DNA from: Flavobacteriales bacterium
GTDB lineage: Bacteria; Bacteroidota; Bacteroidia; Flavobacteriales_F; PHOS-HE28
Length of the DNA stretch: 64,000 nt
Direction: 5' to 3'
Assembly: GCA_026129465.1 (NCBI GenBank)
Contig: JAHCIA010000001.1
Span: 133,964 to 197,963 of the forward strand
Positions 1-64,000 of the stretch are shown one piece after another (the first letter of the stretch is position 1; the number at the start of each line of letters is the position of its first letter). Made by a program: the position numbers and the translations under genes. The notes below the pieces were generated by a model. The model searched no databases. It saw only the letters and a list, made by a program, of their open reading frames with translations, and was not told the DNA's origin.

Positions 1-3000
1 CCGGTCCGGCATCCGGGGATGATGCCCTTTCCTTGACCACCAGCGCCAGTGAGCGCAGCAGCCATGTGACCTACCGCATCCGCGGCGCATCAGGGATCTC
101 CGGCTCGTCCGCGACGAATGACAACGCGAACAGCAATCCGCCTTCCCACTCACCGGCGGAAGAAAGCTATTTGTGGATCGCCACACGCTCCGGCGATGCC
201 CAAGTGGTGGCGACAGCACCTCCGGCCAATTACTTCAATATGCTTACGGTGTCTGGAGGGCATACGGATGGTGCTTCAACCAACACCGCGTACCGGATCA
301 TCAACCCCGCAGCGGCCTCCGAGGACCCTGTCGGGTTCACCAGCGGCACGGAGGACTGGGTTAGCTGGACCTTGGCCATCCTGGGCCCAGCGCCGGTGCC
401 GGGCACCGAACCCATTGATATTCCCCGCATGGCCAGTGGAGATGGTTTCCCCGTGGTGGGCGCCACGGCCAGCAGTGCGAAGACCACCACCGGCTCAGCC
501 GCGCATGTGGTGGATCTGCCGGTGGGCATCCAGGAGGGTGATCTGATCCTCGTCTTCTGGACGGATGCGAGCAACAGCGGCACCAATCCAGTGCTGCCGG
601 GGTACACGCAACTCGCCACCAGCAACGCCAGCACAGGCAACGTATACCGCAAGGTGTGGTACCGTATCGCTGATGGTACGGAGGGGGCTACGGTCTCCAC
701 CTCCAATTCCTTTGGGGACCGCAGTGCCCATGTCACCTACCGCATCGCAGCGGGGACCTATACGGGTCTGCCGTACATATCCACCAATGCCAACAATACC
801 AACAACGCGCCCGACCCCAACAACCTCAACCCCGGACTGGGCGTGCGGAAATACCTATGGCTGGCCAGTGCGCATGCCGCGGAATCACAAACCTTCAGCA
901 TTCCGGCCACTTTCAGCGATGCCGTGGATTCCAGGACCACCGCGAGCAGCACCAGCGATCAACATGCCCAAGTGATCACGGCACGCCGATTCCTTGAAGC
1001 CGCACAATTGAACGTAGGCCCATTCGGTTTGGGAGGCAATGCCACACATACCGCATGGACCTTGGCCATACAAGGCGCGGATGGTTCCCACGCCACTGTC
1101 CGGAATGGGCATGTGGTGACGGTGACGGAGGACGGTTCCGTGGATGATCTGGTAGTGGAGAGCACCGGCCTGCTGGACATCAGCACAGGCTCATTGGTCA
1201 TCAACGGCACCAGCGTGGTCGTCAATGGCTCCATCGAGGGCGCATCGGGACATCTGATCCTCGGGGACATCAACGAAGCGGCCATTCTTGTCCAAGGTTC
1301 CGGCAGCATGGACCTGTTCGATCTGACCGCACGCACGCCGGCCGATGTGACCTTGGAAGTGGATCTCGACATCCGCGGAACCTTGGCGGTACGTGCGGGC
1401 GACTTCGATGCCACCAGCGCCACGGTAAGGCTGATCAGCAACGTGGATGGCACTGGCCGCCTGGACTCCTTGGTAGCCGGTACCAGTTACACCGGCATAC
1501 TGACCATGCAGCGCTATATTCCCCAAGGGGCCACCAACTGGCGCCTGTTGGGAAGTGCGGTGGACGGACAGACCTTGCAGCATTGGAAGGATGACTTCCT
1601 CACGGCGGGCTTCCCGGGAAGCCATTTCCCGAATTTCGACATGCCTGTGGGCAGCGGCATCCTCTGGCCCAGCATCCGCTACTACAATGAAACGCACCTT
1701 GGTCCCAACCCACTCGATGGCCTCACAGGAGCCGAGAGCATCACTGAGCCGCTTTCCGTGGGCAAGGGTTGGGCGGTCTGGTGCGGCGACACCCTGGGGA
1801 CCACCGCCGCTTTCACGATCGATGTCAAGGGTCCACCGCGGATCGCGCAGACGCCCATCGCCTTGCCGGTGAGCTGGAGCAATGGCGGAACGCCCTTGGT
1901 GGATGGCTACAACCTGGTGAGCAACCCGCTGCCCTCGCCGATCTCCTTCGCGGCGATCCAAAGAGGTGCCGATGTGGAGAACTACTACTGGGTCTTCAAC
2001 CCGGTGGACGGCAACAACGCCACATGGAACGGTACCGTGGGTGCGAATGGCGCGAACGGTATCATCCAGAGCAGCCAGGGCTTCTGGCTGAAGGCGAATG
2101 GACCTTCCGTGGCCACCACGGTGCATGAAAGCGCCAAGGTCTCCGGCAATACCGGTGGCATTTTCGGGGGGCTCACCACACTCCCGCCGATGGTGCGTCT
2201 CACCCTGCAGGGCAACAACAGCTTCAAGGATGAAGCGGTTGTGGTATTCCAGGATGGTACACCGCAGTTGAACAGCGGTGACGTGCCCAAGCTCAGTTGG
2301 AGCAGTGCTGGCGCCCCGCGGATCGCTTTGCGCAGTGCGGAGGGCGTGGACTTGACGATCGACATGTATGGGGAGTACACCACGGACATCAGCATCCCCG
2401 TGCTGGTGCAGGCACCGTCGGCAGGCACCTACAAGGTGCGCGCCAGTGACATGGTGGGCATCAACAGCCTGACCTGCCTGACGCTCGTGGACCTGGTGAC
2501 CGGGACGATCACACCATTGACCGAAGGCGCGGAGTATACCTTCAGCATGCCCGCGAGCCCCAACACCAACACACCAAGATTGCTGCTGCGCGCCTCCGCG
2601 CCTCTCCCGCAGTACGCCACCGATGCCACCTGCTCCGATGCCGCGAATGGTAGCGCCACCGTGGTGAACATCGGCGAGAATGCCATCGAGGTGACCTGGA
2701 GTGACCTCCTCAACAACGTCCTGCTCGTGCAATCCGATGTTCTGGGCGTGGCGACCTTCACTGGTCTACAGGCCGGGGAGTACAATGTGACCGTGAGCAG
2801 CGACGCTGGATGCGGCCCGCTCTCTTCCATCATCACCATCGATGCGCCAGATGCACTGATAGCCGACGTGGAGAGCACCGAGGCCAGCTGCCCGGATGCC
2901 GAGGACGGCATGCTCACGGTGGAGGCCGTGGGTGGCACGGCTCCCTATTCCTATCTGTGGGACAACGGGGGAGAGGAAGCCCACATCACGGGAGCAACAG

Positions 3001-3578
3001 GCGGTTATGCCGTGACCATCACCGATGCGAACGGTTGTGTGTTGCAGGTCTCCGGACTTTCCATTGGTGCGGGCCAGGGTCCTGTGGCCGCCTTCTCCCA
3101 TGGACCGGGGCCGGTCGTGGTCGGTACGCCGGTGGAGTTCACCAACAACAGCATCGACATGCAGTCGAGCACATGGGACTTTGGCGATGGGAACGGCTCC
3201 ACCGAACCGGATCCCACGCATACCTACACCATGGCCGGCATTTACACTGTGACGCTGACCGTGAACAATGGCGATTGCACGGACAGTTGGTCCACCGAAG
3301 TGGTCGTGGAACTCAGCACCGGACTTGAGGACATCGGCCCGACGGGGATCACTTCCTGGGCCGCTGATGACCAACTGTTCCTGGACCACGATCTCGAGGG
3401 CGGTATGATGCAGGTGGAGTTGCTGGATGTGGCGGGCAAGCTGCATCATCAGTGGAGCGTTGGTGCGATGCCAGGGCGGGTATCCTTCCCCATGGCTGGT
3501 CTCAGCGCCGGTGTTTGGGTGGTCCGCGTGATCCACGATGGAGCGCAACACACCTTCCGCGTGCCCCTGGTGCGCTGA
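1..3578 (+). CDS. Secreted multidomain protein with T9SS type A tail, 5' end outside window
   Basis: The reading frame is open to the left edge, so the N-terminus and signal peptide are missing. Numbering from the TTG at 33, residues up to about 120 are the end of one domain and about 131-351 a second copy; both contain HVTYRI and end in SWTLAI or AWTLAI, so the protein carries at least two tandem copies of a roughly 200-residue domain. Next come a long beta-rich stretch, two SprB-like repeats (about 865-1020), a PKD domain with WDFGDGNG (about 1025-1100), and a C-terminal T9SS type A sorting domain ending in VPLVR. Known family role: exported through the type IX system to the cell surface or medium. 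The ligand or substrate is unknown. Confidence 0.9.
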   Translation, partial: GPASGDDALSLTTSASERSSHVTYRIRGASGISGSSATNDNANSNPPSHSPAEESYLWIATRSGDAQVVATAPPANYFNMLTVSGGHTDGASTNTAYRIINPAAASEDPVGFTSGTEDWVSWTLAILGPAPVPGTEPIDIPRMASGDGFPVVGATASSAKTTTGSAAHVVDLPVGIQEGDLILVFWTDASNSGTNPVLPGYTQLATSNASTGNVYRKVWYRIADGTEGATVSTSNSFGDRSAHVTYRIAAGTYTGLPYISTNANNTNNAPDPNNLNPGLGVRKYLWLASAHAAESQTFSIPATFSDAVDSRTTASSTSDQHAQVITARRFLEAAQLNVGPFGLGGNATHTAWTLAIQGADGSHATVRNGHVVTVTEDGSVDDLVVESTGLLDISTGSLVINGTSVVVNGSIEGASGHLILGDINEAAILVQGSGSMDLFDLTARTPADVTLEVDLDIRGTLAVRAGDFDATSATVRLISNVDGTGRLDSLVAGTSYTGILTMQRYIPQGATNWRLLGSAVDGQTLQHWKDDFLTAGFPGSHFPNFDMPVGSGILWPSIRYYNETHLGPNPLDGLTGAESITEPLSVGKGWAVWCGDTLGTTAAFTIDVKGPPRIAQTPIALPVSWSNGGTPLVDGYNLVSNPLPSPISFAAIQRGADVENYYWVFNPVDGNNATWNGTVGANGANGIIQSSQGFWLKANGPSVATTVHESAKVSGNTGGIFGGLTTLPPMVRLTLQGNNSFKDEAVVVFQDGTPQLNSGDVPKLSWSSAGAPRIALRSAEGVDLTIDMYGEYTTDISIPVLVQAPSAGTYKVRASDMVGINSLTCLTLVDLVTGTITPLTEGAEYTFSMPASPNTNTPRLLLRASAPLPQYATDATCSDAANGSATVVNIGENAIEVTWSDLLNNVLLVQSDVLGVATFTGLQAGEYNVTVSSDAGCGPLSSIITIDAPDALIADVESTEASCPDAEDGMLTVEAVGGTAPYSYLWDNGGEEAHITGATGGYAVTITDANGCVLQVSGLSIGAGQGPVAAFSHGPGPVVVGTPVEFTNNSIDMQSSTWDFGDGNGSTEPDPTHTYTMAGIYTVTLTVNNGDCTDSWSTEVVVELSTGLEDIGPTGITSWAADDQLFLDHDLEGGMMQVELLDVAGKLHHQWSVGAMPGRVSFPMAGLSAGVWVVRVIHDGAQHTFRVPLVR

Positions 3579-3595
3579 TCGAAGCCACTGCCTGA

Positions 3596-3631
3596 CGAAG
3601 CCCCGCCGAGGTCAACACCGGCGGGGCTTCG
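3596..3631. terminator. Strong hairpin terminator, probably bidirectional
   Basis: A perfect 13-bp stem (3596-3608 with 3619-3631) encloses a 10-nt loop. It lies between two convergent genes, the T9SS-tailed protein (stop 3578) and the CDF transporter on the minus strand (stop 3650), so it probably serves both. Confidence 0.75.
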
Positions 3632-3649
3632 TGTTCTTCGCCATCGCGA

Positions 3650-4645
3650 TCACTGCGGCCCTTGGTCCGCGCGGTGCTTGGCGTCCTGCAATACACTGTC
3701 CAGGTCCCAGTGGATACGATGCAGGAAGGGTGACTTGCGCTCGGGGCAATCCGCCAGGGCGCAGATGCCGCAGGAGCTGGGCACGCAGGGATCCATGTGG
3801 ATGAAGAGCTCCACCGGCCGGGGGCTGCGTTCGTTCACCAGCCGTTCCATGGCGGCGATCTCCGCATGTGCCCGTTCCAGCGGGTAGTACCAGGGCAGCG
3901 TCACATGACAATCGATGTGCAAGGTGCGGCCGAAGCTCACCACGCGGAAGTTGTGCAGGTCCACCCAGTCCGGTCGCCTGGCCGCTTCCAGGATGGCGAT
4001 GGTGGTCCGCGCCGTCACCATGTCCGTCTCGTCCATCATGCCCGCCACCGCTTTGCGCAGCACGCGGAAGCCCTGCACGGTGATGAAGACACCGAAGCCG
4101 GCCGCGAACACACTGTCGATCCAGACCAGGTCCGTGAGCAGGATGAGCACCAGACCGCCGAGCATGGCCACCGTGCTCCATGCGTCGCTGAGCAGATGTG
4201 TGCCACCGGCCACCAGGGTGGGGGAGTGGTGGCGTTTGCCACGCTGCAGCAGCACGAGTCCCATCACCAGGTTGATGGCGCCGGCCAGCGAGGTGAGCAC
4301 GATGCCCTCCTCCAACCGGTGCAACTCGTTGCCCGCCAGGAAGGCCATCGCCGCACGCACCACGATCGCCATACCGGCCAGCATCACCAACGTGCCCTCG
4401 ATGCCCGCACTTATGAATTCCACTTTCCCATGGCCGTAGGGATGCTCACGGTCGCGGGGCTTGCTGGCCAGCACCAGGCTGTACAGCGCGAAGGCACCGG
4501 CCACCACGTTCACGATGCTTTCCAGCGCATCGGCCAGGATCGCCGAACTGTCCGTCCGGTGCCAGGCAAGGAACTTGATGCCCATGAGCAGCGCACCTGT
4601 TCCCAGCACCCAGGCTTGTACACGGATGTCGCCACGCGCCGTCAT
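3650..4645 (-). CDS. Cation diffusion facilitator (CDF) family metal efflux transporter
   Basis: 331 residues starting at ATG 4645. It has the CDF plan of about six membrane segments followed by a cytoplasmic domain. The metal site in the fifth segment is present as HLLSD (HxxxD), but the matching site in the second segment reads ESIVN instead of the HxxxD of zinc exporters or the DxxxD of FieF, so metal preference may differ. The C-terminal tail has a cysteine cluster spaced CX4CX2CX4C (CVPSSCGICALADC) that could bind metal. A Crp/Fnr regulator is divergent from it, with 36 bp between the start codons, so the two may share a control region. The substrate (Zn, Fe, Mn or Co) cannot be fixed from sequence. 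Confidence 0.88.
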   Translation of the reverse strand: MTARGDIRVQAWVLGTGALLMGIKFLAWHRTDSSAILADALESIVNVVAGAFALYSLVLASKPRDREHPYGHGKVEFISAGIEGTLVMLAGMAIVVRAAMAFLAGNELHRLEEGIVLTSLAGAINLVMGLVLLQRGKRHHSPTLVAGGTHLLSDAWSTVAMLGGLVLILLTDLVWIDSVFAAGFGVFITVQGFRVLRKAVAGMMDETDMVTARTTIAILEAARRPDWVDLHNFRVVSFGRTLHIDCHVTLPWYYPLERAHAEIAAMERLVNERSPRPVELFIHMDPCVPSSCGICALADCPERKSPFLHRIHWDLDSVLQDAKHRADQGPQ

Positions 4646-4681
4646 GGGACAAGTGTAACGCGGCGCAGGTAACTTGGCCGC

Positions 4682-5311
4682 ATGGATGTCCAAGTGCTGG
4701 CCCGACGGGCTTTGGTGGGATTGGATTCGGGCCTGATCGACCGCATGCTCGCCGAAGGCCGCGTGGTGGAAGTGCCCGAGGGCACCCATCTCCTTCACGA
4801 AGGCGGCTATGTGCGTGAACTCCCCGTGCTGTTGGAGGGATTGGTGCGCGTGTACATCGGGCATGAGGACAAGGAATTGCTGCTCTATTGGATCCAACCT
4901 TCGGATAGTTGCGTGATGAGCTTCGCCTCCCTGCTGGAGCGCGCCCCCAGCCGCATCAACGCGGTGACCGAGAAGCCCAGCACGCTGCTGATGGTGCCCG
5001 AGGCCCTGGTGCGCACCTGGCTGCGTGAACATCCCGATTTCGCCGAGTTGATGTTCCGCAACTACGCCGAGCGCTATACCGATATGCTCCGCACCGTGGA
5101 ACAGGTGGCCTTTGGTGATCTGCCCACGCGCCTGCTGGAATACCTGCGCAAGCTGGGCACCGTGGGTGGTGAACCCTGGATGGACCTGCGCCACGCCAAG
5201 CTGGCCCAGGAACTCGGCACCGCGCGCGAGGTGGTGACCCGAACCCTGAAGAAGCTCGAACGCGAAGGTGCGATCGAGCAAGGTCCCAAAGGCATCCGCG
5301 TGCTGAAGTGA
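4682..5311 (+). CDS. Crp/Fnr family transcriptional regulator
   Basis: 209 residues. The N-terminal cyclic-nucleotide-binding beta-roll covers about residues 15-115 and the winged helix-turn-helix about 140-205, with the recognition region around LGTAREVVTRTLKKLEREG. No Fnr-type N-terminal cysteine cluster is visible, so an iron-sulfur oxygen sensor is unlikely. It is transcribed divergently from the CDF transporter and lies upstream of a small DUF2892 membrane protein and nhaD. DUF2892 (YgaP-like) genes often lie next to Crp/Fnr regulators in Bacteroidota. The effector is unknown. Confidence 0.9.
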   Translation: MDVQVLARRALVGLDSGLIDRMLAEGRVVEVPEGTHLLHEGGYVRELPVLLEGLVRVYIGHEDKELLLYWIQPSDSCVMSFASLLERAPSRINAVTEKPSTLLMVPEALVRTWLREHPDFAELMFRNYAERYTDMLRTVEQVAFGDLPTRLLEYLRKLGTVGGEPWMDLRHAKLAQELGTAREVVTRTLKKLEREGAIEQGPKGIRVLK

Positions 5312-5392
5312 CATCGGTCACCGGCGCCGGGTGGCCAGCTTCCAACCTTTGCGATGGTTAGGCGTTTTCCTGCCACAAGAACCTCCGATCCC

Positions 5393-5596
5393 ATGAAGAC
5401 CAACATCGGCTCCTTGGACCGTGTGCTGCGCATCGCCTTGGCACTTGTGTGTTCCGTACTGTATTTCACCGGAGTGGCCTCCGGCGTATGGGGTGCCGTG
5501 GCCCTGGTGGTGGGCGGTGCCATGCTCGTCACCGCCGCTGTGGGGTGGTGCGGCCTGTACCAATTGACGGGCATCAACACCTGCAAGGCGAAATAG
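5393..5596 (+). CDS. DUF2892 (YgaP-like transmembrane domain) small membrane protein
   Basis: 67 residues from ATG 5393. The N-terminal MKTNIGSLDRVLRI followed by two hydrophobic segments and a final CxxYxxxGxNTC pattern (CGLYQLTGINTC) is the DUF2892 signature, found alone or as the membrane tail of YgaP rhodaneses. It sits 81 bp after the Crp/Fnr gene on the same strand and is probably cotranscribed or co-regulated with it. An imperfect -7-like box (aacctttg) lies at 5344-5351. The biochemical role is unknown. Confidence 0.85.
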   Translation: MKTNIGSLDRVLRIALALVCSVLYFTGVASGVWGAVALVVGGAMLVTAAVGWCGLYQLTGINTCKAK

Positions 5597-5644
5597 GCCT
5601 GGAGCGCCTATTGTCAGGGCACGGGGCCATGGCCCTGTGAGGAT

Positions 5645-5685
5645 GGCCCATCGTTCTCCCTGAGCTTCAGGGAACCTAATGGGCC
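5645..5685. terminator. Long interrupted hairpin between the DUF2892 gene and nhaD
   Basis: An outer 7-bp stem (5645-5651 with 5679-5685) and an inner 7-bp stem (5657-5663 with 5667-5673) around a 3-nt loop form one stacked hairpin. There is no U-tract. It is most simply the terminator of the Crp/DUF2892 unit. A -7-like box (tatccttg, 5694-5701) lies just downstream, which would leave the hairpin outside the nhaD transcript. Confidence 0.4.
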
Positions 5686-5728
5686 GGGTTGCGTATCCTT
5701 GCGCCGTTTTTCAAGGACCCCCTCCCGC

Positions 5729-7036
5729 ATGTTCATCCTGATGGCGCTCCTCTTCGTGCTGGGCTACCTGGCCATCGCGTTGGAGCACCCCCTGCGCATC
5801 AACAAGGCCGCCTCGGCCATCCTCACCGGCGCCGCGGTCTGGACCGTGCTCATGCTGGGGCAGAATGCCATTTTCCCCGAGGGCGGGCATGGCGGCCACG
5901 AAGGACTGACACACCACTTGCTGGAGCACCTCGGCGAGATCGGCTCCATCCTCTTTTTCCTCATGGGCGCCATGACCATCGTGGAACTCGTGGACGTGCA
6001 TGAGGGCTTCCGCGTGATCACCGACCGTATCACCGCCAAGAAGAAGTACGCGTTGCTCTGGGTCATCTGCCTGCTCAGCTTCTTCATGAGCGCCGCGCTC
6101 GACAACCTCACCACCACCATCGTCATGTGCGCCCTGTTGCGCAAGCTCATCAAGGACAAGGAGACGCTCTGGACCTTCGCCGGCATGGTGGTGATCAGCG
6201 CCAACGCCGGCGGCGCATGGTCGCCCATCGGCGACATCACCACCATCATGCTCTGGATCGGCGGGCAGGTCACCACCTTCAACATCATCGCCAAGCTCAT
6301 AATACCCAGCCTGGTATGCCTCATCCTGCCCCTCTTGTGGATGGCACGCGTGGTGAAGGGTGAGGTGGAGCGCCCCGATGCGGTACGCCCCAGTGGCCAC
6401 CACGGCGGCAATGTCACCGAGGGCGAGCGCAAGCTGGTCTTCACCCTGGGGGTGGGCGCACTGCTCTTCGTGCCCGTCTTCAAGGCCGTTACGCACCTGC
6501 CGCCGTTCATGGGCGTGATGCTCGGCCTGGGCGTGCTGTGGGTGGTGACCGAAGTGATCCACATGCGGCATGGCGTGGACAAGCGCGGCGACCTGATGGT
6601 GACCGCCGTGCTACGCCGGATCGACATGCCCAGCGTGCTCTTCTTCCTGGGCATCCTGGTGGCCGTGGCGGGCCTGCAGGTGGCCGGCCACCTCACCTTG
6701 CTGGCCCAGGGGCTGGACCACAGCTTTGGTGGCGACATCTACCTGATCAACGGCGCCATCGGGGTCCTCAGTTCCATCGTGGACAACGTGCCCCTGGTGG
6801 CCGCGGCCATGGGCATGTACCCCATGACCATCTATCCTCCCGACCACCTCTTCTGGGAGTTGCTCGCCCTTTGCGCCGGCACGGGTGGCAGCCTGCTCAT
6901 CATCGGTTCGGCCGCCGGCGTTGCCGCCATGGGCATCCTGCACATCGACTTCATCTGGTACATCAAGCGGATGATGATCCCCGCCGCCATCGGCTACTTC
7001 GGTGGCATGGCCACCTTCTGGCTCATGTTCCACTGA
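5729..7036 (+). CDS. nhaD: NhaD-type sodium/proton antiporter
   Basis: 435 residues from ATG 5729; an in-frame TTG at 5699 was not chosen because it lies inside a likely promoter box. The protein is a polytopic inner-membrane protein of the ion transporter superfamily (ArsB/NhaD group). Conserved motifs are AALDNLTTTIV in the first half, SANAGGAWSPIGDITTIMLW, and SSIVDNVPLVAAAMGM near the C-terminus. The first two are characteristic of NhaD, which exports Na+ or Li+ in exchange for protons at alkaline pH. A His/Gly-rich loop (EGGHGGHEGLTHH) near residues 55-65 could sense pH or bind metal; that is inference. Confidence 0.92.
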   Translation: MFILMALLFVLGYLAIALEHPLRINKAASAILTGAAVWTVLMLGQNAIFPEGGHGGHEGLTHHLLEHLGEIGSILFFLMGAMTIVELVDVHEGFRVITDRITAKKKYALLWVICLLSFFMSAALDNLTTTIVMCALLRKLIKDKETLWTFAGMVVISANAGGAWSPIGDITTIMLWIGGQVTTFNIIAKLIIPSLVCLILPLLWMARVVKGEVERPDAVRPSGHHGGNVTEGERKLVFTLGVGALLFVPVFKAVTHLPPFMGVMLGLGVLWVVTEVIHMRHGVDKRGDLMVTAVLRRIDMPSVLFFLGILVAVAGLQVAGHLTLLAQGLDHSFGGDIYLINGAIGVLSSIVDNVPLVAAAMGMYPMTIYPPDHLFWELLALCAGTGGSLLIIGSAAGVAAMGILHIDFIWYIKRMMIPAAIGYFGGMATFWLMFH

Positions 7037-7141
7037 GCCGATCGGCCCCCGATCGTGGATAATGCCGGGAGACTTAGATCCCCGTTCACATCCGCCGACC
7101 CTGATCCTGCGATCTTTGCGCCCGGAAACGATCCGGTGCCG

Positions 7142-9550
7142 ATGGTCGCCCTCTACGCCCGCCTGCCGCTGATGGCCGCCCTGCTGCTGGGGAGCGCCAT
7201 GCTTCAGGCCCAGACCACGGTCTTCTTCCAAGGATTCGAGAACGATGCGGTGGCCTGCACCGGCGAGAACTGGCCTTACACCGGAGGTGTGCGAAATAGC
7301 CAGACCGCCCGTACAGGCAGTTGGTCGCTACGGGTGGGCAGGCAGGGTGAAAGCAACAGCGTGATCTTCACGGACCGTAACGTCACCGGCCTGGACAACA
7401 TCCAGTTGCAGGTGTACCACAGGGTACTGCCAGCGCCCAATCCTTTGGGTGGTGATGGGCACGGCATGGATGTGCGCGAAGGTGCGGTCATGCTCGTTCG
7501 GTTGAACGGAGGCGCCTGGACCCCGATCGGCCGGGTGGGCGGGTTCGACAACCACAACTATGCATGGAACGCGGCCATGGGAGGTGCCCCATCGGTATCG
7601 GCGGGGTGCAATGTCTACCAAGCACCGAACCCCTTGCTGTACGATGTGCCCGCAGGCACCACCACCATTGGGTTCCGCGTGATCAGCATTGGCCTCAACG
7701 GCAGCACCTGCGCCACGTTCAACACCGCCATGAACGCGGGCACGACACCCAGCCTGTACGACCGCACGGATGAGGGCTTCTACATCGACGACCTGCGCCT
7801 CACCACCACCACCACCACGCCCTTGCCCGGCATCTGGACCGGTGCCGCAAGCACCGACTGGTTCAACTGCGCCAATTGGAGCTTCGGCTACGTGCCCACG
7901 GCGGTGACGCCCGTGCGCATAGAGCAGACCGCGAGCGCCGGATGCATTGTTGGCGTGACGGGCACCGCCACAGCGGAATGCGCCTCCATTCTTCACCGAT
8001 CCACCACGGGCACCAGCCGCAACCTCACGGTCTCCAACGGCAGCACGCTCAACATCTATGGTCCGCTCACGGTGGAACGGAGCAATGTGAACACCGCCCT
8101 GGTGACCGGTGTGGTGCAGAGCAGCACGCTGTCCGCCACCAGCATCAACCTCATCGGAAGCGCGCCGGGCAACTACGACGCGGTGGTGCGGGCCGAGACC
8201 AATGGCACACGCATCCTGGTGGAGACCGACGTCACCATCAACGGTGGTGGCCTGCTGGATCTGGAGAGTTTCGCCGGTGGTGGGCGTTTGGAACTGGGCC
8301 GCGACTTCATCAACCTGCGCGATGAAACGCATTTCCACCAAGTGAGCAGCACGGTGGTCTTCAATGGCAATGGGGCACAGAACATCAGCACGGCCAACGG
8401 ATCGGAGGTCTTCCACAACCTGCGGGTGGAGAAGACCGGTGGCGATCTGTCGCTGCTGTCGCCTGTGCAGGTGAACAACCAACTCGCTTTGGTGGGTGGC
8501 CGTGTATTCACCTCGCCCACCGAGCTGCTCACCCTCGGCGCCACTGCCACCGTGCTGCTGAGCAGTGACGCCTCCTTCGTGCATGGCCCGATGGAGAAGA
8601 TCGGTCTGGTGGACTTCATGTTCCCGGTGGGCAAGGGCAACAGCCTGCGGCCCTGTGGCGTTGGCGGCATAGCGGGTGTGGCGGGTGACGCCTTCACTGC
8701 GGAATACTTCCCCGAAAGCGCGCGCGAGTTCCCATTCGCCAACGTGTTGGAACCCACCTTGGACCATGTGAGCGATTGCGAGTACTGGACGATCGGGCGC
8801 AGCCATGGATCGCCCAACGCCACGGTGCGGCTGACCTGGGACACGCCCGAAAGCTGTGGTGTGACTGATCTGCCCAGCCTGCGTGTAGCTTACTGGGACG
8901 TGGCCATCTGGCGCGATCGCGGCAACGGTGGCGCCACGGGCGATGTGAACAGCGGCATCGTACCCACCTCGGGCACGCAGACGGATTTCGGCGATTTCAC
9001 CCTGGCCTCCATCAACGGCAGCAATCCCCTGCCGATCACCCTGCTGCATTTCCGTGCAAGACCCGAGCTCGGAAGGGTGCGGTTGGATTGGGCCACGGCC
9101 ATGGAGATGGACAATGACCACTTCACGGTGGAGCGCGGCGCTGATGGCCTGCACTTCGCCGACCTGCTGCAAGTGCCCGGTGCGGGCCACAGCCAGACGG
9201 TACTGCACTATCTCGCTTGGGATGATCGCCCGCTCGGAGGGATCTCCTACTACCGTTTGCGCCAGACCGACCACGATGGAACCAGCGCTTGGAGCGATAT
9301 GGTGGCCGTGCGTTTCGAGGGCCCCGGCGCACTGAACGTATGGGCCGTGGACGGTGTATTGCAAGTGCAGCACCCATTGCCCGCCGATGCCTTGTTGGAA
9401 CTCTTCGACGCCTCAGGACGGCTGCTCCTGGGTCGGATCGCCGGTGGCGAGGGCTTGGTGACGCTGGATGCCGGCTCATATGTCCCCGGCGTCTACCTGC
9501 TTCGGGCCAGCCACGGCGACCGGGTGCTGGTGATGAGGTTCGTGCGGTGA
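7142..9550 (+). CDS. Secreted protein with T9SS type A sorting domain
   Basis: 802 residues from ATG 7142, chosen because it starts a clear signal peptide (MVALYARLPLMAALLLGSAMLQAQ). Residues about 25-230 form a beta-sandwich region on an extended N-terminal module. Then comes a long stretch of beta-helix-like repeats typical of Bacteroidota surface proteins, and a fibronectin-like stretch beginning LPITLLHFRA and containing the usual SYYRLRQTD. The tail (ELFDASGRLL to MRFVR) is a T9SS type A sorting domain. It should be exported across the outer membrane and either anchored or released. No catalytic motif was recognised. Confidence 0.88.
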   Translation: MVALYARLPLMAALLLGSAMLQAQTTVFFQGFENDAVACTGENWPYTGGVRNSQTARTGSWSLRVGRQGESNSVIFTDRNVTGLDNIQLQVYHRVLPAPNPLGGDGHGMDVREGAVMLVRLNGGAWTPIGRVGGFDNHNYAWNAAMGGAPSVSAGCNVYQAPNPLLYDVPAGTTTIGFRVISIGLNGSTCATFNTAMNAGTTPSLYDRTDEGFYIDDLRLTTTTTTPLPGIWTGAASTDWFNCANWSFGYVPTAVTPVRIEQTASAGCIVGVTGTATAECASILHRSTTGTSRNLTVSNGSTLNIYGPLTVERSNVNTALVTGVVQSSTLSATSINLIGSAPGNYDAVVRAETNGTRILVETDVTINGGGLLDLESFAGGGRLELGRDFINLRDETHFHQVSSTVVFNGNGAQNISTANGSEVFHNLRVEKTGGDLSLLSPVQVNNQLALVGGRVFTSPTELLTLGATATVLLSSDASFVHGPMEKIGLVDFMFPVGKGNSLRPCGVGGIAGVAGDAFTAEYFPESAREFPFANVLEPTLDHVSDCEYWTIGRSHGSPNATVRLTWDTPESCGVTDLPSLRVAYWDVAIWRDRGNGGATGDVNSGIVPTSGTQTDFGDFTLASINGSNPLPITLLHFRARPELGRVRLDWATAMEMDNDHFTVERGADGLHFADLLQVPGAGHSQTVLHYLAWDDRPLGGISYYRLRQTDHDGTSAWSDMVAVRFEGPGALNVWAVDGVLQVQHPLPADALLELFDASGRLLLGRIAGGEGLVTLDAGSYVPGVYLLRASHGDRVLVMRFVR

Positions 9551-9701
9551 CTGGAAACTGATCGTGTCTCTGGGGTGTAGGTCGATCCCTCCTTGAGGGG
9601 AGGGGCTTCGATCACCGATCGGCGCGTTGCACGCGCCTGGATCTTTTTTCCGGCGCCTTATTCGCTTGAGCAAGCTCGGCTCTTGGTGCGTGGAAGAAGA
9701 T

Positions 9702-9721
9702 CGCCCGCCTGGCGGCGGGCG
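9702..9721 (-). terminator. Hairpin terminator downstream of tRNA-Ser
   Basis: An 8-bp GC stem (9702-9709 with 9714-9721) and a 4-nt loop lie 13 bp past the tRNA 3' end. On the minus strand it is followed by a pyrimidine-rich run (atcttcttcc), as expected for a factor-independent terminator. Confidence 0.6.
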
Positions 9722-9734
9722 GATCGGCGATCGG

Positions 9735-9821
9735 CGGAGAGGGAGGGATTCGAACCCCCGGTACCCTTGCGGGCACATCTGTTTTCGAGACAGACCCGAT
9801 CGACCACTCTGGCACCTCTCC
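9735..9821 (-). tRNA. tRNA-Ser (anticodon CGA)
   Basis: The 87-nt minus-strand sequence folds as a class II tRNA. The 7-bp acceptor is GGAGAGG/CCTCTCC, the anticodon arm is TCTGT-CTCGAAA-ACAGA with anticodon CGA (reads UCG), the long variable arm (GTGCCCGCAAGGGTAC) is typical of serine tRNAs, and the T loop is GGTTCGAATCC. The 3' CCA is not encoded; the genome reads CCG after the discriminator G. Confidence 0.95.
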
Positions 9822-9833
9822 GATCAGGGGCGC

Positions 9834-9841
9834 CAAAGATA
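9834..9841 (-). promoter_or_regulatory. Probable promoter -7 box for tRNA-Ser
   Basis: The minus strand reads TATCTTTG, a perfect match to the Bacteroidota -7 consensus TAnnTTTG, ending 13 bp before the tRNA 5' end. That spacing suits a start just upstream of the mature tRNA. No clear -33 element is visible. Confidence 0.55.
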
Positions 9842-9924
9842 GCCGCCCTACTTGCCCGGGATGGATGGTGATGGGTGGTGACAGGCGGTGGGGTGGATGG
9901 TTCGGCCACCGCTATTTTTCGGCC

Positions 9925-11061
9925 ATGAAGAACCTGTTGCTCGCCCTTGCCCTTCTGCTGTCCGGCAGCGCCTGGGCCCAGCCCTACCTGATCGGCAACC
10001 GCTCGATCACCTTCTTCGATCCGGCACGCAACAGGAACATCGGCACCAACCTCTACTATCCGGGCGTCACTTCAGGCAGTAATGCTGTCGTGCTGCCCGG
10101 TCAATGGCCGGTGCTGGTGATGGGCCACGGATTCCTGATGGGCACCGGTTCTTATTCGAACATCTGGCAGTACTTCACGCCGCGCGGTTACATCGTGGCG
10201 TTGCCCACCACCGAGGGCGGGTTGCCGCCGAACCATGGTGCCTTCGGTCTGGACCTGGCCTTTGTGGCTCAGGCGTTGCAGGCCGCCAACAACGATGCTT
10301 CTTCGCCCTTCTTCGGCAAGGTGGCACCTGCCACGGCGCTTATGGGGCACAGCATGGGCGGCGGGGCGAGCTTTCTGGGCGCGGCCAACAACAGCAACAT
10401 ACAGACGGTGGTGAATTACGCGGCGGCGGAAACGAACCCCAGCGCCGTGACCGCCGCGGGCAGCACGCTCGTACCCACTCTGGTCTTCGCCGGCAACAAT
10501 GATTGTGTGACCCCGCCCGCCCAGCACCAGCTGCCCATGTACCAGGCACTCACCGTGCCCTGCCGCGCCTATGTGAACATCACGGGAGCGAGCCATTGTC
10601 AATTCGCCCAGCAGGACTTCACCTGCGGCCTGGGCGAGATCGGTTGCTCGGCGGGCATCAGCCGCTCCGCACAACATGCCGTGATGAACGACTTCGCCGG
10701 GCTGTGGCTGGACCATTTCCTGAAAGGGGTGCCCGGTGCCTTGGCCGCCATGATCGACAGCCTTTCCACGACCAGCCGCGCTGTGACCGATTACACCTGT
10801 CTGCTGACCGGGGTAGAGGAGGTCACGAAGCCCGGTCTGACCCTCGCCCCTGTGCCGGCGGTTGATATGCTTCGTGTGTTCGGCGCTGCTCCAGGCGCGG
10901 TCGTGACCGTGATGGACCTCACCGGCCGGGCCGTGCTGCCCCTGCGCACGCTGCCCCAGGATGGGGTGCTGGACACGCGGGACTTGAACACCGGCACCTA
11001 CGTGCTCATGGTGGTGGAGGGCGGACAGCGCATCATGCGTTCCTTTGTGGTGGCGCGCTGA
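9925..11061 (+). CDS. Secreted alpha/beta hydrolase (dienelactone hydrolase/PET-hydrolase-like) with T9SS tail
   Basis: 378 residues from ATG 9925, starting a signal peptide (MKNLLLALALLLSGSAWAQ). The catalytic part (about 25-285) is an alpha/beta hydrolase: oxyanion region VMGHGFLMG, nucleophile elbow GHSMGGGAS, acid residue probably in FAGNNDCVTPP and catalytic His in ITGASHCQFA. It resembles chlorophyllase- or PETase-like esterases in motif order. The last ~75 residues (VTVMDLTGRAVLPL to RSFVVAR) are a T9SS type A sorting domain, so it is probably an exported esterase or lipase. The substrate is unknown. Confidence 0.88.
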   Translation: MKNLLLALALLLSGSAWAQPYLIGNRSITFFDPARNRNIGTNLYYPGVTSGSNAVVLPGQWPVLVMGHGFLMGTGSYSNIWQYFTPRGYIVALPTTEGGLPPNHGAFGLDLAFVAQALQAANNDASSPFFGKVAPATALMGHSMGGGASFLGAANNSNIQTVVNYAAAETNPSAVTAAGSTLVPTLVFAGNNDCVTPPAQHQLPMYQALTVPCRAYVNITGASHCQFAQQDFTCGLGEIGCSAGISRSAQHAVMNDFAGLWLDHFLKGVPGALAAMIDSLSTTSRAVTDYTCLLTGVEEVTKPGLTLAPVPAVDMLRVFGAAPGAVVTVMDLTGRAVLPLRTLPQDGVLDTRDLNTGTYVLMVVEGGQRIMRSFVVAR

Positions 11062-11099
11062 TCGTGGCTTCAAGGCATGGTCCTGGCGTGGCCAGCGGT

Positions 11100-11660
11100 A
11101 TGCGGATATCGCTGCTTCTCCTCCTGGTCCTGTCGGGCATCCGTTCGGAGGCCCAGGACAGACGTCTGTTGCGTATGCAGGAAAGCACGGTCGTCTTCGT
11201 CAGTGAAGCACCATTGGAGCGGATCTCCGCCATCAACCGTCGTTCCTCCGGGATCATCGACATGGCGGCCCGCACTTTCGCGGTGCAGGTGCCTGTGGCC
11301 GATTTCGAAGGCTTCAATTCTCCACTGCAGCGGGAGCATTTCAAGGAGAACTACATGGATGAGCGGGCCTGGCCCAACGCCCTCTTCCAAGGGAGGATCA
11401 TCGAGGATGTGGACCTTTCAGCGCCGGGCGTTCATGAGGTCCGTGCGAAAGGCAGGCTGAACATCCGTGGCGTGGTCGTGGAGCGCATCGTGCCCTGCCG
11501 CTTGCGGGTGACGGTCGCCGGGGTACGTGTGGAATGCGACATGGAAGTGCCCTTGGATGACCACGGGATACGTGTGCCGCGCGTGGTGCGGCAGAAGATC
11601 GCGCCCGTGGTGCACATTCGTGTGGACGCCCTGTTCACGGAAGCATCGCCCAAGCCATGA
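11100..11660 (+). CDS. YceI-like family exported protein
   Basis: 186 residues from ATG 11100 with a signal peptide ending near SEAQ. The body matches the second YceI-like protein in this window (17363-17914) along its length: VSEAPLERISAINR corresponds to SETPVENIEAHNR, and both share QxEHFxENYM and DHGIxxPxVVR. YceI proteins are small periplasmic lipocalin-like barrels that bind isoprenoid or other lipids. The TGA stop overlaps the ATG of the next gene (ATGA), so it is translationally coupled to the sensor kinase. It may supply or shield a ligand sensed by that kinase; this is inference from coupling only. Confidence 0.82.
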   Translation: MRISLLLLLVLSGIRSEAQDRRLLRMQESTVVFVSEAPLERISAINRRSSGIIDMAARTFAVQVPVADFEGFNSPLQREHFKENYMDERAWPNALFQGRIIEDVDLSAPGVHEVRAKGRLNIRGVVVERIVPCRLRVTVAGVRVECDMEVPLDDHGIRVPRVVRQKIAPVVHIRVDALFTEASPKP

Positions 11661-14482
11661 GGGTCACGGCCTGGCTGGGCATCCTGCTGTTGGCGCCATC
11701 GTTCGCCCAGTTCCCGCAGGTGCGTACCCAGGAGGTGCGCATGGGCCAGCAGCGGCCCGCCATACACCGCATCGCGCAGGATGCCCTGGGTCTCGTATGG
11801 ATCGGATCGGACAAGGGCCTGCTGCGTACCGATGGGGAACAGGTGGAGGTGATGTTGCGTACGGATCCAGCCTCGGTCACCGCACTGGCCGCGGCCGACA
11901 ATGGCGTGGTGGCCGCGTTGTCCGACGGCCGCATCGTGCGCTGCGATGGAAGAAGCTGCGAGGCCACACCGCTGGGGGCTTCCCTGATCGATACACCCGC
12001 CAGGGGAATCCTGTACATGCCGGACGGCGCATTGCTCCTGGGTACCTATGGGGCAGGACTGTGGATCCTGCGTGAAGGCCGCATCCTGCGTGTGACCGAG
12101 AAGGATGGTCTGCCCGATGACCACGTGAACGGCCTGTGCCTGCTTGATGATGGCGCTGTGGTGGCCGCCACCGACCAGGGTCTGGCCCTGTTGCGCGACG
12201 ACCGGGTGACGCAGGTGTACGGCGAGGCGGAGGGCGCTCCGGACAACCTGGTGCTTTCGGTGACCACCGATGGAACACGGGTATGGGCCGGCACCGATCG
12301 CCACGGGCCCTTTCGCTGGGACCCGCGCACCGATACCCATGCCCTGCACCAGCCGTTGGAGACCTGGGGCCATGGAGCGGTGGTGGCCATCGCCGTGCAG
12401 GGCGGCCAGTTGTGGCTTGGTACGGACCGCGAGGGTCTGCTCCTTCATGAATACTCGCCATCGGCAGGTGCTGGTGCACCACCCCTGTTGCGGCGTGAAC
12501 CGGAAGCCACCGGCCACGGTGTGCACGACCTTTTCGTGGATCGCGATGGGGCCGCGTGGTGGTGCCGTGGCACCGAACGCCTGCACCGCGCCGATCCCCG
12601 GGTGCTTGTGATCGCCGACCACGAAGGGGTGGACCTGCGGCGGATCACCGCCATCACGGTGGACAGGCAGGAGCGCATCTGGTTCGCCACGCAGGAAGGG
12701 CTGTTCCATCATCCTGCCGCTTTCGCCGAAGGACACAGCATGGGCAGAACAGCGGTCCGGACCGATCCGCGCAAGCCCATCGTATCGCTCACGGCCGCGG
12801 AGGATGGCACCGTATGGGCGGCGACCTTCGGCGATGGTGTCATCGCGATGTCCCCGGATGGGCGCGTCCGGCGACATATTTCGCGCGAAAGTGGCATCGA
12901 TGATGACGTGCTTGTGGCACGCGCCCGGGGCGACACCGTCTGGTTCGGCACCCTGAGCGGTGTGCTGGAATGGCGCGATGGCCGCTTCCATCGGCATGAT
13001 CTGCCCGGCACCGGATTCGTGTACGATGTGCTCCCGCTACCCCGTGGCGAGGTGCTCGCCGCCACCGACGGCGATGGCGTGGTGCGGTACCGGGATGGAG
13101 CATGGCAGGTGGTCCCTTCGCCGCACCGCACCTTCTACACCCTGCTGCGCGACGGGGAAAGACGTACCTGGGCCGCTGGTCCGGGCACCGGCCTGTGTGA
13201 GGTGATGACCGACGGTGTTCGCTGTGCAGGCCAGGACCTCGTTCCATTCGATGGTGACCTCTTCGCGCTGGGTCGCCTCGGAAGCATGATCGCCGCTTTC
13301 GGCAGCACCGGCATCGCCGCGTTCGACCCAGGAGCCAACGCATGGTCGGACCTGGGCATCATGCTCGGCCTGGGTCCCTTGGACGCCGAGTTGAACAATG
13401 CCTGTGATGATGCCACCGGCGCGCTATGGCTGGCCAGCACCAGTGGACTCGTGCGTATCAGGTCCACGAACCAGGCACTGACACGTGGCATACCCACGGT
13501 CATCACCGCCATGCTCATCGGCAACGAATCCGTGGGACCTGTCAGCCATTGGACCACCCCGCACGACCGCAATGACATCACCTTCCACTTCACCGGACTG
13601 CACTACGCCGATCCCGGTGCATTGCGGTTCGAGGTGCGGCTGCTGGGGCATGATGACCGCGGTTTCATCACGCGGGACCGCGCCTCGGCCTGGTCCGCGC
13701 TTCCTCCCGGTGAATATCGTTTCCAGGTAAGGGCCTTCATCGGAGAGGCGCCAACGGTGGACAATTGGGCCGAGGTGACCTGGGTGGTGCGGCCGCCCTG
13801 GTGGCGCCGGCCATGGGTGATCGTTCTGGCCGTGCTGTCCATCGCCACGCTGGTGACCGCATCGGTGCGTGCGCGTGAGAAACGCCTGCGCGAACGCGAG
13901 CGCATGCGGCGCGAGCAGGTGCGCTTCCAACTCGATGCGCTGCGCAGCCAGGTGGACCCGCACTTCCTCTTCAACAGCTTCAACGCCCTGGTTGAACTGA
14001 TCGAGACCGATCCCGGCAAGGCCGTGGAGCATGTGGAGCTGCTCAGCGTCTTCTTCCGCAACATCCTGCAGGTGCGCGACCGGGAGCGCATCACCCTGGC
14101 CGAGGAGATCGCACTGCTGCGCACCTATTTCGCCTTGGAGCAGCGCCGCTTCGGTGATACCATCGCCATGGAGTTGCAGGTGGATGATGCCGCGAGAACG
14201 AAGGGGATCGTGCCGCTGACGCTCCAACTGCTGGTGGAGAACGCCCTGAAGCACAACATCATCGCCGGTGACAGGGTATTCACCATCCACGTGCGCGCCA
14301 CACCGTCGCATGTGGAGGTGGAGAACCCGCTGGTCCCGCGCCTGTCCCCGCCACGCTCCACAGGCTTCGGCTTGGAGAGCATCACCAAGCGCTACGCGGC
14401 GCTCACCACCCGCCCGGTGGAAGTGGTGCGCAGCGCCAGCGATTTCCTGGTGCGGATACCTTTGCTTGGACCGCGGCCATGA
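11657..14482 (+). CDS. Beta-propeller/Y_Y_Y sensor histidine kinase (LytS/YehU type)
   Basis: 941 residues. A signal peptide is followed by a periplasmic seven-bladed-type propeller region (about 30-610, with repeated blades such as [11 protein letters not shown] and [10 protein letters not shown]), a Y_Y_Y-like domain (about 620-710), one membrane helix (about 718-738), and a His_kinase domain with [12 protein letters not shown]. The phosphoacceptor is His769. A HATPase domain follows with ENALKHN. It is coupled by ATGA overlaps to the YceI gene upstream and the LytTR regulator downstream, so the three form one operon. This architecture resembles Bacteroidota hybrid sensors, but here the regulator is a separate gene. 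The signal is unknown. Confidence 0.92.
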
Positions 14483-15231
14483 GGATCCTGATCATCGAGG
14501 ACGAACCGGCGGCCGTGAGCCGCCTGCGCAAACTGCTGGTGAAGTGCGACCCCGGCGTGGACGTGGTGGCCGATCTGCCCAGCGTCTCCGCAGCGGTGCG
14601 TTGGTTCAAGGAGCATGACGCACCCGACCTGGCCTTTTTCGATGTACGTCTGGCCGATGGCGACAGCTTCGAGATCTTCCGCCGTGTGGATGTGCCATGC
14701 CCGGTGGTGTTCACCACGGCCTTTGATGCGCATGCGCTGGAGGCCTTCCGTGTGAACGCGCTGGATTACCTGTTGAAGCCCATCCAGGCCGATGATCTGG
14801 GCCAGGCACTGGAGCGGGCACAGCGCCTTCGTATGGTGCGCGATCACCAGGCCATGGATCTGGCGCGGCCAACCACCGCTGCCGCCACCCCCGTGCGCCG
14901 ATTCCTCATCCGCTATGGCGAGCACTTCAAAGTGGTGGAACCGGACGACATCGCGTACGTCCATTCCCTGCTCAAGAACACCTTCCTGCGCACCCGGGAA
15001 GGGCGCGACCTGCCGCTGGATGAAAGTCTGGATAAGTTGGAGAAGCAACTCGACCCCTCGCACTTCTTCCGGTTGAACCGCCAGTTGATCGTGAACGTGC
15101 ACAGCATCAAGGAGCTTCTGGCCTACAGCAAGAGCCGCGTGAAGGTGTTGTTGGACCCGCCCTATGATGACGACGCCATCGTGAGCAGCGAGCGCAGTGC
15201 GGCGTTCAAACGCTGGCTCGCGGGCGGGTAG
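14479..15231 (+). CDS. LytTR family response regulator
   Basis: 250 residues. The receiver domain is at about 1-120 with acidic pocket EDE near residue 9, phosphoacceptor Asp55 (FFDVRL), a Thr in FTTAFD and Lys in YLLKPI. The LytTR DNA-binding domain is at about 145-248, with FRLNRQLIVNVHSI. Its ATG overlaps the stop of the kinase gene, so it is the cognate partner. Target promoters cannot be read from the sequence. Confidence 0.93.
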   Translation: MRILIIEDEPAAVSRLRKLLVKCDPGVDVVADLPSVSAAVRWFKEHDAPDLAFFDVRLADGDSFEIFRRVDVPCPVVFTTAFDAHALEAFRVNALDYLLKPIQADDLGQALERAQRLRMVRDHQAMDLARPTTAAATPVRRFLIRYGEHFKVVEPDDIAYVHSLLKNTFLRTREGRDLPLDESLDKLEKQLDPSHFFRLNRQLIVNVHSIKELLAYSKSRVKVLLDPPYDDDAIVSSERSAAFKRWLAGG

Positions 15232-15316
15232 TACGGATCACCGCTCCATCGGCCATTCTGCCCGCTCCATCGGTTTCCATGATGCCGGCCCGTCGGCCCA
15301 TCCCCAGCTTCACACC

Positions 15317-15535
15317 ATGGCGAAGAAACGCCGCGAAGCCATGGACCCGCTCACACTCCTCGACCCCCGGGACCTCGATCGGCTGCTGACCACCGATGCG
15401 CCCCGTCTGCCCGGTACCATCATGCGCCTGAACCACGCACCGCGCTACCACAACCTGCTCGATGCCATCGCCATCACCTGCCGGGTGCTGGAGCTGCGCA
15501 AGAAGATCGATGACAGGTCCTCCAAGGACCAATAA
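15317..15535 (+). CDS. Small hypothetical protein
   Basis: 72 residues from ATG 15317; a second ATG lies at residue 9. It has a basic N-terminus (MAKKRREAM) and a charged C-terminus, no membrane segment and no signal peptide. It lies 85 bp after the LytTR regulator on the same strand. The composition looks coding, but no family was recognised. It could be a product of the same operon or a chance frame. Confidence 0.45.
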   Translation: MAKKRREAMDPLTLLDPRDLDRLLTTDAPRLPGTIMRLNHAPRYHNLLDAIAITCRVLELRKKIDDRSSKDQ

Positions 15536-15747
15536 GGGGGATCCGGATGCCGGTCAGATTTCCGCTGGACACGACCATGCTCCCGCCAAAGGCCACACCA
15601 CCCATGGATCAACGGCGAACGACCTTCATTGGAACCATGGCCGACCAGGCGATGGCGGTTCCATTGGGCCGGACCGGGTCATTCCCGTTCCATCGCCATC
15701 ATTTCCCGTTTCGTCATCATGGGACGAACATGGTTGGCGATGGTGGG

Positions 15748-15755
15748 TACCTTTG
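15748..15755 (+). promoter_or_regulatory. Probable promoter -7 box for the cytochrome/YceI/DUF5777 cluster
   Basis: The sequence tacctttg is a perfect TAnnTTTG match 41 bp before ATG 15797, in a 261-bp gap that otherwise shows no gene. No convincing -33 box is at the usual distance. It is the best candidate promoter for the run of same-strand genes 15797-18879. Confidence 0.45.
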
Positions 15756-15796
15756 ATGTACAAGTGAACGGAACGCGTATCCTCCGACAAGTCCGC

Positions 15797-16516
15797 ATGA
15801 ACATGATGACCTCCATGGGAACCGGTCGCCTGAAGCTGCTCTTGCCCGCAGCGCTCGCCTTGGTCATCGCGCTGCCTTCCTGCAAGCACGAACCACAACT
15901 GGAGCCGCTGGTGCCACTTGTGGATGACAATGGTGAGGAGCCGTGCGACCCGAATGTGGTCTACTTCCAGCAGCAGGTGCTTCCGATCCTGCTGAGCAAC
16001 TGCGCCGTGCCTGGCTGCCACAACCTGCCCACGGACGAGAACGACGACATCCAGATCACCAGCTACGAGACCCTCATGGGCAGCGGCATCGTGCAGGATG
16101 GCGACTTCTGGGAGGTGATCACCGACAACGATCCGGACAAGCGCATGCCGCCCCCGCCGCAGAACCCGCTGAGCCCGGAGCAACTCGCGATCATCTACCA
16201 ATGGTTGCAGCAGGGCGCCCAGAATACCAGTTGCGCGAACGCCGGTTGCGATACGTTGAACGTGACCTACGCCCTTACCATCGTTCCCTTGGTGCAGCAG
16301 AAATGCCTGGGATGCCACAGCGGCGGCGCGCCGCAGGGCGGACTGGACCTTTCCACTTGGTCCACCCTCAACGCCTTGGCGCAGGATGGGCGCCTGAACG
16401 CCTCCATCACGCATGACCCCTTCGGGGTGCCCATGCCGCCCAGTGCACCGATGCTGCCGGTCTGTGATATCCGCAAGTTCCAACTCTGGATCGCCGATGG
16501 CGCGCCAAACAACTGA
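15797..16516 (+). CDS. Cytochrome-like lipoprotein with two heme-type motifs
   Basis: 239 residues from ATG 15797. The signal peptide ends in a lipobox (ALPSC), so it is probably lipid-anchored. It contains two haem-type motifs: CAVPGCH, spaced CX4CH, in the first half, and CLGCH, a standard CXXCH, in the second half. Each is followed by a similar stretch with a possible axial Met (RMPPPPQ and VPMPPS). The layout is that of the di-domain c-type cytochrome lipoproteins common in Bacteroidota. The next gene encodes a single-domain relative, so periplasmic electron transfer is likely. The partner oxidase or reductase is not in this window. Confidence 0.8.
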   Translation: MNMMTSMGTGRLKLLLPAALALVIALPSCKHEPQLEPLVPLVDDNGEEPCDPNVVYFQQQVLPILLSNCAVPGCHNLPTDENDDIQITSYETLMGSGIVQDGDFWEVITDNDPDKRMPPPPQNPLSPEQLAIIYQWLQQGAQNTSCANAGCDTLNVTYALTIVPLVQQKCLGCHSGGAPQGGLDLSTWSTLNALAQDGRLNASITHDPFGVPMPPSAPMLPVCDIRKFQLWIADGAPNN

Positions 16517-16520
16517 TCCG

Positions 16521-16877
16521 ATGCGCCACCTGATCGCGACGATGTTCCTGTTGTCCATCGGCGCCACGAGCTGCTACTACGACAATGAGGAGGAGCTCTA
16601 TCCCTTCGCCTTCTGCGATACCCAGAATGTGAGCTGGAGCCAGGATATCCGACCCATCATCCAAGCCCGATGCGCCACTCCGGGTTGCCACGTCACAGGA
16701 GCACAGGCACCGGACCTGACCACCTACGCCGGAGTGAAGCAACAAGCGGACGCGGGCCGCATCAAGGCACGTGTCATCGACCGGACACCCAGCGTGATGC
16801 CGCCAGGCGGAGCCCTGCCCGGCTGCGACCTGCAGCAGGTAACGGCCTGGCTGGCGGCGGGGGCACCAGAGAACTGA
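16521..16877 (+). CDS. Cytochrome-like lipoprotein, single domain
   Basis: 118 residues from ATG 16521, 4 bp after the previous stop. It has a short signal peptide with lipobox GATSC. One CX4CH motif (CATPGCH) is followed by a possible axial Met in PSVMPPGG. The arrangement QDIRPIIQARC, motif, LTTYAGVK, VMPPGGALPGCD, VTAWLAAGAPEN matches each half of the preceding protein. It probably binds one haem c if the CX4CH site is loaded; otherwise it is a cytochrome-derived lipoprotein. Confidence 0.78.
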   Translation: MRHLIATMFLLSIGATSCYYDNEEELYPFAFCDTQNVSWSQDIRPIIQARCATPGCHVTGAQAPDLTTYAGVKQQADAGRIKARVIDRTPSVMPPGGALPGCDLQQVTAWLAAGAPEN

Positions 16878-16881
16878 AGCC

Positions 16882-17307
16882 ATGAAGATCAAGACCATGA
16901 TAGCCGTAGGAGCCACCGTGGCCGTGGTGGCCGGAGTGTTCGCCTGGCGCGAATACAGCCGCGGTCACCAGGACAGCGCCAAACGCAAGGCCGCCGCCGC
17001 CATCACCGCGCCCGAACTGCTGGAGGCCTTCCGCGCCGATGAGGCCGCCGCCACGGCACGTTTCGTGGGCACCACCGAACAGGTCATCGAGGTCAGCGGT
17101 GTCATCCGCGAAATGGGGCAGGAGGCCGATGGACGCTGGAACGTTACGCTCGAGACCAACGACGATCCCGGCATCGAATGTGAATTCGCTACCGCGGTTC
17201 CCAGTGTCTGGACAGCTGGCCGACAGGTGACCCTGAAGGGGGTCTGCACGGGCATGGACGACCTCTTCGGGCACATCCTCATGCAACGTTGCGCTGCCGT
17301 GGAATGA
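16882..17307 (+). CDS. OB-fold (tRNA_anti-like) exported or membrane-anchored protein
   Basis: 141 residues, 4 bp after the preceding stop. An N-terminal hydrophobic helix (about 5-22) is followed by a charged linker and a domain with VIEVSGVIREMG, WNVTLETNDDPGIECEF, and GRQVTLKGVCTGMDD, the pattern of the tRNA_anti-like OB-fold family. Despite that name, these are periplasmic or membrane-associated in Bacteroidota. It is in one run with the cytochromes, YceI and DUF5777 genes, which suggests a shared process. The biochemical role is unknown. Confidence 0.78.
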   Translation: MKIKTMIAVGATVAVVAGVFAWREYSRGHQDSAKRKAAAAITAPELLEAFRADEAAATARFVGTTEQVIEVSGVIREMGQEADGRWNVTLETNDDPGIECEFATAVPSVWTAGRQVTLKGVCTGMDDLFGHILMQRCAAVE

Positions 17308-17362
17308 TGGCATGGACTTCGCCTATGGCCACCGGCCACTAAGACCAAACAACAAGATCGAC

Positions 17363-17914
17363 ATGAACCTCCGAAACATCCTCTTCGCCGCGGCATCGCT
17401 GCCACTGCTCGCTTCCGCCCAGGAGCGCTATTCCACGCGCAACGGGCTCATCAGCTTCTTCTCCGAAACGCCCGTGGAGAACATCGAGGCGCACAACCGA
17501 AAGGTGAGCAGCGTGATCGATATCACCACAGGTGCCATGCAGTTCGCCGTGGTCATCAAGTCCTTCGAGTTCGACAAGGCCCTGATGCAGGAGCACTTCA
17601 ACGAGAACTACATGGAGAGCAACACCTTCCCGAAGGCCGACTTCAAGGGCAAGGTGACGGGCTTCGGCGCCGAGCAGCTGGCCTCCCCGGGCGAGTACAA
17701 GGTGACCGTTGACGGGGATCTGACCATCCACGGCGTCACGCGCCAGGTGAGCCATCCTGGCACGATCACGGTGAACAAGGACGGTACCCTTAAGGCCGTG
17801 AGCGACTTCGTCGTGAAGCCCGAGGACCACGGCATCAAGATCCCCGGTGTGGTGCGCAAGAACATCGCCGAGGAGATCGCCGTGAAGGTGCGCATGGACT
17901 ACACCAAGATGTAG
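17363..17914 (+). CDS. YceI family protein
   Basis: 183 residues from ATG 17363 with a signal peptide (ending LLASAQ). The YceI domain covers the mature protein, with LISFFSETPVENIEAHN, MQFAVVIKSFEFDK, ADFKGKV, GDLTIHGVTRQVSHPG and DHGIKIPGVVRKNI. It is closer to the family consensus than the 11100-11660 paralogue. YceI proteins are periplasmic barrels binding long isoprenoid-like chains such as quinones. Neighbouring cytochrome-like lipoproteins make a link to respiratory lipids plausible, but that is inference. Confidence 0.9.
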   Translation: MNLRNILFAAASLPLLASAQERYSTRNGLISFFSETPVENIEAHNRKVSSVIDITTGAMQFAVVIKSFEFDKALMQEHFNENYMESNTFPKADFKGKVTGFGAEQLASPGEYKVTVDGDLTIHGVTRQVSHPGTITVNKDGTLKAVSDFVVKPEDHGIKIPGVVRKNIAEEIAVKVRMDYTKM

Positions 17915-17934
17915 GTCTATCTTCACCTGTGCAC

Positions 17935-18879
17935 ATGTTCCACACCACGATGCCCTCCAGACGACCCGCGTGCACCTTCGTGTTGGCGTTGATCGCCGTG
18001 CTCGCCTCGGCGCCCATCAACGCACAGGATGACGACCTCTTGAGCCTTTTGGGCGAGGAGGAGGCGGAGCCGGAGTACACCCTGGCCGCTTTCAAGACCA
18101 CGCGGGTGATCAACGGGCACAGCTTGGAGAACACGCACCATGGTGTGCTCGACTTCAGGATCGGCCACCGGTTCGGTTTCGTGAACGGGGGCTTCGATGA
18201 GTTCTTCGGCCTGGACGGTGCCACCGTGCGCCTGGGCCTGGACTATGGCGTGAACGAGAAGCTCATGGTGGGCATTGGCCGCAGCAGCTACCAGAAGACC
18301 GTTGACGGCTTTGTGAAGTACAAGTTCCTGCGGCAGTGCGACAGTGGCTGCGAGATGCCCATCACCCTCGCCGTGGTGGCATCCTCATCCATGACCACAT
18401 TGCGCAGCACCGCGCTGCCCTGGTACGATCCCGCCCGGGAGGACTATTTCACCCATCGCCTGGGCTATTCCTTCCAGTTGATCGTGGGCCGCAAGTTCAG
18501 CGAATCGTTCAGCGTACAACTCAACCCCGGTGTGGTGCACCGCAACCTGGTCACTTCAGTGGACGACCCGAATGATGTGGTCCACATCAGTGGTGCGGCA
18601 CGCGGGAAGCTCACCAAGCGCATCGCCCTCAACGCCGAATACTTCTACGTGCTTCCCGATCAGTTGCCGGAGTCCGCACGCAACAGCCTGTCTGTGGGTT
18701 TCGACATCGAGACCGGTGGGCACGTCTTCCAGTTGCACTTCACCAACAGCACCGCCATGTTCGAGCGGGGCTTCATCACGGAGACCGTCGGGGACTGGGG
18801 CAAGGGCGACATCCACTTCGGATTCAACATCTCGCGGGTCTTCACCTTGCACAACCCGCGCAAGCCGAAAGTGGACTGA
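17935..18879 (+). CDS. DUF5777 family outer-membrane beta-barrel protein
   Basis: 314 residues from ATG 17935 (an in-frame GTG at 17929 and an ATG at 17956 are alternatives). A signal peptide (to about INAQ) precedes an acidic stretch and a beta-barrel body with FKTTRVINGHSLEN, LDFRIGHRFG, IGRSSYQKTVDG, and GFDIETGGHVFQLHFTNS, which are recognisable DUF5777 segments. In Bacteroidota DUF5777 genes are often adjacent to cytochrome and YceI genes, as here. It probably forms an outer-membrane barrel; cargo unknown. Its stop is 2 bp from the stop of the convergent protease gene, with no terminator between. Confidence 0.85.
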   Translation: MFHTTMPSRRPACTFVLALIAVLASAPINAQDDDLLSLLGEEEAEPEYTLAAFKTTRVINGHSLENTHHGVLDFRIGHRFGFVNGGFDEFFGLDGATVRLGLDYGVNEKLMVGIGRSSYQKTVDGFVKYKFLRQCDSGCEMPITLAVVASSSMTTLRSTALPWYDPAREDYFTHRLGYSFQLIVGRKFSESFSVQLNPGVVHRNLVTSVDDPNDVVHISGAARGKLTKRIALNAEYFYVLPDQLPESARNSLSVGFDIETGGHVFQLHFTNSTAMFERGFITETVGDWGKGDIHFGFNISRVFTLHNPRKPKVD

Positions 18880-18881
18880 TC

Positions 18882-20015
18882 TCAGGCTTGGGCCGATACG
18901 GCCTCGCGCACCAGCAGGTATTCCGCCAGGTTCTCCGGCTCCAGTACGCCCACCACGCGTCCGTCCTGCTCCACGGGTACGCATCGGTGCTGGCCGGTGA
19001 GCAGTTTGGTGCAGGCTTCGTGCGCCGGTTCGTCCGGCGATGCGGCCTGTACAGCGGCAGGGGACAGATCACCCAAGGGCACATGCCTGCGGTCCTCGCT
19101 CAGGGCTTGGATCAGGTCGCGCCGGGTGAGCACGCCCAGGCAACGCTCGCCATCCATCACCAGCAGGTCGCTGTCGCCTCCGGCGAGCAGCTCACGCACG
19201 GCCTGGTCCACGGTGGCCGTGGCGGACATGGCCCAGAAGCGGGTGCGCATCACATCGCGCACGGGCACCCCGCGCAGGGCCGTCTGCTGGCGTACCATGC
19301 GCGATTCGGCCCCGGCGGCGAAGAAGATGAACACACCGATGAGCGCCAGGAAGGGGTGCCGCATCATGAAAGCGACGAGGACGAAGCCGATCGCCAGCAG
19401 GCGGCCCAGCCCGGCCGCGATTCGGGTGGCGCGGTCGCGGGGCAGGAACATGCCCAATAGCGAGCGCAGGATGCGGCCACCGTCCATGGGGAAGGCCGGG
19501 ATGAGGTTGAAGAGGAAGAGCCACTGGTTCATGAAGAGCAGCACCAGCAGCACGCCGGCCACATGGCGCGGGCGCATCAACTCCTCGGGGTCCTCCGGTA
19601 CCGCGTAGCCGGGGAAGAACAGGGCCAGCGCCAACCAGGCGAGCAGGGCGATCACCAGGTTCACCGCAGGGCCCGCCACGGTGATCCAGAACTCCTTGCG
19701 GGGTTCCTCAGGCATGCGTTCCAGGCTGGCCATGCCGCCAATGGGCAACAGGGTGATGTCGCGGGTGCGGATGCCGAAGCCTTGCGCGGTCAGGGCGTGT
19801 CCGAATTCATGCAGCACCACGCAGGCGAAGACCATGAGCACCAGGCCGATCATGACCAGGATGTCGCGTGGTGCCAGACCGCCGCTCAGGCCCACCCAGG
19901 TGATGTAGCCGGGCAGAAGGAGGAAGCTCCAGTGGACATAGACCCGGATACCCCGGAAAGTGAACAGGGCGGCCGAGCCGCGCAGGGTGGGCGCCTGTGC
20001 CGGGGTGGCGGCCAT
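18882..20015 (-). CDS. Site-2 protease family metallopeptidase with CBS domains (M50)
   Basis: 377 residues. Six or so membrane segments carry the zinc motif HEFGH (His69-Glu70-His73) and the third ligand in FPMDGGR (Asp178), followed by two CBS domains (about 250-370). This matches the Rip3/SpoIVFB-like class of CBS-containing intramembrane proteases, which cut membrane-spanning regulators and may respond to adenine nucleotides through CBS. Its ATG overlaps the stop of the universal stress protein gene (ATGA), so they form an operon. Substrate unknown. Confidence 0.92.
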   Translation of the reverse strand: MAATPAQAPTLRGSAALFTFRGIRVYVHWSFLLLPGYITWVGLSGGLAPRDILVMIGLVLMVFACVVLHEFGHALTAQGFGIRTRDITLLPIGGMASLERMPEEPRKEFWITVAGPAVNLVIALLAWLALALFFPGYAVPEDPEELMRPRHVAGVLLVLLFMNQWLFLFNLIPAFPMDGGRILRSLLGMFLPRDRATRIAAGLGRLLAIGFVLVAFMMRHPFLALIGVFIFFAAGAESRMVRQQTALRGVPVRDVMRTRFWAMSATATVDQAVRELLAGGDSDLLVMDGERCLGVLTRRDLIQALSEDRRHVPLGDLSPAAVQAASPDEPAHEACTKLLTGQHRCVPVEQDGRVVGVLEPENLAEYLLVREAVSAQA

Positions 20016-20842
20016 CAGTGCGAGGCCTGCTGCAGCACCAGCATGGGGATGTGCGTGTGCATGGCCAGTTTGGTGGAGGTGCTGCGGTGGAAGAGTTGCT
20101 CGAAGAGACCGCGCTGCCGGTGGGTCACCACCACCAGGTCGGCATCGCTCTGGTCGGCCATGTCGTGCAGGGCGGTGTTCACATTCTCGCCACTGATGAA
20201 GTGGTGGCTGTGCGGAATGGCGCCCATGACCTCATCGTAAAGAGCGGCGGGCCCGGGATCGGCGGCATCATCCTCGCGTTCCACCACCCGCACGATCATC
20301 ACTTCGGCCTGCGACCAGCGGGCGATGTCCAGCAGCACCTTCAAGGTGGTCTTGTCCACGGGGCCACCATCCTCGGCCAGCACGATGCGGCGTGGGGTGC
20401 GGTAACGTGCGTCCTGGGGCACGGCCAGCACGGGCAGCCCCCCATGCTTGATCACATCGGCGGTGTTGCTGCCCATGAGCACCTCCTTGAGACCGCTGGC
20501 GCCCTGGGTACCCATCACCACCAGTTTAGGGGCGTCCTCGTCCTGGGCGAAGCGCGATACCACCAAGGGCAGGTCGCCATGTTCGCAGGCGGTGCGTATC
20601 TCGGCCTTGGCGGCTTCGGGGTGCTCTCCCTTGAGCTTCTCCACGAAGGCGTCGACACCTTCACGGGCTTCCTTGGCCAGCAGGTCATCGATGCTCCACA
20701 TGGTGCTGGCCGCGCCACGTGGCAGCATGTACGCATTGAGCACGGTGAAGACGTTGCCTTCCGCGCCATGGAGTTGGATGGCGTACAGGGCGGCGTTCAG
20801 CGAATTGGTGCTGAAGTCCGTGGGGATGAGCACATGTGCCAT
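20015..20842 (-). CDS. Universal stress protein, tandem UspA domains
   Basis: 275 residues with two Usp domains. The first begins HVLIPTDFS and ends with GTQGASGLKEVLMGSNTADV, which includes a G-2x-G-9x-G(S/T)-type ATP loop. The second begins RRIVLAEDG and ends VVTHRQRGLFEQLFHRSTSTKL. The first domain is likely ATP-binding; the second keeps the fold with a weaker loop. It is translationally coupled to the site-2 protease, a pairing that suggests stress-linked proteolysis (inference). Confidence 0.9.
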   Translation of the reverse strand: MAHVLIPTDFSTNSLNAALYAIQLHGAEGNVFTVLNAYMLPRGAASTMWSIDDLLAKEAREGVDAFVEKLKGEHPEAAKAEIRTACEHGDLPLVVSRFAQDEDAPKLVVMGTQGASGLKEVLMGSNTADVIKHGGLPVLAVPQDARYRTPRRIVLAEDGGPVDKTTLKVLLDIARWSQAEVMIVRVVEREDDAADPGPAALYDEVMGAIPHSHHFISGENVNTALHDMADQSDADLVVVTHRQRGLFEQLFHRSTSTKLAMHTHIPMLVLQQASH

Positions 20843-20869
20843 GGCGCGCGGGAATGGGGTTGGGGTGGC

Positions 20870-21067
20870 TCAGTGGCCGTGGCCATCGCCGGAGGCCTTC
20901 TGGCCCGCGGAATCCACCAGGGCATAGCCGATGAAGACCAGGGCGATCAACGCCACGAAGCTGATGAGGCCCTTGATGTTGCCCACGCCGTCCGTGCTGA
21001 GTAGCGAGAACTGGAAGGGGATGAGGAAGGCGATGAGCCAGAGGGCGAGACCGATGTACTTCTTCAT
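20870..21067 (-). CDS. Small membrane protein, unknown function
   Basis: 65 residues from ATG 21067 (MKKYIGLALWLIAF). Two hydrophobic segments (about 4-20 and 32-52) are separated by a short loop, with a His-containing tail (SGDGHGH). It lies 27 bp upstream of the Usp gene on the same strand and is probably in that operon. No family was recognised with confidence. Confidence 0.65.
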   Translation of the reverse strand: MKKYIGLALWLIAFLIPFQFSLLSTDGVGNIKGLISFVALIALVFIGYALVDSAGQKASGDGHGH

Positions 21068-21154
21068 CGTGTTGTTTGCTTGTTCGGCCGCCAAATTACA
21101 TGTTCGCCGTCATGGGGCGTGGCCGCCCACCCCGCAAGCGCCCAAGGTCCATGG

Positions 21155-22216
21155 TCATCTGTTGGCCAGAAGTTCGAGCCGGCGCTGGTCGGCGATGCGG
21201 ATATCGCGTCCCTGGATGTTGATGAGGCCCTCGTCCTTCAGGTCGCCCAAGGTGCGTATGAGCGATTCGGTGGCCGTGCCCACGATGGTGGCGAGGTCCT
21301 CCCGGCTGATGCGCACACCCAGCCCGGGATCGTCCTGGCCGGCGTACCGCTGGTGCAAGCGCAGAAGGGCCTGTGCCACGCGCTGGCGTACACTGGCATA
21401 GGCCAGTTCCAACAGCCTTTGCTCACTTTCCTTCACCTCACGGCTCAGCATCTTGATGAAGCGGATGCTCACATCGCGGTCCTTGTAGAGCAGGGCCAGC
21501 AATTCCTCGCGGGGGATCACGGCCAGCTCACAGGGTTCAAGGGCCTCGGCGCTCTCGTTGCTGCGGCCGCCTTCCAGCACGGCCATGTGGCCCAGGAAAT
21601 CGCCGGCACCGAGCAGGCCGGTCACCAGTTCCTTGCCGTCGTGGTTGATCTTGAAGGTGCGCACCTTGCCTTTTTGGATGAAGAAGACCGAACGCAGTTC
21701 GTCGCCTTCGTGGTAGATGGTCTCCTTGCGGTCCACCTGCCGGGTCTTGCGGTCCTTGGAGATCTCGTGCAGGGCGGCCACGCCGCGTGCGGTGTCGAGG
21801 AAATCATGGAGTCCCTCGGCGGTATGGTCGAAGCCCTTGCGGAAGGTGCCGCTGCGCTTCAAGCGCCCTTCGATGGCGTTGAGCAATTCGCTTTCCTCGA
21901 AGGGTTTGGTGATGTAGTCGTCCGCGCCGAGGTCCATGCCTTTGCGCACATCGCCGCGCTCGGCCTTGGCGCTGAGGAAGACGAAGGGCGTCTCGGCCGT
22001 GGCGGGGTCGCGCGAGAGGAGGTGCAGCACGCCGTAGCCGTCGAGTTCGGGCATCATGATGTCGCACAACACCAGGTCGGGGTTGTGTTTGCGGGCCAGT
22101 TCCACGCCACGGCGGCCGTTCTCGGCCCGCAGCACCTTGTAGTTGGCCAGTTCCAGGATCTCCGCGGTGTTCTCGCGCATGTCCTGGTCATCCTCGATCA
22201 ACAGGATGGTCTTCAT
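21155..22216 (-). CDS. Response regulator with Crp/Fnr-type output (receiver + cNMP fold + HTH)
   Basis: 353 residues. The receiver domain (1-120) has EDD at 8-10, phosphoacceptor Asp52 (LCDIMMPELDG) and KPFEE. A cyclic-nucleotide-binding beta-roll (about 145-255, IYHEGDELRSVFFIQKG) and a Crp-type winged HTH (about 285-345, ISREDLATIVGTATESLIRTLGDL) follow. The start overlaps the end of the PAS kinase gene by 29 bp, so the pair is cotranscribed and cognate. It is unusual in combining phosphorylation control with a ligand-type fold. Confidence 0.92.
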   Translation of the reverse strand: MKTILLIEDDQDMRENTAEILELANYKVLRAENGRRGVELARKHNPDLVLCDIMMPELDGYGVLHLLSRDPATAETPFVFLSAKAERGDVRKGMDLGADDYITKPFEESELLNAIEGRLKRSGTFRKGFDHTAEGLHDFLDTARGVAALHEISKDRKTRQVDRKETIYHEGDELRSVFFIQKGKVRTFKINHDGKELVTGLLGAGDFLGHMAVLEGGRSNESAEALEPCELAVIPREELLALLYKDRDVSIRFIKMLSREVKESEQRLLELAYASVRQRVAQALLRLHQRYAGQDDPGLGVRISREDLATIVGTATESLIRTLGDLKDEGLINIQGRDIRIADQRRLELLANR

Positions 22217-23444
22217 GGGGTGGGATGTTTTGGGGCAGTTCTGCGATGAAGGTGGAGCCCTGGCCTGGAGTGCTCTCGAAGCCGATGGTGCCGCCCATCA
22301 GGTCCAGGTAGCGGCGCACGAGGTTCAATCCGAGTCCGGTGCCCTGCACGGTGAAGGCGTTGCTGGCGCGGAAGAAGCGCTCAAAGAGGTGGTGCTGGTC
22401 CTCCACCGGAATGCCCATGCCCTGATCCTTCACGGTGATCGTGAGTTTCCCGTCGGCGATGGCGGTCTCCAGGTCGATGCGCTTGTCCTCTGGGCTGTAC
22501 TTGATGGCGTTGCCCAGGAGGTTGTTCAGCACGTTGGACAGCATCTGCCGGTCCAGCCGCACCAGCCTTTCCTGGCCCTGATGATCATAGTGTATCGCCT
22601 GTCCTGGTTTGGCCAGTGCGCGCAGGTCCTCGATCAGCTCGATGCAGAGGTGGACCAGGTCGATCTCGTGAGGATCGCAGCGCATCATGCCCTGCTCGAG
22701 CTTCTCCAGCGAGAGGAACTCATTGAGCATGGCGGTGAGTTCGCGCACCTTGGTGCGTATGCGCTGGATGTGCCGGTCCATTTTTTCGCTTTCCGGGGCG
22801 CCCTGCGCATAGCGGGCGATGAGGTCGGTGCTGCTCATGATGGTGCTGAGCGGCGTTCGGAACTCGTGCGAGGCCATGCTCACGAAGCGCGACTTCAGCG
22901 CGTTGAGTTCCTTTTCGGCATCCAGCGCCTGGCGGAGTTCCTCCTGGGCGTGCCGAAGTTCCGCTGTCCGGGCCTCCACCCGGGCCTCCAGTTCGGCGTT
23001 CACCCTTTGCAGTTCCTTCTCGATGCGCCGGCGTCGCGTCACATCGGTCACCAGGGCCATCACATAGCGCTCGTCATCCACCACGAAATGGTTCAGGCTC
23101 ACTTCCACGGGGAAGAGGCTGCCGTCCTTCCGCCTGCCCAACAGTTCCAAGCCAGCGCCCATGGGCCGTTCCACGGGCCGCTTGTCATAGGCGCTCCGGT
23201 GTATCTCGTGCGAGCGCCTCAGGTCTTCTGGGATGAGCATCTCAATGGGCTGTCCCAGAAGCTCGCCTTCCCCATAGCCGAAAAGCTCAGCCAGCCGGGG
23301 GTTGCGCAATTGGATCACACCTTTCTTGTCCACCACCACAAGGCCTTCAGCCGCCGTGCTGAAGAGCATGGCGCAAATGCGCGCCACCTGGTCCGGCTCG
23401 AAATGGGTCCGCATCCCGCCGCCCAAGATAGCCGGGAGGGTCAT
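22188..23444 (-). CDS. PAS-domain sensor histidine kinase
   Basis: 418 residues, no membrane segment, so probably cytoplasmic. A PAS domain (about 20-135) with KDGSLFPVEVS is followed by a coiled coil (about 138-185), a HisKA domain with phosphoacceptor His193 (SHEFRTPL), and HATPase_c with NLLGNAIKYSPE, DQGMGIP and GTGLGLNLV. The ATG overlaps the TGA of the cysteine-dioxygenase-like gene. Start 23444 is preferred over the internal ATG at 23414 because of that overlap. The PAS ligand is unknown. Confidence 0.93.
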   Translation of the reverse strand: MTLPAILGGGMRTHFEPDQVARICAMLFSTAAEGLVVVDKKGVIQLRNPRLAELFGYGEGELLGQPIEMLIPEDLRRSHEIHRSAYDKRPVERPMGAGLELLGRRKDGSLFPVEVSLNHFVVDDERYVMALVTDVTRRRRIEKELQRVNAELEARVEARTAELRHAQEELRQALDAEKELNALKSRFVSMASHEFRTPLSTIMSSTDLIARYAQGAPESEKMDRHIQRIRTKVRELTAMLNEFLSLEKLEQGMMRCDPHEIDLVHLCIELIEDLRALAKPGQAIHYDHQGQERLVRLDRQMLSNVLNNLLGNAIKYSPEDKRIDLETAIADGKLTITVKDQGMGIPVEDQHHLFERFFRASNAFTVQGTGLGLNLVRRYLDLMGGTIGFESTPGQGSTFIAELPQNIPPHEDHPVDRG

Positions 23445-23950
23445 GTGCCTGCCTCGCGGATGCTGCTCCCGCCGGAGCGTTCGTCATAGACCTTCCACGT
23501 CCTCAGCGGGCGCGCGTACAGGTTGAGGGTCACCGCGCGCTGGCCGCTGTCGTTGATGTAGCGATGGATGCTCCTGCCATTGTGGAGGTAGGAGAAGGAA
23601 TCGCGGTCCAGCTTGGCGGCGCTCACCCGGCGCAGGTTGCCGCCCGGACCCGGCTCAAACCGCTCCTCCACTACGGTTCCCCGCACCGGATGCACCCAGG
23701 CTTCCTCGGTGGCATAGTCGTGGATGCTGGTGCGCTGGCCGGGCTCGTAGCAGATGAGCAGAAGTTCGAAATCATCGGTGCGCGCGATGCAGTTGCGCGT
23801 GTAGCGCTTCGGATGCCAGGTGCAGAGGTCATCGAAGGCCTCGGGCAGGATGTCCACACGTTCCAATATGCGCAGGTAGCCCTTGTGCATGGGTGCTTCA
23901 TGCAGGGCCTTGACCAACTGCTCTACCGTACGGATGCGTTCCTGGGACAT
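23441..23950 (-). CDS. Cysteine dioxygenase-family cupin, variant iron site
   Basis: 169 residues from ATG 23950. The cupin core aligns with cysteine dioxygenase: YTRNCIARTDDFELLLICYEPGQ, then SIHDYATEEAWVHPVRG, and RSIHRYINDSGQRAVTLNLY. Canonical cysteine dioxygenase binds iron by HxH plus a third His. Here the first (His77) and third (His129) are present, but the second is Tyr79 (HDY instead of HDH). The Tyr equivalent to Tyr157 is kept (Tyr145); the cross-linking Cys is absent, as in many bacterial members. It heads an operon with a PAS kinase and a Crp-type regulator, so it may be an enzyme or a sulfur/thiol sensor. Catalysis is uncertain. Confidence 0.8.
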   Translation of the reverse strand: MSQERIRTVEQLVKALHEAPMHKGYLRILERVDILPEAFDDLCTWHPKRYTRNCIARTDDFELLLICYEPGQRTSIHDYATEEAWVHPVRGTVVEERFEPGPGGNLRRVSAAKLDRDSFSYLHNGRSIHRYINDSGQRAVTLNLYARPLRTWKVYDERSGGSSIREAGT

Positions 23951-24113
23951 GTTGCCACGCGGCGGATCGGGCAAATGTGGCGGGCCATTCCCGGCAACGG
24001 ACTGATATCCGTCATGCCTTTTGGTCCGTACTGCCGACATCGTCTGGGTACGCAAGTAAGGCCGGTCCTGTGGGCCTGCCCATGAGCGTGGTCAACCCCG
24101 GGTATGAGCGGGA

Positions 24114-24974
24114 TCAACCCACCCGCAGGGTGATCACCGGAATGGAGGCATGGTTGGCCACCGTTTCGGCCACACTGGCGTTGAGGAATCCCTGGATCGC
24201 ACCACGTCCATGGGTGGGCAGGGCGATCATGTCCATGCCTGCGCGGTTCGCGAAAGCCATGGCACCCTCCGCCACCGAGAAGTGGTCGGTGATGTGCAGC
24301 GCGACCTCGGGTTCGAGTTTGGCGCCCACCTTGCGCAATTGCTCCAGGGTGGTGTCCGTGTCCTGGAAATGACCAGGGGTGTTCACATAGAGCAGATGAT
24401 ACTTGACGCGCTGCCCTTCGAGGGGGGCTATCAGTCGTGGGATCCATCGCTCGAGGCCTTTCTCCAAGGGATCGCAAGGGACCACCACGTTCGCGATGCG
24501 CGCGGGTGGCGCATGGTGCAGGGTGATCACCGGCACGGTGGCCATGCGCACCACGCGCTGGGTGTTGCTGCCGATGAAGGCTTCCTTCAACGCGCCCGCG
24601 CCATGGGTGCCCATTACGACAAGGTCCGCTTTGTGCGCTGCGGCCAGGGCCATCACATCCTTCCAGGCGGCGTTGGGGGCCAGTTCATGCACCACCTTCA
24701 CTTTGCGCCGCTCCAAGGCCGCGGCCGTGCGCTCCAGTTCGGCGCGCGCCCGGCCCACACGTTCGCGCGCTTCAGGATAGAGGGCTTGCTGTTCACGGGG
24801 CGCCTTGCGTGCCATTCCGGCACTGGTGAAACGGCCTTCCAGCCAGGTGTCGGGCACATCCACGGAATGCACCAGCCGCAAGGTCGCGCCGTGCTTCAGG
24901 GCGAGACGTGCGGCCAACTCCACGGCATGTCCGGCGGGGATGCTGAAGTCGGTGGGGACGATGATCGTGCGCAT
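24114..24974 (-). CDS. Universal stress protein, tandem UspA domains
   Basis: 286 residues with two Usp domains. Domain 1 starts TIIVPTDFSIPAGHAVELA and ends MGTHGAGALKEAFIGSNTQRVV, a good ATP loop. Domain 2 starts VVVPCDPLEKG and ends LPTHGRGAIQGFLNASVAETV, also with a complete G-2x-G-9x-type loop. It is a paralogue of the 20015-20842 protein but not part of the same operon; a 163-bp gap separates it from the dioxygenase gene downstream. General stress role inferred from family. Confidence 0.9.
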   Translation of the reverse strand: MRTIIVPTDFSIPAGHAVELAARLALKHGATLRLVHSVDVPDTWLEGRFTSAGMARKAPREQQALYPEARERVGRARAELERTAAALERRKVKVVHELAPNAAWKDVMALAAAHKADLVVMGTHGAGALKEAFIGSNTQRVVRMATVPVITLHHAPPARIANVVVPCDPLEKGLERWIPRLIAPLEGQRVKYHLLYVNTPGHFQDTDTTLEQLRKVGAKLEPEVALHITDHFSVAEGAMAFANRAGMDMIALPTHGRGAIQGFLNASVAETVANHASIPVITLRVG

Positions 24975-25068
24975 GGGGTATGGATGGGTGGAGATCGCTC
25001 CGTGGCCTGCGAAGATGTCCGCAGGGCATCAGGTGGCGCATGATATCCGTCAGGATCGCCTGCCAAGC

Positions 25069-25094
25069 GAAAGGGGAGCCGCAGCTCCCCTTTC
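25069..25094 (-). terminator. Hairpin terminator after citrate synthase
   Basis: A perfect 11-bp stem (25069-25079 with 25084-25094) with a 4-nt loop lies 21 bp past the gltA stop on the minus strand. No long U-tract follows. Confidence 0.65.
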
Positions 25095-25114
25095 AATAGG
25101 TCAACAACGGAGGA

Positions 25115-26404
25115 TCACTTCCGCTCCTTCAGCGCCACATAGTCGCGCTTGGTGGCACCGGTGTAGATCTGGCGCGGGCGGCCGATGGGCTCCTTGTTCT
25201 CCTCCATTTCCTTCCACTGGGCGATCCACCCCGGCAGGCGGCCCAGGGCGAACATCACGGTGAACATGCGCGTGGGGATACCGATGGCGCGGTAGATGAT
25301 GCCGCTGTAGAAGTCCACGTTGGGGTAGAGCTTCCGTTCGATGAAGTAGTCGTCCTTCAGGGCGATCTCCTCCAATTGCTTGGCGATCTCCAGCACGGGG
25401 TCGTTCACGCCCAGCTTGGCCAGCACGTCGTCGCAGCTCTTCTTGATGATGCGGGCGCGTGGGTCGAAGTTCTTGTACACCCGATGCCCGAAGCCGAAGA
25501 GGCGGAAGGGATCGTTCTTGTCCTTGGCCTTGTCCACCCATTTGCGGATGTCGCCACCATCGTTGCGGATGGTCTCCAGCATCTCGATCACTTCCTGGTT
25601 GGCCCCACCGTGCAACGGGCCCCACAGCGCGGCGATGCCGGCGCTGACGGCGCTGTACAGGTTGCTCTGGCTGCTGCCCACCATGCGCACGGTGCTGGTG
25701 CTGCAGTTCTGCTCGTGGTCGGCATGCAGTATCAGCAGGGTGTTGAGCGCGTCGGCCACCACGGGGTCCACTTTGTACTCCTCGGTGGGCAGGGCGAACA
25801 TCATGTGCAGGAAATTCTCCACGTAGCCCAATTTGTTGTTGGGGTACATGTAGGGGTGGCCCAGGTTGTTCTTGTAGCTGATGGCCGCCAGCGTGGGCAT
25901 CTTGGCGATGAGCCGGTAGATGGTGCGCAGTTTCTGGTGCTGCGGCCGGTGCGGGTCCTGGCTGCGGGGGTAGAAGGTGCTCAGCGAGTTCACCATCGCC
26001 GAGAGGATGCCCATGGGGTGGGCATTGCTCGGGAAGAACTCGAAGAAGTGCTTCATGTCCTCGTGCACCAGCGAGTGGTAGCGGATGTTCCCCTCGAACT
26101 CCTCCAATTGCCTGGCGTTCGGCAGGTCGCCGAAAAGGAGCAGGTAGGCCACCTCCAGGAAGCTGGCCTTCTCGGCGAGCTGCTCGATGGGGTAGCCGCG
26201 GTATTGCAGGATGCCTTCCTCGCCGTCCAGGAAGGTGATGGCGCTGCTGGTGGCGCCGGTGTTCTTGTAGCCGTAGTCCAGGGTTATGTAGCCCGACAGG
26301 TCGCGGAGCTTGCCGATGTCGATGGCCTTCTCGCCTTCGCTTCCGGTGATCACCGGCAGTTCGTATTCCTTGCCATCCAGTATGATCCGCGCCTTCTCAC
26401 TCAT
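25115..26404 (-). CDS. gltA: Citrate synthase
   Basis: 429 residues, the usual length of type I bacterial (hexameric-type) citrate synthase. It condenses oxaloacetate and acetyl-CoA in the first step of the TCA cycle. Key segments are LHADHEQNCSTSTVR, catalytic His in GPLHGGANQE, catalytic His in FGFGHRVYKNFDPR, and catalytic Asp in NVDFYSG. The gene stands alone between two terminators: the thioredoxin-like gene's upstream and its own downstream. Confidence 0.97.
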   Translation of the reverse strand: MSEKARIILDGKEYELPVITGSEGEKAIDIGKLRDLSGYITLDYGYKNTGATSSAITFLDGEEGILQYRGYPIEQLAEKASFLEVAYLLLFGDLPNARQLEEFEGNIRYHSLVHEDMKHFFEFFPSNAHPMGILSAMVNSLSTFYPRSQDPHRPQHQKLRTIYRLIAKMPTLAAISYKNNLGHPYMYPNNKLGYVENFLHMMFALPTEEYKVDPVVADALNTLLILHADHEQNCSTSTVRMVGSSQSNLYSAVSAGIAALWGPLHGGANQEVIEMLETIRNDGGDIRKWVDKAKDKNDPFRLFGFGHRVYKNFDPRARIIKKSCDDVLAKLGVNDPVLEIAKQLEEIALKDDYFIERKLYPNVDFYSGIIYRAIGIPTRMFTVMFALGRLPGWIAQWKEMEENKEPIGRPRQIYTGATKRDYVALKERK

Positions 26405-26493
26405 CGTCTCGGGTATGCTTGGGGGTTCTTTTTCGTGCTATGGGCGCTAAGGTAGCTACAAATGGAGCGCGTCGAATGGCCCGCGCATGAACG

Positions 26494-26523
26494 CTGAAAG
26501 CCCCGGTACGCCGGGGCTTTCAG
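26494..26523 (-). terminator. Strong hairpin terminator after the thioredoxin-like gene
   Basis: A perfect 13-bp stem (26494-26506 with 26511-26523) and 4-nt loop lie 28 bp beyond the stop of the thioredoxin-like gene and before the citrate synthase start, separating the two units. Confidence 0.75.
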
Positions 26524-26550
26524 AAGATATGGCGAAGACCCGGAGGACCC

Positions 26551-27132
26551 TCAGCGGCGGCTCTTGAAGGTGGCCATGAAGGCCTGGTAGTCCTGCTTCT
26601 TGTAGTGCCCCTCGCCGAAGAAAACGAGCACGGGTTCCAGTTGTTCGGGCGTCATGTAGCCCTGCACCGGCGCCAGCACGTTCATCTCTTCATCCAGGTA
26701 CACGATGGTGGGATAGGCGATGCGGCCGTTGACGTTGGCGATGGCGTAGGTGAGCTGGTGCGTGCCATTGCGCCCGCCGGCCCGCGCCGGGTCGAAGTCC
26801 GGGTTGCTGAGCTTCTGGCCTTTGAAGGTCACGGCCGCGCCGCTCTCGGCGTCGAACTTCACGGGGTAGAAGTGCTTGTTCACGTAGTCGGCCACCTTGG
26901 GGTCGCTGAAGGTGTTGCGGTCCAGCATCTTGCAGGGGCCGCACCACTGGGTGTAGACGTCCACGAAGAGCGGCTTGGGAACCCGTTTGGTCTTGGCCTG
27001 GGCCTCCTCCATGCTGAGCCACTGGATGGCTTTGGTGGTGGTGGTGCCGGGCGTCTGGGCCTGGGCATGGCGGACGATGGCCAGGAGGCCGAAGGCCAGG
27101 GCGCCGATGAGGAGAAGGCTGTGCGTGCGCAT
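26551..27132 (-). CDS. Exported thioredoxin-like protein
   Basis: 193 residues from ATG 27132, with a signal peptide (MRTHSLLLIGALAFGLLAIV to about AQAQ). The thioredoxin fold has the active-site motif WCGPC (Cys64, Cys67) after PLFVDVYTQ, and the cis-Pro in RIAYPTIVYLD. Spacing between is longer than in plain thioredoxin, like the DUF255/thioredoxin_7 proteins. It should act in the periplasm as a disulfide reductase or isomerase. It follows the peptide transporter by 43 bp and may share its transcript. Confidence 0.88.
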   Translation of the reverse strand: MRTHSLLLIGALAFGLLAIVRHAQAQTPGTTTTKAIQWLSMEEAQAKTKRVPKPLFVDVYTQWCGPCKMLDRNTFSDPKVADYVNKHFYPVKFDAESGAAVTFKGQKLSNPDFDPARAGGRNGTHQLTYAIANVNGRIAYPTIVYLDEEMNVLAPVQGYMTPEQLEPVLVFFGEGHYKKQDYQAFMATFKSRR

Positions 27133-27175
27133 GTGCGGTTGGAATGGTCGGCGGAAACTCAATGATCGTGCCGGA

Positions 27176-28678
27176 TCAGCGTACGCCATGCATCATGCGG
27201 TTCAAGGGTCCGGAGATCAGCAGCAGGAAGATGCCGATGCCCACGGTGACCATGCCCATGGTGCCGTACACCTCGGTGTAGGTGGCCAGGGTCTCGGCGG
27301 TGTCCAACGCTGCGGGATCGCTGCCCTCTTCCGCCCCGGTGAGCTTGGCCAGCAGCGCGGCGGCGTAATTGCTGAAGGCGAAGCTGAGGAACCAGGCGCC
27401 CATGGCCGTGCCGGTCATGTCCTTGGGCACCAGCTTGGTCACCATGCTCAGGCCGATCGGCGAGATGAAGAGTTCCCCCACGGTGTGCAGGAAGTACAGC
27501 AGGATCAGGGTCCAGAGTGGCACCAGATAGAGCTCGTTCACCGGGGCGATCTTCACCACCAGATAGCCCAGCCCCAGCAGAATGATGCCGATGCCGAACT
27601 TCATGGGGATGTTCGGGTTCTTGCCGATCCGGTTCAGGTAGACCCAGAGCATGCTGAAGACCGAGCCCATGACGATGATGAAGAAGGGGTTGAAGAACTG
27701 CGTGGTGGCGGCGCCCATCTCCCAGCCGAAGACATCGCGGTCCACGTTGCGGTCGGCGAAGAGGGTGAGCGAGGTGCCGGCCTGTTCGAAGCAGGCCCAG
27801 AACACCACGTTGAAGACCATGAGGATGATGAAGACGAGCATGCGTTGCAACAGCACCTTGCCTTCCTTGACCCCGCGGGACAACAGACTCCACAGCACGT
27901 AGGCCAGCGCCACATAGAGCAGATAGCCCACCACGCTGGCGTTCATGATCAGGAAATAGAGGATGGGGATGATCACCAGCGAGGCGATGATCGTGGTCCA
28001 CTTCAGGGTGATGGGGCCCAGATAGGGGGCGTTGAGCTTCACGGGGTCGGGTGCCTCGGCCACCTGGCGGAAGGTGTTCTGCCCGCCCACGAAGAAGCCG
28101 ATACCGGCCAGCATGCCCAGACCCGCGAGGGCGAATCCGTACTCGAAGCCGAACTTCTCGCCCACCTCGGCACAGACCGTGGTGGCGAGCAGGGCGCCGA
28201 TGTTGATGCCGATGTAGAAGATCGTGAAGCCCGAGTCGCGGCGGGGGTCACCATCCTTGTACAATTTGCCGACGATGCTGCTGATGTTGGCCTTGAAGTA
28301 GCCGTTGCCCACGATGATCGTGCCCATGCCGATGTACAGCCAGTGGTCCGTGCCGCCCAGGATCATGAACTCGCCGATGGCCATGAGAATACCGCCGAGG
28401 ATCACCGCGATACGGTAGCCCAGGATCTTGTCGGCGATCATGCCACCCAGCACCGGCGCGGCATAGACCAGGGCGGTGTAGGCCCCGTAGATGGCGAAGG
28501 CCTCATTGTCGCCCTTCATCAGCGAACGGATGAGGTAGAGGGTGAGCAGCACCCGCATGCCGTAGTAGCAGAAACGCTCCCACATCTCGGCCATGAACAG
28601 GACGTAGAGGCCGCGCGGGTGGCCGCCACTGGGCGGTTGCTCCACAGGGATGGTCATCGTGTCGATGCTGGAACTCAT
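27176..28678 (-). CDS. POT/PTR family proton-coupled peptide transporter
   Basis: 500 residues from ATG 28678, a major facilitator with about 12-14 membrane helices. The POT signature at the first helix reads EMWERFCYYGMR (ExxERFxYY), and the second signature (FTIFYIGINIGALLA) follows the fourth helix. It imports di- and tripeptides with protons, fitting a protein-feeding lifestyle along with the S46 dipeptidyl peptidase at 59774. A -7-like box (TATATTCG, minus, 28728-28721) lies 42 bp upstream. Confidence 0.93.
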   Translation of the reverse strand: MSSSIDTMTIPVEQPPSGGHPRGLYVLFMAEMWERFCYYGMRVLLTLYLIRSLMKGDNEAFAIYGAYTALVYAAPVLGGMIADKILGYRIAVILGGILMAIGEFMILGGTDHWLYIGMGTIIVGNGYFKANISSIVGKLYKDGDPRRDSGFTIFYIGINIGALLATTVCAEVGEKFGFEYGFALAGLGMLAGIGFFVGGQNTFRQVAEAPDPVKLNAPYLGPITLKWTTIIASLVIIPILYFLIMNASVVGYLLYVALAYVLWSLLSRGVKEGKVLLQRMLVFIILMVFNVVFWACFEQAGTSLTLFADRNVDRDVFGWEMGAATTQFFNPFFIIVMGSVFSMLWVYLNRIGKNPNIPMKFGIGIILLGLGYLVVKIAPVNELYLVPLWTLILLYFLHTVGELFISPIGLSMVTKLVPKDMTGTAMGAWFLSFAFSNYAAALLAKLTGAEEGSDPAALDTAETLATYTEVYGTMGMVTVGIGIFLLLISGPLNRMMHGVR

Positions 28679-28775
28679 GAAAGGGGGGTGTTTGGTGGCC
28701 CGCCGGCGGGGCGGGGTGGCCGAATATAGCGGGATCCCCAAAGCGGGGGTCGGATGTGGGAGCGCCCCCCGACTT

Positions 28776-30194
28776 TCAACCCTTGCGCACCGGCTCCTCC
28801 ATGGGCAGGTAGCCCAGGAGCTGCAGCATGCGCTCGGCGCTCTGCTGTTCAGCGAAGACGCGGTCAACGAGCTTGCCATCTGGCAGGCGGTCGATGAGCA
28901 CGTGCTTGGGCTTGGGGATGAGGCAATGCTGGATGCCGCCGAAACCGCCCAGGGTGTCCTGGTAGGCGCCGGTGTTGAAGTAGCCGATGTACTGCTTGCG
29001 GTCCTCCTGGTGGCGCGGCAGGTAGATGGCGTTGATGTGCTGCTCGCTGTTGTAGTAGTCGTCGCTGTCGCAGGTCATGCCGCCCAGGAAGACGCGCTCG
29101 TACTCGTCGTACCAGTTGTTCACCGGCAGCATGATGAAGCGCTTGCTGATGGCCCAGGTGTCCGGCAGGGTGGTCATGAAGCTGCCGTCGATCATGTTCC
29201 AGCGTTCCTTCTCGTTCTGCTTCTTCTGGTAGAGGATGCTGAAGAAGGTGGCGCCGCTGTCGCTCACGGTGAAGCTGCCGAACTCCGAATAGATGTTGGG
29301 CTCATGCACCTTGTTCTCCTCGCAGATGTCCTTGATGCGGCCCACGATCTCGCCGATCATGTAGTCCAGGTCGAAGCTGAAGTTGAGGCTGTTCTTGATC
29401 GGCAGGCCGCCCCCGATGTCCAGGGTGTCCAGGGTGCGGCACAGCTTCCATAGGTCGCAGTAGACATTCACGCACTTGGTCAGCTCATTCCAGTAGTAGG
29501 CCGTGTCGGTGATGCCGGTGTTGATGAAGAAGTGCATCATCTTCAGGCGGAACTTCTTCTGCTTGGAGATGTTCCGCATGTAGAAGGGGATGATGTCCTT
29601 GTAGCCGATCCCCAGGCGGCTGGTGTAGAACTCGAACTTCGGCGCCTCCTCGGCCGCGATGCGGATGCCGATGTCGCACTGCCCCTCGATCACCTCGTCC
29701 AGCGCGTAGATCTCGGCCATGTTGTCGATGATGGGCACCACGTGGAACCCGCGGTTGGCCAGCCGTCCGATGCCCCGGATGTAGCGCTCGTCCTTGAAGC
29801 CGTTGCACAGAATGGTGTTGTCCTTGGTGATGCGGCCGCGTTCGATGAGCAGTTCGATCATCTCCAGGTCGTAGGCGCTGCTGGTCTCCAGGTCCACGCC
29901 CTTGTCCAGCACCTTGTCGATCACATAGCTGAAATGGTTGCTCTTGGTGCAGTAGAAATATTCGTACTCGCCTTGGTAGTCGTGCGTCTTGATGGCCTTG
30001 GCGAAGCTCTCGCGGGCCAGGTCGATCTTCTCGCCGATCTTGGGCAACCAGGTGATCCGCAGCGGAGTGCCATGCTTCTCCAGGATCTCCACCAGCGGCA
30101 GGTCGTTCCACACCAGTTTGTCGCCGTCCAGTTTGAACTCGTCCTTCGGGAAATCGAAGGTCTGCTCGATCAGGTCGATGTAGCGGGTCTTCAT
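28776..30194 (-). CDS. speA: Arginine decarboxylase (fold type III, PLP-dependent)
   Basis: 472 residues from ATG 30194, the size of the short Bacteroidota arginine decarboxylases rather than the ~650-residue E. coli SpeA. The PLP Lys lies in YCTKSNHF, the phosphate-binding glycines in LDIGGGLPI, and the C-terminal catalytic loop in GGMTCDSDDY (Cys and Asp that close the dimer-interface site). It decarboxylates arginine to agmatine as the first step of polyamine synthesis. Substrate is assigned from family resemblance; a related ornithine or diaminopimelate activity is less likely. A 250-nt leader with a perfect -7 box lies upstream. Confidence 0.85.
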   Translation of the reverse strand: MKTRYIDLIEQTFDFPKDEFKLDGDKLVWNDLPLVEILEKHGTPLRITWLPKIGEKIDLARESFAKAIKTHDYQGEYEYFYCTKSNHFSYVIDKVLDKGVDLETSSAYDLEMIELLIERGRITKDNTILCNGFKDERYIRGIGRLANRGFHVVPIIDNMAEIYALDEVIEGQCDIGIRIAAEEAPKFEFYTSRLGIGYKDIIPFYMRNISKQKKFRLKMMHFFINTGITDTAYYWNELTKCVNVYCDLWKLCRTLDTLDIGGGLPIKNSLNFSFDLDYMIGEIVGRIKDICEENKVHEPNIYSEFGSFTVSDSGATFFSILYQKKQNEKERWNMIDGSFMTTLPDTWAISKRFIMLPVNNWYDEYERVFLGGMTCDSDDYYNSEQHINAIYLPRHQEDRKQYIGYFNTGAYQDTLGGFGGIQHCLIPKPKHVLIDRLPDGKLVDRVFAEQQSAERMLQLLGYLPMEEPVRKG

Positions 30195-30529
30195 CGATCG
30201 GTGCGGGATGGGCTGTAAGGCATGTGCGGGACTTGGCCGGGGCACGGCGAACCGGCCTCGGATCGGGAGCGGTTTCCGTGCAGTGGCCGGTTCGGGATGC
30301 GGTGGGCGGGGAGCATCACGGGTGCACGGGGAGCGATGTCAGCGGAAGGGGATGGGAAGCACGGCCAGCGCGACGACATCCTTTGGAAGGCCGGTACGGG
30401 AACGCGCGTTGCGGCGGGGCCGGGTCATGGTCGTGGCGTGCGGTGCAAAAGTATGTCAGGCATCCAGCCTGTCAGGCCGCAGGTTGAATGTTGGCCCCCG
30501 TGCGATGCCATCACTTGTTGAATGCCCCT
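30195..30529. other. Intergenic region upstream of speA
   Basis: This 335-bp GC-rich stretch lies between the corA stop and the speA start and has no convincing gene on either strand. It holds a likely speA promoter box near 30450 and, if that box is used, a leader of about 245 nt before the start codon. No known riboswitch was recognised. Confidence 0.6.
30446..30453 (-). promoter_or_regulatory. Probable promoter -7 box for speA
   Basis: The minus strand reads TACTTTTG, a perfect TAnnTTTG match, about 250 nt upstream of the speA start. No -33 TTTG or TTG is at the expected spacing. Confidence 0.45.
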
Positions 30530-31591
30530 TCAGAGCCACTTCCGCCAGCGGAACCAGCCCAGCATGCCCAAGGCCAGCAGCGCCATGAAGGCCATCACGC
30601 CGAAGTAGCCGTAGCGCCACCCCAATTCGGGCATGTGGTGGAAGTTCATGCCGTAGATGCCCACGATGAAGGTGAGTGGGATGAAGATGGTGGAGATGAT
30701 GGTGAGCAGCTTTATCACCTCGCCGGAGCGCAGCGCCACGCCCGCGTGGTAGGTGTTCTCCAGGCTGTGCAGCATCTCGCGGAAGCTGCCGATGGTCTCG
30801 GCGATGTAAACGGTGTGGTCCTGCAGGTCGCTCAGGTACCGGCGGGTCGGTTTTTCGATGCAGTGCGACTGGCTGCTGTGCAGACGGCCGGCGAGTTCGC
30901 GCATCGGGGTCACGTGCCTGGCGAGTTCGATGAGCCTGCCGCGCAACCGCTGGATGGCCCGCAGGTCCTCCTTGCCGGGCCGCGTCACCACTTTGCTTTC
31001 CAAGTCCTCGATCCGCTGGCCCGTCTCCTCCAGCACCACGAAGTAGTGGTCCACGATCACATCCAGCAAGGCATAAAGGAGGTAGTCGGTACCGGCCTTG
31101 CGGACCCTGCCAAGGCCCTGGCGCAAGCGCTCGCGCACGGCGTCCATCACATCGCCCGGCCGTTCCTGGTAACTCACCAGCAGCCCCTTGGTGAGCACGA
31201 AGCTGATCTGCTCCACCAGCAGGAGGCCGCTGCCCTCCTCCAGCCGAAGCATCTTGGCGATCACCAGCAAGCCGTGCTCGAATTCCTCCAGCTTCGGCCG
31301 GTGGTCCGTATTGAGGATGTCCTCCACCAGCAGGGGGTGCAGGCCACAGTGGTCCGTGGCGGCGCTCATCACGGCGTCATCATGCAGCCCGTCGATGTTC
31401 AGCCAGCGGTTCAGGCCACTGTCCTGGTCCTCCGCCAGTGCATCCAGGGCCTCCGCATCGATCTCCTGCACCTGGGTGGTATCGTAGCGGAACAGTTGCG
31501 AGCGCGGCTTCTCCTGCACGCCGGTGCCCACGTGCACTAGGGAGCCGGGCGGGAGGCCCAGCTTGCCCGATCGTTTACGCACCTTCTTCAT
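30530..31591 (-). CDS. corA: CorA family magnesium/cobalt transporter
   Basis: 353 residues. A long cytoplasmic alpha/beta and helical domain is followed by two C-terminal membrane helices. The defining pore motif is present as YGMNF after the first helix, followed by a short loop (HHMPELGW) and a basic tail. It forms pentameric Mg2+ channels in the inner membrane. The start overlaps the end of the MscS gene by 17 bp, so the two are cotranscribed, linking ion uptake and osmotic relief. Confidence 0.94.
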   Translation of the reverse strand: MKKVRKRSGKLGLPPGSLVHVGTGVQEKPRSQLFRYDTTQVQEIDAEALDALAEDQDSGLNRWLNIDGLHDDAVMSAATDHCGLHPLLVEDILNTDHRPKLEEFEHGLLVIAKMLRLEEGSGLLLVEQISFVLTKGLLVSYQERPGDVMDAVRERLRQGLGRVRKAGTDYLLYALLDVIVDHYFVVLEETGQRIEDLESKVVTRPGKEDLRAIQRLRGRLIELARHVTPMRELAGRLHSSQSHCIEKPTRRYLSDLQDHTVYIAETIGSFREMLHSLENTYHAGVALRSGEVIKLLTIISTIFIPLTFIVGIYGMNFHHMPELGWRYGYFGVMAFMALLALGMLGWFRWRKWL

Positions 31592-32516
31592 GCGACGGAC
31601 CGGGGCGTTGCTTGAACAATACCTGGAGATCCTCCTTCGAAGGCCCTTCGCCCTTGAAAGAGATGGTGCGCTGCGGATAGGGGATGACGATGCCCTCGCG
31701 ATCGAAGCGCAGCTTGATGGAACGGTTCAGCTCGAAGTTCATCACGCGCGCCTGCACCGGGTCCGCGGCCCACACATAGGCGCGCAGCACCAGGCTGCTC
31801 TCGGCGATCTGCACCAGCCGCACGCTCACCTTCGGGATGCCTTGTTCCAACTCCTCGGCCGTGCGCCGGTCCATGCAATGCGGGTGGTTCTCGGCCTCCT
31901 CCTGCATGATGCCCATCGCCTTGTCCAGGTCGCTCTCGTAACTGATGCCGATCTCCACCCACTGGCAGGTGGCGGGATCCTCGATGGTGCTGTTGATGAT
32001 GGTGGCGTCGCTGATCACCGCGTTGGGGATGATGACACGGCGATTCTCCCAGTTGCGGATCACGGTATGCCGCAGGGTGATGTCCTCCACCACGCCCCGG
32101 TGCTCCCGGCTGATCTCCACCATGTCGCCCACGCGGAAGGGCTTGCTGCTGACGATGAACACGCCACTGATGATGTTGCTGAAGGCACGCTGGGTGGCCA
32201 GACCGAGTATGGCGACGAGGATACCCGCGCCGGCCAGCAGGGTCACGGCGAAGTGCTTCAGCGAGGGGATCACGTAGATCACCCAGCCCAGGGCCACCAG
32301 CACCACGATGCTGCGCAGGGCGTTCTTCATGAAGCGATAGCGCGTGGTGTCCTCGTGGCTCTTGTCGCTTCGCTGGTAGGCGCGGCGGATCAGCGAATAG
32401 AGGATGCGCTCCAGCACGAAGGCGCCCAGCAGGATGATCAGCACCTTCAGCAACAGCAGGGCGTTGAAGCCAAGCTTGTCGAGCAAGGGTTCCAGGTCGG
32501 GGAGCTTCATCGCCAT
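31575..32516 (-). CDS. MscS family mechanosensitive ion channel
   Basis: 313 residues with about three membrane helices in the first 120 residues, the pore-lining helix being LLAGAGILVAILGLATQRAFSNI, then the MscS beta domain (FRVGDMVEI, GVVEDITLRHTVIRNWENRRVIIPNAVIS) and the alpha/beta C-terminal domain. It opens under membrane tension to release solutes during hypo-osmotic shock. It overlaps corA downstream and follows the SET gene by 13 bp. Confidence 0.93.
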   Translation of the reverse strand: MAMKLPDLEPLLDKLGFNALLLLKVLIILLGAFVLERILYSLIRRAYQRSDKSHEDTTRYRFMKNALRSIVVLVALGWVIYVIPSLKHFAVTLLAGAGILVAILGLATQRAFSNIISGVFIVSSKPFRVGDMVEISREHRGVVEDITLRHTVIRNWENRRVIIPNAVISDATIINSTIEDPATCQWVEIGISYESDLDKAMGIMQEEAENHPHCMDRRTAEELEQGIPKVSVRLVQIAESSLVLRAYVWAADPVQARVMNFELNRSIKLRFDREGIVIPYPQRTISFKGEGPSKEDLQVLFKQRPGPSHEEGA

Positions 32517-32529
32517 GGTGCCATCGTCC

Positions 32530-33126
32530 TCATGCGGTGCGGCGCAAGTGCTGCAAACCTAGCACAGTGGGATAGCCTTCACCGGTGACAAGGAAGTGGT
32601 CGAGCGCTTCGCGGGTGGCCTGGTCCATCAGGGGCGCGAGCGGCTGCTCCACCGAGGGGATCAAGGGCAGCGTCTCACGTATCCGCGCATCGATCCATTC
32701 CCCCACCATGGGCAGCATGCCCGGGCCCATGTGACGCAGGCATCCGGGCTTGTCGCAGAGCAGGTCCAGTTCGAATTCCAGGTTGAGCACCGCATAGTGG
32801 TCGGTGATCTCAGCGCCTTCAGCGATGTCCTCTATGGCGATCTCGAAGCCGAAACCTGTGCTCAGGGTGTTGGGCCTGCAACAATGGTTCATGTACCGGC
32901 CATGGTCCCAACACATCACACGGCTGCCATCCGGTTCGATGTAGGCGTGGCTCGTGAATGTCTCCGCGTACAACGGATCGTTCAGCAGGGGATGGTCTTG
33001 TGGTACCACGATGTCCAGCGGATCGCGCACATAGACGATGGTGCCTTTGGGGATGGCTCTGGTCGCGATCACTCCGGATCCTCGGCCTTGACCTATCCAT
33101 GCCTGTGCGGTGCAGGGGTGCATCAT
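32530..33126 (-). CDS. SET domain-containing protein
   Basis: 198 residues from ATG 33126 (next ATG one codon later). SET elements are in order: GSGVIATRAIPKGTIVYV at the start, YMNHCCRPNT (the pseudoknot RFxNHSCxPN motif) in the middle, and GAEITDHY (GxELxxDY) before a Cys-containing post-SET-like tail (LLCDKPGCLRH). SET proteins are lysine methyltransferases; bacterial members modify ribosomal or other proteins, and targets are usually unknown. It is the first gene of the likely SET-mscS-corA unit. Confidence 0.85.
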   Translation of the reverse strand: MMHPCTAQAWIGQGRGSGVIATRAIPKGTIVYVRDPLDIVVPQDHPLLNDPLYAETFTSHAYIEPDGSRVMCWDHGRYMNHCCRPNTLSTGFGFEIAIEDIAEGAEITDHYAVLNLEFELDLLCDKPGCLRHMGPGMLPMVGEWIDARIRETLPLIPSVEQPLAPLMDQATREALDHFLVTGEGYPTVLGLQHLRRTA

Positions 33127-33372
33127 ATCCGATGCGGGTATTGGGTTGGGCGCGAATGAGGGTCGGTCGCACACGCATCAAGGCGCGAGGGGAAGCGGTG
33201 CTTGGTGATGGTCGATCGGCCACCTGGACATCTTTGCTGATGCCACCCCGGCTGGGCGGAGAAATGCGGATCCATCCAAGGCGTGGGGCCGTGATCGAGT
33301 GCAAAGTTCGGCGAAGGAACGATCCTCGCAACAGCGCCAAGAGGAACAAGTGACGACCGGCGAGCCAGGCTT

Positions 33373-34080
33373 TCACAAGCCCCTCAGGTCGCAACGCAAG
33401 ACGCTACCATCGGCCACCACTTTGGCATCCTGGCCTGCGCGGAATACTTTCATGTCACCCCCTGCCAGGGTCATGGTATTGCCCTCGACCTTCAGGAGCG
33501 ACCCCTCCCGCAGGCCCACCACCGGCATCGCGGGGTTCAGGGCCAGGAACTCACCGATCCGCTGTTCGCGGCTTTCTCCGCCATGGCCCGGTATGGTGTC
33601 CTCCGTGAAGTGTGGATTGATCTGGAAGGGTACCAGGTTCATGGCGCGCATGGTGGGCACCTCCACGATGGGCATGTCGTTGGTGGTCATGATGGAAGGG
33701 CAGGCCACGTTGGCACCCGCGCTCCAGCCCAGGTACGGCAGGCCCTTGCGCACACGTTCGCCGATGGCGCGCACCAGCCCCGTGCGGTAGAGCTGGCGCA
33801 GCAACAGGAAGGAATTGCCACCGCCCACCGCCACGGCGTCCACGGTCTCCAAGGCCTTCGCTGGGTCGGCCTCGCAGTGCAGGGGCACGATCGCCACACC
33901 CATATCGGCGAATACCGGCGCGACCTTCTCCGCATAGGCGTCCTGCTGTTCCTCCGCTGCGGCGAAGGGCACGAAGGCCACGCGCTGGCGGCCTTGCAGG
34001 AAGGTGGCGACATGGGCCCGTGGCCAAGTGAAGAATGGCTCACCTGGCAGGGTGGAGTTGGACAGCAGCAACAGTTCCAT
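33373..34080 (-). CDS. pepE: Peptidase E (alpha-aspartyl dipeptidase, S51)
   Basis: 235 residues. The nucleophile motif GWSAGAN places the serine at 120, with Asp135 (TTNDMP) and His157 (INPHFTE), matching the positions of the Salmonella PepE catalytic triad. It cleaves N-terminal aspartyl dipeptides in the cytoplasm, consistent with the peptide import and Asp/Glu-releasing peptidase elsewhere in the window. It is the last ordinary chromosomal gene before the repeat-rich accessory region. Confidence 0.94.
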   Translation of the reverse strand: MELLLLSNSTLPGEPFFTWPRAHVATFLQGRQRVAFVPFAAAEEQQDAYAEKVAPVFADMGVAIVPLHCEADPAKALETVDAVAVGGGNSFLLLRQLYRTGLVRAIGERVRKGLPYLGWSAGANVACPSIMTTNDMPIVEVPTMRAMNLVPFQINPHFTEDTIPGHGGESREQRIGEFLALNPAMPVVGLREGSLLKVEGNTMTLAGGDMKVFRAGQDAKVVADGSVLRCDLRGL

Positions 34081-34227
34081 GGGGCAAGCTTACGAAGGGT
34101 GCCGTGGAAGGCTGGTGCCTTGGCCTGTACCTTCCCCAAGGAGTGGCCGAACTTAGGGGAAGCTTACACCCGCTCTGGCCAAGCGTGACGCCAAGCGCCA
34201 CCGCCTGGCCGTGGCCGGGTTCCCCCC

Positions 34228-34254
34228 GCTCCCGCGGATCTGCGATCCGTGGTC
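34228..34254. repeat. REP-like hairpin downstream of RAYT gene
   Basis: One copy of the local hairpin repeat in inverted orientation: the palindrome cggatc-tgc-gatccg at 34235-34249 with its flanking gctcccg. It lies 4 bp beyond the RAYT stop and marks the left edge of the repeat-rich region. Confidence 0.75.
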
Positions 34255-34258
34255 CTTC

Positions 34259-34843
34259 TCATTGGATCTCTTGATCATTGAGTACGACTTGGTGATCTGT
34301 GATCACATCCCCCCAGATCGTCTCCAGCTTCAGCATGCCCGGCAAACCCGCCTCATCCCGAGCGCTCGAGTAGAGGTAATGGTGCGGCTCCTCAACCACC
34401 CCCTCTTCCACCGGGTTGCGATGAATGTACCGCAGCTTCTGCTGGATGATGTCCACGCGGCGCAGCCACACGGGATGCAGGTCGTGCTGCCAGAGCTGGA
34501 TGCCGCCATCGGGCTTGCGCAAGTGCGCCAGCAGCCACTCCCTACGGCTCTCCTGCGGGTTATCCTCGATGGCCTTGACCACCGCCTTGGCCGTGAACTT
34601 CTTGTGGTCGCGCAAGATGTCCTGCAATTTGTGGCCGGGACGGGCACGGGCGATCAGATGCACGTGGTTGCTCATGATGCACCACGCGAAGAGCGCCAGG
34701 CCCTTCTCGCGCTGGCAATGCCGCAAGCTCTCCACCACGATGTCCTTATACGCTGGCCGCGTGAACACATCCACCCAGCCCACGGTGGCATAGGTGAGGT
34801 AGTGCAGGTCCTCCTGGTCGTGGATCTTGTGGTTGCGGGACAC
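34259..34843 (-). CDS. REP-associated tyrosine transposase (RAYT), Y1/IS200-like
   Basis: 194 residues from GTG 34843. The start is chosen because the derived N-terminus MSRNHKIHD is also kept in a second truncated copy at 39645-39671 and is typical of the family; an upstream in-frame ATG at 34870 is less likely. The HUH motif is SNHVHLI; the catalytic Tyr is probably in KLRYIHRNPVEEG. Y1 enzymes cut single-stranded DNA at hairpins; RAYTs are domesticated and process nearby REP hairpins instead of moving themselves. Hairpin repeats flank it on both sides and spread through 34.2-40.2 kb, as expected. A -7-like TATCTTCG box lies just upstream. Confidence 0.9.
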   Translation of the reverse strand: MSRNHKIHDQEDLHYLTYATVGWVDVFTRPAYKDIVVESLRHCQREKGLALFAWCIMSNHVHLIARARPGHKLQDILRDHKKFTAKAVVKAIEDNPQESRREWLLAHLRKPDGGIQLWQHDLHPVWLRRVDIIQQKLRYIHRNPVEEGVVEEPHHYLYSSARDEAGLPGMLKLETIWGDVITDHQVVLNDQEIQ

Positions 34844-34908
34844 TGAACGAAGATATCGGTGGCCGATCACAGATCGGCATCAGCATGCGGCCCATGCCTG
34901 AGCCATAG

Positions 34909-35113
34909 GGACCACGGATCAAAGATCCGAGGGAGCCATCAGGGAACATTCGCGCGAGCGGGCGATCAGGGAACATTCGCGGGAGGGGGGGGAGAAGACC
35001 ACGGATCGCAGATCCGCGGGAGCGAACAGGGGACATTCGCGGGAGCTGTTTGAGCTACTGTGGCCACGGATCCAAGATCCGCGGCAGCGTTACAGATCCG
35101 CGCTAGCGGGGGC
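34909..35113. repeat. REP-like hairpin cluster between RAYT and XRE fragment 1
   Basis: It contains three hairpins, at 34915-34929 (loop aaa), 35002-35016 (loop gca) and 35067-35081 (loop caa), each of the form cgg-atc/gat-ccg followed by a gggagc or ggcagc tail, with interspersed acattcgcgggagc and gctagcggggg units. Positions 35024-35110 are repeated without change at 37360-37446. Confidence 0.8.
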
Positions 35114-35117
35114 GGCC

Positions 35118-35360
35118 GTGGACATGGACAAGCGCATGATAGCCCGCTACGAGGCCGACCAAGCCGCGCCGTCCATCCATGCGGCCGCAAGGCTCGCACG
35201 GGCCGCCAGTGTGTCCCTCGACGTGCTGGGCGGACTTGACGCCAGCGACCACGATCCCGAGCTAGGCCGTTTGCTCGCTCAGCTGGCGGCACTGCCGGAA
35301 GCCGACCGCACAGCCGCAAGGCGTGTGCTGGCCGGACTGCTCAAGCTCAACGAAGGGTAG
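35118..35360 (+). pseudogene. XRE-family regulator, N-terminally truncated (fragment 1)
   Basis: The 80-residue frame starts within the second half of a Cro/C1-type HTH: KRMIARYEADQAAPSIHAA is the recognition helix and following turn, then LARAASVSLDVLGG and a C-terminal helical tail. The first HTH helices are absent; the coding match begins directly after a repeat unit (gctagcggggg, 35102-35112). It is best read as a broken gene left after repeat-mediated rearrangement. It might still be translated from ATG 35118, but it could not form a full HTH. Confidence 0.65.
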
Positions 35361-35368
35361 GAAGGCCA

Positions 35369-35416
35369 CGGATCACAGCCGCAGCAGCGATCAGGGAAGA
35401 TTAGCGGGAGCGGGGG
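35369..35416. repeat. Degenerate REP-like element at the end of cassette A
   Basis: A decayed hairpin (cggatc-aca-gccg, from 35369) is followed by agattagcgggagcgggggg (35398-35417). The repeat runs into the partner gene of RHS cassette A and supplies its last codons and stop. Confidence 0.55.
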
Positions 35417-35898
35417 GTGTAGTGGGCCGGGAACCGCTTCTTCCGAAGGATAAATCGCCGCTCCTTTGTCGAAGGTGTATACTTCACTACGTCCATTCTG
35501 AAGGCCATCTCGTCAAGACACTTGAAGCCTTCCAGCTTAAACATCTGCTTGGTGCTGGTGTTGATCGCGACCAAGAACTCAGTGTTCACCTCATGATTCA
35601 GCCTAATGCGCACACTGGTTGTATCCGGAACTTGACGCCCCGTCATCATCTCATTGGTCATTGCACAGAATACATAATTCACCGGATATCCCTTGGCTTG
35701 AACGAAGTGATATCCGTATCGCCATGTGCCGTCAATGAAGCCTTGTACTTCTTCTTGGGGACGCATTGACATTTCATAAGCGTCCGTAAGCAAGAGCATG
35801 CGTGCATTGAAGAAGATAAAGGCTGTGTCCAATCCTTGGGCCTGCACATAACCACAGCACATGTTCAGGGAAGCCAGCAATACCAGCGGCGCTCTCAT
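35401..35898 (-). CDS. Exported protein downstream of RHS tip A (possible immunity/partner)
   Basis: 165 residues with a signal peptide (MRAPLVLLASLNMCCGYVQAQ). The mature part has no recognised family and contains WRYGYHFVQAKGYPVNYVF. The ATG overlaps the stop of the RHS gene (ATGA), so the two are translationally coupled, the arrangement of toxin/immunity pairs. Since it is exported and the RHS tip looks like a metalloprotease, periplasmic protection is possible but unproven. The final residues (TPRSR) and stop are encoded by the neighbouring repeat, so the natural C-terminus may have been altered. Base composition is less GC-rich than in the flanking core genes. Confidence 0.65.
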   Translation of the reverse strand: MRAPLVLLASLNMCCGYVQAQGLDTAFIFFNARMLLLTDAYEMSMRPQEEVQGFIDGTWRYGYHFVQAKGYPVNYVFCAMTNEMMTGRQVPDTTSVRIRLNHEVNTEFLVAINTSTKQMFKLEGFKCLDEMAFRMDVVKYTPSTKERRFILRKKRFPAHYTPRSR

Positions 35899-37229
35899 GG
35901 CCGGACGAATCCAGAAGGCATTAAGCCACGTGACCTTTCCAGTGCCTTGTACCTACGCTCTTCCTCATCCGCCGCCTGACCACTTGGGTCCCCCGGGCCG
36001 TGGTGATCCTCAAAAGCAGCATTGGGATTAAGACGCTGCCATTGGGTATGTTCCATCATATTATGAACCAAGTACATAACATGGCCTTTCTCATGGGCTA
36101 CTGTTAGAGCCGTAGTCTTACGAGCAAGAGACACATGCACCGTATTATCTCCATGTCTGGATTTGATCGTGTAATGAGAGAAGACACCATCTTGGAATGT
36201 GTATACGTTCGCATGGACTTCGCTCTTCCCATGATGTCCTCCACCTGTCTGCATGCCCCCCCCATCCGTCATTTGCGCAAGCGTCACGACCATTGATGGG
36301 TCGATACCAACGAAGACATCTACTACGTTGCCAGATGGATCCATCAGGTTGTCAAGCTGTGAATAGCCCTCCGGATCGGTGAATGCGTACTGATTCAGAA
36401 ACTGCTCGACGGCATTGAAATTTTCCGTCGCCGTCGAAAGAGCAGACTCTGCGCTTTTCAGGGCGCCCCTAGCATCCTTGACAGCAGCCTGATATCCTTT
36501 ATAGGCCTCCTTGTTTCCCTTATCCACAGGGCTTGCAAGTAGGCCGTCAAGCTTACCCTTCGCATCGTCGCGATTCTTTTGAGCCGCATCCTTCTCCTCC
36601 TTATGAGAATTTTTGACCTTCAGACCATTGGGGTCAACTAATACTATTGGATTGTTTGAGAAAACGGCATAAGGACTTTCGCAAGACCTTGACATTGGAT
36701 CAATGTTCCATCGCCGTCCCACCCTCGGATCGTACTGCCAGAACTCAGCGGTGTAGCTGGTGCCTTCGCTTCCGTACACCTCATTATCCTTTTCTTGTCC
36801 GTTGAACCCGAACCTGTACGCGTCACTGCTGTAATTGCGTCCTGGCAGCAGGGAGCCGAAGGGTTCATACCCCTGTGCGGAGATCACCTCGGCTTGGAAG
36901 GGGCTGCCGGCCCCGGCACCATCCAGCAGGCGCCCGGTAACAACCGTGGTCACGTTGCCCAGGTGGTCGGTCAACTCATAGCGCAAGCGCGCCGCAGGGA
37001 TCGGTTGCGGATGCGGCCCCGGCATGGTGGTTAGCCCGTAGAGCTCCGCCTCACGCGTATAAGTGCCCAGGCGGCTGCTGCCATACAGGTGCCGCTCGGT
37101 GACCTTGAAGCTCATACTGCCGGTGTTCTGGTATCGGTACACGGCCATGATGTTGCCTTGTGCATCACGAATGTAGTGCTCGCGGTAGCCGGTGAACTGC
37201 AGGACCTCTTCCACATCGTGGACCTCCAT
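35895..37229 (-). CDS. RHS core fragment with metalloprotease-like C-terminal tip (cassette A)
   Basis: 444 residues. Positions 1-200 are the end of an RHS repeat protein: [14 protein letters not shown], then [10 protein letters not shown], and the core boundary YDPRVGRRWNIDP with PYAVFSNNPIVLVDP. After it come a helical linker (about 208-280) and an unrelated tip with HEKGH at 379-383, the HExxH zinc-protease motif. No signal peptide and no upstream YD repeats are present, and the shared 5' part is a duplicated segment, so this is an orphan cassette, not a full RHS gene. Expression may need recombination with a full-length RHS gene. The tip is more AT-rich than the core. Confidence 0.82.
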   Translation of the reverse strand: MEVHDVEEVLQFTGYREHYIRDAQGNIMAVYRYQNTGSMSFKVTERHLYGSSRLGTYTREAELYGLTTMPGPHPQPIPAARLRYELTDHLGNVTTVVTGRLLDGAGAGSPFQAEVISAQGYEPFGSLLPGRNYSSDAYRFGFNGQEKDNEVYGSEGTSYTAEFWQYDPRVGRRWNIDPMSRSCESPYAVFSNNPIVLVDPNGLKVKNSHKEEKDAAQKNRDDAKGKLDGLLASPVDKGNKEAYKGYQAAVKDARGALKSAESALSTATENFNAVEQFLNQYAFTDPEGYSQLDNLMDPSGNVVDVFVGIDPSMVVTLAQMTDGGGMQTGGGHHGKSEVHANVYTFQDGVFSHYTIKSRHGDNTVHVSLARKTTALTVAHEKGHVMYLVHNMMEHTQWQRLNPNAAFEDHHGPGDPSGQAADEEERRYKALERSRGLMPSGFVRP

Positions 37230-37359
37230 GAGGCACGCAAGGCGCTGAGCAACTGAACCACAGGGCCAGCGCTACCCCATGGCCGGTTGCAAACTGGCCG
37301 CAAGGCCTATCCCTTGGCCGGGACCGGATGAGGACCACGGGTCGCAGACCCGCGGGAGC
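36857..37359. repeat. Direct repeat copy A (RHS core 3' segment and upstream flank)
   Basis: About 500 bp, matching copy B (39116-39618) with a single difference seen (37332 g, 39591 a). Copy C (41727-42060) shares the first 334 bp with only a few changes near its left end. The repeat covers both coding RHS core and, in A and B, about 130 bp upstream of the start plus the first hairpin, so whole segments were copied or converted. Confidence 0.9.
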
Positions 37360-37450
37360 GAACAGGGGACATTCGCGGGAGCTGTTTGAGCTACTGTGGC
37401 CACGGATCCAAGATCCGCGGCAGCGTTACAGATCCGCGCTAGCGGGGGGG
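37331..37450. repeat. REP-like hairpin cluster between RHS A and XRE fragment 2
   Basis: Hairpins lie at 37338-37352 (cgggtc-gca-gacccg) and 37403-37417 (cggatc-caa-gatccg), followed by gctagcgggggg. In the first, the central A-T pair of the usual stem is replaced by G-C on both arms. With the 39597 copy this is the only stem change, and it keeps pairing. Positions 37360-37446 duplicate 35024-35110. With the adjoining duplicated flank it fills the otherwise gene-free 37230-37549. Confidence 0.8.
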
Positions 37451-37549
37451 GGCATCGCCCGAAAATAGCACTCGGAGTTCTCCCATCTCGCAGGGTCCCC
37501 TCGTGCCTCGGGAGACCCTGCGGAGGTCTGGGTCTCCACCGATTACCTC

Positions 37550-37714
37550 ATGAGCGGCAACAGCGCCGACCTGGCCCAGGAGAGCATTCAGGACAAGGCC
37601 CTGATCAACCTGTTCCAACGCGTGCAACGCCTGGAACCTGCCGAGCGCGATGTGGTCACTTCCTTGCTCGATGCCTTCCTGTTCCGACAGGAGACCAAGA
37701 AGCAACTGGCCTAG
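37550..37714 (+). pseudogene. XRE-family regulator, C-terminal remnant (fragment 2)
   Basis: 54 residues from ATG 37550; the matching frame extends back to about 37532 (VSTDYLMSG), the usual end of a Cro/C1 HTH domain. The tail (DKALINLFQRVQRLEPAERD to ETKKQLA) is the C-terminal helix region of this regulator class. The whole HTH is missing. Upstream lies a repeat cluster ending near 37450. It is clearly a remnant. Confidence 0.6.
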
Positions 37715-37768
37715 CAACGGGCCACTGATCGCAGGACCTGTCCCGCCTTAGCGGGATCAGCGGCAGGC

Positions 37769-38125
37769 CTAGGGAAGGCGGCGCGATTGGACCTTGGCGC
37801 CATGTACGTAGTAGCCATCTTCTCTTAGAGCGCCTTGGCCGTCGTAGATCTGATAGTATCCGAGTAATCGGCCTTTCTTTAGGTAACAGCGCATCTTGAT
37901 GAGACCGGAGCGGTCGAGTATGAGGTAGGCCCCGCTGAACTTGGCCTTGTAGCGGATGACCTCGATGCCTTGCGGGAAGACACTGCAATAAAGAGTGTCA
38001 GAGCCAACCAGAAGAGCGGCGTACATGCCATCGGTGGCCGGGAGTGATTTGGTGAACGAGAAGACCTGGCCATGGGCCTTGGCGCTTACATAGAGCAACA
38101 GGATCGTAGCTATCCACTTGGTCAT
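37769..38125 (-). CDS. Exported small protein downstream of RHS tip B (possible immunity/partner)
   Basis: 118 residues with a signal peptide (MTKWIATILLLYVSAKAHG). The rest resembles short MORN-like or toxin_YwqK-like repeats (YLKKGRLLGYYQIYDGQGALREDGYYVHGAKV), but the match is weak. It starts 7 bp after the stop of the RHS B cassette, so it is very likely cotranscribed. Immunity function is inferred from position only. Confidence 0.65.
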   Translation of the reverse strand: MTKWIATILLLYVSAKAHGQVFSFTKSLPATDGMYAALLVGSDTLYCSVFPQGIEVIRYKAKFSGAYLILDRSGLIKMRCYLKKGRLLGYYQIYDGQGALREDGYYVHGAKVQSRRLP

Positions 38126-38132
38126 GATACTG

Positions 38133-39488
38133 CTACTCGAAGTCTTCGCGCGTACTCTTTCCCTTTTCAGGATCTACCCGATCCATCAGCTCATCCTTCT
38201 GATAGAAGTCGTTGTAATCGTGCTCGATCTGCATGATGTTGCCAACCTTCTTTGGGTCAACACCGAAGAACTTGGCCTTGAACTCGTCACTGAAACGCGT
38301 GTGGGACTTGTTCCATCCTTCATGTGCAGCCTGATGCTCAAGGTCAATGAACCCAGCACCATACTTCTGATCAAAGACCTTCACTAAGTCCTCGCCAAAA
38401 GTGCCATTAACAAAGTTCCTAGCAAACGCGAGCGCGTACTTGACATGAACGGTAGACTCATGGCCTGCTGTGTGGTAGATCGCGATCAGGTCACCTTGTA
38501 CCATGTCATAGGTGCCGTCCTCCTTCTTTCCTATCGGTTGGTTGGTACTAACGTTCACGTACTGCAACATATGAGTCTGCGCGCTCATCTTGCGAACATG
38601 ATCAGGTGTTAGGTCACTGCCGTTCACGTATTGACCATCAACAGCGAAGAAGGCCGGAGATGAACCACCTTGGTCTGGATCTATGCCAAAGCGAACGGTC
38701 ACGTTATCGTGAAGGCTACCCTTACCACCTGCATCTCCCCAGAACTTGCGAGCCTGCCGCGCATTCACCACATCACGATAGATCTCCTTTCCTGACTCGG
38801 ACTTGATGTACGAAAGCGTTGCCTTGTACACCGAAGGGCTGAACAGCCTCATCGCTAAACTGAACTTCAATCGTTCCCCATCGGGATCGACGAACATCAA
38901 TGGAGAGTTCGCAGCGAAGCCATAGGGAGTGGCATCCGGGTAGCTCGTAGCGTAGGGATCCATGCTGAGCCAGCGGCCAACCCTCGGATCCAGAATACGC
39001 GATCCGAAGTTGTAAGACGTTCCAGTTGAACCGTGAACCTCATCGTCCTTCTCGGCTCCATTAAATCCGAAGCGGTAGCTCGATGAGCTGTAGTTCCTCC
39101 CTGGTAGAAGCGACCCGAAGGGTTCATACCCCTGTGCGGAGATCACCTCGGCTTGGAAGGGGCTGCCGGCCCCGGCACCATCCAGCAGGCGCCCGGTAAC
39201 AACCGTGGTCACGTTGCCCAGGTGGTCGGTCAACTCATAGCGCAAGCGCGCCGCAGGGATCGGTTGCGGATGCGGCCCCGGCATGGTGGTTAGCCCGTAG
39301 AGCTCCGCCTCACGCGTATAAGTGCCCAGGCGGCTGCTGCCATACAGGTGCCGCTCGGTGACCTTGAAGCTCATACTGCCGGTGTTCTGGTATCGGTACA
39401 CGGCCATGATGTTGCCTTGTGCATCACGAATGTAGTGCTCGCGGTAGCCGGTGAACTGCAGGACCTCTTCCACATCGTGGACCTCCAT
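38133..39488 (-). CDS. RHS core fragment with unknown C-terminal tip (cassette B)
   Basis: 451 residues. The first ~135 residues are the same as in cassette A, then come the core boundary LDPRVGRWLSMDP and PYGFAANSPLMFVDPDG. The tip (about 205-451) has no recognised family. It contains AGHESTVHVKYAL and HQAAHEGWNKSH, His/Glu-rich segments that could be catalytic, but no standard nuclease or protease motif. There is no signal peptide or YD-repeat shell, so it is an orphan C-terminal cassette. Confidence 0.78.
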   Translation of the reverse strand: MEVHDVEEVLQFTGYREHYIRDAQGNIMAVYRYQNTGSMSFKVTERHLYGSSRLGTYTREAELYGLTTMPGPHPQPIPAARLRYELTDHLGNVTTVVTGRLLDGAGAGSPFQAEVISAQGYEPFGSLLPGRNYSSSSYRFGFNGAEKDDEVHGSTGTSYNFGSRILDPRVGRWLSMDPYATSYPDATPYGFAANSPLMFVDPDGERLKFSLAMRLFSPSVYKATLSYIKSESGKEIYRDVVNARQARKFWGDAGGKGSLHDNVTVRFGIDPDQGGSSPAFFAVDGQYVNGSDLTPDHVRKMSAQTHMLQYVNVSTNQPIGKKEDGTYDMVQGDLIAIYHTAGHESTVHVKYALAFARNFVNGTFGEDLVKVFDQKYGAGFIDLEHQAAHEGWNKSHTRFSDEFKAKFFGVDPKKVGNIMQIEHDYNDFYQKDELMDRVDPEKGKSTREDFE

Positions 39489-39618
39489 GAGGCACGCAAG
39501 GCGCTGAGCAACTGAACCACAGGGCCAGCGCTACCCCATGGCCGGTTGCAAACTGGCCGCAAGGCCTATCCCTTGGCCGGGACCGGATGAAGACCACGGG
39601 TCGCAGACCCGCGGGAGC
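39116..39618. repeat. Direct repeat copy B (RHS core 3' segment and upstream flank)
   Basis: Second copy of the ~500-bp segment described at 36857-37359, almost identical including synonymous positions and the non-coding flank. Confidence 0.9.
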
Positions 39619-39644
39619 CATCAGGGAACATTCGCGGGAGCGGG
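39597..39644. repeat. REP-like hairpin upstream of RHS B
   Basis: Hairpin 39597-39611 (cgggtc-gca-gacccg, the G-C variant) is followed by gggagccatcagggaacattcgcgggagcgggg in two units. It ends exactly where the RAYT remnant begins. Confidence 0.7.
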
Positions 39645-39708
39645 GTCGTGGATCTTGTAGTTCCTGCTCACTGATCGAAAGTAGGGCACGCCGATCACAG
39701 ATAGGCTG
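39645..39708 (-). pseudogene. Remnant of a second RAYT gene (5' end and upstream region)
   Basis: On the minus strand GTG 39671 opens MSRNYKIHD, matching the RAYT N-terminus MSRNHKIHD, and then stops matching at the repeat boundary at 39645. The upstream ~37 bp also align with the sequence before the intact RAYT gene (gccgatcacagat shared). By eye about 47 of 61 bases agree, so it is an older, diverged copy rather than a recent duplicate. Confidence 0.7.
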
Positions 39709-39740
39709 TAGCGCTACGGCTCCAACTCGGTGATGGAAGA

Positions 39741-39840
39741 AGACCACGGATCAAAGATCCGAGGGAGCCATCAGGGAAGATTAGCGGGAGCGGGGTGCTA
39801 CAGATCCGCGTTAGCGGGGGGAACATTCGCGGGAGCGGGG
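39741..39840. repeat. REP-like hairpin cluster upstream of XRE fragment 3
   Basis: Hairpin 39747-39761 (cggatc-aaa-gatccg) is followed by agattagcgggagcgggg, cagatccgcgttagcggggg and acattcgcgggagcgggg units. The last unit ends 6 bp before the XRE fragment's ATG. Together with the duplicated flank, hairpin 39597 and the RAYT remnant it fills 39489-39845. Confidence 0.75.
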
Positions 39841-39845
39841 TGAAG

Positions 39846-40130
39846 ATGTCCCAGGAGGATCTGGCCAAGAAGCTCGGCATCCACGCCCCGATCATCGGCC
39901 GGTACGAGCGTGGTGAGGTGAAGCCTTCGATCGAGGTCGCCGCCAAGCTCGCCCAGGCCGTCGGCTCGTCGCTCGACTACCTCACGGGTCTTTCGGATCT
40001 GCAGCTGGACCAGGAGCTGATCGCCCGGATCAACGACCTGCACACGCTATCCGAGGAGGATCAACAGCACATCATGCGCACACTCGGCGCGTTGATCCGC
40101 GAGGCCAAGACCAGGAAGGCGTTCGGGTAG
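39846..40130 (+). pseudogene. XRE-family regulator lacking its first helix (fragment 3)
   Basis: 94 residues from ATG 39846: MSQEDLAKKLGIHAPIIGRYERGEVKPS is an HTH from its second helix on, followed by LAQAVGSSLDYLTG and a helical tail. Family members normally carry about 15 more residues (first helix) upstream; here a repeat unit stands in that place. An in-frame GTG at 39795 would add repeat-encoded residues only. It may be partly functional, as the recognition helix is present, but truncation is more likely. Confidence 0.6.
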
Positions 40131-40133
40131 GGC

Positions 40134-40176
40134 GGGTCCGCAGATCCGAACCAGCTACATCCGTGCTAGCGGGGGG
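40134..40176. repeat. Degenerate REP-like element at the end of cassette C
   Basis: A decayed hairpin (gggtc-cgca-gatcc, 40135-40147) is followed by gctagcgggggg (40165-40176), which supplies the last residues (SPR) and stop of the partner gene of cassette C. Confidence 0.55.
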
Positions 40177-40813
40177 ATATCTCAAACTCTGGCGAACCTT
40201 GAGCACCGAGTACAGGCATCTCTCGAATAAGCTGCTCATATAGGGTATAGTCTAGAGCGGTGAACCCCTGCCCTTTGAGTATTTCCAAGTATCGCAGTGC
40301 GTCCTCTTGACCATTCAGCATTGCACGAATCATGAGCACTTGGCCTGCATTCTGTTCATCCGGAAGGCTCTTCGCCTTGTTCTCGGCTTCACGAATCGCA
40401 ATCGCTTTTAACCGCTCATACTCTTGGGTCTTGCCAAGGAAGTAATTGCACATGGCTTCGTTAGCGAGCAACAAAGGCACTGGAGTCGGAGACATTGACT
40501 TGAGCTTGTGAAGGACGGGGATGCAGTCACCGTAATGCCCAATTGCGTAAAGTATCGTGAACTTGTTGTGGAGCGCTTGGTAGTAGTTCGTATCGCAATG
40601 GATGGCCCTGTCGATCAAGACGACCGCTGAGTCGAGTGACTCGTGGCGAGTAGTATCCATCTGATAGCTCACAAATGCCTCCATGGCCTGATTATTCAAC
40701 TCCTTACAATCCTCTCCAGCACTAGCGTCTTCGGAAGCCATAGAGCATGCGGACCAAGTCGCCAAGCACATGCCTGCCATTAGTGATACACTCCTCATGG
40801 CCGACAAATTCAT
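40166..40813 (-). CDS. Lipoprotein downstream of RHS tip C (possible immunity/partner)
   Basis: 215 residues from ATG 40813, which overlaps the TGA of the RHS C gene. The N-terminus ([25 protein letters not shown]) is a plausible lipoprotein signal, with the Cys near residue 23. The remainder is alpha-helical with tetratricopeptide-like spacing ([29 protein letters not shown]). Position suggests a partner of the RHS tip; no activity can be assigned. The terminal SPR and stop codon lie within the repeat. Confidence 0.65.
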
Positions 40814-42081
40814 TGGATTTTGGGGGCAACAATGAATGAGTCGCTTGAAGAATTCGGTACGATCCCGATTGTACCGGGCATCGCGGGTTGGAACCAACTC
40901 CCGTGCGCTTCTACAAGCACTCTTGTTGTGACGGATACACGATAGTTCGGAAGCAGCCCTTTAGAATCGGGTGGGGCCAAGTCGAACTCAGCCGCGCCAA
41001 TGTATCCAGCGGGAGCAAAGTACGATCCTTTGGGTGCTTGCAAGTCCTTGCGAGCAACAACATCTCCTGAGGCGTTGTACAAAGTCGCTGTTGAAGACGC
41101 GCGGACTTTTGATCCGTCTGACACTACGATTGGATCGACATAAGTCGAAACGCGAAGCTTTGGCGCACTCTTCGCGCCCGTGACCTGTGCCGAAGTATTT
41201 ACAGTCCAGACTACTTGCTTGTACTGCACATGAGGGCCTTCGGCATCCGGGACCTGCCCCCATTGACGGTTCTGCACAGGTTGCTCGCCACTAGAAGGGC
41301 TAACCTTATAGGTCTGCTCGGTTGGTGGTGTGAGTGTCTGACCAAGCGCTGGTGGTGCATTCCCGGCGTTGGTGCCCGGATTTCGTTTGAAGGCAGCGCC
41401 TGCGTGATCACCTGTACCGCTGTTGATGCCGCCTTGTCCATCCGGTCCAGCCTCAGAGACTTTATCAGGGGTTGGAGCGGCCTCCAGTCCTTCCAACTCC
41501 ACCATGTCTATCACACGGTTCTCACTGAACGCGTAAGGCGAGTTCCAAGGGTACTTGGCTGCCAGCGGGTCGATGCTCATAAACCTGCCAATCCTCGGAT
41601 CGTGCATTCGGTACTCGAACGCGTAGCTCGTGCCCGTTGAGCCGTTGATCTCGTCGTCATGTTCTTGACCTTGGAAGAGGTAACGATATGACCCTGAGGA
41701 GTAATTCCTTCCTGGCAGCAGACTTCCGAAGGGTTCATACCCCTGTGCGGAGACCACCTCGGCCTGGTAGGGGCTGCCGGCCCCGGCACCATCCAGCAGG
41801 CGCCCGGTAACAACCGTGGTCACGTTGCCCAGGTGGTCGGTCAACTCATAGCGCAAGCGCGCCGCAGGGATCGGTTGCGGATGCGGCCCCGGCATGGTGG
41901 TTAGCCCGTAGAGCTCCGCCTCACGCGTATAAGTGCCCAGGCGGCTGCTGCCATACAGGTGCCGCTCGGTGACCTTGAAGCTCATACTGCCGGTGTTCTG
42001 GTATCGGTACACGGCCATGATGTTGCCTTGTGCATCACGAATGTAGTGCTCGCGGTAGCCACCATTGTCCGGGTCGCCCAC
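40810..42081 (-). CDS. RHS core fragment with unknown C-terminal tip (cassette C)
   Basis: 423 residues if read from GTG 42081, but RHS similarity ([20 protein letters not shown]) runs on upstream in frame to about 42159, directly beside the stop codon of the OmpA-type gene, where a TGA closes the frame. The gene is thus cut at its 5' end and has no credible start or signal. The core boundary is [13 protein letters not shown] with [18 protein letters not shown] Pro/Gly-rich linker and a beta-rich tip of unknown family follow. It is an orphan cassette like A and B. Confidence 0.75.
41727..42060. repeat. Direct repeat copy C (RHS core 3' segment)
   Basis: Third copy of the RHS core segment. 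It matches copies A and B over 334 bp with about three changes near the left end (around 41753-41768), then diverges upstream into a different RHS sequence. Confidence 0.9.
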
Positions 42082-42160
42082 CGTCTTGGAGATCCGCTGG
42101 CCGCTCGCCCCATAGCCGAACTGCAGGGAGGGGCCGCCGGACTTGGTGACGCTGCGGACT

Positions 42161-44404
42161 TTACGGCATCACCTCGCCCTCAATGGTCAACTCAAAGCGC
42201 TCTGGCGTGCCATTGCCGCGCACGATCACGGTGCGGCGCAGCGCTCCCACAGGTGCGTGTCCGTCGAAGGTCATGGTCACCGTCACGCTGGCCCCGGGAG
42301 CGATATCCCCTTGTGGCAGTTGTGCGGTGGTGCAGCCGCAGTCGGCCTTCACGTCCAATAGCCGCATGGAGCGTGTGCCACGGTTGGTCACAAGAAAGTC
42401 CACCTCCTTGCCTTGGCCCTGCCGCACCCGGCCGATGTCCACCCGCTGTTCCTCCACACCGCCCACATCGCGTCCGCCACCCCAGTCGATCGCTTCGATC
42501 TCGATCCTGCGCTCGCTCGCCGCCGCCACACTGTACACCGATCGCCGCAGATCTCCCAGATCGTCGCTCACATCGGTGGCGGAGCGGTCCTCGCCAAAGG
42601 GCAGCGTGCGTATCGTAAGCCGTGCGCCATTGGCCGCCTGGCCATCGAGGTAGGGCCGCAGCACACCCTGGTCCACATGCCGCAGGTGGTTGCGCAAGCT
42701 GGCGATGCGGCGCATGGAGAGATTCAGGTTGTAGTCGCTCTTCGCCAGGGGGCTGGCATGGCCGCGCACGTCGAGGGTGATGGAGAGCCCCGCTTCCAAG
42801 GCTTCGCGCAGCGCGATGGTGAGCTTGGCGAGTTCCAGGAAGCCGTTGTCCACCTGGTCGCGGAAGAAATCGCGCAATTCCTCCACTTCACCCTCGCGTT
42901 CATATTCGGGGATCAGCCCCCGGTAACGGCGGTAAGTGGTGGCGTAGTCCTGTGGGGTGGTGGTGCTCCAACTGCGCGGCTCAGGGTCGTCGTTGTGGAA
43001 GTAGAGCTTCAACGGGAAACGGGAGCGGATGTCCTGCAGGTGGTCCATCGCCACGGCCGCTGCGGGCGCGGAGGCGATCAAGGTGTCCACGGCCGCTTCC
43101 TTCGGCAGGCGCAGGCGGTAGAGGTCGTTGCAACAGGTCTCGCCCTTGGCAGCCAGCGAACCCACGCGGTTGCTGGTGAGCCATAGCTCACCGCGCACAT
43201 GGTGGAGCGTGGGGTATAGGTCGTTGGCGGGGCTGTTCACCGGCACACCGGCATGCACGGGCTGTGCGAACACATCGTTGCCGAAGCTGGCGCTGAAGAT
43301 GTCGTAACCGCCCAGGCCGGGGAGGTGGTCGCTGGCGTACCACAGCGTGTTGCTGCGGCTGTCGTACCACGGCGTGCGCTCGTTGCCGGGGCTGTTCACG
43401 GGGCGCCCCAGCGGATGCACATCCTCCGCGCGGCCCTGCACGAGGCGGGCCTGCCAGATGTCGCTGCCGCCCTCGCCGCCGGGCCGGTCGCTCACGAAGA
43501 GCAGCATCTCACGCCCATCCCAGCGCGCCACCATGGGCTGTGTGCTGTGGTCCTCGCCCAAACCGGGCAGGGGCTTCGCTTCGCCATAGCCGCCACCGGG
43601 CAGCACCTCCGCGATGTGGATGCGGCAGGGCATCCCCGCCAGGCAGCGCGTGAAGAAGAACCAGCGGCCATCGAGGCTCCAGGCCGCGTTGCCATTGTCG
43701 CCCGCAGCGTTGATGCTTTGGGGCAAGGGTTCAGGTTCGGCCCACCCATCGCCCCGGGGCATGGCGCGCAACACCACCGTGCGGTAGGCCGCGGTATCGA
43801 CCACTTCGCCTTCCTTGTTCAGTTCGCCGCGCAGGCTGCTGAAGTGCAGTGCGCTGTCCGGTCCCATGCGCGCCCCGAACTCGCTGTCGTAGGTGTTCAC
43901 CGGCGGGGGCAGGTGTTCCAAGACTTCTTCCGCAGGGCGCGCCTGCAGCTGTTTCGCCATGGCGCAGCCTTCCATGGCATTGCGCGCGCGCTGGGCCGTC
44001 GCGCTGCCTTTGTCCTTCTCGCGGCGTAGCACGCGCTCCCAGGTGCGCACGGCTTCATCATACTGGCCGGTGCAGAGCTGCATTTCGCCCAGCCAGCGCA
44101 AAGCGTCGGGCATGGTGCGTCCCTGGTCCTTGCGCTGGATGCGTTCATACAATTCGGCGGCCTTGTCGTACTGGTGGCTCAAGCGGCAGGCCTCGGCCAT
44201 TTTCCATTGCAGGGCCATGCGCCCGCCATCGACCCCCAAGGCACCGGCAAAGAAGCGCGATGCGCCGTAGTACTCGCCGCGCGCCATGGCCGCATCGCCC
44301 CAGGCGGTCCATTGTTCCAGTGATTGGCCTTGAAGTTCCGCGGTCCCGATGAACGCAAGCACGATGAACGCGACCATCGCACGATGCACCGTCCAGGTTT
44401 TCAT
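42161..44404 (-). CDS. TPR / PD40 propeller / OmpA / DUF1573 envelope protein (PorE-like)
   Basis: 747 residues from ATG 44404, chosen for its signal peptide ([20 protein letters not shown]); ATG 44434 is also in frame. Helical TPR-like repeats (about 25-130) precede PD40-type propeller blades ([41 protein letters not shown]) and an OmpA-like peptidoglycan-binding region ([26 protein letters not shown]). Then comes an extra C-terminal DUF1573 domain with [14 protein letters not shown]. PorE of the T9SS has TPR, propeller and OmpA domains and anchors the PorP complex to peptidoglycan. The DUF1573 tail is an addition. It is the third gene of the second adhesin-PorP-OmpA module. Confidence 0.82.
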
Positions 44405-44441
44405 CTGCGCCATCTGCGTCATCTGCGGATGCATTTCCTTT

Positions 44442-45536
44442 TCAGATCTGGTCCGGACAGGCCTTGAAGCGCACAGGCACCGCGGGCCGCTGTTTGAAGA
44501 TGCGCACCACGGCGAACTCGATGCCGCCCCGGTTGCGGCTGGCGGGCACCAGGTCGCTGAGGTTGATGTCGTAGCTCACGCCGAAGGTCCAGTCGTCGTA
44601 AATGACCCCCGCATGGAGGTAGCCCGCGTCCTCGGCACGCCAATGCAGGCCGAACTCCACGGCACGTTCCAGCCCGAAACGGTCCAGCAGCAGGTAGCGC
44701 AGGTTGGCGCCGAGGTCCAGTTCGCGGAAGGTGCCCTGCGACATGAATTGTGCGGCCGGCAGCAGGTCGAAGCGTTCATGCAGGGGCATGCGTGCGAGGG
44801 CATGGATGGTGTTGCGCATCGGCAGGGGCATGCCGGGCTCGCCCAGGAAACCGATGCTGGGCGTGGTGAGGTTGAAGAAGCCCACGCCGAATTGGAGCCA
44901 CTCGCGGTGCGTCGGCGCGCAGCGGTACACGGCGCCCGCATGCACATCCGGATGCGTGAGCCCATCACGTCCGAAGTTCTCGCCGGTGGGCAGGTCGGGA
45001 TCGTAGTGGAAGCCGTTGTACTGGTTGTCGAACGAAAGTGCCCGGCTGTCCAGCGAGATGGAGGTGAAGCCCAGCTGCGCGCCGCCGCTGATGCTGTGGT
45101 GGCGGCCCTCCCCGAAGCGTTGTGTCCAACTGGCGCCCACGCTCAGGTGGAAATGGTCCAATCGGCTGTCGCCAGCGCGGTCGTTGTAGAGCCAGGCGCC
45201 TACGCCGAGGCCCTCCACGCCCCAGGCATCGCGCAGATCGCCGCCCAGCCCGAAGGTGCGGTAGGGCACGGTGACCGATCGCCACTGCTGGCGGAAGATG
45301 CCATGCACGCGCGCCTGCCCGTCGAACTGCCCGATGTTGCCCGGCCCCAGCGGCATCGGCGCGTTGAAATATTGCGAGAAGTGGATGTCCTGGGCCCGCA
45401 AGGAGATGAAGGCTGTACCGAGCATGAGGGTGATGGCCCATGGGATGATCCGTGAGTGGCGAGTGGTGAGTGGTGAGTGGGCCCCGAAGTGCGCCCACTC
45501 ACCACTCACTACTGGATACTCGCCACTCCTCCTCAT
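44442..45536 (-). CDS. PorP/SprF family T9SS outer-membrane protein
   Basis: 364 residues from ATG 45536, which overlaps the stop of the adhesin gene (ATGA). The body is a typical PorP/SprF beta-barrel: AQDIHFSQYFNAPMPLGPGNIG at the mature N-terminus, then VGAWLYNDRAG and FGVSYDINLSDLVPASRNRGGIE near the end. PorP/SprF proteins act with type B sorting-domain substrates at the cell surface. The first ~30 codons are made of an inverted tandem repeat (45452-45528), so the leader before WAITLMLGTAFISLRAQ is abnormal; no better in-frame start exists. Confidence 0.85.
   Translation of the reverse strand: MRRSGEYPVVSGEWAHFGAHSPLTTRHSRIIPWAITLMLGTAFISLRAQDIHFSQYFNAPMPLGPGNIGQFDGQARVHGIFRQQWRSVTVPYRTFGLGGDLRDAWGVEGLGVGAWLYNDRAGDSRLDHFHLSVGASWTQRFGEGRHHSISGGAQLGFTSISLDSRALSFDNQYNGFHYDPDLPTGENFGRDGLTHPDVHAGAVYRCAPTHREWLQFGVGFFNLTTPSIGFLGEPGMPLPMRNTIHALARMPLHERFDLLPAAQFMSQGTFRELDLGANLRYLLLDRFGLERAVEFGLHWRAEDAGYLHAGVIYDDWTFGVSYDINLSDLVPASRNRGGIEFAVVRIFKQRPAVPVRFKACPDQI
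45452..45528. repeat. Palindromic gagtggtgagtgg-type repeat in the 5' end of the PorP gene
   Basis: Runs of the motif agtggtg/cgagtgg (45452-45482) face their complement (45493-45528) across a 10-nt loop. The innermost 15 bp (gagtggtgagtgggc with gcccactcaccactc) pair perfectly. It is coding within the PorP gene and unrelated in sequence to the REP-like hairpins at 34-40 kb. Confidence 0.8.
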
Positions 45537-48500
45537 CGGATCAAGGTCACATTGCCCTTCGTGAAGTAGCGTTGCCCATCCAGGCACCAGGCGGTGAGGT
45601 GGTAGACGAATACGGCCGGCGCGAGTTCCTGCCCACGGAAGCTGCCGTCCCAGCCCACACCCTGGTCCTTGGTCTCAAAGACCTTTTCGCCCCAGCGGTC
45701 GAAGACCATGAATTCCAGATCGGTGATGTGACGGCCCCTGACGAGGAGCAGGTCATTCATGCCATCGCCGTTGGGCGTGAAGCTGTTGGGCACGAAGATG
45801 TCCGGCTCCTCGCACACCAGTTCGTACACCACTACGGTCACACTGGCGTCCTTGGTGCAGATGCCATCGCTCACCGTCACCGTGAAGGTGGTGGTCTGGA
45901 ACACGGTGGCGCTGGTATTGCCGCTGTTGGGATCGCCCACGGCACCTGGGGGTGACCAGCTGTAAGTGAGGCCCGGTGGCGATGCGGTGAGCAGCACGGT
46001 GGTGCCTGGCGCCACCAGCGTCTGGTCCGCGTTGGCCGAGACACTGCCGCCGTCCACGTCGGAAACGAACACGGTGATGTCACCACTCCAGGAACAGCCT
46101 TCGAGTGTGGTCACCGTCACGCCAAAGCCCTGCGTCTCCTCAGGCGCCACGGTGGCGGTGGCGGTTCCCTGCCCGGATACGATGTCCTCGTCCGGCTCCC
46201 ACACGATCGTGGATCCCGGGTCGGCACCGAGCAATTGCAACAGGGCCTGCTCATCGCCGCAAATGAGGGTGTCCCCGGCAAGCGACACCTGCGCCAAGGG
46301 AACCGTGACGGTGACACTGCCGGTGGCCACACAACTGGAGGCGTTGCTCGCCTGGATGTGGTAGGTGCCACTCACGGCCGGCGATATCCACGCCGTACTG
46401 TCCGCCGGGCTGGTGTTCAGCTGGTCGGTGAAGAGCGGTGAGGTGGACCAGATGAATAGGTCGGCCGTTCCGAATGCCGTGGCGGTGAGCAGGAAGCCAT
46501 CCACCGGACCGCAGATGACCGTGTCGGCCATCACGGACAGTTCCGGCCCGGGGAGGTCGATGAAGACATCGGCTTGCACGCTGTCCTCGCCGTTGCAGCT
46601 CTCGGGGTTGAAGGCGGTGAGTGTGACGGTGTAGAGGCCGGGTGTGGCATAGGTATGGGTGGGTGTGGCAACGGTGCTGGTGTTGCCGTCGCCGAAGTCC
46701 CAGAGGTAGCCGCTGGCGCCGCCACTGAGGTTGGTGAAGGTGATGGCGTTGGGCAGGCAAAGCGTGTCCGGTGCGTCGAAGCCGGCGATCACCAAGGGTG
46801 GGTTGAAATCGAACTTGAGCACGCCGTTGTTGCAGCCTGTGCTGTTGTTGGTGCTGCTCCAGGCGCCCGGTGTGGTGGGGAAGTCGCTGTTGCCCTGGCA
46901 GCCGGCACACACGCTCTGGTACACGCGGCCGCGCCGGTCGAAACGGCTGGTGCCACCGTCCACATGTTCTGGACTGACGGGGCCGCCATAGTAGGTGGCG
47001 TAGGTCAGCGCCTGCATGTCGATGTCGAATACGGCGAGGTAGAGGTCTCCGCCATCGGTGCTGCTTTGGTGCGCGTCGGGCGTCACCGGCAGTCCATTGG
47101 TGGTGAGTTGTCCGCCCAATCCGCCGGCGCTGCTGCCCCAGCCGCTGGTGTAGATCTGGTCGCACACATCCACCAGGAAGGCCGTGGGCGAAATGTCCGG
47201 GTTGCCGTCACCGATGCCGACGCGCGAACTGAGCAGGAGCGCGTCGAGGTCCGGAGCGAACTTGGTGATGAACTGCCCACCCGCCGGGATGTTGTAGGGC
47301 GCGTTCACGATCAATTGACCGCTTGGCGCGGAGGTCTGGCCGAAGAGGTAGACCGCCCCCTCGCCGTCGAGTTCCACGAAATAGGCCTGGTCGTATGCGG
47401 CACTGCCCCAGTAGGTGAGTGCGTCCACCGTGGTTCCGTTGGCATTGAATCGCGCCACGAATCCATCGGCGGAGCCTCCGTTGAAGCTGCCCTGCACCGC
47501 CCCGGGCCCCACGGGCAGGTCGGCGCTCACGGTGCCGCCGCACACGAAGAGCCGCCCCTGCGCATCGAGTTCGCCGGAGTAGATGGCATCGGCGCCGGAA
47601 CCTCCCAGATAGCTGGCGTATTGGAGTTGTGTCAATCCGGGGTTGTAGCGCGCCACGAAGCCATCGTGGCTGCCACCGGCGAAAGCGGACTGCGCGGCAC
47701 CTGCGGTGACCGGCATGTTGGTGCTTTGCGTGCAGCTCACCACCCAGATGTTGCTCTGTGCGTCCAGCAGCACCTCGCCGCGCACCTCATCGGCGTAGTT
47801 GAATTTCAGCCCCGTGCCCGAGTTCAATCCATCATTGCCGCTTCCGCCGAGGTAGGTGCTGCCCAGCAGTTGTGAGCCGTTCGCGCTGAGCTTGGCCACC
47901 ACCATGTCCGAGCCGGCAGGGTAGCTCAGTCCCAGACCCGTGGGCGTGAAGGCCGTTCCGCCGGCGAAGCTGTTGTCATGCGCGCCTGCCGTGGTGGGGA
48001 AGTTGGATGATCCCGTGGTGCCCAGTACATGCAGCTGGTCATTCTCGTCCACGATCAGGCTGTGCGGCATTTCGGCCGCCGTGCCGCCGAGGTAGGTGCT
48101 CCAGACCATGAAGCTGCCCGTGGTGTCGTACTTGCTCAGCGCGATGTCGGTGGTGCCTCCGGCCCAGTTCGTTTGATAAGCGCCGGTGGTGATCGGATAC
48201 TGCGTGCCGAAGGCGGTGCTGCCCGCATAGAGGTATCCGGCCTTGTCGAAGGTGGCCGTGTAGCCGAAGTTGTTGCTGATGGATCCGGAGAAGGTGGCGA
48301 AGCTGAGCGTGGGGTCGATCACCAGGGGATGCGTGGGGTCGTAGCGGCCCACGTTGAAACCGATGACGCCATCGCGCAGCGAATAGGTGCAGCTCACCGG
48401 CACGCGTTCGCCATCGATATCCTGATAGGCCAGGGGGATGCGTTCGGTGATGCGGCCCAGGGTGGTCTCCACCAGCAGTGTACCCTTCCGCAGCCGCAGC

Positions 48501-49033
48501 GCTTCGGCACCTTCGTAGGTGATGCGAATGGCACCGGGATCGGCTCCGGGTTCCACCACCAGGTCGTACTTCAGACCGGTGCGGCCCTCGCGGAACACGG
48601 CATCGCAGCCGGGGGCCACCTCGTGCAGTGTGATGCGCGTCATCGCGCGGGTGTCGCTGGCCCATCGCGAAGGATCGTCGCCCAGGAACCAATGGTAGCG
48701 CGCCTCCAAGGGCAGATCGCCCGTGGTGCGCGATCCCGGCGTGGCGCTCAGGAAACGCATCCGCACGGCATGGTGGCGCAGGCCGCCCCATTCGTTGAGC
48801 GATGGGTCGAAGGCGATGTTGGCGTGGGCGCGCGCCACCAGTTCCGCGTCATAGCGTTCGATCAGCAGTGCGCCGCGCTCGAACCACAGGAAGGCGCCCG
48901 GCATCTCGGCGCGGTGGCTCACCGCATCGGGCCATTGCCCGCCATTCTCGATGGCGCGCATGCCCGCCTGTCCGCTGAGCAGGAGAGGGGTGGACAGCAG
49001 GATGAGCAGTGACCGGAAACGGCGCGCGGCCAT
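45533..49033 (-). CDS. Large T9SS type B surface protein with SBBP repeats and PKD domain
   Basis: 1166 residues with a signal peptide (MAARRFRSLLILLSTPLLLSGQ). The N-terminal region (about 25-230) has the GGQWPDAV to PLVIDPTLSF layout that precedes SBBP repeats in this class. SBBP beta-propeller repeats follow (about 235-720; STYLGG, ASYLGGSGADAI). A PKD domain has YLWDFGDGNTST (about 760-840), then Ig-like segments and a type B gliding-motility C-terminal domain (IFVPNSFTPNGDGMNDLL to VTLIR). It is exported by the T9SS and held at the surface with the help of PorP/SprF, encoded next. Confidence 0.9.
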   Translation of the reverse strand: MAARRFRSLLILLSTPLLLSGQAGMRAIENGGQWPDAVSHRAEMPGAFLWFERGALLIERYDAELVARAHANIAFDPSLNEWGGLRHHAVRMRFLSATPGSRTTGDLPLEARYHWFLGDDPSRWASDTRAMTRITLHEVAPGCDAVFREGRTGLKYDLVVEPGADPGAIRITYEGAEALRLRKGTLLVETTLGRITERIPLAYQDIDGERVPVSCTYSLRDGVIGFNVGRYDPTHPLVIDPTLSFATFSGSISNNFGYTATFDKAGYLYAGSTAFGTQYPITTGAYQTNWAGGTTDIALSKYDTTGSFMVWSTYLGGTAAEMPHSLIVDENDQLHVLGTTGSSNFPTTAGAHDNSFAGGTAFTPTGLGLSYPAGSDMVVAKLSANGSQLLGSTYLGGSGNDGLNSGTGLKFNYADEVRGEVLLDAQSNIWVVSCTQSTNMPVTAGAAQSAFAGGSHDGFVARYNPGLTQLQYASYLGGSGADAIYSGELDAQGRLFVCGGTVSADLPVGPGAVQGSFNGGSADGFVARFNANGTTVDALTYWGSAAYDQAYFVELDGEGAVYLFGQTSAPSGQLIVNAPYNIPAGGQFITKFAPDLDALLLSSRVGIGDGNPDISPTAFLVDVCDQIYTSGWGSSAGGLGGQLTTNGLPVTPDAHQSSTDGGDLYLAVFDIDMQALTYATYYGGPVSPEHVDGGTSRFDRRGRVYQSVCAGCQGNSDFPTTPGAWSSTNNSTGCNNGVLKFDFNPPLVIAGFDAPDTLCLPNAITFTNLSGGASGYLWDFGDGNTSTVATPTHTYATPGLYTVTLTAFNPESCNGEDSVQADVFIDLPGPELSVMADTVICGPVDGFLLTATAFGTADLFIWSTSPLFTDQLNTSPADSTAWISPAVSGTYHIQASNASSCVATGSVTVTVPLAQVSLAGDTLICGDEQALLQLLGADPGSTIVWEPDEDIVSGQGTATATVAPEETQGFGVTVTTLEGCSWSGDITVFVSDVDGGSVSANADQTLVAPGTTVLLTASPPGLTYSWSPPGAVGDPNSGNTSATVFQTTTFTVTVSDGICTKDASVTVVVYELVCEEPDIFVPNSFTPNGDGMNDLLLVRGRHITDLEFMVFDRWGEKVFETKDQGVGWDGSFRGQELAPAVFVYHLTAWCLDGQRYFTKGNVTLIR

Positions 49034-49076
49034 GGGTCACGAATGTAGGGAACCGGGATCCCTCGTCCGAGGAAGG

Positions 49077-49724
49077 TCAACGTTGGCGGGGCGCTTCCAG
49101 CAACACGGAGATCCGGTTGCGCACGGGGAAGATCGTCCAGAGTTCCACGCGGCGGTTGAGGTGGCGGCCCTCCCAGGTCGCGTTGCTGTCCACCGGGTGT
49201 TGTTCGCCCATGCCCAGGGCCATGATGCGCTCCTGGTCCACACCACGCTGGACCAGTTCACGCTTTACGGCGCGTGCCCGGCGGTCGCTCAAGGCCAGGT
49301 TGTCCGGAGCATGGCCGACGCTGTCCGTATGCGCCTCGATCCGCACGCGTGCCGTGGGCTGTTCCATGATCAGCGCCGCCACATGGTCCAGCCAGGGTCG
49401 GTAGGCCTCGGACACTTCGGTGCCATATGGGTCGAACAGGATGGCGGTGGCGCGCACGCTGTTCGCATCAGGGATGTCCACCACCACGTGGAAGAGCATG
49501 CTGCGATCCACGCCATTCAAGGTGCCGGGAGCGTGGTGGTCGGCCTCCAGCGGTTGGAAGCGCGCGAGCATCTCATGGAAGTGGATCACATCGGGATCGG
49601 TCACCAGCAACGTGCCATTCACCTTGCCCGGCACACCCGCCAGTTCCACTTGCTGGGCCGTGCCCGTGCTGGACCAGATGGCCAGCAGCATGGGAAGGAT
49701 CGTTCGTGGCAGAGTTCGGGTCAT
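49077..49724 (-). CDS. OmpA family peptidoglycan-binding protein
   Basis: 215 residues from ATG 49724 with a signal peptide (to about STGTAQQ). The OmpA C-terminal domain (about 95-205) has RIEAHTDSVGHAPDNLALSDRRARAV and the typical NRRVEL near the end. The Asp and Arg that hold diaminopimelate in OmpA are matched by these motifs. It follows the larger OmpA-type protein in the first adhesin module and lies upstream of the second adhesin gene, 43 bp away, so both modules may be on one transcript. Confidence 0.88.
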   Translation of the reverse strand: MTRTLPRTILPMLLAIWSSTGTAQQVELAGVPGKVNGTLLVTDPDVIHFHEMLARFQPLEADHHAPGTLNGVDRSMLFHVVVDIPDANSVRATAILFDPYGTEVSEAYRPWLDHVAALIMEQPTARVRIEAHTDSVGHAPDNLALSDRRARAVKRELVQRGVDQERIMALGMGEQHPVDSNATWEGRHLNRRVELWTIFPVRNRISVLLEAPRQR

Positions 49725-49809
49725 GCGGCGCCCACGCCGGCCGGGCCGGACATGTGGGCCTTCCAACGGGGCAGGTCCCCACCGGGTTCCCTGGATCCGT
49801 CGAAGCCCG

Positions 49810-52011
49810 CTATTTCGGCGTTGAGGGCCTTTGTGCACCCGCCTGGAGCTCGTCCATGGTGGAGAGCTTGAATTCCACACGGCGGTTCAATTGCCGCCCT
49901 TCCTCGGTCTTGTTGGAGGCGATCGGCTGGTTCTTGCCATGCCCCATGGGCACCAGGCGATCGGGGTCGATGCCCTGGGCCACCAGTTGGTCGATGACGG
50001 CCAAGGCACGGCGCTGCGAGAGGTCGATGTTGTAGGCCCTGCTGCCGATGTCGTCGGTATGCGCCTCCACCACCAGGTGCAGACCGGGATACATCAGCAT
50101 CAGGCGGTGGATGCTTTCCAAGGCCTCTTCCGACCCCTCTCCGATCTCGGCGCTCTTGTAGGCGAAGTGGATCATGTCAGTCCTCAGTCTCGTGCGCCCC
50201 AGGTCCTGCAGCTTGTCCAGGTCCAGCCGGCTGAGGTCCACCAGCTGCTCGGTCCGCAGACTGAAGACCTCGGCATCCAGGAATTGGAGGTCCTTCACGA
50301 GTTTGAAGATGGCATAGAGCTCATCCGGATCGTTGGTCTCGCCCACGCTGTAGGTGTACACGGCGCGGATGGGGTCGAAGCGTTCCACGATCCGGTGTTG
50401 TTGACGGATCTTGGCGAAACGCGGATCGTCCAGGCTCATGCGCTCGCGGGTGGCGAAGAGCTGCACCGTGAACTTCACGTCGTCCTCCATCCAGGGATCG
50501 ATGCCCAGGTCATCATAGGGCAGTTCCACGAATTCCTTCTTGCGCAATTGGCCCATGGCGTCCTGGTAGACCACCAGGGTGGTCTGGTCATCCTGCTCGT
50601 GGTAGCGATCCATCACCACCACGGTCTTGCTGTTGCAGCGGCTGCGCAATCGGCCGTGGTCATCGCTGGTGATGATGTCCAGCCGTACCTCGTAGGTGCC
50701 CGCCTTGCGGAAGGCATGCTGCGCGATCGTGCCCGTGCGGGCCTGGCCGTCGCCCATGTCCCAGTGGTATTCGGCTCCGGCCAGTGCGGGCAGGTTGCTG
50801 CGCGAAGCGTCGAGTTGCAGGGTGCGTCCGGTGCGCACGGTATCCGTGGCCAGGATGAAGGCCTGTTCGCTGAGGCGCACCTCGACCACATGGGTCCGGA
50901 GTGTCTGGAACATGGCGCCGGTCTTGCGGTCCACGAGCATCGACTTGACCGTGTAGTGACCGGTGTCGGCGTAGCAGTGGCGTACCGTATCGCCGCGCAG
51001 TATGGTGCCGTCGCCCAGGTCCCAGGCATGGTCCAGGGGCAGCCTGGCGGTGGCCGCATGTTTGCGCGCGTTGAAGGCGTAGCATCGTTCGTGGTAGCGC
51101 TGTGGGGCGCAGTCGCGGAACTTCGGCAAGGTGCGTTCCGCCAGGTGGATGCGGTCGGTACCGGTGCGGTCCGAACTGAAGAGCGCCTTGCGCCCATCGC
51201 CCAAGGCCGCATAGCCCACATCGTTGTGCGGGCTGTTCACGGGCTCAGGCATGGCCATCGGGACCATCCAGCCCTCATGGTCCACACGGGTGTGGTAGAT
51301 GTCCAGACCGCCCAGGCCGCCCGGCCGATCGGAGGAGAAGTAGAAGCTCCCATCCGGGGCGTAGCGTGGATAGACCTCATGGTGGGGGCCGTTCACATCC
51401 GCCCCCAGGTTTTCCGGCACGCTCCAGCCTGTCGTGGTCCGTTGACTCACATAGAGGTCCATGCCCCCGGAACCGCCAGGCCGATCACTGGAGAAGATCA
51501 GCGCGGTACCATCCGGGGAGATGGTGGGGTGCATGAAGGAATGCTTCGGATGGTTGTGTTCGAACGGCTCCGGAGCGCTCCATTGGCCATCCACCAGGGT
51601 GGAGAAGAAGAGGCCCAGCTGCATGTCGGCCTTGCGCATGTTTGAAAGTTTCTTGGGCAGCTGCTGGTTGCGCGTGTAGCAAATGATGCGGCCATCCGGG
51701 GAGAAGGCCGCGGGTCCCTCATTCACCGGGGTGGCCAGGGCTTGGCTGAACAAGCGCGGTACACCCGGTCTGCTATCGGTGAACGGTACGAGGTACAGAT
51801 CGCTCAAAGGTTTGCCCGTCAACGCATCGCGGAAGTCGATCGCCGCGCCTTCCTCGCGGATGGAACACATCACGAGACCGTCGCCATGGGGTACCGGCGC
51901 GTAATCCTCGCCCACCGGACGGATGTCCAGCAGGCGCACCTCATGGATCTCCTGTGCGACCAAGGAAGGACCCACCAGAATGGAGAGGAGGATATGGAGC
52001 TGGCGAGGCAT
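49810..52011 (-). CDS. PD40 propeller / PKD / OmpA envelope protein
   Basis: 733 residues from ATG 52011, overlapping the PorP stop (ATGA). A signal peptide precedes PD40 blades (ALIFSSDRPGGSGGMDLY, SFYFSSDRPGGLGGLDIYH), two PKD-type segments (AWDLGDGTI and YHWDMGDGQ), a middle domain of unknown function and a C-terminal OmpA domain with VVEAHTDDIGSRAYNIDLSQRRA and NRRVEF. It parallels the PorE-like protein at 42161 without TPR or DUF1573. It probably couples the surface module to peptidoglycan. Membership of the T9SS core itself is uncertain. Confidence 0.85.
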   Translation of the reverse strand: MPRQLHILLSILVGPSLVAQEIHEVRLLDIRPVGEDYAPVPHGDGLVMCSIREEGAAIDFRDALTGKPLSDLYLVPFTDSRPGVPRLFSQALATPVNEGPAAFSPDGRIICYTRNQQLPKKLSNMRKADMQLGLFFSTLVDGQWSAPEPFEHNHPKHSFMHPTISPDGTALIFSSDRPGGSGGMDLYVSQRTTTGWSVPENLGADVNGPHHEVYPRYAPDGSFYFSSDRPGGLGGLDIYHTRVDHEGWMVPMAMPEPVNSPHNDVGYAALGDGRKALFSSDRTGTDRIHLAERTLPKFRDCAPQRYHERCYAFNARKHAATARLPLDHAWDLGDGTILRGDTVRHCYADTGHYTVKSMLVDRKTGAMFQTLRTHVVEVRLSEQAFILATDTVRTGRTLQLDASRSNLPALAGAEYHWDMGDGQARTGTIAQHAFRKAGTYEVRLDIITSDDHGRLRSRCNSKTVVVMDRYHEQDDQTTLVVYQDAMGQLRKKEFVELPYDDLGIDPWMEDDVKFTVQLFATRERMSLDDPRFAKIRQQHRIVERFDPIRAVYTYSVGETNDPDELYAIFKLVKDLQFLDAEVFSLRTEQLVDLSRLDLDKLQDLGRTRLRTDMIHFAYKSAEIGEGSEEALESIHRLMLMYPGLHLVVEAHTDDIGSRAYNIDLSQRRALAVIDQLVAQGIDPDRLVPMGHGKNQPIASNKTEEGRQLNRRVEFKLSTMDELQAGAQRPSTPK

Positions 52012-52934
52012 CAGAAGTAACGGGGATCGCGTGCGCGGATGCGGTAGCCGAATTCGTACTGCACCATCAGCTCGTGTGTGCCGTGGTGGTGCCTGCGAAT
52101 GGGGGAGAGTCCGAGGTCGTAGGAATAGCCGAATCGCCATTGCGGCGTGGGCAGTACTTCCAACATGGACACCACGGCATCGCCGGTGCGGTAGGAGATG
52201 CCCAGCCAGACCATTTCCTTGTAGATCAGGTTGGAGCTGATATCGGCCTGGACACCACTCTCCAACCGGTAGCGCAGCAGGGCCGAGGGTTTCAGCTTCA
52301 GGTCGTGGTTCAGGTCGAAGAGATGTCCGCCGGTGACCATGGGTTGCAGGTCGGCGCGGGTGTCGCTGATGAGGTAACCCTCACCGGCGGTGTTGTACTG
52401 GTGCAGCAGCAGGAAGGGTACCGATGCGCCGATGAACCAGCGCTTGGTGTAGTAGAAGGCCCCCGCGCTGAAGTTGGGGCGGATCGCTGTGCGCGTGGGT
52501 TCCATGAATACCACGTCCTGCTGGTCCTGCAGGGCCACGGTGTGCCAGTCGCCGCGTAGCAGGGTGAAGCCGGCGCCGATACCCAGCGCCAGTTTGCCAT
52601 CGGGGAAGCGGATGCGGTAGGCGTAGTTGGTGAACAGGCCGGTCTGGTGGCTTACGCCGATGCGGTCGTTGTAGAGCATGGCACCCACGCCCACTTTGCG
52701 GCGGTTCACCGGCGAGTGGACGCTGATCACCTGCGTCACGGGAGCACCGTCGAAGCCCACCCATTGCTGGCGATGCGTGAGATTCGCCGCCAGGGCGTCA
52801 CGGCTGCCCGCATAGGCCGGGTTGATCAACAGGCCGTTGAACAGGTACTGGCTCGTCAGGGGCGTATGCTGCGCCTGGGTCCACATGCCGATGAGCATCC
52901 CGATGCCCGGCAGGATATGTCTTGCGATCCTCAC
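52011..52934 (-). CDS. PorP/SprF family T9SS outer-membrane protein
   Basis: 307 residues from GTG 52934; this start overlaps the adhesin's TGA (GTGA) and opens a signal peptide (MRIARHILPGIGMLIGMWTQAQ). The PorP/SprF pattern is strong: TPLTSQYLFNGLLINPAYAGSRDALAAN, HSPVNRRKVGVGAMLYNDRIG and YSYDLGLSPIRRHHHGTHEL. In Flavobacterium SprF is needed to deliver the type B adhesin SprB; here each adhesin gene has its own PorP/SprF. Confidence 0.92.
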   Translation of the reverse strand: MRIARHILPGIGMLIGMWTQAQHTPLTSQYLFNGLLINPAYAGSRDALAANLTHRQQWVGFDGAPVTQVISVHSPVNRRKVGVGAMLYNDRIGVSHQTGLFTNYAYRIRFPDGKLALGIGAGFTLLRGDWHTVALQDQQDVVFMEPTRTAIRPNFSAGAFYYTKRWFIGASVPFLLLHQYNTAGEGYLISDTRADLQPMVTGGHLFDLNHDLKLKPSALLRYRLESGVQADISSNLIYKEMVWLGISYRTGDAVVSMLEVLPTPQWRFGYSYDLGLSPIRRHHHGTHELMVQYEFGYRIRARDPRYF

Positions 52935-55900
52935 CGTTTCAGGATGATGTGGCCCTTGTACGCCGGACCTCCATTGAGGTTCAGCACATAGAAGTAGGTG
53001 TCCTCCGGCAGCTTGCGACCATTGTGGGAGCGGCCATCCCACTCGTTCGCATAGTCGCCGTTGCGATAGACCTGCTGCCCCCAACGGTTGAATACGAGCA
53101 GTTCGCTGCCGGGCCAGGCCATCATGCCGGTGATCTCGAACAGGTCGTTCACCCCGTCGTCATTGGGTGAGAAGCCCTGCGGGATGAACAGGTCGGCCAC
53201 ATGGATGAGAACGGTATCGCTTACCGTGTTGCAGGGGTCCGAGGATGCGCTGAGCACGAACACATTGCTGCCGATGCCAAGGCCGTTGACCACGCTGGTG
53301 GGGTCGTTGGGGTCTTCGAGGAAGGCCTGCCCGGAGGCGAGGTGCCACGTGAATGATGCGCCCGGGGAGGCCGATGCCTCCAGTCGGGTCCAGGTCTCCA
53401 CCTCCAGGAACTGGTCCGGTCCGGCATCCACCCACAGATCATCGTCCGGCCCGATGAAGGTGAGCACCACTTGGTCGATTGCCGTACAGTTTTCTGTGGT
53501 GATGGTCCAGGTCAGCGTGTATGTGCCGGATACGGGAGCGGTCACCGTCGCATTGGGTTGTGTGGCGGATGGTTGGACCGAGAAGCCCGGCGGGAGGGTC
53601 CATTGCCCGGTGCCATCATCCATCGTGGCTTGCAGCGCGTGGGAGAGTCCGCAAATGATGGCGTCCGGACCAGCGTTGGAGGTACAGGACACAGGCTCGC
53701 CCTCGCACGCGCAGTCGTTGGTCCAGGCATCGTTGATGGTGGCGGCCAAGCCATCGTCACAAGGCGTACCTGGCATAGCCGTTCCCCCCCACGCACCCGT
53801 GCAATCCTGCATGCATGCCTCCAAGCCCGTGTTGCCACCGACGCAGGTGCCGCAGTTGTCCGTGTAGGCCGTGCCTCCCCAAACACCAGCGCAGTCCTGA
53901 TCGCAGGGCGTGAGTCCGGTGGTACCACCGACGCAGCTTCCGCAGTTGTCCGTGAAGGCCGATCCTCCCCAGACGTCCGCGCAGTCCTGGTCGCAGGGCG
54001 AGAGGCCGGTGTTACCACCCACGCAGGTGCCGCAGTTGTCCGTGAAGGCCGATCCTCCCCAGACGTCCGCGCAGTCCTGGTCGCAGGGCGAGAGGCCGGT
54101 GTTACCACCCACGCAGGTGCCGCAGTTGTCCGTGTAGGCCGATCCGCCCCAGACACCGGCGCAATCCTGGTCGCAGGGTGAGAGTCCGGTGGTACCGCCG
54201 ACGCAGGTGCCGCAGTTGTCCGTGAAGGCCGTTCCGCCCCAAACACCCGCGCAGTCCTGATCACACGGCGTGAGTCCAGTGTTACCACCGACGCAGGTGC
54301 CGCAGTTGTCCGTGAAGGCCGTGCCTCCCCAAACACCAGCGCAGTCCTGATCGCAGGGCGTGAGTCCGGTGGTACCACCGACGCAAGTGTTGCAGTTGTC
54401 CGTGAAGGCCGATCCGCCCCAGACACCAGCGCAGTCCTGGTCGCAGGGCGTGAGTCCGGTGTTGCCACCGACGCAGGTGTTGCAGTTGTCCGTGTAGGCC
54501 GTGCCTCCCCAAACACCTGCGCAGTCCTGGTCGCAGGGTGAGAGTCCGGTGGTACCGCCGACGCAGCTTCCGCAGTTGTCCGTGAAGGCCGTGCCTCCCC
54601 AAACACCAGCGCAGTCCTGATCGCAGGGCGAGAGGCCGGTGTTACCACCGACGCAGGTGCCGCAGTTGTCCGTGAAGGCCGATCCGCCCCAAACACCCGC
54701 GCAGTCCTGATCACACGGCGTGAGTCCAGTGATACCACCGACGCAAGTGTTGCAGTTGTCCGTGTAGGCCGTGCCTCCCCAAACACCAGCGCAGTCCTGA
54801 TCGCAGGGCGTGAGTCCGGTGGTACCACCGACGCAGCTTCCGCAGTTGTCCGTGAAGGCCGATCCGCCCCAGACGTCCGCGCAGTCCTGATCGCAGGGCG
54901 TGAGTCCAGTGTTGCCACCGACGCAGCTTCCGCAGTTGTCCGTGAAGGCCGATCCGCCCCAGACTAGAGCGCAGTCCTGGTCGCAGGGCGAGACGCCGGT
55001 GTTACCACCGACGCAGGTGCCGCAGTTGTCCGTGTAGGCCGATCCGCCCCAGACACCAGCGCAATCCTGGTCGCAAGGCTCTATGCCGAGCGTCTCTCCA
55101 ACACAGTCGCCGCAATTGTCGATGTATGCCGATCCCCCCGGAACACCAGAGCAATCGATCGGCAGGCCGACGCACTGACAATCGAGATCCACCATGTCGT
55201 TGCCCGTGGAGGGGTTCCCATCGTCACACGGCGAACCTACCTGGCCGATTTGTAGCGGGCAATCGTCCACACAGTCCGGAATGCCATCGCCATCCGTATC
55301 CGTGTCGCTTGTTCCACATCCACAAATGCCGGGATCGGTCTTGTCGGGGTCGAACGGACAGGGATCGGTGCAATCCGGTGTGCCGTCGCCATCACTGTCC
55401 AGGAGCAACAGGATCACGGGTATCAGGCAGCTTCTTGAGTTGCCGACGGCATCGGTACCCGTGATGATGACCGTGGTGTTGCCGCCCAACATCGTTCCAG
55501 GTGCGGGCGATTGCACGAATGCCACCGGACCGGTGCAGTCGAACACGTCACTGATCTGGGCCACCAGATCGGGCACTGGTCCTTCGCAGGTCGTGGTCGC
55601 TATCGTGGCGTTCGCCGGACAAGCGAATACGGGCGCCACGGTGTCGACGACATGGATGATGTGGTTGTTCCAGAGCCCATTGCCATGCGCGTCCTCGATC
55701 CACATGGTCATGTTCACCAGCATGTCGGTCGTGTACACCGAGCCGGCCGATGGAACCATGGTGTTCGTCCAGGGTGAGCAATCGGTCACGGTGATCGCAT
55801 CGCGCAGGTCAGGGAATGGTGTGGCACAATCCGCATCGAGGTAGACCGGGTATCCATCCCAGAGCGGGCAATTGACGCTCGGTGCATGCACGTCAAGGAC

Positions 55901-58774
55901 CGAAACGGACACGCTGCAGCTGGCCGTGTTGCCCGAGGGGTCCGTCGCGAGAAAGACCAATTGGTGTTCGCCGATGGGGAAGGAGGAGCCATTGACCGGT
56001 CCACCGGTCTGGGTCACCGTCACCGTGCCGCAATTGTCGGTGGGCAGCGGCAAGGGCACCAGTACCTGGTCGGCGCATGTGGCTTGTATGGCGTTGACGG
56101 TCACGGGCGCGGGGCAGGTCATGACCGGGGGAATGGTGTCGATCACCGTGATGGCATAGACACAGGTGGTCGTGTTGCCCGACGCATCAGCGAAGACCTC
56201 TGTGAGCAGATGATAGCCCACGGGCATGGAGTATGTGGACGTGGAGGTGACATCGACGGGCGGAGGCGATATCGCCTGGTCGGCGTGGAGCTGCAACATG
56301 CCACTGATGAAGGTGGTCGGGCCGCAATCATCCGAGGCGTTCACGGTGGGGAAAGTGAAGGGCACCAAGCACGCGTTGGGCGGTACATACAGCGTTTGGT
56401 CGCTCGGGCAATCCATGATCACCGGCGGGGCATGGTCCTCTACGGCCACCATGTGCGGAGCTGTCTGGATGGCCGGGCAGCCTGGGGAAGCGATCTTGGC
56501 CACGAACCAGGTGGTCTGTGCGAGATCGGTGAAGGGGATCACGTTGGTTTCTCCAGCGAAAAGGTTCCAGTTGACCTGGTCGGTGGAAGCCTCCCAATGG
56601 GCCACATAGGCACCGGTTGGAAGGCCGTTGGCGGTGATCGTGCCGCTATTGCTTCCTGGGCATACCTGTGCGGGGCCCGTGATGGAGCCTGTGGGTGGCT
56701 CGGATACTTGGATCGTGTGAGTGGAATTGTAGCTGCAGGATCCCAGAGCGGCCTTGTACATGATGTCCACCGGACCCACCAGGCCACTCGGGTCGAACAT
56801 GCCTGCAGGTGTCACCTGTTGGCCGACCCATTCACCATCTTGCCAGGTGCTGACGAAGCAGGTCACCGCATCCACCAGGAATGAGGCACTGGGCGGGGCC
56901 TGGCTGCGGGAGATGCGCAGGTAGCGGGCCGGGGCATGCGTGAAGACCACCTGCTGGCCAAGGCTCGTCAAGGTGGTCGAGAGCGGTGTGGGTGCGGGTG
57001 TCCAAGTGGTCCCATCCAGGGAGAAGTCAGCGTTGGCACGGGCAGGCGGTCCAGCGTTGGCCAGTCGCCAGGTAACGGAGATGGGATACCCGGCCGGTAT
57101 CGTGTCACCCAGGTCCAGCACCATGGTGGCATCGGCCGCGTTGAACAGTGCTCCGTTCCCATCGGGCGCCCAGAGTGCGAAATGGTCGTTGATCACCCCT
57201 TGCGCGGAAATGGTCGCACGCGCATGACCGCGCAGGTAGGTGTTCAGATCGATGGGTCCTGCATTGGCACAGATCGCTCCTGGCCATCGCCATCGCGAGT
57301 GGTCCGGCACCAGGGCCCATTGGGGGTTGTCGATCCGGCCCAGAAAGATGTTCTCGTTGTTGGCGACATTCTGCCCGAAGGGTGGCAGCGAGATGCCCTG
57401 TTGGAACATGCCACCCACATACAGGCCAGCGCCGGGACCGGTGGCCAGGGCCAAGGGGTACTCATCGCCCTGGGCGCTTTCATGCCTCAGCCAGATGAGA
57501 TGGCCATCGCGGGTGAATGCGGCCACGAACAACTCACCGCCCGCCGCTGCGGTCCAGACCCGTCCATCGTCCAGCGTGAGCGTTCCGTTGAAGGTGCCGC
57601 TCATGTAGACCCTTCCCGCAGGGCCCACGGCGATATCGAAGCCTTCCGTGCCGTGGTCGTTCACGCCGCGGGCGGTGCGCACCCATCGGGTGGTCCCGTT
57701 GTTCCTGTCCAATGCGGCGAAGTAGGCCAGGTCATGCGCGCCCGGCATGCTGACCGGACCGTGGCCCGGGAAGACCGCCCCGTTGTGGCAGCGGCCGCCG
57801 ATGTAGACCTGGCCACAGTCCACGGCGATACCATTGTGCTGGTTGGGATGGCTGCCGGTGTCATCGATATGGCGGGACCACAGCACCGCGCCCCCATCGC
57901 TGAAGGAGGTGATGTAGGCGTTGTCGTTGGGGGTGGCCGCGTTGAGGGTGTTCAGGAGAACGCCACCGGGCGTGCGCCAGTGGAATTGCATGGAAGGGAA
58001 GGAGCCGATGATATACACGGCGCCATCCGTGGCCGCGATCCGTTCGGCCAGATCATCGCTGCTGCTGGTGCCACCACCCTGGCGCAACCACTGTGGGTTA
58101 CCTCCGCCAAAGGGGTACTTCACCAGGAAGATCATGTCATGTCCGTTGTTCGGCGGGCTGATGGTGACATTGCCGAATTGGGCCGTGCCGCGGAAAGTGC
58201 CGTGCACATAAACACCGGTGCTGTTCGTCGCAACGCTCCAGCCGATCTCCGATTGGGGACCACCACCTTTCTGCAACCAAAGCAGGTCCCCGTCCGGGTT
58301 ATAGCTGGCCACGAACATATCCTGGCCGCCCAAGGAGATGACCGGCGGCAGGGGCACCGGTGTCAGCGATCCGGCGATCAAGGTGTTGCGGAAGGTGCCC
58401 GTGATGAACACGTTGCCGTTGGGGCCGATGGCCACACCGTAGGCGGCATCCCATTGATCGCCCCCCAGGCCAACACGCCAAAGCACATTGCCGGACGGAT
58501 CCAGTTTCACCAGGTAAGCGTCCGTGGAGCCCTGGGAGGGCGGTAGTCCCCAGGGACCGGAGGCCGCATTGCTGTCGTATTGGCCCACCACGTAAATGGC
58601 GCCGGTGTTCTGGTCCACCGCGATGTCGCGGACGCTTTCAATGGCGCCGTGGTCATGCAGGTGCGCCCAGGACCAATCGCCGGGCTGGGCCACCAGCGCG
58701 ATGGTGAGGACCATCGCCATGGCCAGCATGGGTGGGTGCAGCCAGTTCAGGTATGTCCTGTATCGTTCTACCAT
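52931..58774 (-). CDS. Giant T9SS type B surface protein with cysteine-rich tandem repeats
   Basis: 1947 residues from ATG 58774 (ATG 58729 is an alternative). An N-terminal hydrophobic export segment is followed by propeller-type repeats (about 40-470; VGLGGDQWDAAYGVAIGPNG, VYIGGRC), Ig/HYR-like domains (about 750-1100; VTCPAPVTVNAIQATC style), calcium-binding type 3 repeats (DSDGDGTPDCTDPCP, DTDGDGIPDCVDDCP, about 1120-1180), and fifteen 30-residue Cys repeats (about 1207-1656). A further Ig-like part and a type B C-terminal domain (LFIPQGFSPNDDGVNDLF to IILKR) end it. It is likely a large adhesin displayed by the T9SS, first gene of a coupled set with PorP/SprF and OmpA proteins. Confidence 0.9.
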   Translation of the reverse strand: MVERYRTYLNWLHPPMLAMAMVLTIALVAQPGDWSWAHLHDHGAIESVRDIAVDQNTGAIYVVGQYDSNAASGPWGLPPSQGSTDAYLVKLDPSGNVLWRVGLGGDQWDAAYGVAIGPNGNVFITGTFRNTLIAGSLTPVPLPPVISLGGQDMFVASYNPDGDLLWLQKGGGPQSEIGWSVATNSTGVYVHGTFRGTAQFGNVTISPPNNGHDMIFLVKYPFGGGNPQWLRQGGGTSSSDDLAERIAATDGAVYIIGSFPSMQFHWRTPGGVLLNTLNAATPNDNAYITSFSDGGAVLWSRHIDDTGSHPNQHNGIAVDCGQVYIGGRCHNGAVFPGHGPVSMPGAHDLAYFAALDRNNGTTRWVRTARGVNDHGTEGFDIAVGPAGRVYMSGTFNGTLTLDDGRVWTAAAGGELFVAAFTRDGHLIWLRHESAQGDEYPLALATGPGAGLYVGGMFQQGISLPPFGQNVANNENIFLGRIDNPQWALVPDHSRWRWPGAICANAGPIDLNTYLRGHARATISAQGVINDHFALWAPDGNGALFNAADATMVLDLGDTIPAGYPISVTWRLANAGPPARANADFSLDGTTWTPAPTPLSTTLTSLGQQVVFTHAPARYLRISRSQAPPSASFLVDAVTCFVSTWQDGEWVGQQVTPAGMFDPSGLVGPVDIMYKAALGSCSYNSTHTIQVSEPPTGSITGPAQVCPGSNSGTITANGLPTGAYVAHWEASTDQVNWNLFAGETNVIPFTDLAQTTWFVAKIASPGCPAIQTAPHMVAVEDHAPPVIMDCPSDQTLYVPPNACLVPFTFPTVNASDDCGPTTFISGMLQLHADQAISPPPVDVTSTSTYSMPVGYHLLTEVFADASGNTTTCVYAITVIDTIPPVMTCPAPVTVNAIQATCADQVLVPLPLPTDNCGTVTVTQTGGPVNGSSFPIGEHQLVFLATDPSGNTASCSVSVSVLDVHAPSVNCPLWDGYPVYLDADCATPFPDLRDAITVTDCSPWTNTMVPSAGSVYTTDMLVNMTMWIEDAHGNGLWNNHIIHVVDTVAPVFACPANATIATTTCEGPVPDLVAQISDVFDCTGPVAFVQSPAPGTMLGGNTTVIITGTDAVGNSRSCLIPVILLLLDSDGDGTPDCTDPCPFDPDKTDPGICGCGTSDTDTDGDGIPDCVDDCPLQIGQVGSPCDDGNPSTGNDMVDLDCQCVGLPIDCSGVPGGSAYIDNCGDCVGETLGIEPCDQDCAGVWGGSAYTDNCGTCVGGNTGVSPCDQDCALVWGGSAFTDNCGSCVGGNTGLTPCDQDCADVWGGSAFTDNCGSCVGGTTGLTPCDQDCAGVWGGTAYTDNCNTCVGGITGLTPCDQDCAGVWGGSAFTDNCGTCVGGNTGLSPCDQDCAGVWGGTAFTDNCGSCVGGTTGLSPCDQDCAGVWGGTAYTDNCNTCVGGNTGLTPCDQDCAGVWGGSAFTDNCNTCVGGTTGLTPCDQDCAGVWGGTAFTDNCGTCVGGNTGLTPCDQDCAGVWGGTAFTDNCGTCVGGTTGLSPCDQDCAGVWGGSAYTDNCGTCVGGNTGLSPCDQDCADVWGGSAFTDNCGTCVGGNTGLSPCDQDCADVWGGSAFTDNCGSCVGGTTGLTPCDQDCAGVWGGTAYTDNCGTCVGGNTGLEACMQDCTGAWGGTAMPGTPCDDGLAATINDAWTNDCACEGEPVSCTSNAGPDAIICGLSHALQATMDDGTGQWTLPPGFSVQPSATQPNATVTAPVSGTYTLTWTITTENCTAIDQVVLTFIGPDDDLWVDAGPDQFLEVETWTRLEASASPGASFTWHLASGQAFLEDPNDPTSVVNGLGIGSNVFVLSASSDPCNTVSDTVLIHVADLFIPQGFSPNDDGVNDLFEITGMMAWPGSELLVFNRWGQQVYRNGDYANEWDGRSHNGRKLPEDTYFYVLNLNGGPAYKGHIILKR
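53807..55156 (-). repeat. Fifteen 90-bp tandem repeats encoding 30-residue Cys-rich units
   Basis: The 1350 bp divide exactly into fifteen 90-bp units with consensus DCAGVWGGTAYTDNCGTC followed by VGGNTGLSPCDQ. A shortened sixteenth unit (DCTGAWGGTAMPG) follows at about 53770-53806. Each unit has four cysteines. The first unit (DCSGVPGG, ETLGIEP) and last full one (GLEACMQ) are diverged; inner units differ at only a few positions, sign of ongoing homogenisation. Confidence 0.92.
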
Positions 58775-58934
58775 CCAAGCGGATGTGGTCCGGCGGTCCT
58801 GATCCGGCACCCCCTATCTTGTCGCGGGCCTTGGTACGCTCACAGAATGAGGGGGTTACAGCCCTTGGCCAAGCATATCCTGGCTTCCGGCGTTACCATG
58901 TCCGGACCATGGCATTGGATACGTGCGAGGGCCG

Positions 58935-59474
58935 ATGAGGGCGGGAGACGACGATGATCACTGGGTGCGGAGGGCACAAGCCGAGCCGGCTCGCTTCGCC
59001 GTGCTCTACGAGCGGTATTTCAACGATGTGTTCCGATTCCTCCACCGCCGCTCGGGCCGCATGGAGCTGACCGCCGATCTGACCCAGCAGACCTTCCTCA
59101 AGGCCATGCTCGCCCTGCCGCGCTACCAACCGCGCGGAGCACCTTTCCGGGCCTGGCTCTTCCGCATCGCGCTCAACGAGATCCGCATGCACTGGCGGCG
59201 CAGAAAGGAAATGACCATGGAACTGGGCCTGAAGGAGGTGGCACCGCTGGCTGAAGAGACCGGGCTGGACCTGGAGGAGGTACAACTGGGCCGCTTGTCG
59301 CATGCGCTTTCCAAGCTGGGCGAGGACCAGGCCCGTTTGATCGAGTTGCGCTACTTCGATGGGCTCTCCTTCGCCGAGGTGGGACAGGTCATCGGTATCG
59401 GGGAGGATGCCGCCAAGATGCGCACCCATCGCGTGTTGCGGCGCTTGCGGGAACTACTGGGTACGACCACATGA
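58935..59474 (+). CDS. ECF-type RNA polymerase sigma factor
   Basis: 179 residues from ATG 58935 (an in-frame GTG lies at 58923). Sigma region 2 has LYERYFNDVFRFLHRRSG, DLTQQTFLKAML and FRAWLFRIALNEIRMHWRRRK; region 4 has LGEDQARLIELRYFDGLSFAEVGQVIGIGEDAAKMRTHRVLRRLRE. The stop overlaps the next gene's ATG (ATGA), as often seen for an anti-sigma partner, though that gene does not encode a standard one. Confidence 0.93.
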   Translation: MRAGDDDDHWVRRAQAEPARFAVLYERYFNDVFRFLHRRSGRMELTADLTQQTFLKAMLALPRYQPRGAPFRAWLFRIALNEIRMHWRRRKEMTMELGLKEVAPLAEETGLDLEEVQLGRLSHALSKLGEDQARLIELRYFDGLSFAEVGQVIGIGEDAAKMRTHRVLRRLRELLGTTT

Positions 59475-59734
59475 GAAGACGTTACCATATCACCCGGGAA
59501 GGCCCATCGCGGCCCAGTGACGAGCAGATCGCCCGGCACCGCGATGGAAAGGGCCTGTTCTACAACTACCACAGGGCCTTGCGTGGCATGCATCGCCGCC
59601 CGCTCTACCGCGATCCGAAGTCCTTTCTTGCGCTGCTGCTCATCATCCTTCTCGCCATCCTGCTCAGCGAGGCTTCCAAGAAACGTCATGGACAGGACGC
59701 TCCGGAAGCGCCCGCTGCGGGAGCCGAACCCTGA
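59471..59734 (+). CDS. Small membrane protein coupled to the ECF sigma factor
   Basis: 87 residues. A basic N-terminal half (about 1-48, with DEQIARHRDGKGLFYNYHRALR) is followed by one membrane helix (about 50-65, SFLALLLIILLAILLS) and a short Ala/Pro-rich tail. It overlaps the sigma gene, which suggests it regulates the sigma factor, but it lacks a recognisable zinc-finger or FecR-type anti-sigma domain. It may be a minimal anti-sigma anchor or an unrelated membrane protein. Confidence 0.72.
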   Translation: MRRRYHITREGPSRPSDEQIARHRDGKGLFYNYHRALRGMHRRPLYRDPKSFLALLLIILLAILLSEASKKRHGQDAPEAPAAGAEP

Positions 59735-59773
59735 TCGGCCGGGGGCTCCAACCCGATCCCCGATATTCGTGGC

Positions 59774-61984
59774 ATGCCATCACAACTTCGTTCCATGATC
59801 GGCAGGTGCCTGGTCCTGCTGCTGCTCGCCACCTCCATTCGCGCACAGGCCCACGAGGGCATGTGGCTGCCCACCCTGCTCAAGAGCATCGAAGGTGATC
59901 TGCACACCGCGGGCCTGCGGATAACCGCGGAGGACATCTGGTCGCTCAACCGGGGCAGCATCAAGGATGCGGTGGTGCTCTTCGGCGGGGGCTGTACAGG
60001 CGAGGTGATCGGTGAACAAGGGCTGATCATGACCAACCACCACTGCGGGTTCAGCCAGATCCAAAGCCACAGTTCCCTGGAACGCGACCTGCTGAAGAAC
60101 GGCTTCTGGGCCGCAAGCCATGCGGATGAACTGATGAACAACGGACTCACCGCCACCTTCGTGGTGCGCATGGAGGACGTGACGGACCGCATCCTGCCGG
60201 AATTGCCGCTGGACCAGGGGGAGGCCCAGGTCCGTGAGGCGATCGCCCGCCTCTCGGCGCCCATCGTACGCGAAGCCACCGAGGGCAACCACTTCAGCGC
60301 TGTGGTCCGCGCCTTCAACCATGGCAACAGCTACTACCTCATCGTCACCGAGACCTTCCGTGATGTGCGCCTGGTGGGAGCACCGCCCAGCAGCATCGGC
60401 AAGTTCGGCGCCGATACCGACAACTGGATGTGGCCACGGCATACCGGCGACTTCAGCCTTTTCCGCATTTACGCCGGTGCGGACAACAAACCCGCCGATC
60501 CATCGCCCACGAACGTGCCCTTCCAACCACGCCATGTGTTGCCCATGGCGCTCGATGGACCGCGGGAGGGAGAGTTCGCCATGATCTTCGGCTTTCCTGG
60601 TTCCACGCAGCGATACCTGTCTTCCTACGCCGTTCGATACGTCCAGGAGGCGCAGGACCCCATGCGCATAGCCATGCGGCGCGCCAGTCTGGAGGTGATC
60701 GACCAGGCCATGCGGTCCAGCGACCTGGTGCGTATCCAATACGCCGCCAAACAGGCTTCCATCAGCAACGCGTACAAGAAGTGGATCGGCGAACTGCGTG
60801 GGATCAAGGAACTGCGAACACTGGAGTCGAAGCAGGCCTACGAGCAGGAATACCTGGCCAGAGCGCGGGCCCATGGCGATCCGCGCTACATCGACGCGTT
60901 GCCAGGCCTGGCCAGCGCCTACGAGGAGATAGCGCCCTATGCCACCGCGCGCGACCTCTTCGTGGAAATGGTCTACTACGGACCGGAACTGCTCCGCTTC
61001 GCCGATCGCTTCAACAAAGTGGTGCTGGACCGTGCCAAGCTCGGATTTGAAGGCAAGCTGCAACAGGAGGTGGACAAGTTGCTGGATGGCAGCGATGCCT
61101 TCTACAAGGACCTGGATCTGGAGGTGGACAAGCGGGTGATGAAAGCGCTGCTGCCCATCTACCTCCAGCATCTGCGTGAGGACCTTCGCCCGGCCGCGTT
61201 GGCCGCACTGGACCAGCGTTTCAAGGGGGATGTGGACGCCTATGTGGACGACCTCTACGCCCGCAGTGTCCTGGTATCCAAGGAACGGCTCGTGAAGGTG
61301 ATGCGTCCGTTCGGCACCAAAGGGGCGAAGACCATGGTCACCGACCCGCTGTTCGATCTGTCGCGGTCCTTCTTCCAGAACTTCCTGGAAACGGTCCGTC
61401 CCGCGCACATGCGCATCAGCGACAGGATCGACCGTGGGATGCGGAACTATGTGGCGGGCATGATGGTGTTGTTCCCCGACCGCACCTACTGGCCTGATGC
61501 CAACAGCACGTTGCGCCTCAGCTATGGTGCGGTGGAGGGCAGTGGACCCCGCGATGCCGTGGTGTATGGGGCCTTCACCACGCTCGATGGCGTCATCGCC
61601 AAGCACATCCCAGGCGACCATGAATTCGAGGTGCCCCAACGCCTCATGGAACTGCATGCGGCGCGGGACTACGGCCCTTATGGCGTGGATGGAATGATGC
61701 CGGTCTGCTTCACCTCCTCGCTTCACACCACCGGTGGCAACAGCGGCAGCCCGGTGCTCAACGGCCGTGGTGAACTTATCGGCATCAACTTCGACCGTAC
61801 CTGGGAGAGCACCATGAGCGACATCCAGTTCGATCCGGAGAAGTGCCGCAACATCAGTGTGGACGTGCGCTATGTGCTTTTCATCATCGACAGGTTCGCC
61901 GGGGCCGGGCATCTGCTCAAGGAGATGCGCCTGGTGGGCGCCGACCGCCCGCCGCACATCATCCAACTCCCCATCCACCGATGA
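59774..61984 (+). CDS. S46 family dipeptidyl peptidase, DPP11-like (Asp/Glu-specific)
   Basis: 736 residues, standard S46 length, with a signal peptide (to about IRAQA). The chymotrypsin-like triad is visible: His90 in MTNHHCGF, Asp in ADTDNWMW, and Ser in TGGNSGSPV. Eighteen residues after this Ser an Arg occurs (GINFDRTWE). This position is Gly in DPP7 and Arg (Arg673) in DPP11 of Porphyromonas, where Arg gives preference for Asp or Glu at P1. It removes dipeptides from the N-terminus in the periplasm; products could enter through the POT transporter at 27176. ATGA overlap couples it to the next gene. Confidence 0.93.
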
Positions 61985-62223
61985 GCGCTGATCACTGGGC
62001 CGAACGCGATGGGCGCCTTTGCCGGCGCTTCACCTTCAAGGATTTCAACGAGGCCTTCGGATTCATGTGCCGCGTGGCGCTCATCGCGGAGCGGATGGAC
62101 CACCACCCGGCCTGGCGCAATGTGTGGAACGTGGTGGAGATCGAACTGAGTACCCACTCCGCCGGGGACGTGGTCACGGAGAAGGACCACGACCTGGCCC
62201 GCGCCATCGACGCCCTGCTCTGA
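61981..62223 (+). CDS. Pterin-4a-carbinolamine dehydratase
   Basis: 80 residues from ATG 61981, overlapping the peptidase stop. The family pattern is [29 protein letters not shown] (the two catalytic His, 41 and 42), [19 protein letters not shown] (third His, 59). It dehydrates the 4a-hydroxy-tetrahydropterin made by aromatic amino acid hydroxylases, helping recycle the cofactor. No hydroxylase gene is in view, so it may have another pterin-related role. Confidence 0.9.
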
Positions 62224-62240
62224 TCCTGATCAAAAAATAG

Positions 62241-62273
62241 CGACCCCGCCAAGATCCGGTCCTGGCGGGGTCG
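62241..62273. terminator. Bidirectional hairpin terminator
   Basis: A perfect 11-bp stem (62241-62251 with 62263-62273) and an 11-nt loop lie between the convergent dehydratase and DUF1573 genes. A short T-rich run follows on the plus strand and an A-run (caaaaaatag) precedes it, giving a U-run on the minus transcript. Confidence 0.75.
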
Positions 62274-62290
62274 TTGTCGTTACGGGCCGT

Positions 62291-62821
62291 TCAGGCGGGC
62301 TTCACGAAGGCCTTCACGCGCAGCACCGTTTCCTTGGGCTCGGTGTTGGCCACCACGGTCACGGTCTTCGTTTGGGCGTTCTCCTGCTTGCCAGGCTTGT
62401 ACTCGATCTCGATCTGCCCGGTGCCGCCCGGTGGGATGGGCTGCTTGGGGTAGTTGGGCACCGTGCAACCGCAGGAACCCGTGGCGGACTCGATCACCAG
62501 CGGCTCGCGGCCGGTGTTGGTGAAGGTGAAGGTGAAATGGTTGTGACTGTCCTGCACCACGTTGCCGAAGTCATGCTCGTACTTGCCGAAGCTGACAGAG
62601 GTCTTCGCGCGGTTCTCCACGGTGGAAGTGCGTGAAGCCAGCGGGTCGAAACTCGTGGTGGGTGACGGGGTGTTCTGTGCGACGTTCGCCGTGGCGGGCG
62701 TTTCGGCCACCACATTGGACTGCTTGGGGCTCGCGTCCTTGTTCATGAACTGGCTCGCGGCCAGCGCCGCCAATGCCACGGCGATCACGGCGAGCAGGGC
62801 GATCTGGATCTTGTTCTTCAT
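62291..62821 (-). CDS. DUF1573 domain exported protein
   Basis: 176 residues. An N-terminal hydrophobic segment (about 5-25) serves as signal anchor or signal peptide, followed by a Ser/Thr/Pro-rich linker. The DUF1573 domain (about 75-175) has FGKYEHDFGNVVQDSHNHFTFTFTNTG, SATGSCGCTVPNYPKQPIPPGGTGQI. It is an Ig-like fold found in many Bacteroidota envelope proteins, here standing alone; the same domain is fused to the PorE-like protein at 42161. Function unknown. Confidence 0.88.
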   Translation of the reverse strand: MKNKIQIALLAVIAVALAALAASQFMNKDASPKQSNVVAETPATANVAQNTPSPTTSFDPLASRTSTVENRAKTSVSFGKYEHDFGNVVQDSHNHFTFTFTNTGREPLVIESATGSCGCTVPNYPKQPIPPGGTGQIEIEYKPGKQENAQTKTVTVVANTEPKETVLRVKAFVKPA

Positions 62822-62914
62822 GACGGTCTGGGGTTTCTTCCGGGGGTCGTTGGGAGGGCGAAATTAGGGCAACACCAACAGGCCGGTAAGCCGTTAACAC
62901 GGCCTTAACAGCCC

Positions 62915-64000
62915 CTACTGCCTGGCCATGCCCAGCTTCTGGAAGGTGTTGTCGGACAAGATGCCCATGGCTTTCTGGAAGCTTTGGTCCACCGGGTTGT
63001 CGGCGTTTATCACCTGCCAATAGGCCGAGGTGTTCCACAGGTCCCGGGCGATGAGCGCCTTGAGCCGCAGCACGATCAGCTCCCTGCTGCGCACCAGGCC
63101 ATCGGGGTCGGGCTCGATGCCCTCTGCCCTGGCCTGCTCCACGAGCGAACCGATCAATGCCTCGCTCACCTGATAGCGTTGGCGGAAGATGGCCGCATCA
63201 GGGTACTCGGCCAGCAAGGCGCTGCGCTTGGATTCCACATGGGTGAGGGCGAAGGTGTTCAGCACGCCCCGCCGCACCAATTGGCTGAAATATGCTGAGC
63301 TGTGCGATGTGTCGATCGGTACGAAGAAATCCGGCATGATGCCACCGCCGCCGTACACCACGCGCTTGTTCATGGTGAAGTACTTCACCGTGTCGGTCGG
63401 GTGGATGCTGTCCGCACTGGTGAGTTCGCCTTTGAGCAGCCGCTGTGCCTTTTCCCGTTGGTAGGCCTCCAGCCCTTCGCCATAATCCTTCTGGATGGAA
63501 CGGCCCGATGGCGTGTAGTACCGGGAGATGGTCAGCCGCACGGCGGACCCGTCCGGCAGCATCACCGGCCGCTGCACCAGGCCTTTCCCGAAGGTGCGCC
63601 GCCCCACGATCACGCCGCGGTCCCAATCCTGCACGGCACCGCTCACGATCTCGCTGGCACTGGCCGACCCTTCATCCACCATCACCACCAGACGGCCCTT
63701 CTCGAATCGGCCCTCACGTGTGGCATAGGTGTCCTCGCGTGGCGAATTGCGGCCTTCGGTATACACGATCAGTTTGCGTTCGCCCAGGAACTCATCCGCC
63801 ATGTCGATGGCCGTGCGCAGATAACCACCTCCGTTGCCCTGCAGGTCCAGGATCAGATCATGCATGCCTTTCTGCTTCAGTTCGTCCAGCTTCTCGCGGA
63901 ACTCCTTCATGGTGGTGGCCGAGAAGCGGTTCACCTTGATGTAGCCGATGGTGGGCGTGGCCATGTAGCTGGCCTCCACGCTGAAGATGGGGATCTTGTC
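62915..64000 (-). CDS. C-terminal processing peptidase (S41), N-terminus outside window
   Basis: The frame runs off the right edge, so only the C-terminal ~361 residues are visible. The S41 catalytic core starts GYIKVNRFSATTMKEFREKL, then HDLILDLQGNGGGYL, the nucleophile in EGSASASEIVSGAVQD and the general-base Lys in TFGKGLVQ. A helical C-terminal domain completes it. The PDZ domain is presumably just outside. These periplasmic proteases trim C-termini of envelope proteins. Confidence 0.92.
   Translation of the reverse strand, partial: DKIPIFSVEASYMATPTIGYIKVNRFSATTMKEFREKLDELKQKGMHDLILDLQGNGGGYLRTAIDMADEFLGERKLIVYTEGRNSPREDTYATREGRFEKGRLVVMVDEGSASASEIVSGAVQDWDRGVIVGRRTFGKGLVQRPVMLPDGSAVRLTISRYYTPSGRSIQKDYGEGLEAYQREKAQRLLKGELTSADSIHPTDTVKYFTMNKRVVYGGGGIMPDFFVPIDTSHSSAYFSQLVRRGVLNTFALTHVESKRSALLAEYPDAAIFRQRYQVSEALIGSLVEQARAEGIEPDPDGLVRSRELIVLRLKALIARDLWNTSAYWQVINADNPVDQSFQKAMGILSDNTFQKLGMARQ

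Follow-up and report, generated by a model that had tools for sequence, protein, structure and literature searches.

We identified an array of three orphan Rhs tip/partner modules, interspersed with REP palindromes and one RAYT gene, as a single insertion of about 8.1 kb between two otherwise neighboring genes in the 64,000-nucleotide window (the whole stretch of DNA that was analyzed). It is probably an array of orphan Rhs tip/immunity cassettes that was transplanted to this site, with REP sequences as the likely cassette junction points. Orphan arrays are of a known kind; what is new here is the recurrence of REP/RAYT and XRE at the junctions. The features are as follows (window coordinates, strand in brackets).

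34081..42160: entire insertion, comprising the RAYT gene and the three Rhs modules (tip, partner, and XRE in each); flanking genes nearly adjacent in congeners
34227..34254 (−): REP palindrome, in opposite orientation to those on the other side of the RAYT gene (inverted repeats I2, I4)
34259..34870 (−): RAYT (REP-associated tyrosine transposase, HUH), 203 aa, apparently intact (NF047646; PF01797)
34903..35115 (+): REP cluster 1, with a 116-bp block recurring at 37333-37448 (98%)
35118..35360 (+): XRE1, an XRE gene that lacks its 5' end and converges on partner 1 (HTH_3 partial; XRE profile E = 1.6e-25)
35401..35898 (−): partner 1, 165 aa, signal sequence, candidate immunity gene (ORF)
35895..37229 (−): orphan Rhs 1, core stub at about 36690-37190 and tip 1 at about 35895-36640 (TIGR03696, 36.3 bits)
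37281..37299: leader palindrome GGCCGGTTGCAAACTGGCC, upstream of core 1 (adjoins RAYT genes elsewhere)
37330..37451 (+): REP cluster 2, a 97% copy of 34994-35115
37526..37714 (+): XRE2 remnant, C-terminal part of an XRE protein only (XRE profile positions 39-96, E = 1.4e-16)
37769..38125 (−): partner 2, 118 aa, signal sequence, candidate immunity gene (ORF)
38133..39488 (−): orphan Rhs 2, core stub and tip 2 (TIGR03696, 49.0 bits)
39540..39558: leader palindrome, upstream of core 2 (found with the core 1 leader)
39585..39840 (+): REP cluster 3, with a 63-bp relic of the 5' end of a second RAYT gene at 39644-39706 (repeat analysis)
39846..40130 (+): XRE3, RstR-like, first helix missing (NF041951, 76 bits)
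40166..40813 (−): partner 3, about 215 aa, signal sequence, TPR-like, candidate immunity gene (weak TPR_17 match)
40810..42160 (−): orphan Rhs 3, tip 3 behind the longest of the core stubs (TIGR03696, 40.4 bits)

The DUF1573 gene and the peptidase-E-like gene that flank the array are 8,080 bp apart in this genome and just 3-34 bp apart in the 12 congeners inspected, and the whole array is therefore an 8,080-bp insertion. All three modules are on the minus strand. Each combines a stub of the Rhs core with an unrelated tip, a partner gene, and an XRE gene that is convergent and has lost its 5' end; the REP clusters and the intact RAYT gene are interspersed among the modules. The common plan described in an earlier note on this DNA was thus recovered for core, tip, partner, and XRE in every module, whereas the REP cluster that it also included is missing upstream of the third. 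The core of this third module ends abruptly at 42160, directly against the DUF1573 stop codon, and no REP was identified at this outer end. CGTAA is present at both insertion ends as a possible 5-bp direct repeat.

The three copies of the core DNA share 96-97% identity over 300 bp, and all three ORFs pass the TIGR03696 (Rhs_assc_core) cut-off of 32.5 bits. The stub of orphan Rhs 3 is cut off where the insertion has its outer end, and it retains 52 aa of upstream core. The tips had no BLASTP match to one another; neither tips nor partners had a homologue in 44 congeners, and among 395 genomes of the class almost none had one. A search of GTDB genomes that used tips 1 and 2 together as one query gave no confirmed match. 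Tip 1 carries an HEKGH motif, and orphan Rhs 1 has a weak Reprolysin_5 match (E = 0.25); its search against PDB sequences gave only Rhs-core matches (TcdB2-TccC3 and similar chains) and a chance cytochrome match. Toxin folds are considered putative because AlphaFold, run on single sequences, gave poor models for tips 1 and 2 (pLDDT 51 and 36). The tips are open frames and are probably silent. Each partner gene overlaps its tip or directly follows it; with N-terminal signal sequences, assigned by eye, the partners are candidate immunity proteins that are probably exported. Partners 1 and 2 had no protein family match, and distant matches of partner 3 were identified in G196 and G250.

No full-length Rhs gene with the array core was found in this nearly closed genome, in which the core is restricted to the array, nor were the N-terminal and C-terminal-half parts of the Rhs protein of one congener. 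Congeners do have full-length Rhs genes (approximately 4,300 aa) that share this core, at other chromosomal places than the array site. Some of these genes have orphan cassettes behind them, as in G009, where the gene encodes 4,280 aa including a signal peptide. At one common chromosomal site in G020, G032, G042, and G026, and likewise at a common site in G004 and G006, Rhs stubs carry mutually non-matching tips; therefore, Rhs cassettes undergo exchange in this genus. The earlier note had read the tips as orphans and proposed a search for a full-length gene and a comparison of tips between relatives. The orphan reading agrees with the same-core genes of the congeners and with the unrelated tips at common sites in different species, which the tip comparison revealed; the full-length gene exists in congeners and is absent from the array's own genome. 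The idea of the array as a donor bank serving a resident gene is not supported here, because a strain without a full-length Rhs gene carrying this core offers no recipient.

The array resembles orphan rhs-CT/rhsI and cdiA-CT/cdiI modules (PMC3150448, PMC3967940) in its homologous core stubs, unrelated tips, and candidate immunity genes, as well as in being an array without a delivery region. Unlike those modules, it lies in a genome lacking the full-length gene, forms an inserted block between otherwise adjacent genes, and has junctions marked by REP/RAYT and by an XRE gene in convergent orientation. In Salmonella, orphan rhs shares 522 bp of core at 95% with the full-length gene, and orphan tips become usable by recombination with it (PMC3967940). 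By analogy with these Salmonella orphans, the tips described here would become usable once an incoming full-length Rhs gene recombined with a core stub, and the core stretch kept in each module could provide the homology. As long as the genome lacks a full-length Rhs gene of this core type, the array could serve this strain only as an immunity reserve.

RAYTs occur widely as domesticated transposases, and what the cell gains from them is unclear. The RAYT identified here scores 92.4 bits against NF047646 (REP_Tyr_transpos; cut-off, 80 bits), and its motifs, read from the sequence as NHVH, WQ, and YIHRNP, resemble those of subclass 2.6, in which NHVH and WQ are shared and the third motif is given as YIH[QN]NP (PMC6006769). 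RAYT/REP systems (REPtrons) of subclass 2.6 or group 5 are mostly from Bacteroidetes, and those of subclass 2.6 have been reported with atypical structures (PMC6006769). As in REPtrons, the RAYT gene lies between inverted palindromes, with inverted copies of CCACGGATCnnAGATCCG on both of its sides (I2 and I4, 28 bp, 100% and 89%) and further copies elsewhere. Unlike in REPtrons (PMC6006769), the palindromes are concentrated in a toxin cassette array, which holds 8 of the 13 sites found genome-wide with at most 3 mismatches (control pattern, 0), a count based on the G000-type palindrome only, with other palindrome types in G002, G004, and G008. The REP type of this genome also adjoins other RAYT genes outside Rhs loci. 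The leader palindrome of core 1 likewise adjoins RAYT genes in G005, G008, and G033, RAYT-adjacent palindromes stand before orphan cores in G008 and in this array, and REP-core fusions are present in G008 and G033. At the cassette junctions, REP palindromes are located between a truncated core on one side and a truncated XRE gene on the other.

Of the 39 RAYT genes in the genus, 5 have an Rhs core no more than 3 kb away, compared with 0.086 expected (P ~4e-8; ~2e-6 without G000), and these Rhs-linked genes always share the strand of Rhs; the other 34 are away from any Rhs core. RAYT genes near an Rhs core were also identified in Terrimonas, Hyunsoonleella, and Flavivirga (L239, L250, and L266), and strongly supported branches of the RAYT tree require at least 4 changes of Rhs linkage. 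REP hairpins and RAYT genes repeatedly punctuate Rhs blocks here and in related bacteria, and our search of the open literature found no published report linking RAYT with Rhs; the one paper in which REPs and polymorphic toxins were both mentioned named REPs only within a cited reference. Gain and shuffling of spare toxin tips are mostly attributed to homologous recombination. The mechanisms of complex tip exchanges have been stated as unknown (Poole 2011, PMC3150448), and the recurrent physical link would join two open questions, tip shuffling and the benefit of RAYTs.

The three XRE 3' parts have each lost a 5' portion of different length, and all are beside a REP cluster. The truncation reported in the earlier note was confirmed for all three; "broken" may be too strong for XRE3, which shares 94% DNA identity and an identical truncation point with a copy in G004 and differs from it by 15 synonymous and 2 non-synonymous changes, a pattern indicating purifying selection. 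XRE3 scores below the NF041951 (RstR-family) cut-off (76 vs 80 bits), which is exceeded by intact XRE genes adjacent to Rhs partners in G026, L249, L262, and L159. XREs near Rhs partners resemble RstR-family repressors in matching this model, whereas those of the array differ in being 5'-truncated, and no filamentous phage genes were seen in the array. The XRE gene is consistently on the strand opposite to the Rhs gene, with position and orientation constant across families. Next to RAYT, Rhs cassettes thus have another neighbor that recurs, an RstR-like XRE gene running convergently to the partner gene.

In the favored reading of a transplanted array, REP sequences would act as break-and-rejoin points where cassettes are gained, lost, or exchanged, and the RAYT perhaps nicks them at the junctions. 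It is rather unlikely that RAYT and REP palindromes are working parts of Rhs arrays in Bacteroidota, setting cassette boundaries and making the breaks for tip addition, loss, or swap; if true, a domesticated HUH transposase would have a role in polymorphic toxin evolution. A realistic possibility, somewhat short of an even chance, is that the REP/RAYT and XRE fragments are passive debris in a weakly selected, insertion-tolerant, and otherwise ordinary orphan array, as the same REPs at RAYT genes outside Rhs loci, the 34 RAYT genes remote from Rhs cores, and the IS elements that also interrupt published CDI orphan arrays (PMC3150448) would suggest. Debris accords poorly, however, with the constant strand of Rhs-linked RAYTs, the REP palindromes at both cassette boundaries, the repeated changes of linkage on the RAYT tree, the fixed placement of the XRE gene, and the apparent purifying selection on XRE3.

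That the RAYT moves cassettes, with REP-bounded core-tip-partner-XRE' units excised and inserted as single strands in a transposon-like manner, is doubtful. The near-identical REP blocks bounding modules 1 and 2 (98% over 116 bp), the second-RAYT relic at another junction, and the REP-core fusions in G008 and G033 are in its favor, but REP sequences, expected at both ends of a RAYT-mobilized unit, are lacking at 42160, which argues against the RAYT having moved the whole block. The CGTAA at both ends is also at odds with HUH transposition, which leaves no target duplication, and we know of no RAYT for which carriage of cargo has been demonstrated. Of the earlier proposal that the array was moved or bounded by RAYT-processed repeats, movement is thus not upheld, and the bounding stands as anatomy, recurring in related loci, with processing of the repeats by the RAYT a conjecture. 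A decayed leftover of a resident full-length Rhs locus whose gene body was deleted would explain the abrupt cut of the third core, but it is highly improbable and was rejected, as the congeners have an empty site with nothing between the flanking genes and carry their Rhs loci elsewhere.

On the minus strand, positions 34081-42160 carry three modules, each running from an Rhs core with its tip through a partner gene to a convergent XRE fragment; clusters of short palindromes (REPs) set the modules apart, and a single REP-associated tyrosine transposase (RAYT) gene lies at the low-coordinate end. This plan, proposed in the earlier note, was borne out by the ORFs, the repeats, and TIGR03696, a profile passed by all 3 core-tip ORFs. 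The following features are referred to below (G000 is the genome containing the window; other G numbers are compared genomes and L numbers fetched loci).

34081-42160: array of three modules and RAYT
34259-34870 (-): RAYT gene
39644-39706: RAYT relic
39846-40130 (+): third XRE fragment (XRE3)
42160: outer end of the insertion

Over 300 bp, the core copies share 96-97% identity, and the tips, with a G+C of approximately 0.49-0.56 versus 0.63 for the window, are mutually unrelated. Tip 1 contains an HEKGH motif; 0 of the 3 tips reached the cut-off of a Pfam or NCBIfam toxin model. All three partners have signal-like N-terminal sequences (judged by eye) and, apart from weak TPR similarity of partner 3, matched no protein family.

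The contig containing the window accounts for 3,862,203 of the 3,875,355 bp of G000, where the core occurs in 3 copies, all within the array. The earlier note had viewed the array as a bank of orphan tips, but the check for a resident full-length RHS gene with this core came back empty. Residues 1-600 and 3231-3880 of a congener's full-length Rhs were absent from G000 but for a stub of 52 residues at the outer boundary of module 3, the only match to these segments, and a 295-aa frame with an RHS_repeat match, located at 2.44 Mb, was hit by neither core nor full-length queries. Relatives, in contrast, do have such genes: the core was matched in 20 congeners, with full-length genes of approximately 4,280-4,380 aa in G009 and G002 and frames of 4,280 aa in G005 (3,594 aa fetched) and 3,744 aa in G025, and orphan cassettes follow some of these genes. 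The G009 protein (L040:4193-17035; 4,280 aa) has a signal peptide, DUF6443 near its N-terminus, and a Ycf48/BNR-type segment at about residues 2400-2900.

Shorter cassettes, whose Rhs part begins near one 18-residue stretch, were identified in G004, G006, G018, G020, G026, G032, and G042. Those of G020, G032, G042, and G026 sit behind one common set of chromosomal genes, and a second site is common to G004 and G006; at neither site does any tip resemble another. Because unrelated tips occupy shared chromosomal sites in different species, comparative evidence points to tip replacement at fixed sites within the genus. The array tips and partners had no homologue in 44 congeners; across 395 genomes from the class, only weak homologues turned up. 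The tip of a G026 orphan cassette (L051:8095-8877) matched JAB-like toxin 1 (PF15659) at a borderline level.

Homologues of XRE3 are few in the genus, and most lie at Rhs cassettes (G000, G003, G004, G006, G009, G018, G020, G026, and G032), on the opposite strand and usually right behind the partner gene; in other Bacteroidota (L249, L259, L262, L269, L270, and G069), an XRE3-type gene lies downstream of and opposite to Rhs at a more variable distance. Intact members pass NF041951, an RstR-family model, and many XREs of the genus have lost the 5' end at a palindrome and kept the 3' end. XRE3 and the G004 copy (L100:11675-11962) share the truncation point and 94% DNA identity over 288 bp, with 17 differences in 285 bp (15 synonymous and 2 non-synonymous), and adjoin unrelated tips. 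XRE3 appears to have passed between species recently and to be under purifying selection despite its missing first helix; the short form is either functional or the product of a truncation that came after long selection.

The DUF1573 and peptidase-E-like genes flanking the block are 3-34 bp apart in 12 of 12 inspected congeners versus 8,080 bp here. At the left junction, the DUF1573 stop codon TAA is joined to Rhs core sequence, and CGTAA is present at both ends, possibly as a 5-bp target duplication or as microhomology; counted once, it would leave a 9-bp gap between the flanks, as in G009, G010, G037, and G040. In our reading, the array has been transplanted and would serve as an immunity reserve and a store of tips, its genes being assigned putative immunity and toxicity from their position and from known systems. 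CDI/Rhs orphan arrays of similar build are known, in which the immunity genes of orphan modules can be functional and recombination can join tips to full-length genes (PMC3150448, PMC3967940); a recurrent REP/RAYT and convergent RstR-like gene at orphan arrays was not found in the searchable literature.

The earlier note proposed that the block is moved or bounded by RAYT-processed repeats. Movement of the whole block by RAYT is argued against because a REP is missing at 42160; REPs would act as preferred junctions of cassettes, which RAYT may make. The array RAYT passes NF047646 and is flanked by inverted palindromes. For this one palindrome type, 13 sites (up to 3 mismatches) were counted genome-wide, 8 of them in the array, and none with the backward control; outside the array, one adjoins two further RAYT-like genes (3.309 Mb) and another adjoins a RAYT fragment (2.756 Mb). 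Two REP copies occur at G000:C1:3047575-3047662, where no RAYT was detected in the 16 kb that were fetched (L133). Between modules 2 and 3, the REP cluster holds a 63-bp stretch (39644-39706), 78% identical to the RAYT 5' end, which judging by its sequence is a second, decayed RAYT. The nearest RAYT relatives (G002, G008, G025, and G032) have a close palindrome variant nearby yet no adjoining Rhs core, and one repeat family lies beside RAYT in both G002 and G004. In G008, RAYT-adjoining palindromes also precede an orphan core, and the same palindrome stands as a leader before cores 1 and 2 of the array. On a short contig (L168, G033:C251), a RAYT is surrounded by units that lack tips and join a palindrome to the 5' part of an Rhs core; by their make-up, these are REP-core fusions.

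Within the genus, 5 of 39 RAYTs have an Rhs core no more than 3 kb away versus 0.086 expected, with RAYT and core matches picked by E-value cut-offs among the matches listed, and independence limited by associations that related species share; G000, the starting point of the study, was removed in one association test. Among 78 Rhs loci of the GTDB collection, 5 have a RAYT, always on the same strand and no more than approximately 2.5 kb downstream of the Rhs stop. Two (L194 and L195) are G002 and G005 again, leaving 3 new loci.

New RAYT-Rhs loci
L250: Terrimonas pollutisoli
L239: Hyunsoonleella ulvae
L266: Flavivirga amylovorans

Since this downstream zone holds 45% of the non-Rhs bases in the examined loci, position alone is weak evidence, and the weight of the link rests on strand, recurrence, and the tree. 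In a tree built from 37 RAYTs, those linked to Rhs are scattered, and strongly supported branches force at least 4 linkage changes; shuffled labels gave 7.4 changes on average versus 6 observed, that is, not much more scatter. L239:10972-11739 and L266:10737-11525 show a common gene order, namely Rhs, partner, RAYT, and an approximately 260-aa protein that is similar in Hyunsoonleella and Flavivirga.

Follow-up and report, generated by a model that had tools for sequence, protein, structure and literature searches.

RAYT-linked hairpins of Bacteroidota in which one arm base covaries with a single enzyme residue

The locus lies in a 64-kb stretch of DNA, all of which was analyzed and is called the window here. 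It combines a gene of the RAYT (TnpAREP) family, a relic of the 5' end of that gene, duplicated Rhs-core sequence and a set of short palindromes. The initial annotation had listed eight intact 15-nt palindromes, and a search with the pattern CGGRTCNNNGAYCCG bore this out, with exactly eight matches (34235, 34915, 35002, 35067, 37338, 37403, 39597 and 39747); dinucleotide shuffles of the window averaged 0.03 and never exceeded 1. Each hairpin was assigned to the strand on which the tag lies 5' and the loop begins with T. The features are as follows.

34228-34234, plus strand: 5' tag GCTCCCG of the hairpin at 34235
34235..34249, plus strand: hairpin core CGGATC-TGC-GATCCG on the downstream side of the RAYT gene, found by pattern search
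34259..34870, minus strand: RAYT / TnpAREP gene, read from GTG 34870 (203 codons), matching NF047646 and Y1_Tnp
34915..34929, minus strand: hairpin core with loop TTT on the tag strand, the closest copy upstream of the RAYT gene
34991..35112, no strand: composite repeat of ~123 nt with two hairpins, first copy
35002..35016, minus strand: hairpin core with loop TGC
35067..35081, minus strand: hairpin core with loop TTG and three extra outer pairs (GCC/GGC) beside a G.T
36828..37382, no strand: 5' part of an Rhs core plus hairpin, duplicated at 39087-39641 with 97.8% identity
37326..37448, no strand: composite repeat, second copy, with the compensatory pair
37338..37352, minus strand: hairpin core CGGGTC-TGC-GACCCG, with the compensatory change
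37403..37417, minus strand: hairpin core with loop TTG, a copy of that at 35067
39597..39611, minus strand: hairpin core CGGGTC-TGC-GACCCG, within the duplicated segment
39644..39794, minus strand: RAYT 5'-end relic plus its hairpin, sharing 77% identity with 34816-34962
39747..39761, minus strand: hairpin core with loop TTT, adjoining the RAYT relic

On the plus strand, seven copies are followed by a GGGAGC or GGCAGC tail and the copy at 34235 is the inverted one; this, like the CGGGTC/GACCCG arms at 37338 and 39597, agrees with the first description. The tags of the window copies read GCTC or GCTG. No T-run follows the window copies that were inspected.

The gene beside the hairpins had been called a RAYT, and it scores 92.4 bits against NF047646, above the cut-off of 80, with a further match to Y1_Tnp. 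An alternative GTG start at 34843 (194 codons) is equally likely. In the translation, the HUH motif NHVH occupies residues 68-71, WQ residues 127-128, and the catalytic tyrosine, Tyr148, lies within YIHRNP; residue 91 is a lysine and residue 125 a glutamine. The predicted structure (pLDDT 89.4) has as its best PDB match 4er8, the E. coli TnpAREP-REP complex. All 72 members of an aligned RAYT set, A1, match NF047646 at E <= 0.001, and H60, H62, Y139 and N143 (194-aa numbering) are invariant across it. Against the IS200/IS605 profile NF033573 (TnpA_IS200) the protein reached 27.2 bits, below the cut-off of 55, and an IS200/IS605 insertion sequence was rejected on this score; defense-system models gave no match to the RAYT. 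Profiles and motifs together mark the gene as a member of the RAYT/TnpAREP family, and it is the candidate enzyme for processing the hairpins.

The eight copies are not independent. The two composites (34991-35112 and 37326-37448) are three substitutions and one indel apart, and two of the three substitutions form the compensatory pair, A35005 to G37341 and T35013 to C37349; when three substitutions were placed at random, 8e-4 of trials yielded a pair that preserves pairing. Part of the composite, 35060-35112, recurs at 96% identity in another species (genome G008). The variants at 37338 and 39597 count as one event, as first proposed, because 39087-39641 duplicates 36828-37382 at 97.8% identity. 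The tail of the 39597 copy is a mosaic, since it differs from that at 37338 at three further sites and there matches the 34915 type, and the RAYT relic retains codons 1-18 at 39645-39698. Template-switch correction of quasi-palindromes is known in bacteria. Because it can make such changes without selection, a single compensatory event is weak evidence on its own, and the case for hairpin constraint is carried by comparative data rather than by the event in the window.

A genome-wide count, which the initial annotation had proposed, found 12 palindromes in the 3.88-Mb genome, eight of them in the window, against two matches to the pattern read backwards. Outside the window, tag and tail accompany both copies at C1:3047582/3047645 and the single copy at C1:3308988, and C1:480281 is taken as a chance match because it has neither, leaving about 11 genuine copies in three places. 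Within the genus, genomes that hold a close RAYT have more copies of the motif (mean 9.1, seven genomes) than the others (1.6, 38 genomes; Mann-Whitney p 1.6e-4), with a highest count of 21 in any genome of the genus. Copies also turn up as orphans where a genome has just a RAYT relic or lacks a close RAYT (eight in G041), so the motif can be present without the enzyme. Hairpins of the genus showed no general companionship with XRE-like genes. A search across the genus with tag plus left arm, meant as a pairing test free of bias, gave 1133 and 1159 hits at two mismatches in the own genome against 828 and 834 in controls; it was not used as evidence because coding background swamps it.

The wider comparison covered three sets of related RAYT genes, the named relatives being Bacteroidota. 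Palindromes with 6-bp arms of the same sequence and a 3-nt loop lie on both sides of 107 of 261 RAYT genes and of none of 104 control genes. In set 1 (136 loci, less two without a tblastn hit and three with too little flank), 49/131 RAYTs are flanked, compared with 0/115 windows 1 kb away; one of these pairs, L042, belongs to a tandem array of other repeats and was removed, leaving 48. The replication set gave 36/74 against 0/66 and 1/63 (80 loci, two overlapping set 1; four of the 78 had too little flank), and its base counts use 38 hairpin pairs because no flank minimum applied in that step. The third set gave 22/56 against 0/55 (70 loci, 13 overlapping; one of 57 had too little flank). When loop lengths of 0-12 were scanned, the peak fell at three. 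The remaining 154 of the 261 loci lack an exact same-arm pair, some having other hairpins and some none. Arms are diverse, with 50 different sequences at 86 loci, and they follow RAYT distance (Mantel r 0.33, 0/2000). The RAYT-linked hairpins form a family that spans related genomes, with the window cluster as one small case.

These loci show that the 15-nt palindrome is the top of a longer hairpin. Offsets 2-4 outside the arms, which played no part in the hairpin search, are Watson-Crick paired in 59, 52 and 51 of 86 upstream hairpins, compared with shuffle means of 28, 27 and 25, and 0/2000 shuffles reach the observed counts; offsets 5-8 show no excess of pairing in the same 86. In a slid control, one pairing (offset 2, slid -2) also hits 50/86, which we put down to conserved C and G in those columns. 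The full hairpin adds three covarying base pairs to the core, often with a G.T mismatch at offset 1 (32 and 35 of 86 hairpins, in a single orientation), a loop that begins with T (74 and 75 of 86) and often a 5' GYT tag, although the tag is found at only 32/86 per side. The initial annotation had described a selected, paired hairpin linked to the RAYT; constraint and linkage stand, and the 15-nt palindrome as the whole hairpin does not.

Mutation bias could in principle produce the same pairing, with template switching during replication repairing quasi-palindromes and leaving compensatory changes where no enzyme site is selected, and the single compensatory event in the window would suit it. 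Such repair predicts that all mismatches disappear, yet the G.T is kept, in one orientation, in the hairpins counted above, as it is in most copies listed for the tandem arrays of G050. It also leaves unexplained the T-first loop, the flanking of RAYTs but not of control genes, and the coupling to residue 91 described below. We disfavor this bias as the source of the pairing and consider it unlikely.

A hairpin that changes with one enzyme residue would hint at how the enzyme reads its DNA, and the comparison yielded such a residue: RAYT residue 91, in our alignments, covaries with arm base 5, which is new here. Lysine at 91 accompanies A or T at arm base 5 in 50/50 loci, and arginine is promiscuous (A, C or G). 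On the tree, residue 91 changes 16 times and arm base 5 changes 14 times, with 12 changes shared in branch and direction, against 0-1 at each of the five remaining arm positions. The pair ranks first of 3,260 in the tree scan (p 3.4e-6), and its worst p in a binary test across 20 bootstrap trees is 4.7e-10. Residue 91 aligns with K82 of E. coli TnpAREP in 4er8, which according to Corneloup et al. 2021 (PMC8266576) contacts a stem base. Shared ancestry or base composition might underlie the coupling, both features being common to related loci and lysine having an AT-rich codon. The shared tree changes at arm base 5 speak against this, as do the persistence of the coupling within each of four GC strata, the difference at residue 91 in 12/12 of the closest listed pairs that differ in arm-5 class, and the success of the rule, fixed beforehand, in a blind set of 22 new loci (p = 2.3e-4). 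We regard ancestry or composition as quite improbable.

A second, weaker pair, residue 125 with arm base 3, is suggestive (p 0.001 in the blind set and 1e-3 in the binary tree test), although it ranks only 174 in the unselected tree scan; the window RAYT has Q125 with G at arm base 3, a minority pairing (4/65 Q loci). Of the four residue-base rules written down beforehand, two failed in the blind set, residue 135 with arm base 6 (p 0.39) and residue 131 with arm base 4 (p 1.0), and residues 15 and 57 were nominal only and not carried forward.

The hairpins might instead work as RNA, as terminators or mRNA stabilizers next to a RAYT by chance, and their high GC content and mostly intergenic position would suit this; REPs of other bacteria are credited with such side roles (PMC3733652). 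Across 33500-40500 no Rfam family reached its gathering score, no T-run follows the inspected copies and none of the 104 control genes is flanked, which makes an RNA role very unlikely. Recombination sites of an Rhs cassette array, with the RAYT as passenger, are hardly credible either, for although the hairpins border duplicated Rhs-core ORFs, they flank RAYTs in many genomes picked without regard to Rhs genes, and homologous recombination duplicates without a special site.

Among known systems, the window enzyme is a putative member of TnpAY1 subclass 2.6 (Bertels group 5). The marks given in the part of Quentin et al. 2018 (PMC6006769) used here are NH[LIV]H, WQ, YIH[QN]NP, occurrence in Bacteroidetes and 'atypical secondary structures'; flanking structures are called only 'atypical', and in that part hairpins were found by manual inspection and no sequence rule is given. 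The window RAYT has NHVH and WQ, and YIHRNP carries R where Q or N is listed; like members of the subclass it is flanked by atypical hairpins that lack GT[AG]G and have copies elsewhere in the genome. Beyond that description, as drawn on here, are the fixed 6/3/6 geometry, the G.T in the outer stem, the T-first loop, the partial GYT tag and the arm-enzyme coupling. With E. coli TnpAREP/REP (4er8), the system shares, as far as Corneloup et al. were used, the fold, the HUH-Y site, a stem mismatch and the K82-aligned residue. Unlike the E. coli REP, which in that account needs GTAG, the copies here have GCTC-, GCTG- or GTTG-like feet and short perfect arms. The small perfect stem recalls the group 3 perfect-palindrome REPs of S. 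maltophilia and Marinomonas, in which a loop base is decisive for activity, but those have a GTAG foot and an enzyme of another group (PMC8266576, in part). A Y1 HUH transposase, subterminal hairpins and a guide 5' of the hairpin are likewise features of IS200/IS605 in the portion of that paper used. The REP-like family first proposed holds as a family, and its sequences place it apart from canonical REPs: the window copies lack the GT[AG]G foot, GTAG makes up 3/172 tags over 86 loci, and the roughly 11 genuine copies in three places contrast with high-copy, dispersed, extragenic elements.

Taken together, the window palindromes are very probably recognition hairpins of the adjacent RAYT, an HUH/Y1 single-strand DNA nuclease probably of the subclass 2.6 type. 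The single-stranded site would fold as 5'-GYTN-[3 bp]-[G.T or pair]-[6-bp arm]-[TNN loop] and be held by the alpha-3 helix together with the segment that immediately precedes the WQ strand, the enzyme reading the loop T and stem base pairs with the 5' tag as foot. Tyr148 would cut and join nearby, and inverted hairpins at both gene ends would allow action on an entire RAYT unit or on a hairpin standing alone. Binding, cleavage, their polarity and mobility of the window copy are what we infer. Arm and enzyme may act as lock and key, residue 91, on the alpha-3 helix, fixing the accepted arm-5 pair and residue 125 probably biasing arm position 3. We lean toward such a readable hairpin code, in which a few substitutions would switch a lineage's whole set. 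The wider question is what decides which hairpins a TnpAREP enzyme accepts and how the families of enzymes and repeats come to diverge in step; the biochemical work, in the part of Corneloup et al. used, covers three enzyme/REP pairs. One clear candidate specificity residue and over 100 enzyme-hairpin pairs matched in nature make the question testable with short oligonucleotides, and such a code, if true, would describe protein-DNA recognition at a folded single-strand site and offer a handle to re-target single-strand transposases.

Near-identical RAYT units occur at unrelated sites within one genome among the relatives (L110/L122, 91%; L021/L040, 95%; L124/L132, 96.5%), a pattern that points to IS-like mobility for these relatives and is not seen for the window copy.

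The RAYT gene of the window (34259-34870, minus strand; profile match to NF047646, 92.4 bits) lies amid eight perfect CGGRTC-NNN-GAYCCG palindromes, against 0.03 expected, in agreement with the number given in the initial annotation. The genome-wide count that the annotation had proposed gave 12 such palindromes in the 3.88 Mb of the genome, four of them outside the window; one of these has a context without tag or tail. The other three (on contig C1 of the same genome) and a relic within the window are as follows:

C1:3047582 and C1:3047645, palindrome pair outside the window
C1:3308988, palindrome outside the window; 90% match, over 91 nt, to the 3' end of the RAYT plus its hairpin
39645-39698, relic of the RAYT 5' end (codons 1-18)

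No complete second copy of the window RAYT was found in this genome. Given the match at C1:3308988 and the relic at 39645-39698, the end sequences of the RAYT have been copied elsewhere in the genome. At L010:1501-1578, the locus of the palindrome pair (C1:3047582-3047659), the outer halves are swapped between two adjacent hairpins, a GGC-type left half standing with a GG-type right half and the other hairpin showing the reverse, as if by recombination at the common 15-mer. A unit of ~20 nt, GGGAACATTCGCGGGAGC, recurs with variants after hairpins (34942, 34969, 35029, 35394, 37365, 39624, 39774 and 39819, plus strand) and resembles the 3' half of a hairpin with another arm type; a related unit follows the hairpin of a relative (G008, locus L014).

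Quentin et al. (2018, PMC6006769) assign RAYTs with these motifs, which come mostly from Bacteroidetes, to subclass 2.6 (group 5); they describe the flanking structures of that subclass as atypical, manually found and without GT[AG]G. Our search of titles and starts of abstracts found no description of these hairpins or of a residue-base code. RAYT relatives were picked by protein similarity only, from genomes that are mostly drafts, and same-arm palindromes of 6 bp with a 3-nt loop (6/3/6) were required in both 250-nt flanks. Such pairs occurred at 49 of 131 RAYTs in the first set (0/115 in windows 1 kb off), at 36 of 74 in a second, separate genome collection (0/66 and 1/63 in controls) and at 22 of 56 in a third (0/55). 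Summed, they flank 107 of 261 RAYT loci, compared with 0 of 104 other genes at the same loci; an exact same-arm pair in both 250-nt flanks is absent from 154 of the 261. Sets 1 and 2 together supply 86 loci with 50 distinct arms, and in set 1 arm difference grows with enzyme difference (Mantel r 0.33, 0/2000 permutations). Among individual loci, a flank stretch of ~90 nt recurs on either side of the RAYT unit at L015 (G002:C34), the same hairpin forms tandem arrays at L249-L252 (G050), spaced by ~40 or 91 nt and mostly at a distance from the RAYT, and seven CCGTAAC-N-GTTACGG-type palindromes with 41-nt spacing lie upstream of the RAYT at L026.

Hairpins were oriented by their side of the gene, downstream ones being read as the reverse complement. 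The loop starts with T in 74 of 86 upstream hairpins and, in the reverse complement, in 75 of 86 downstream ones, so the hairpins at the two RAYT ends are inverted. Since the search demanded the six arm pairs, these are no evidence in themselves; the outer pairs were not demanded. Counting outward from the arms, a G.T stands at offset 1 in 32 and 35 of 86 hairpins, and in 35 and 40 the two bases there pair normally. Pairing at offsets 2-4 is seen in 59, 52 and 51 of the 86 upstream hairpins (shuffles average 28, 27 and 25, with 0/2000 reaching the observed counts) and in 61, 48 and 52 downstream, and at offsets 5-8 pairing in the 86 loci is no higher than in shuffles. Each of the two sides shows a GYT tag at -7 to -5 in 32 of 86 hairpins; the mirror of the tag occurs in 5 of 86.

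Coupling between enzyme and arm was scanned over 165 protein columns and 6 arm positions in the 86 loci, with protein distance regressed out, and four residue-base rules were set down before the third set was fetched. In that set, K91 occurred with A/T at arm position 5 in 5/5 loci and S, G or T with C/G in 11/11, R91 being mixed (6 loci; Fisher p 2.3e-4 for the rule). Position 3 of the arm was A in 11 of 14 Q125 loci and in 0 of 8 non-Q loci (p 0.001); the window RAYT, Q125 with G3, is a minority case. The other two rules failed in the third set. Across 108 loci, all 50 with K91 have A/T at arm position 5, and of the eight non-K loci that do so, seven have R with A and the eighth has T. A tree from which the tested columns were left out has 16 residue-91 changes and 14 arm-5 changes, 12 of which coincide in branch and direction, and 0 or 1 coincide for the other arm positions; these parsimony counts are tied to the tree of a single gene, and 20 bootstrap trees gave 10-18 common changes. 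Among 3,260 column-position pairs, 91/arm 5 ranks first (p 3.4e-6) and 125/arm 3 ranks 174th. GC content did not explain the 91/arm 5 coupling. Recognition residues and hairpin geometry have computational support.

HUH/Y1 enzymes with this fold cut folded single strands. The predicted model of the window RAYT (mean pLDDT 89.4) has 4er8 as its best PDB match (E 5.8e-9). K82 of E. coli TnpAREP falls in the column of residue 91 in a profile alignment, to within one residue owing to a one-residue insert alongside; Corneloup et al. (2021, PMC8266576) locate K82 in helix alpha-3 and state that it contacts C27 in the stem of REP. We propose the following for the window RAYT, its cutting and movement being inferred: residue 91 would lie near pair 5 when the enzyme grips the T-loop hairpin, the cut would be made at the hairpin foot, near the GYT tag, and inverted hairpins at both ends would make moves of the whole unit possible.

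The initial annotation had also read a compensatory base-pair change, counted as a single event, and this is borne out. Between the copies of a ~123-nt composite at 34991-35112 and at 37326-37448 there are one indel and three substitutions; two of the latter, A>G and T>C, fall on stem bases that pair with each other, an outcome reached in 8e-4 of trials with three substitutions placed at random. The CGGGTC-type variant stays within the family rule, because the changed position, arm position 4, is a purine in 85 of 86 loci. Because template-switch repair is another possible source of such a change, we do not use it as main support.

Paired RAYT units of ~0.7 kb, 91-96.5% identical, occur in three genomes (loci L110/L122, L021/L040 and L124/L132); the units of each pair stop at nearly the same points, and their flanks are unrelated. 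Flank scores are near those of shuffles; that of the L021/L040 5' flank is 29, against 18-25 in shuffles. Of the three, L110/L122 alone figures among the exact same-arm 6/3/6 pairs listed, the other two ending in other palindromes. Beyond the 6/3/6 hairpin, L110/L122 has a second, larger palindrome at each end, bounded by GTACCCGCG/CGCGGGTAC. The genome of the window holds a second, broken RAYT at C1:2756332, with five GTAGCC-NNN-GGCTAC palindromes, all in 2755748-2756628 around it, and identical GTAGCC arms are found at a RAYT of a relative (G010, at 2555539); therefore, different RAYTs of one genome have their own hairpins.

Neighbouring genes in the window are as follows:

35895-37229, 38133-39488 and 40810-42081, minus strand, three Rhs-core ORFs (self-match 96-98%; TIGR03696 on the second)
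39795-40130, plus strand, XRE/RstR-like regulator with an apparently truncated start, beginning directly at a REP tail
35136-35345, plus strand, XRE/RstR-like relic (40%), after the tail at 35112

The N-terminal parts of the Rhs-core ORFs are almost identical and their C-terminal parts differ, like displaced Rhs-CT cassettes. By eye, a similar XRE/RstR-like C-terminal stretch may follow at ~37520-37715.
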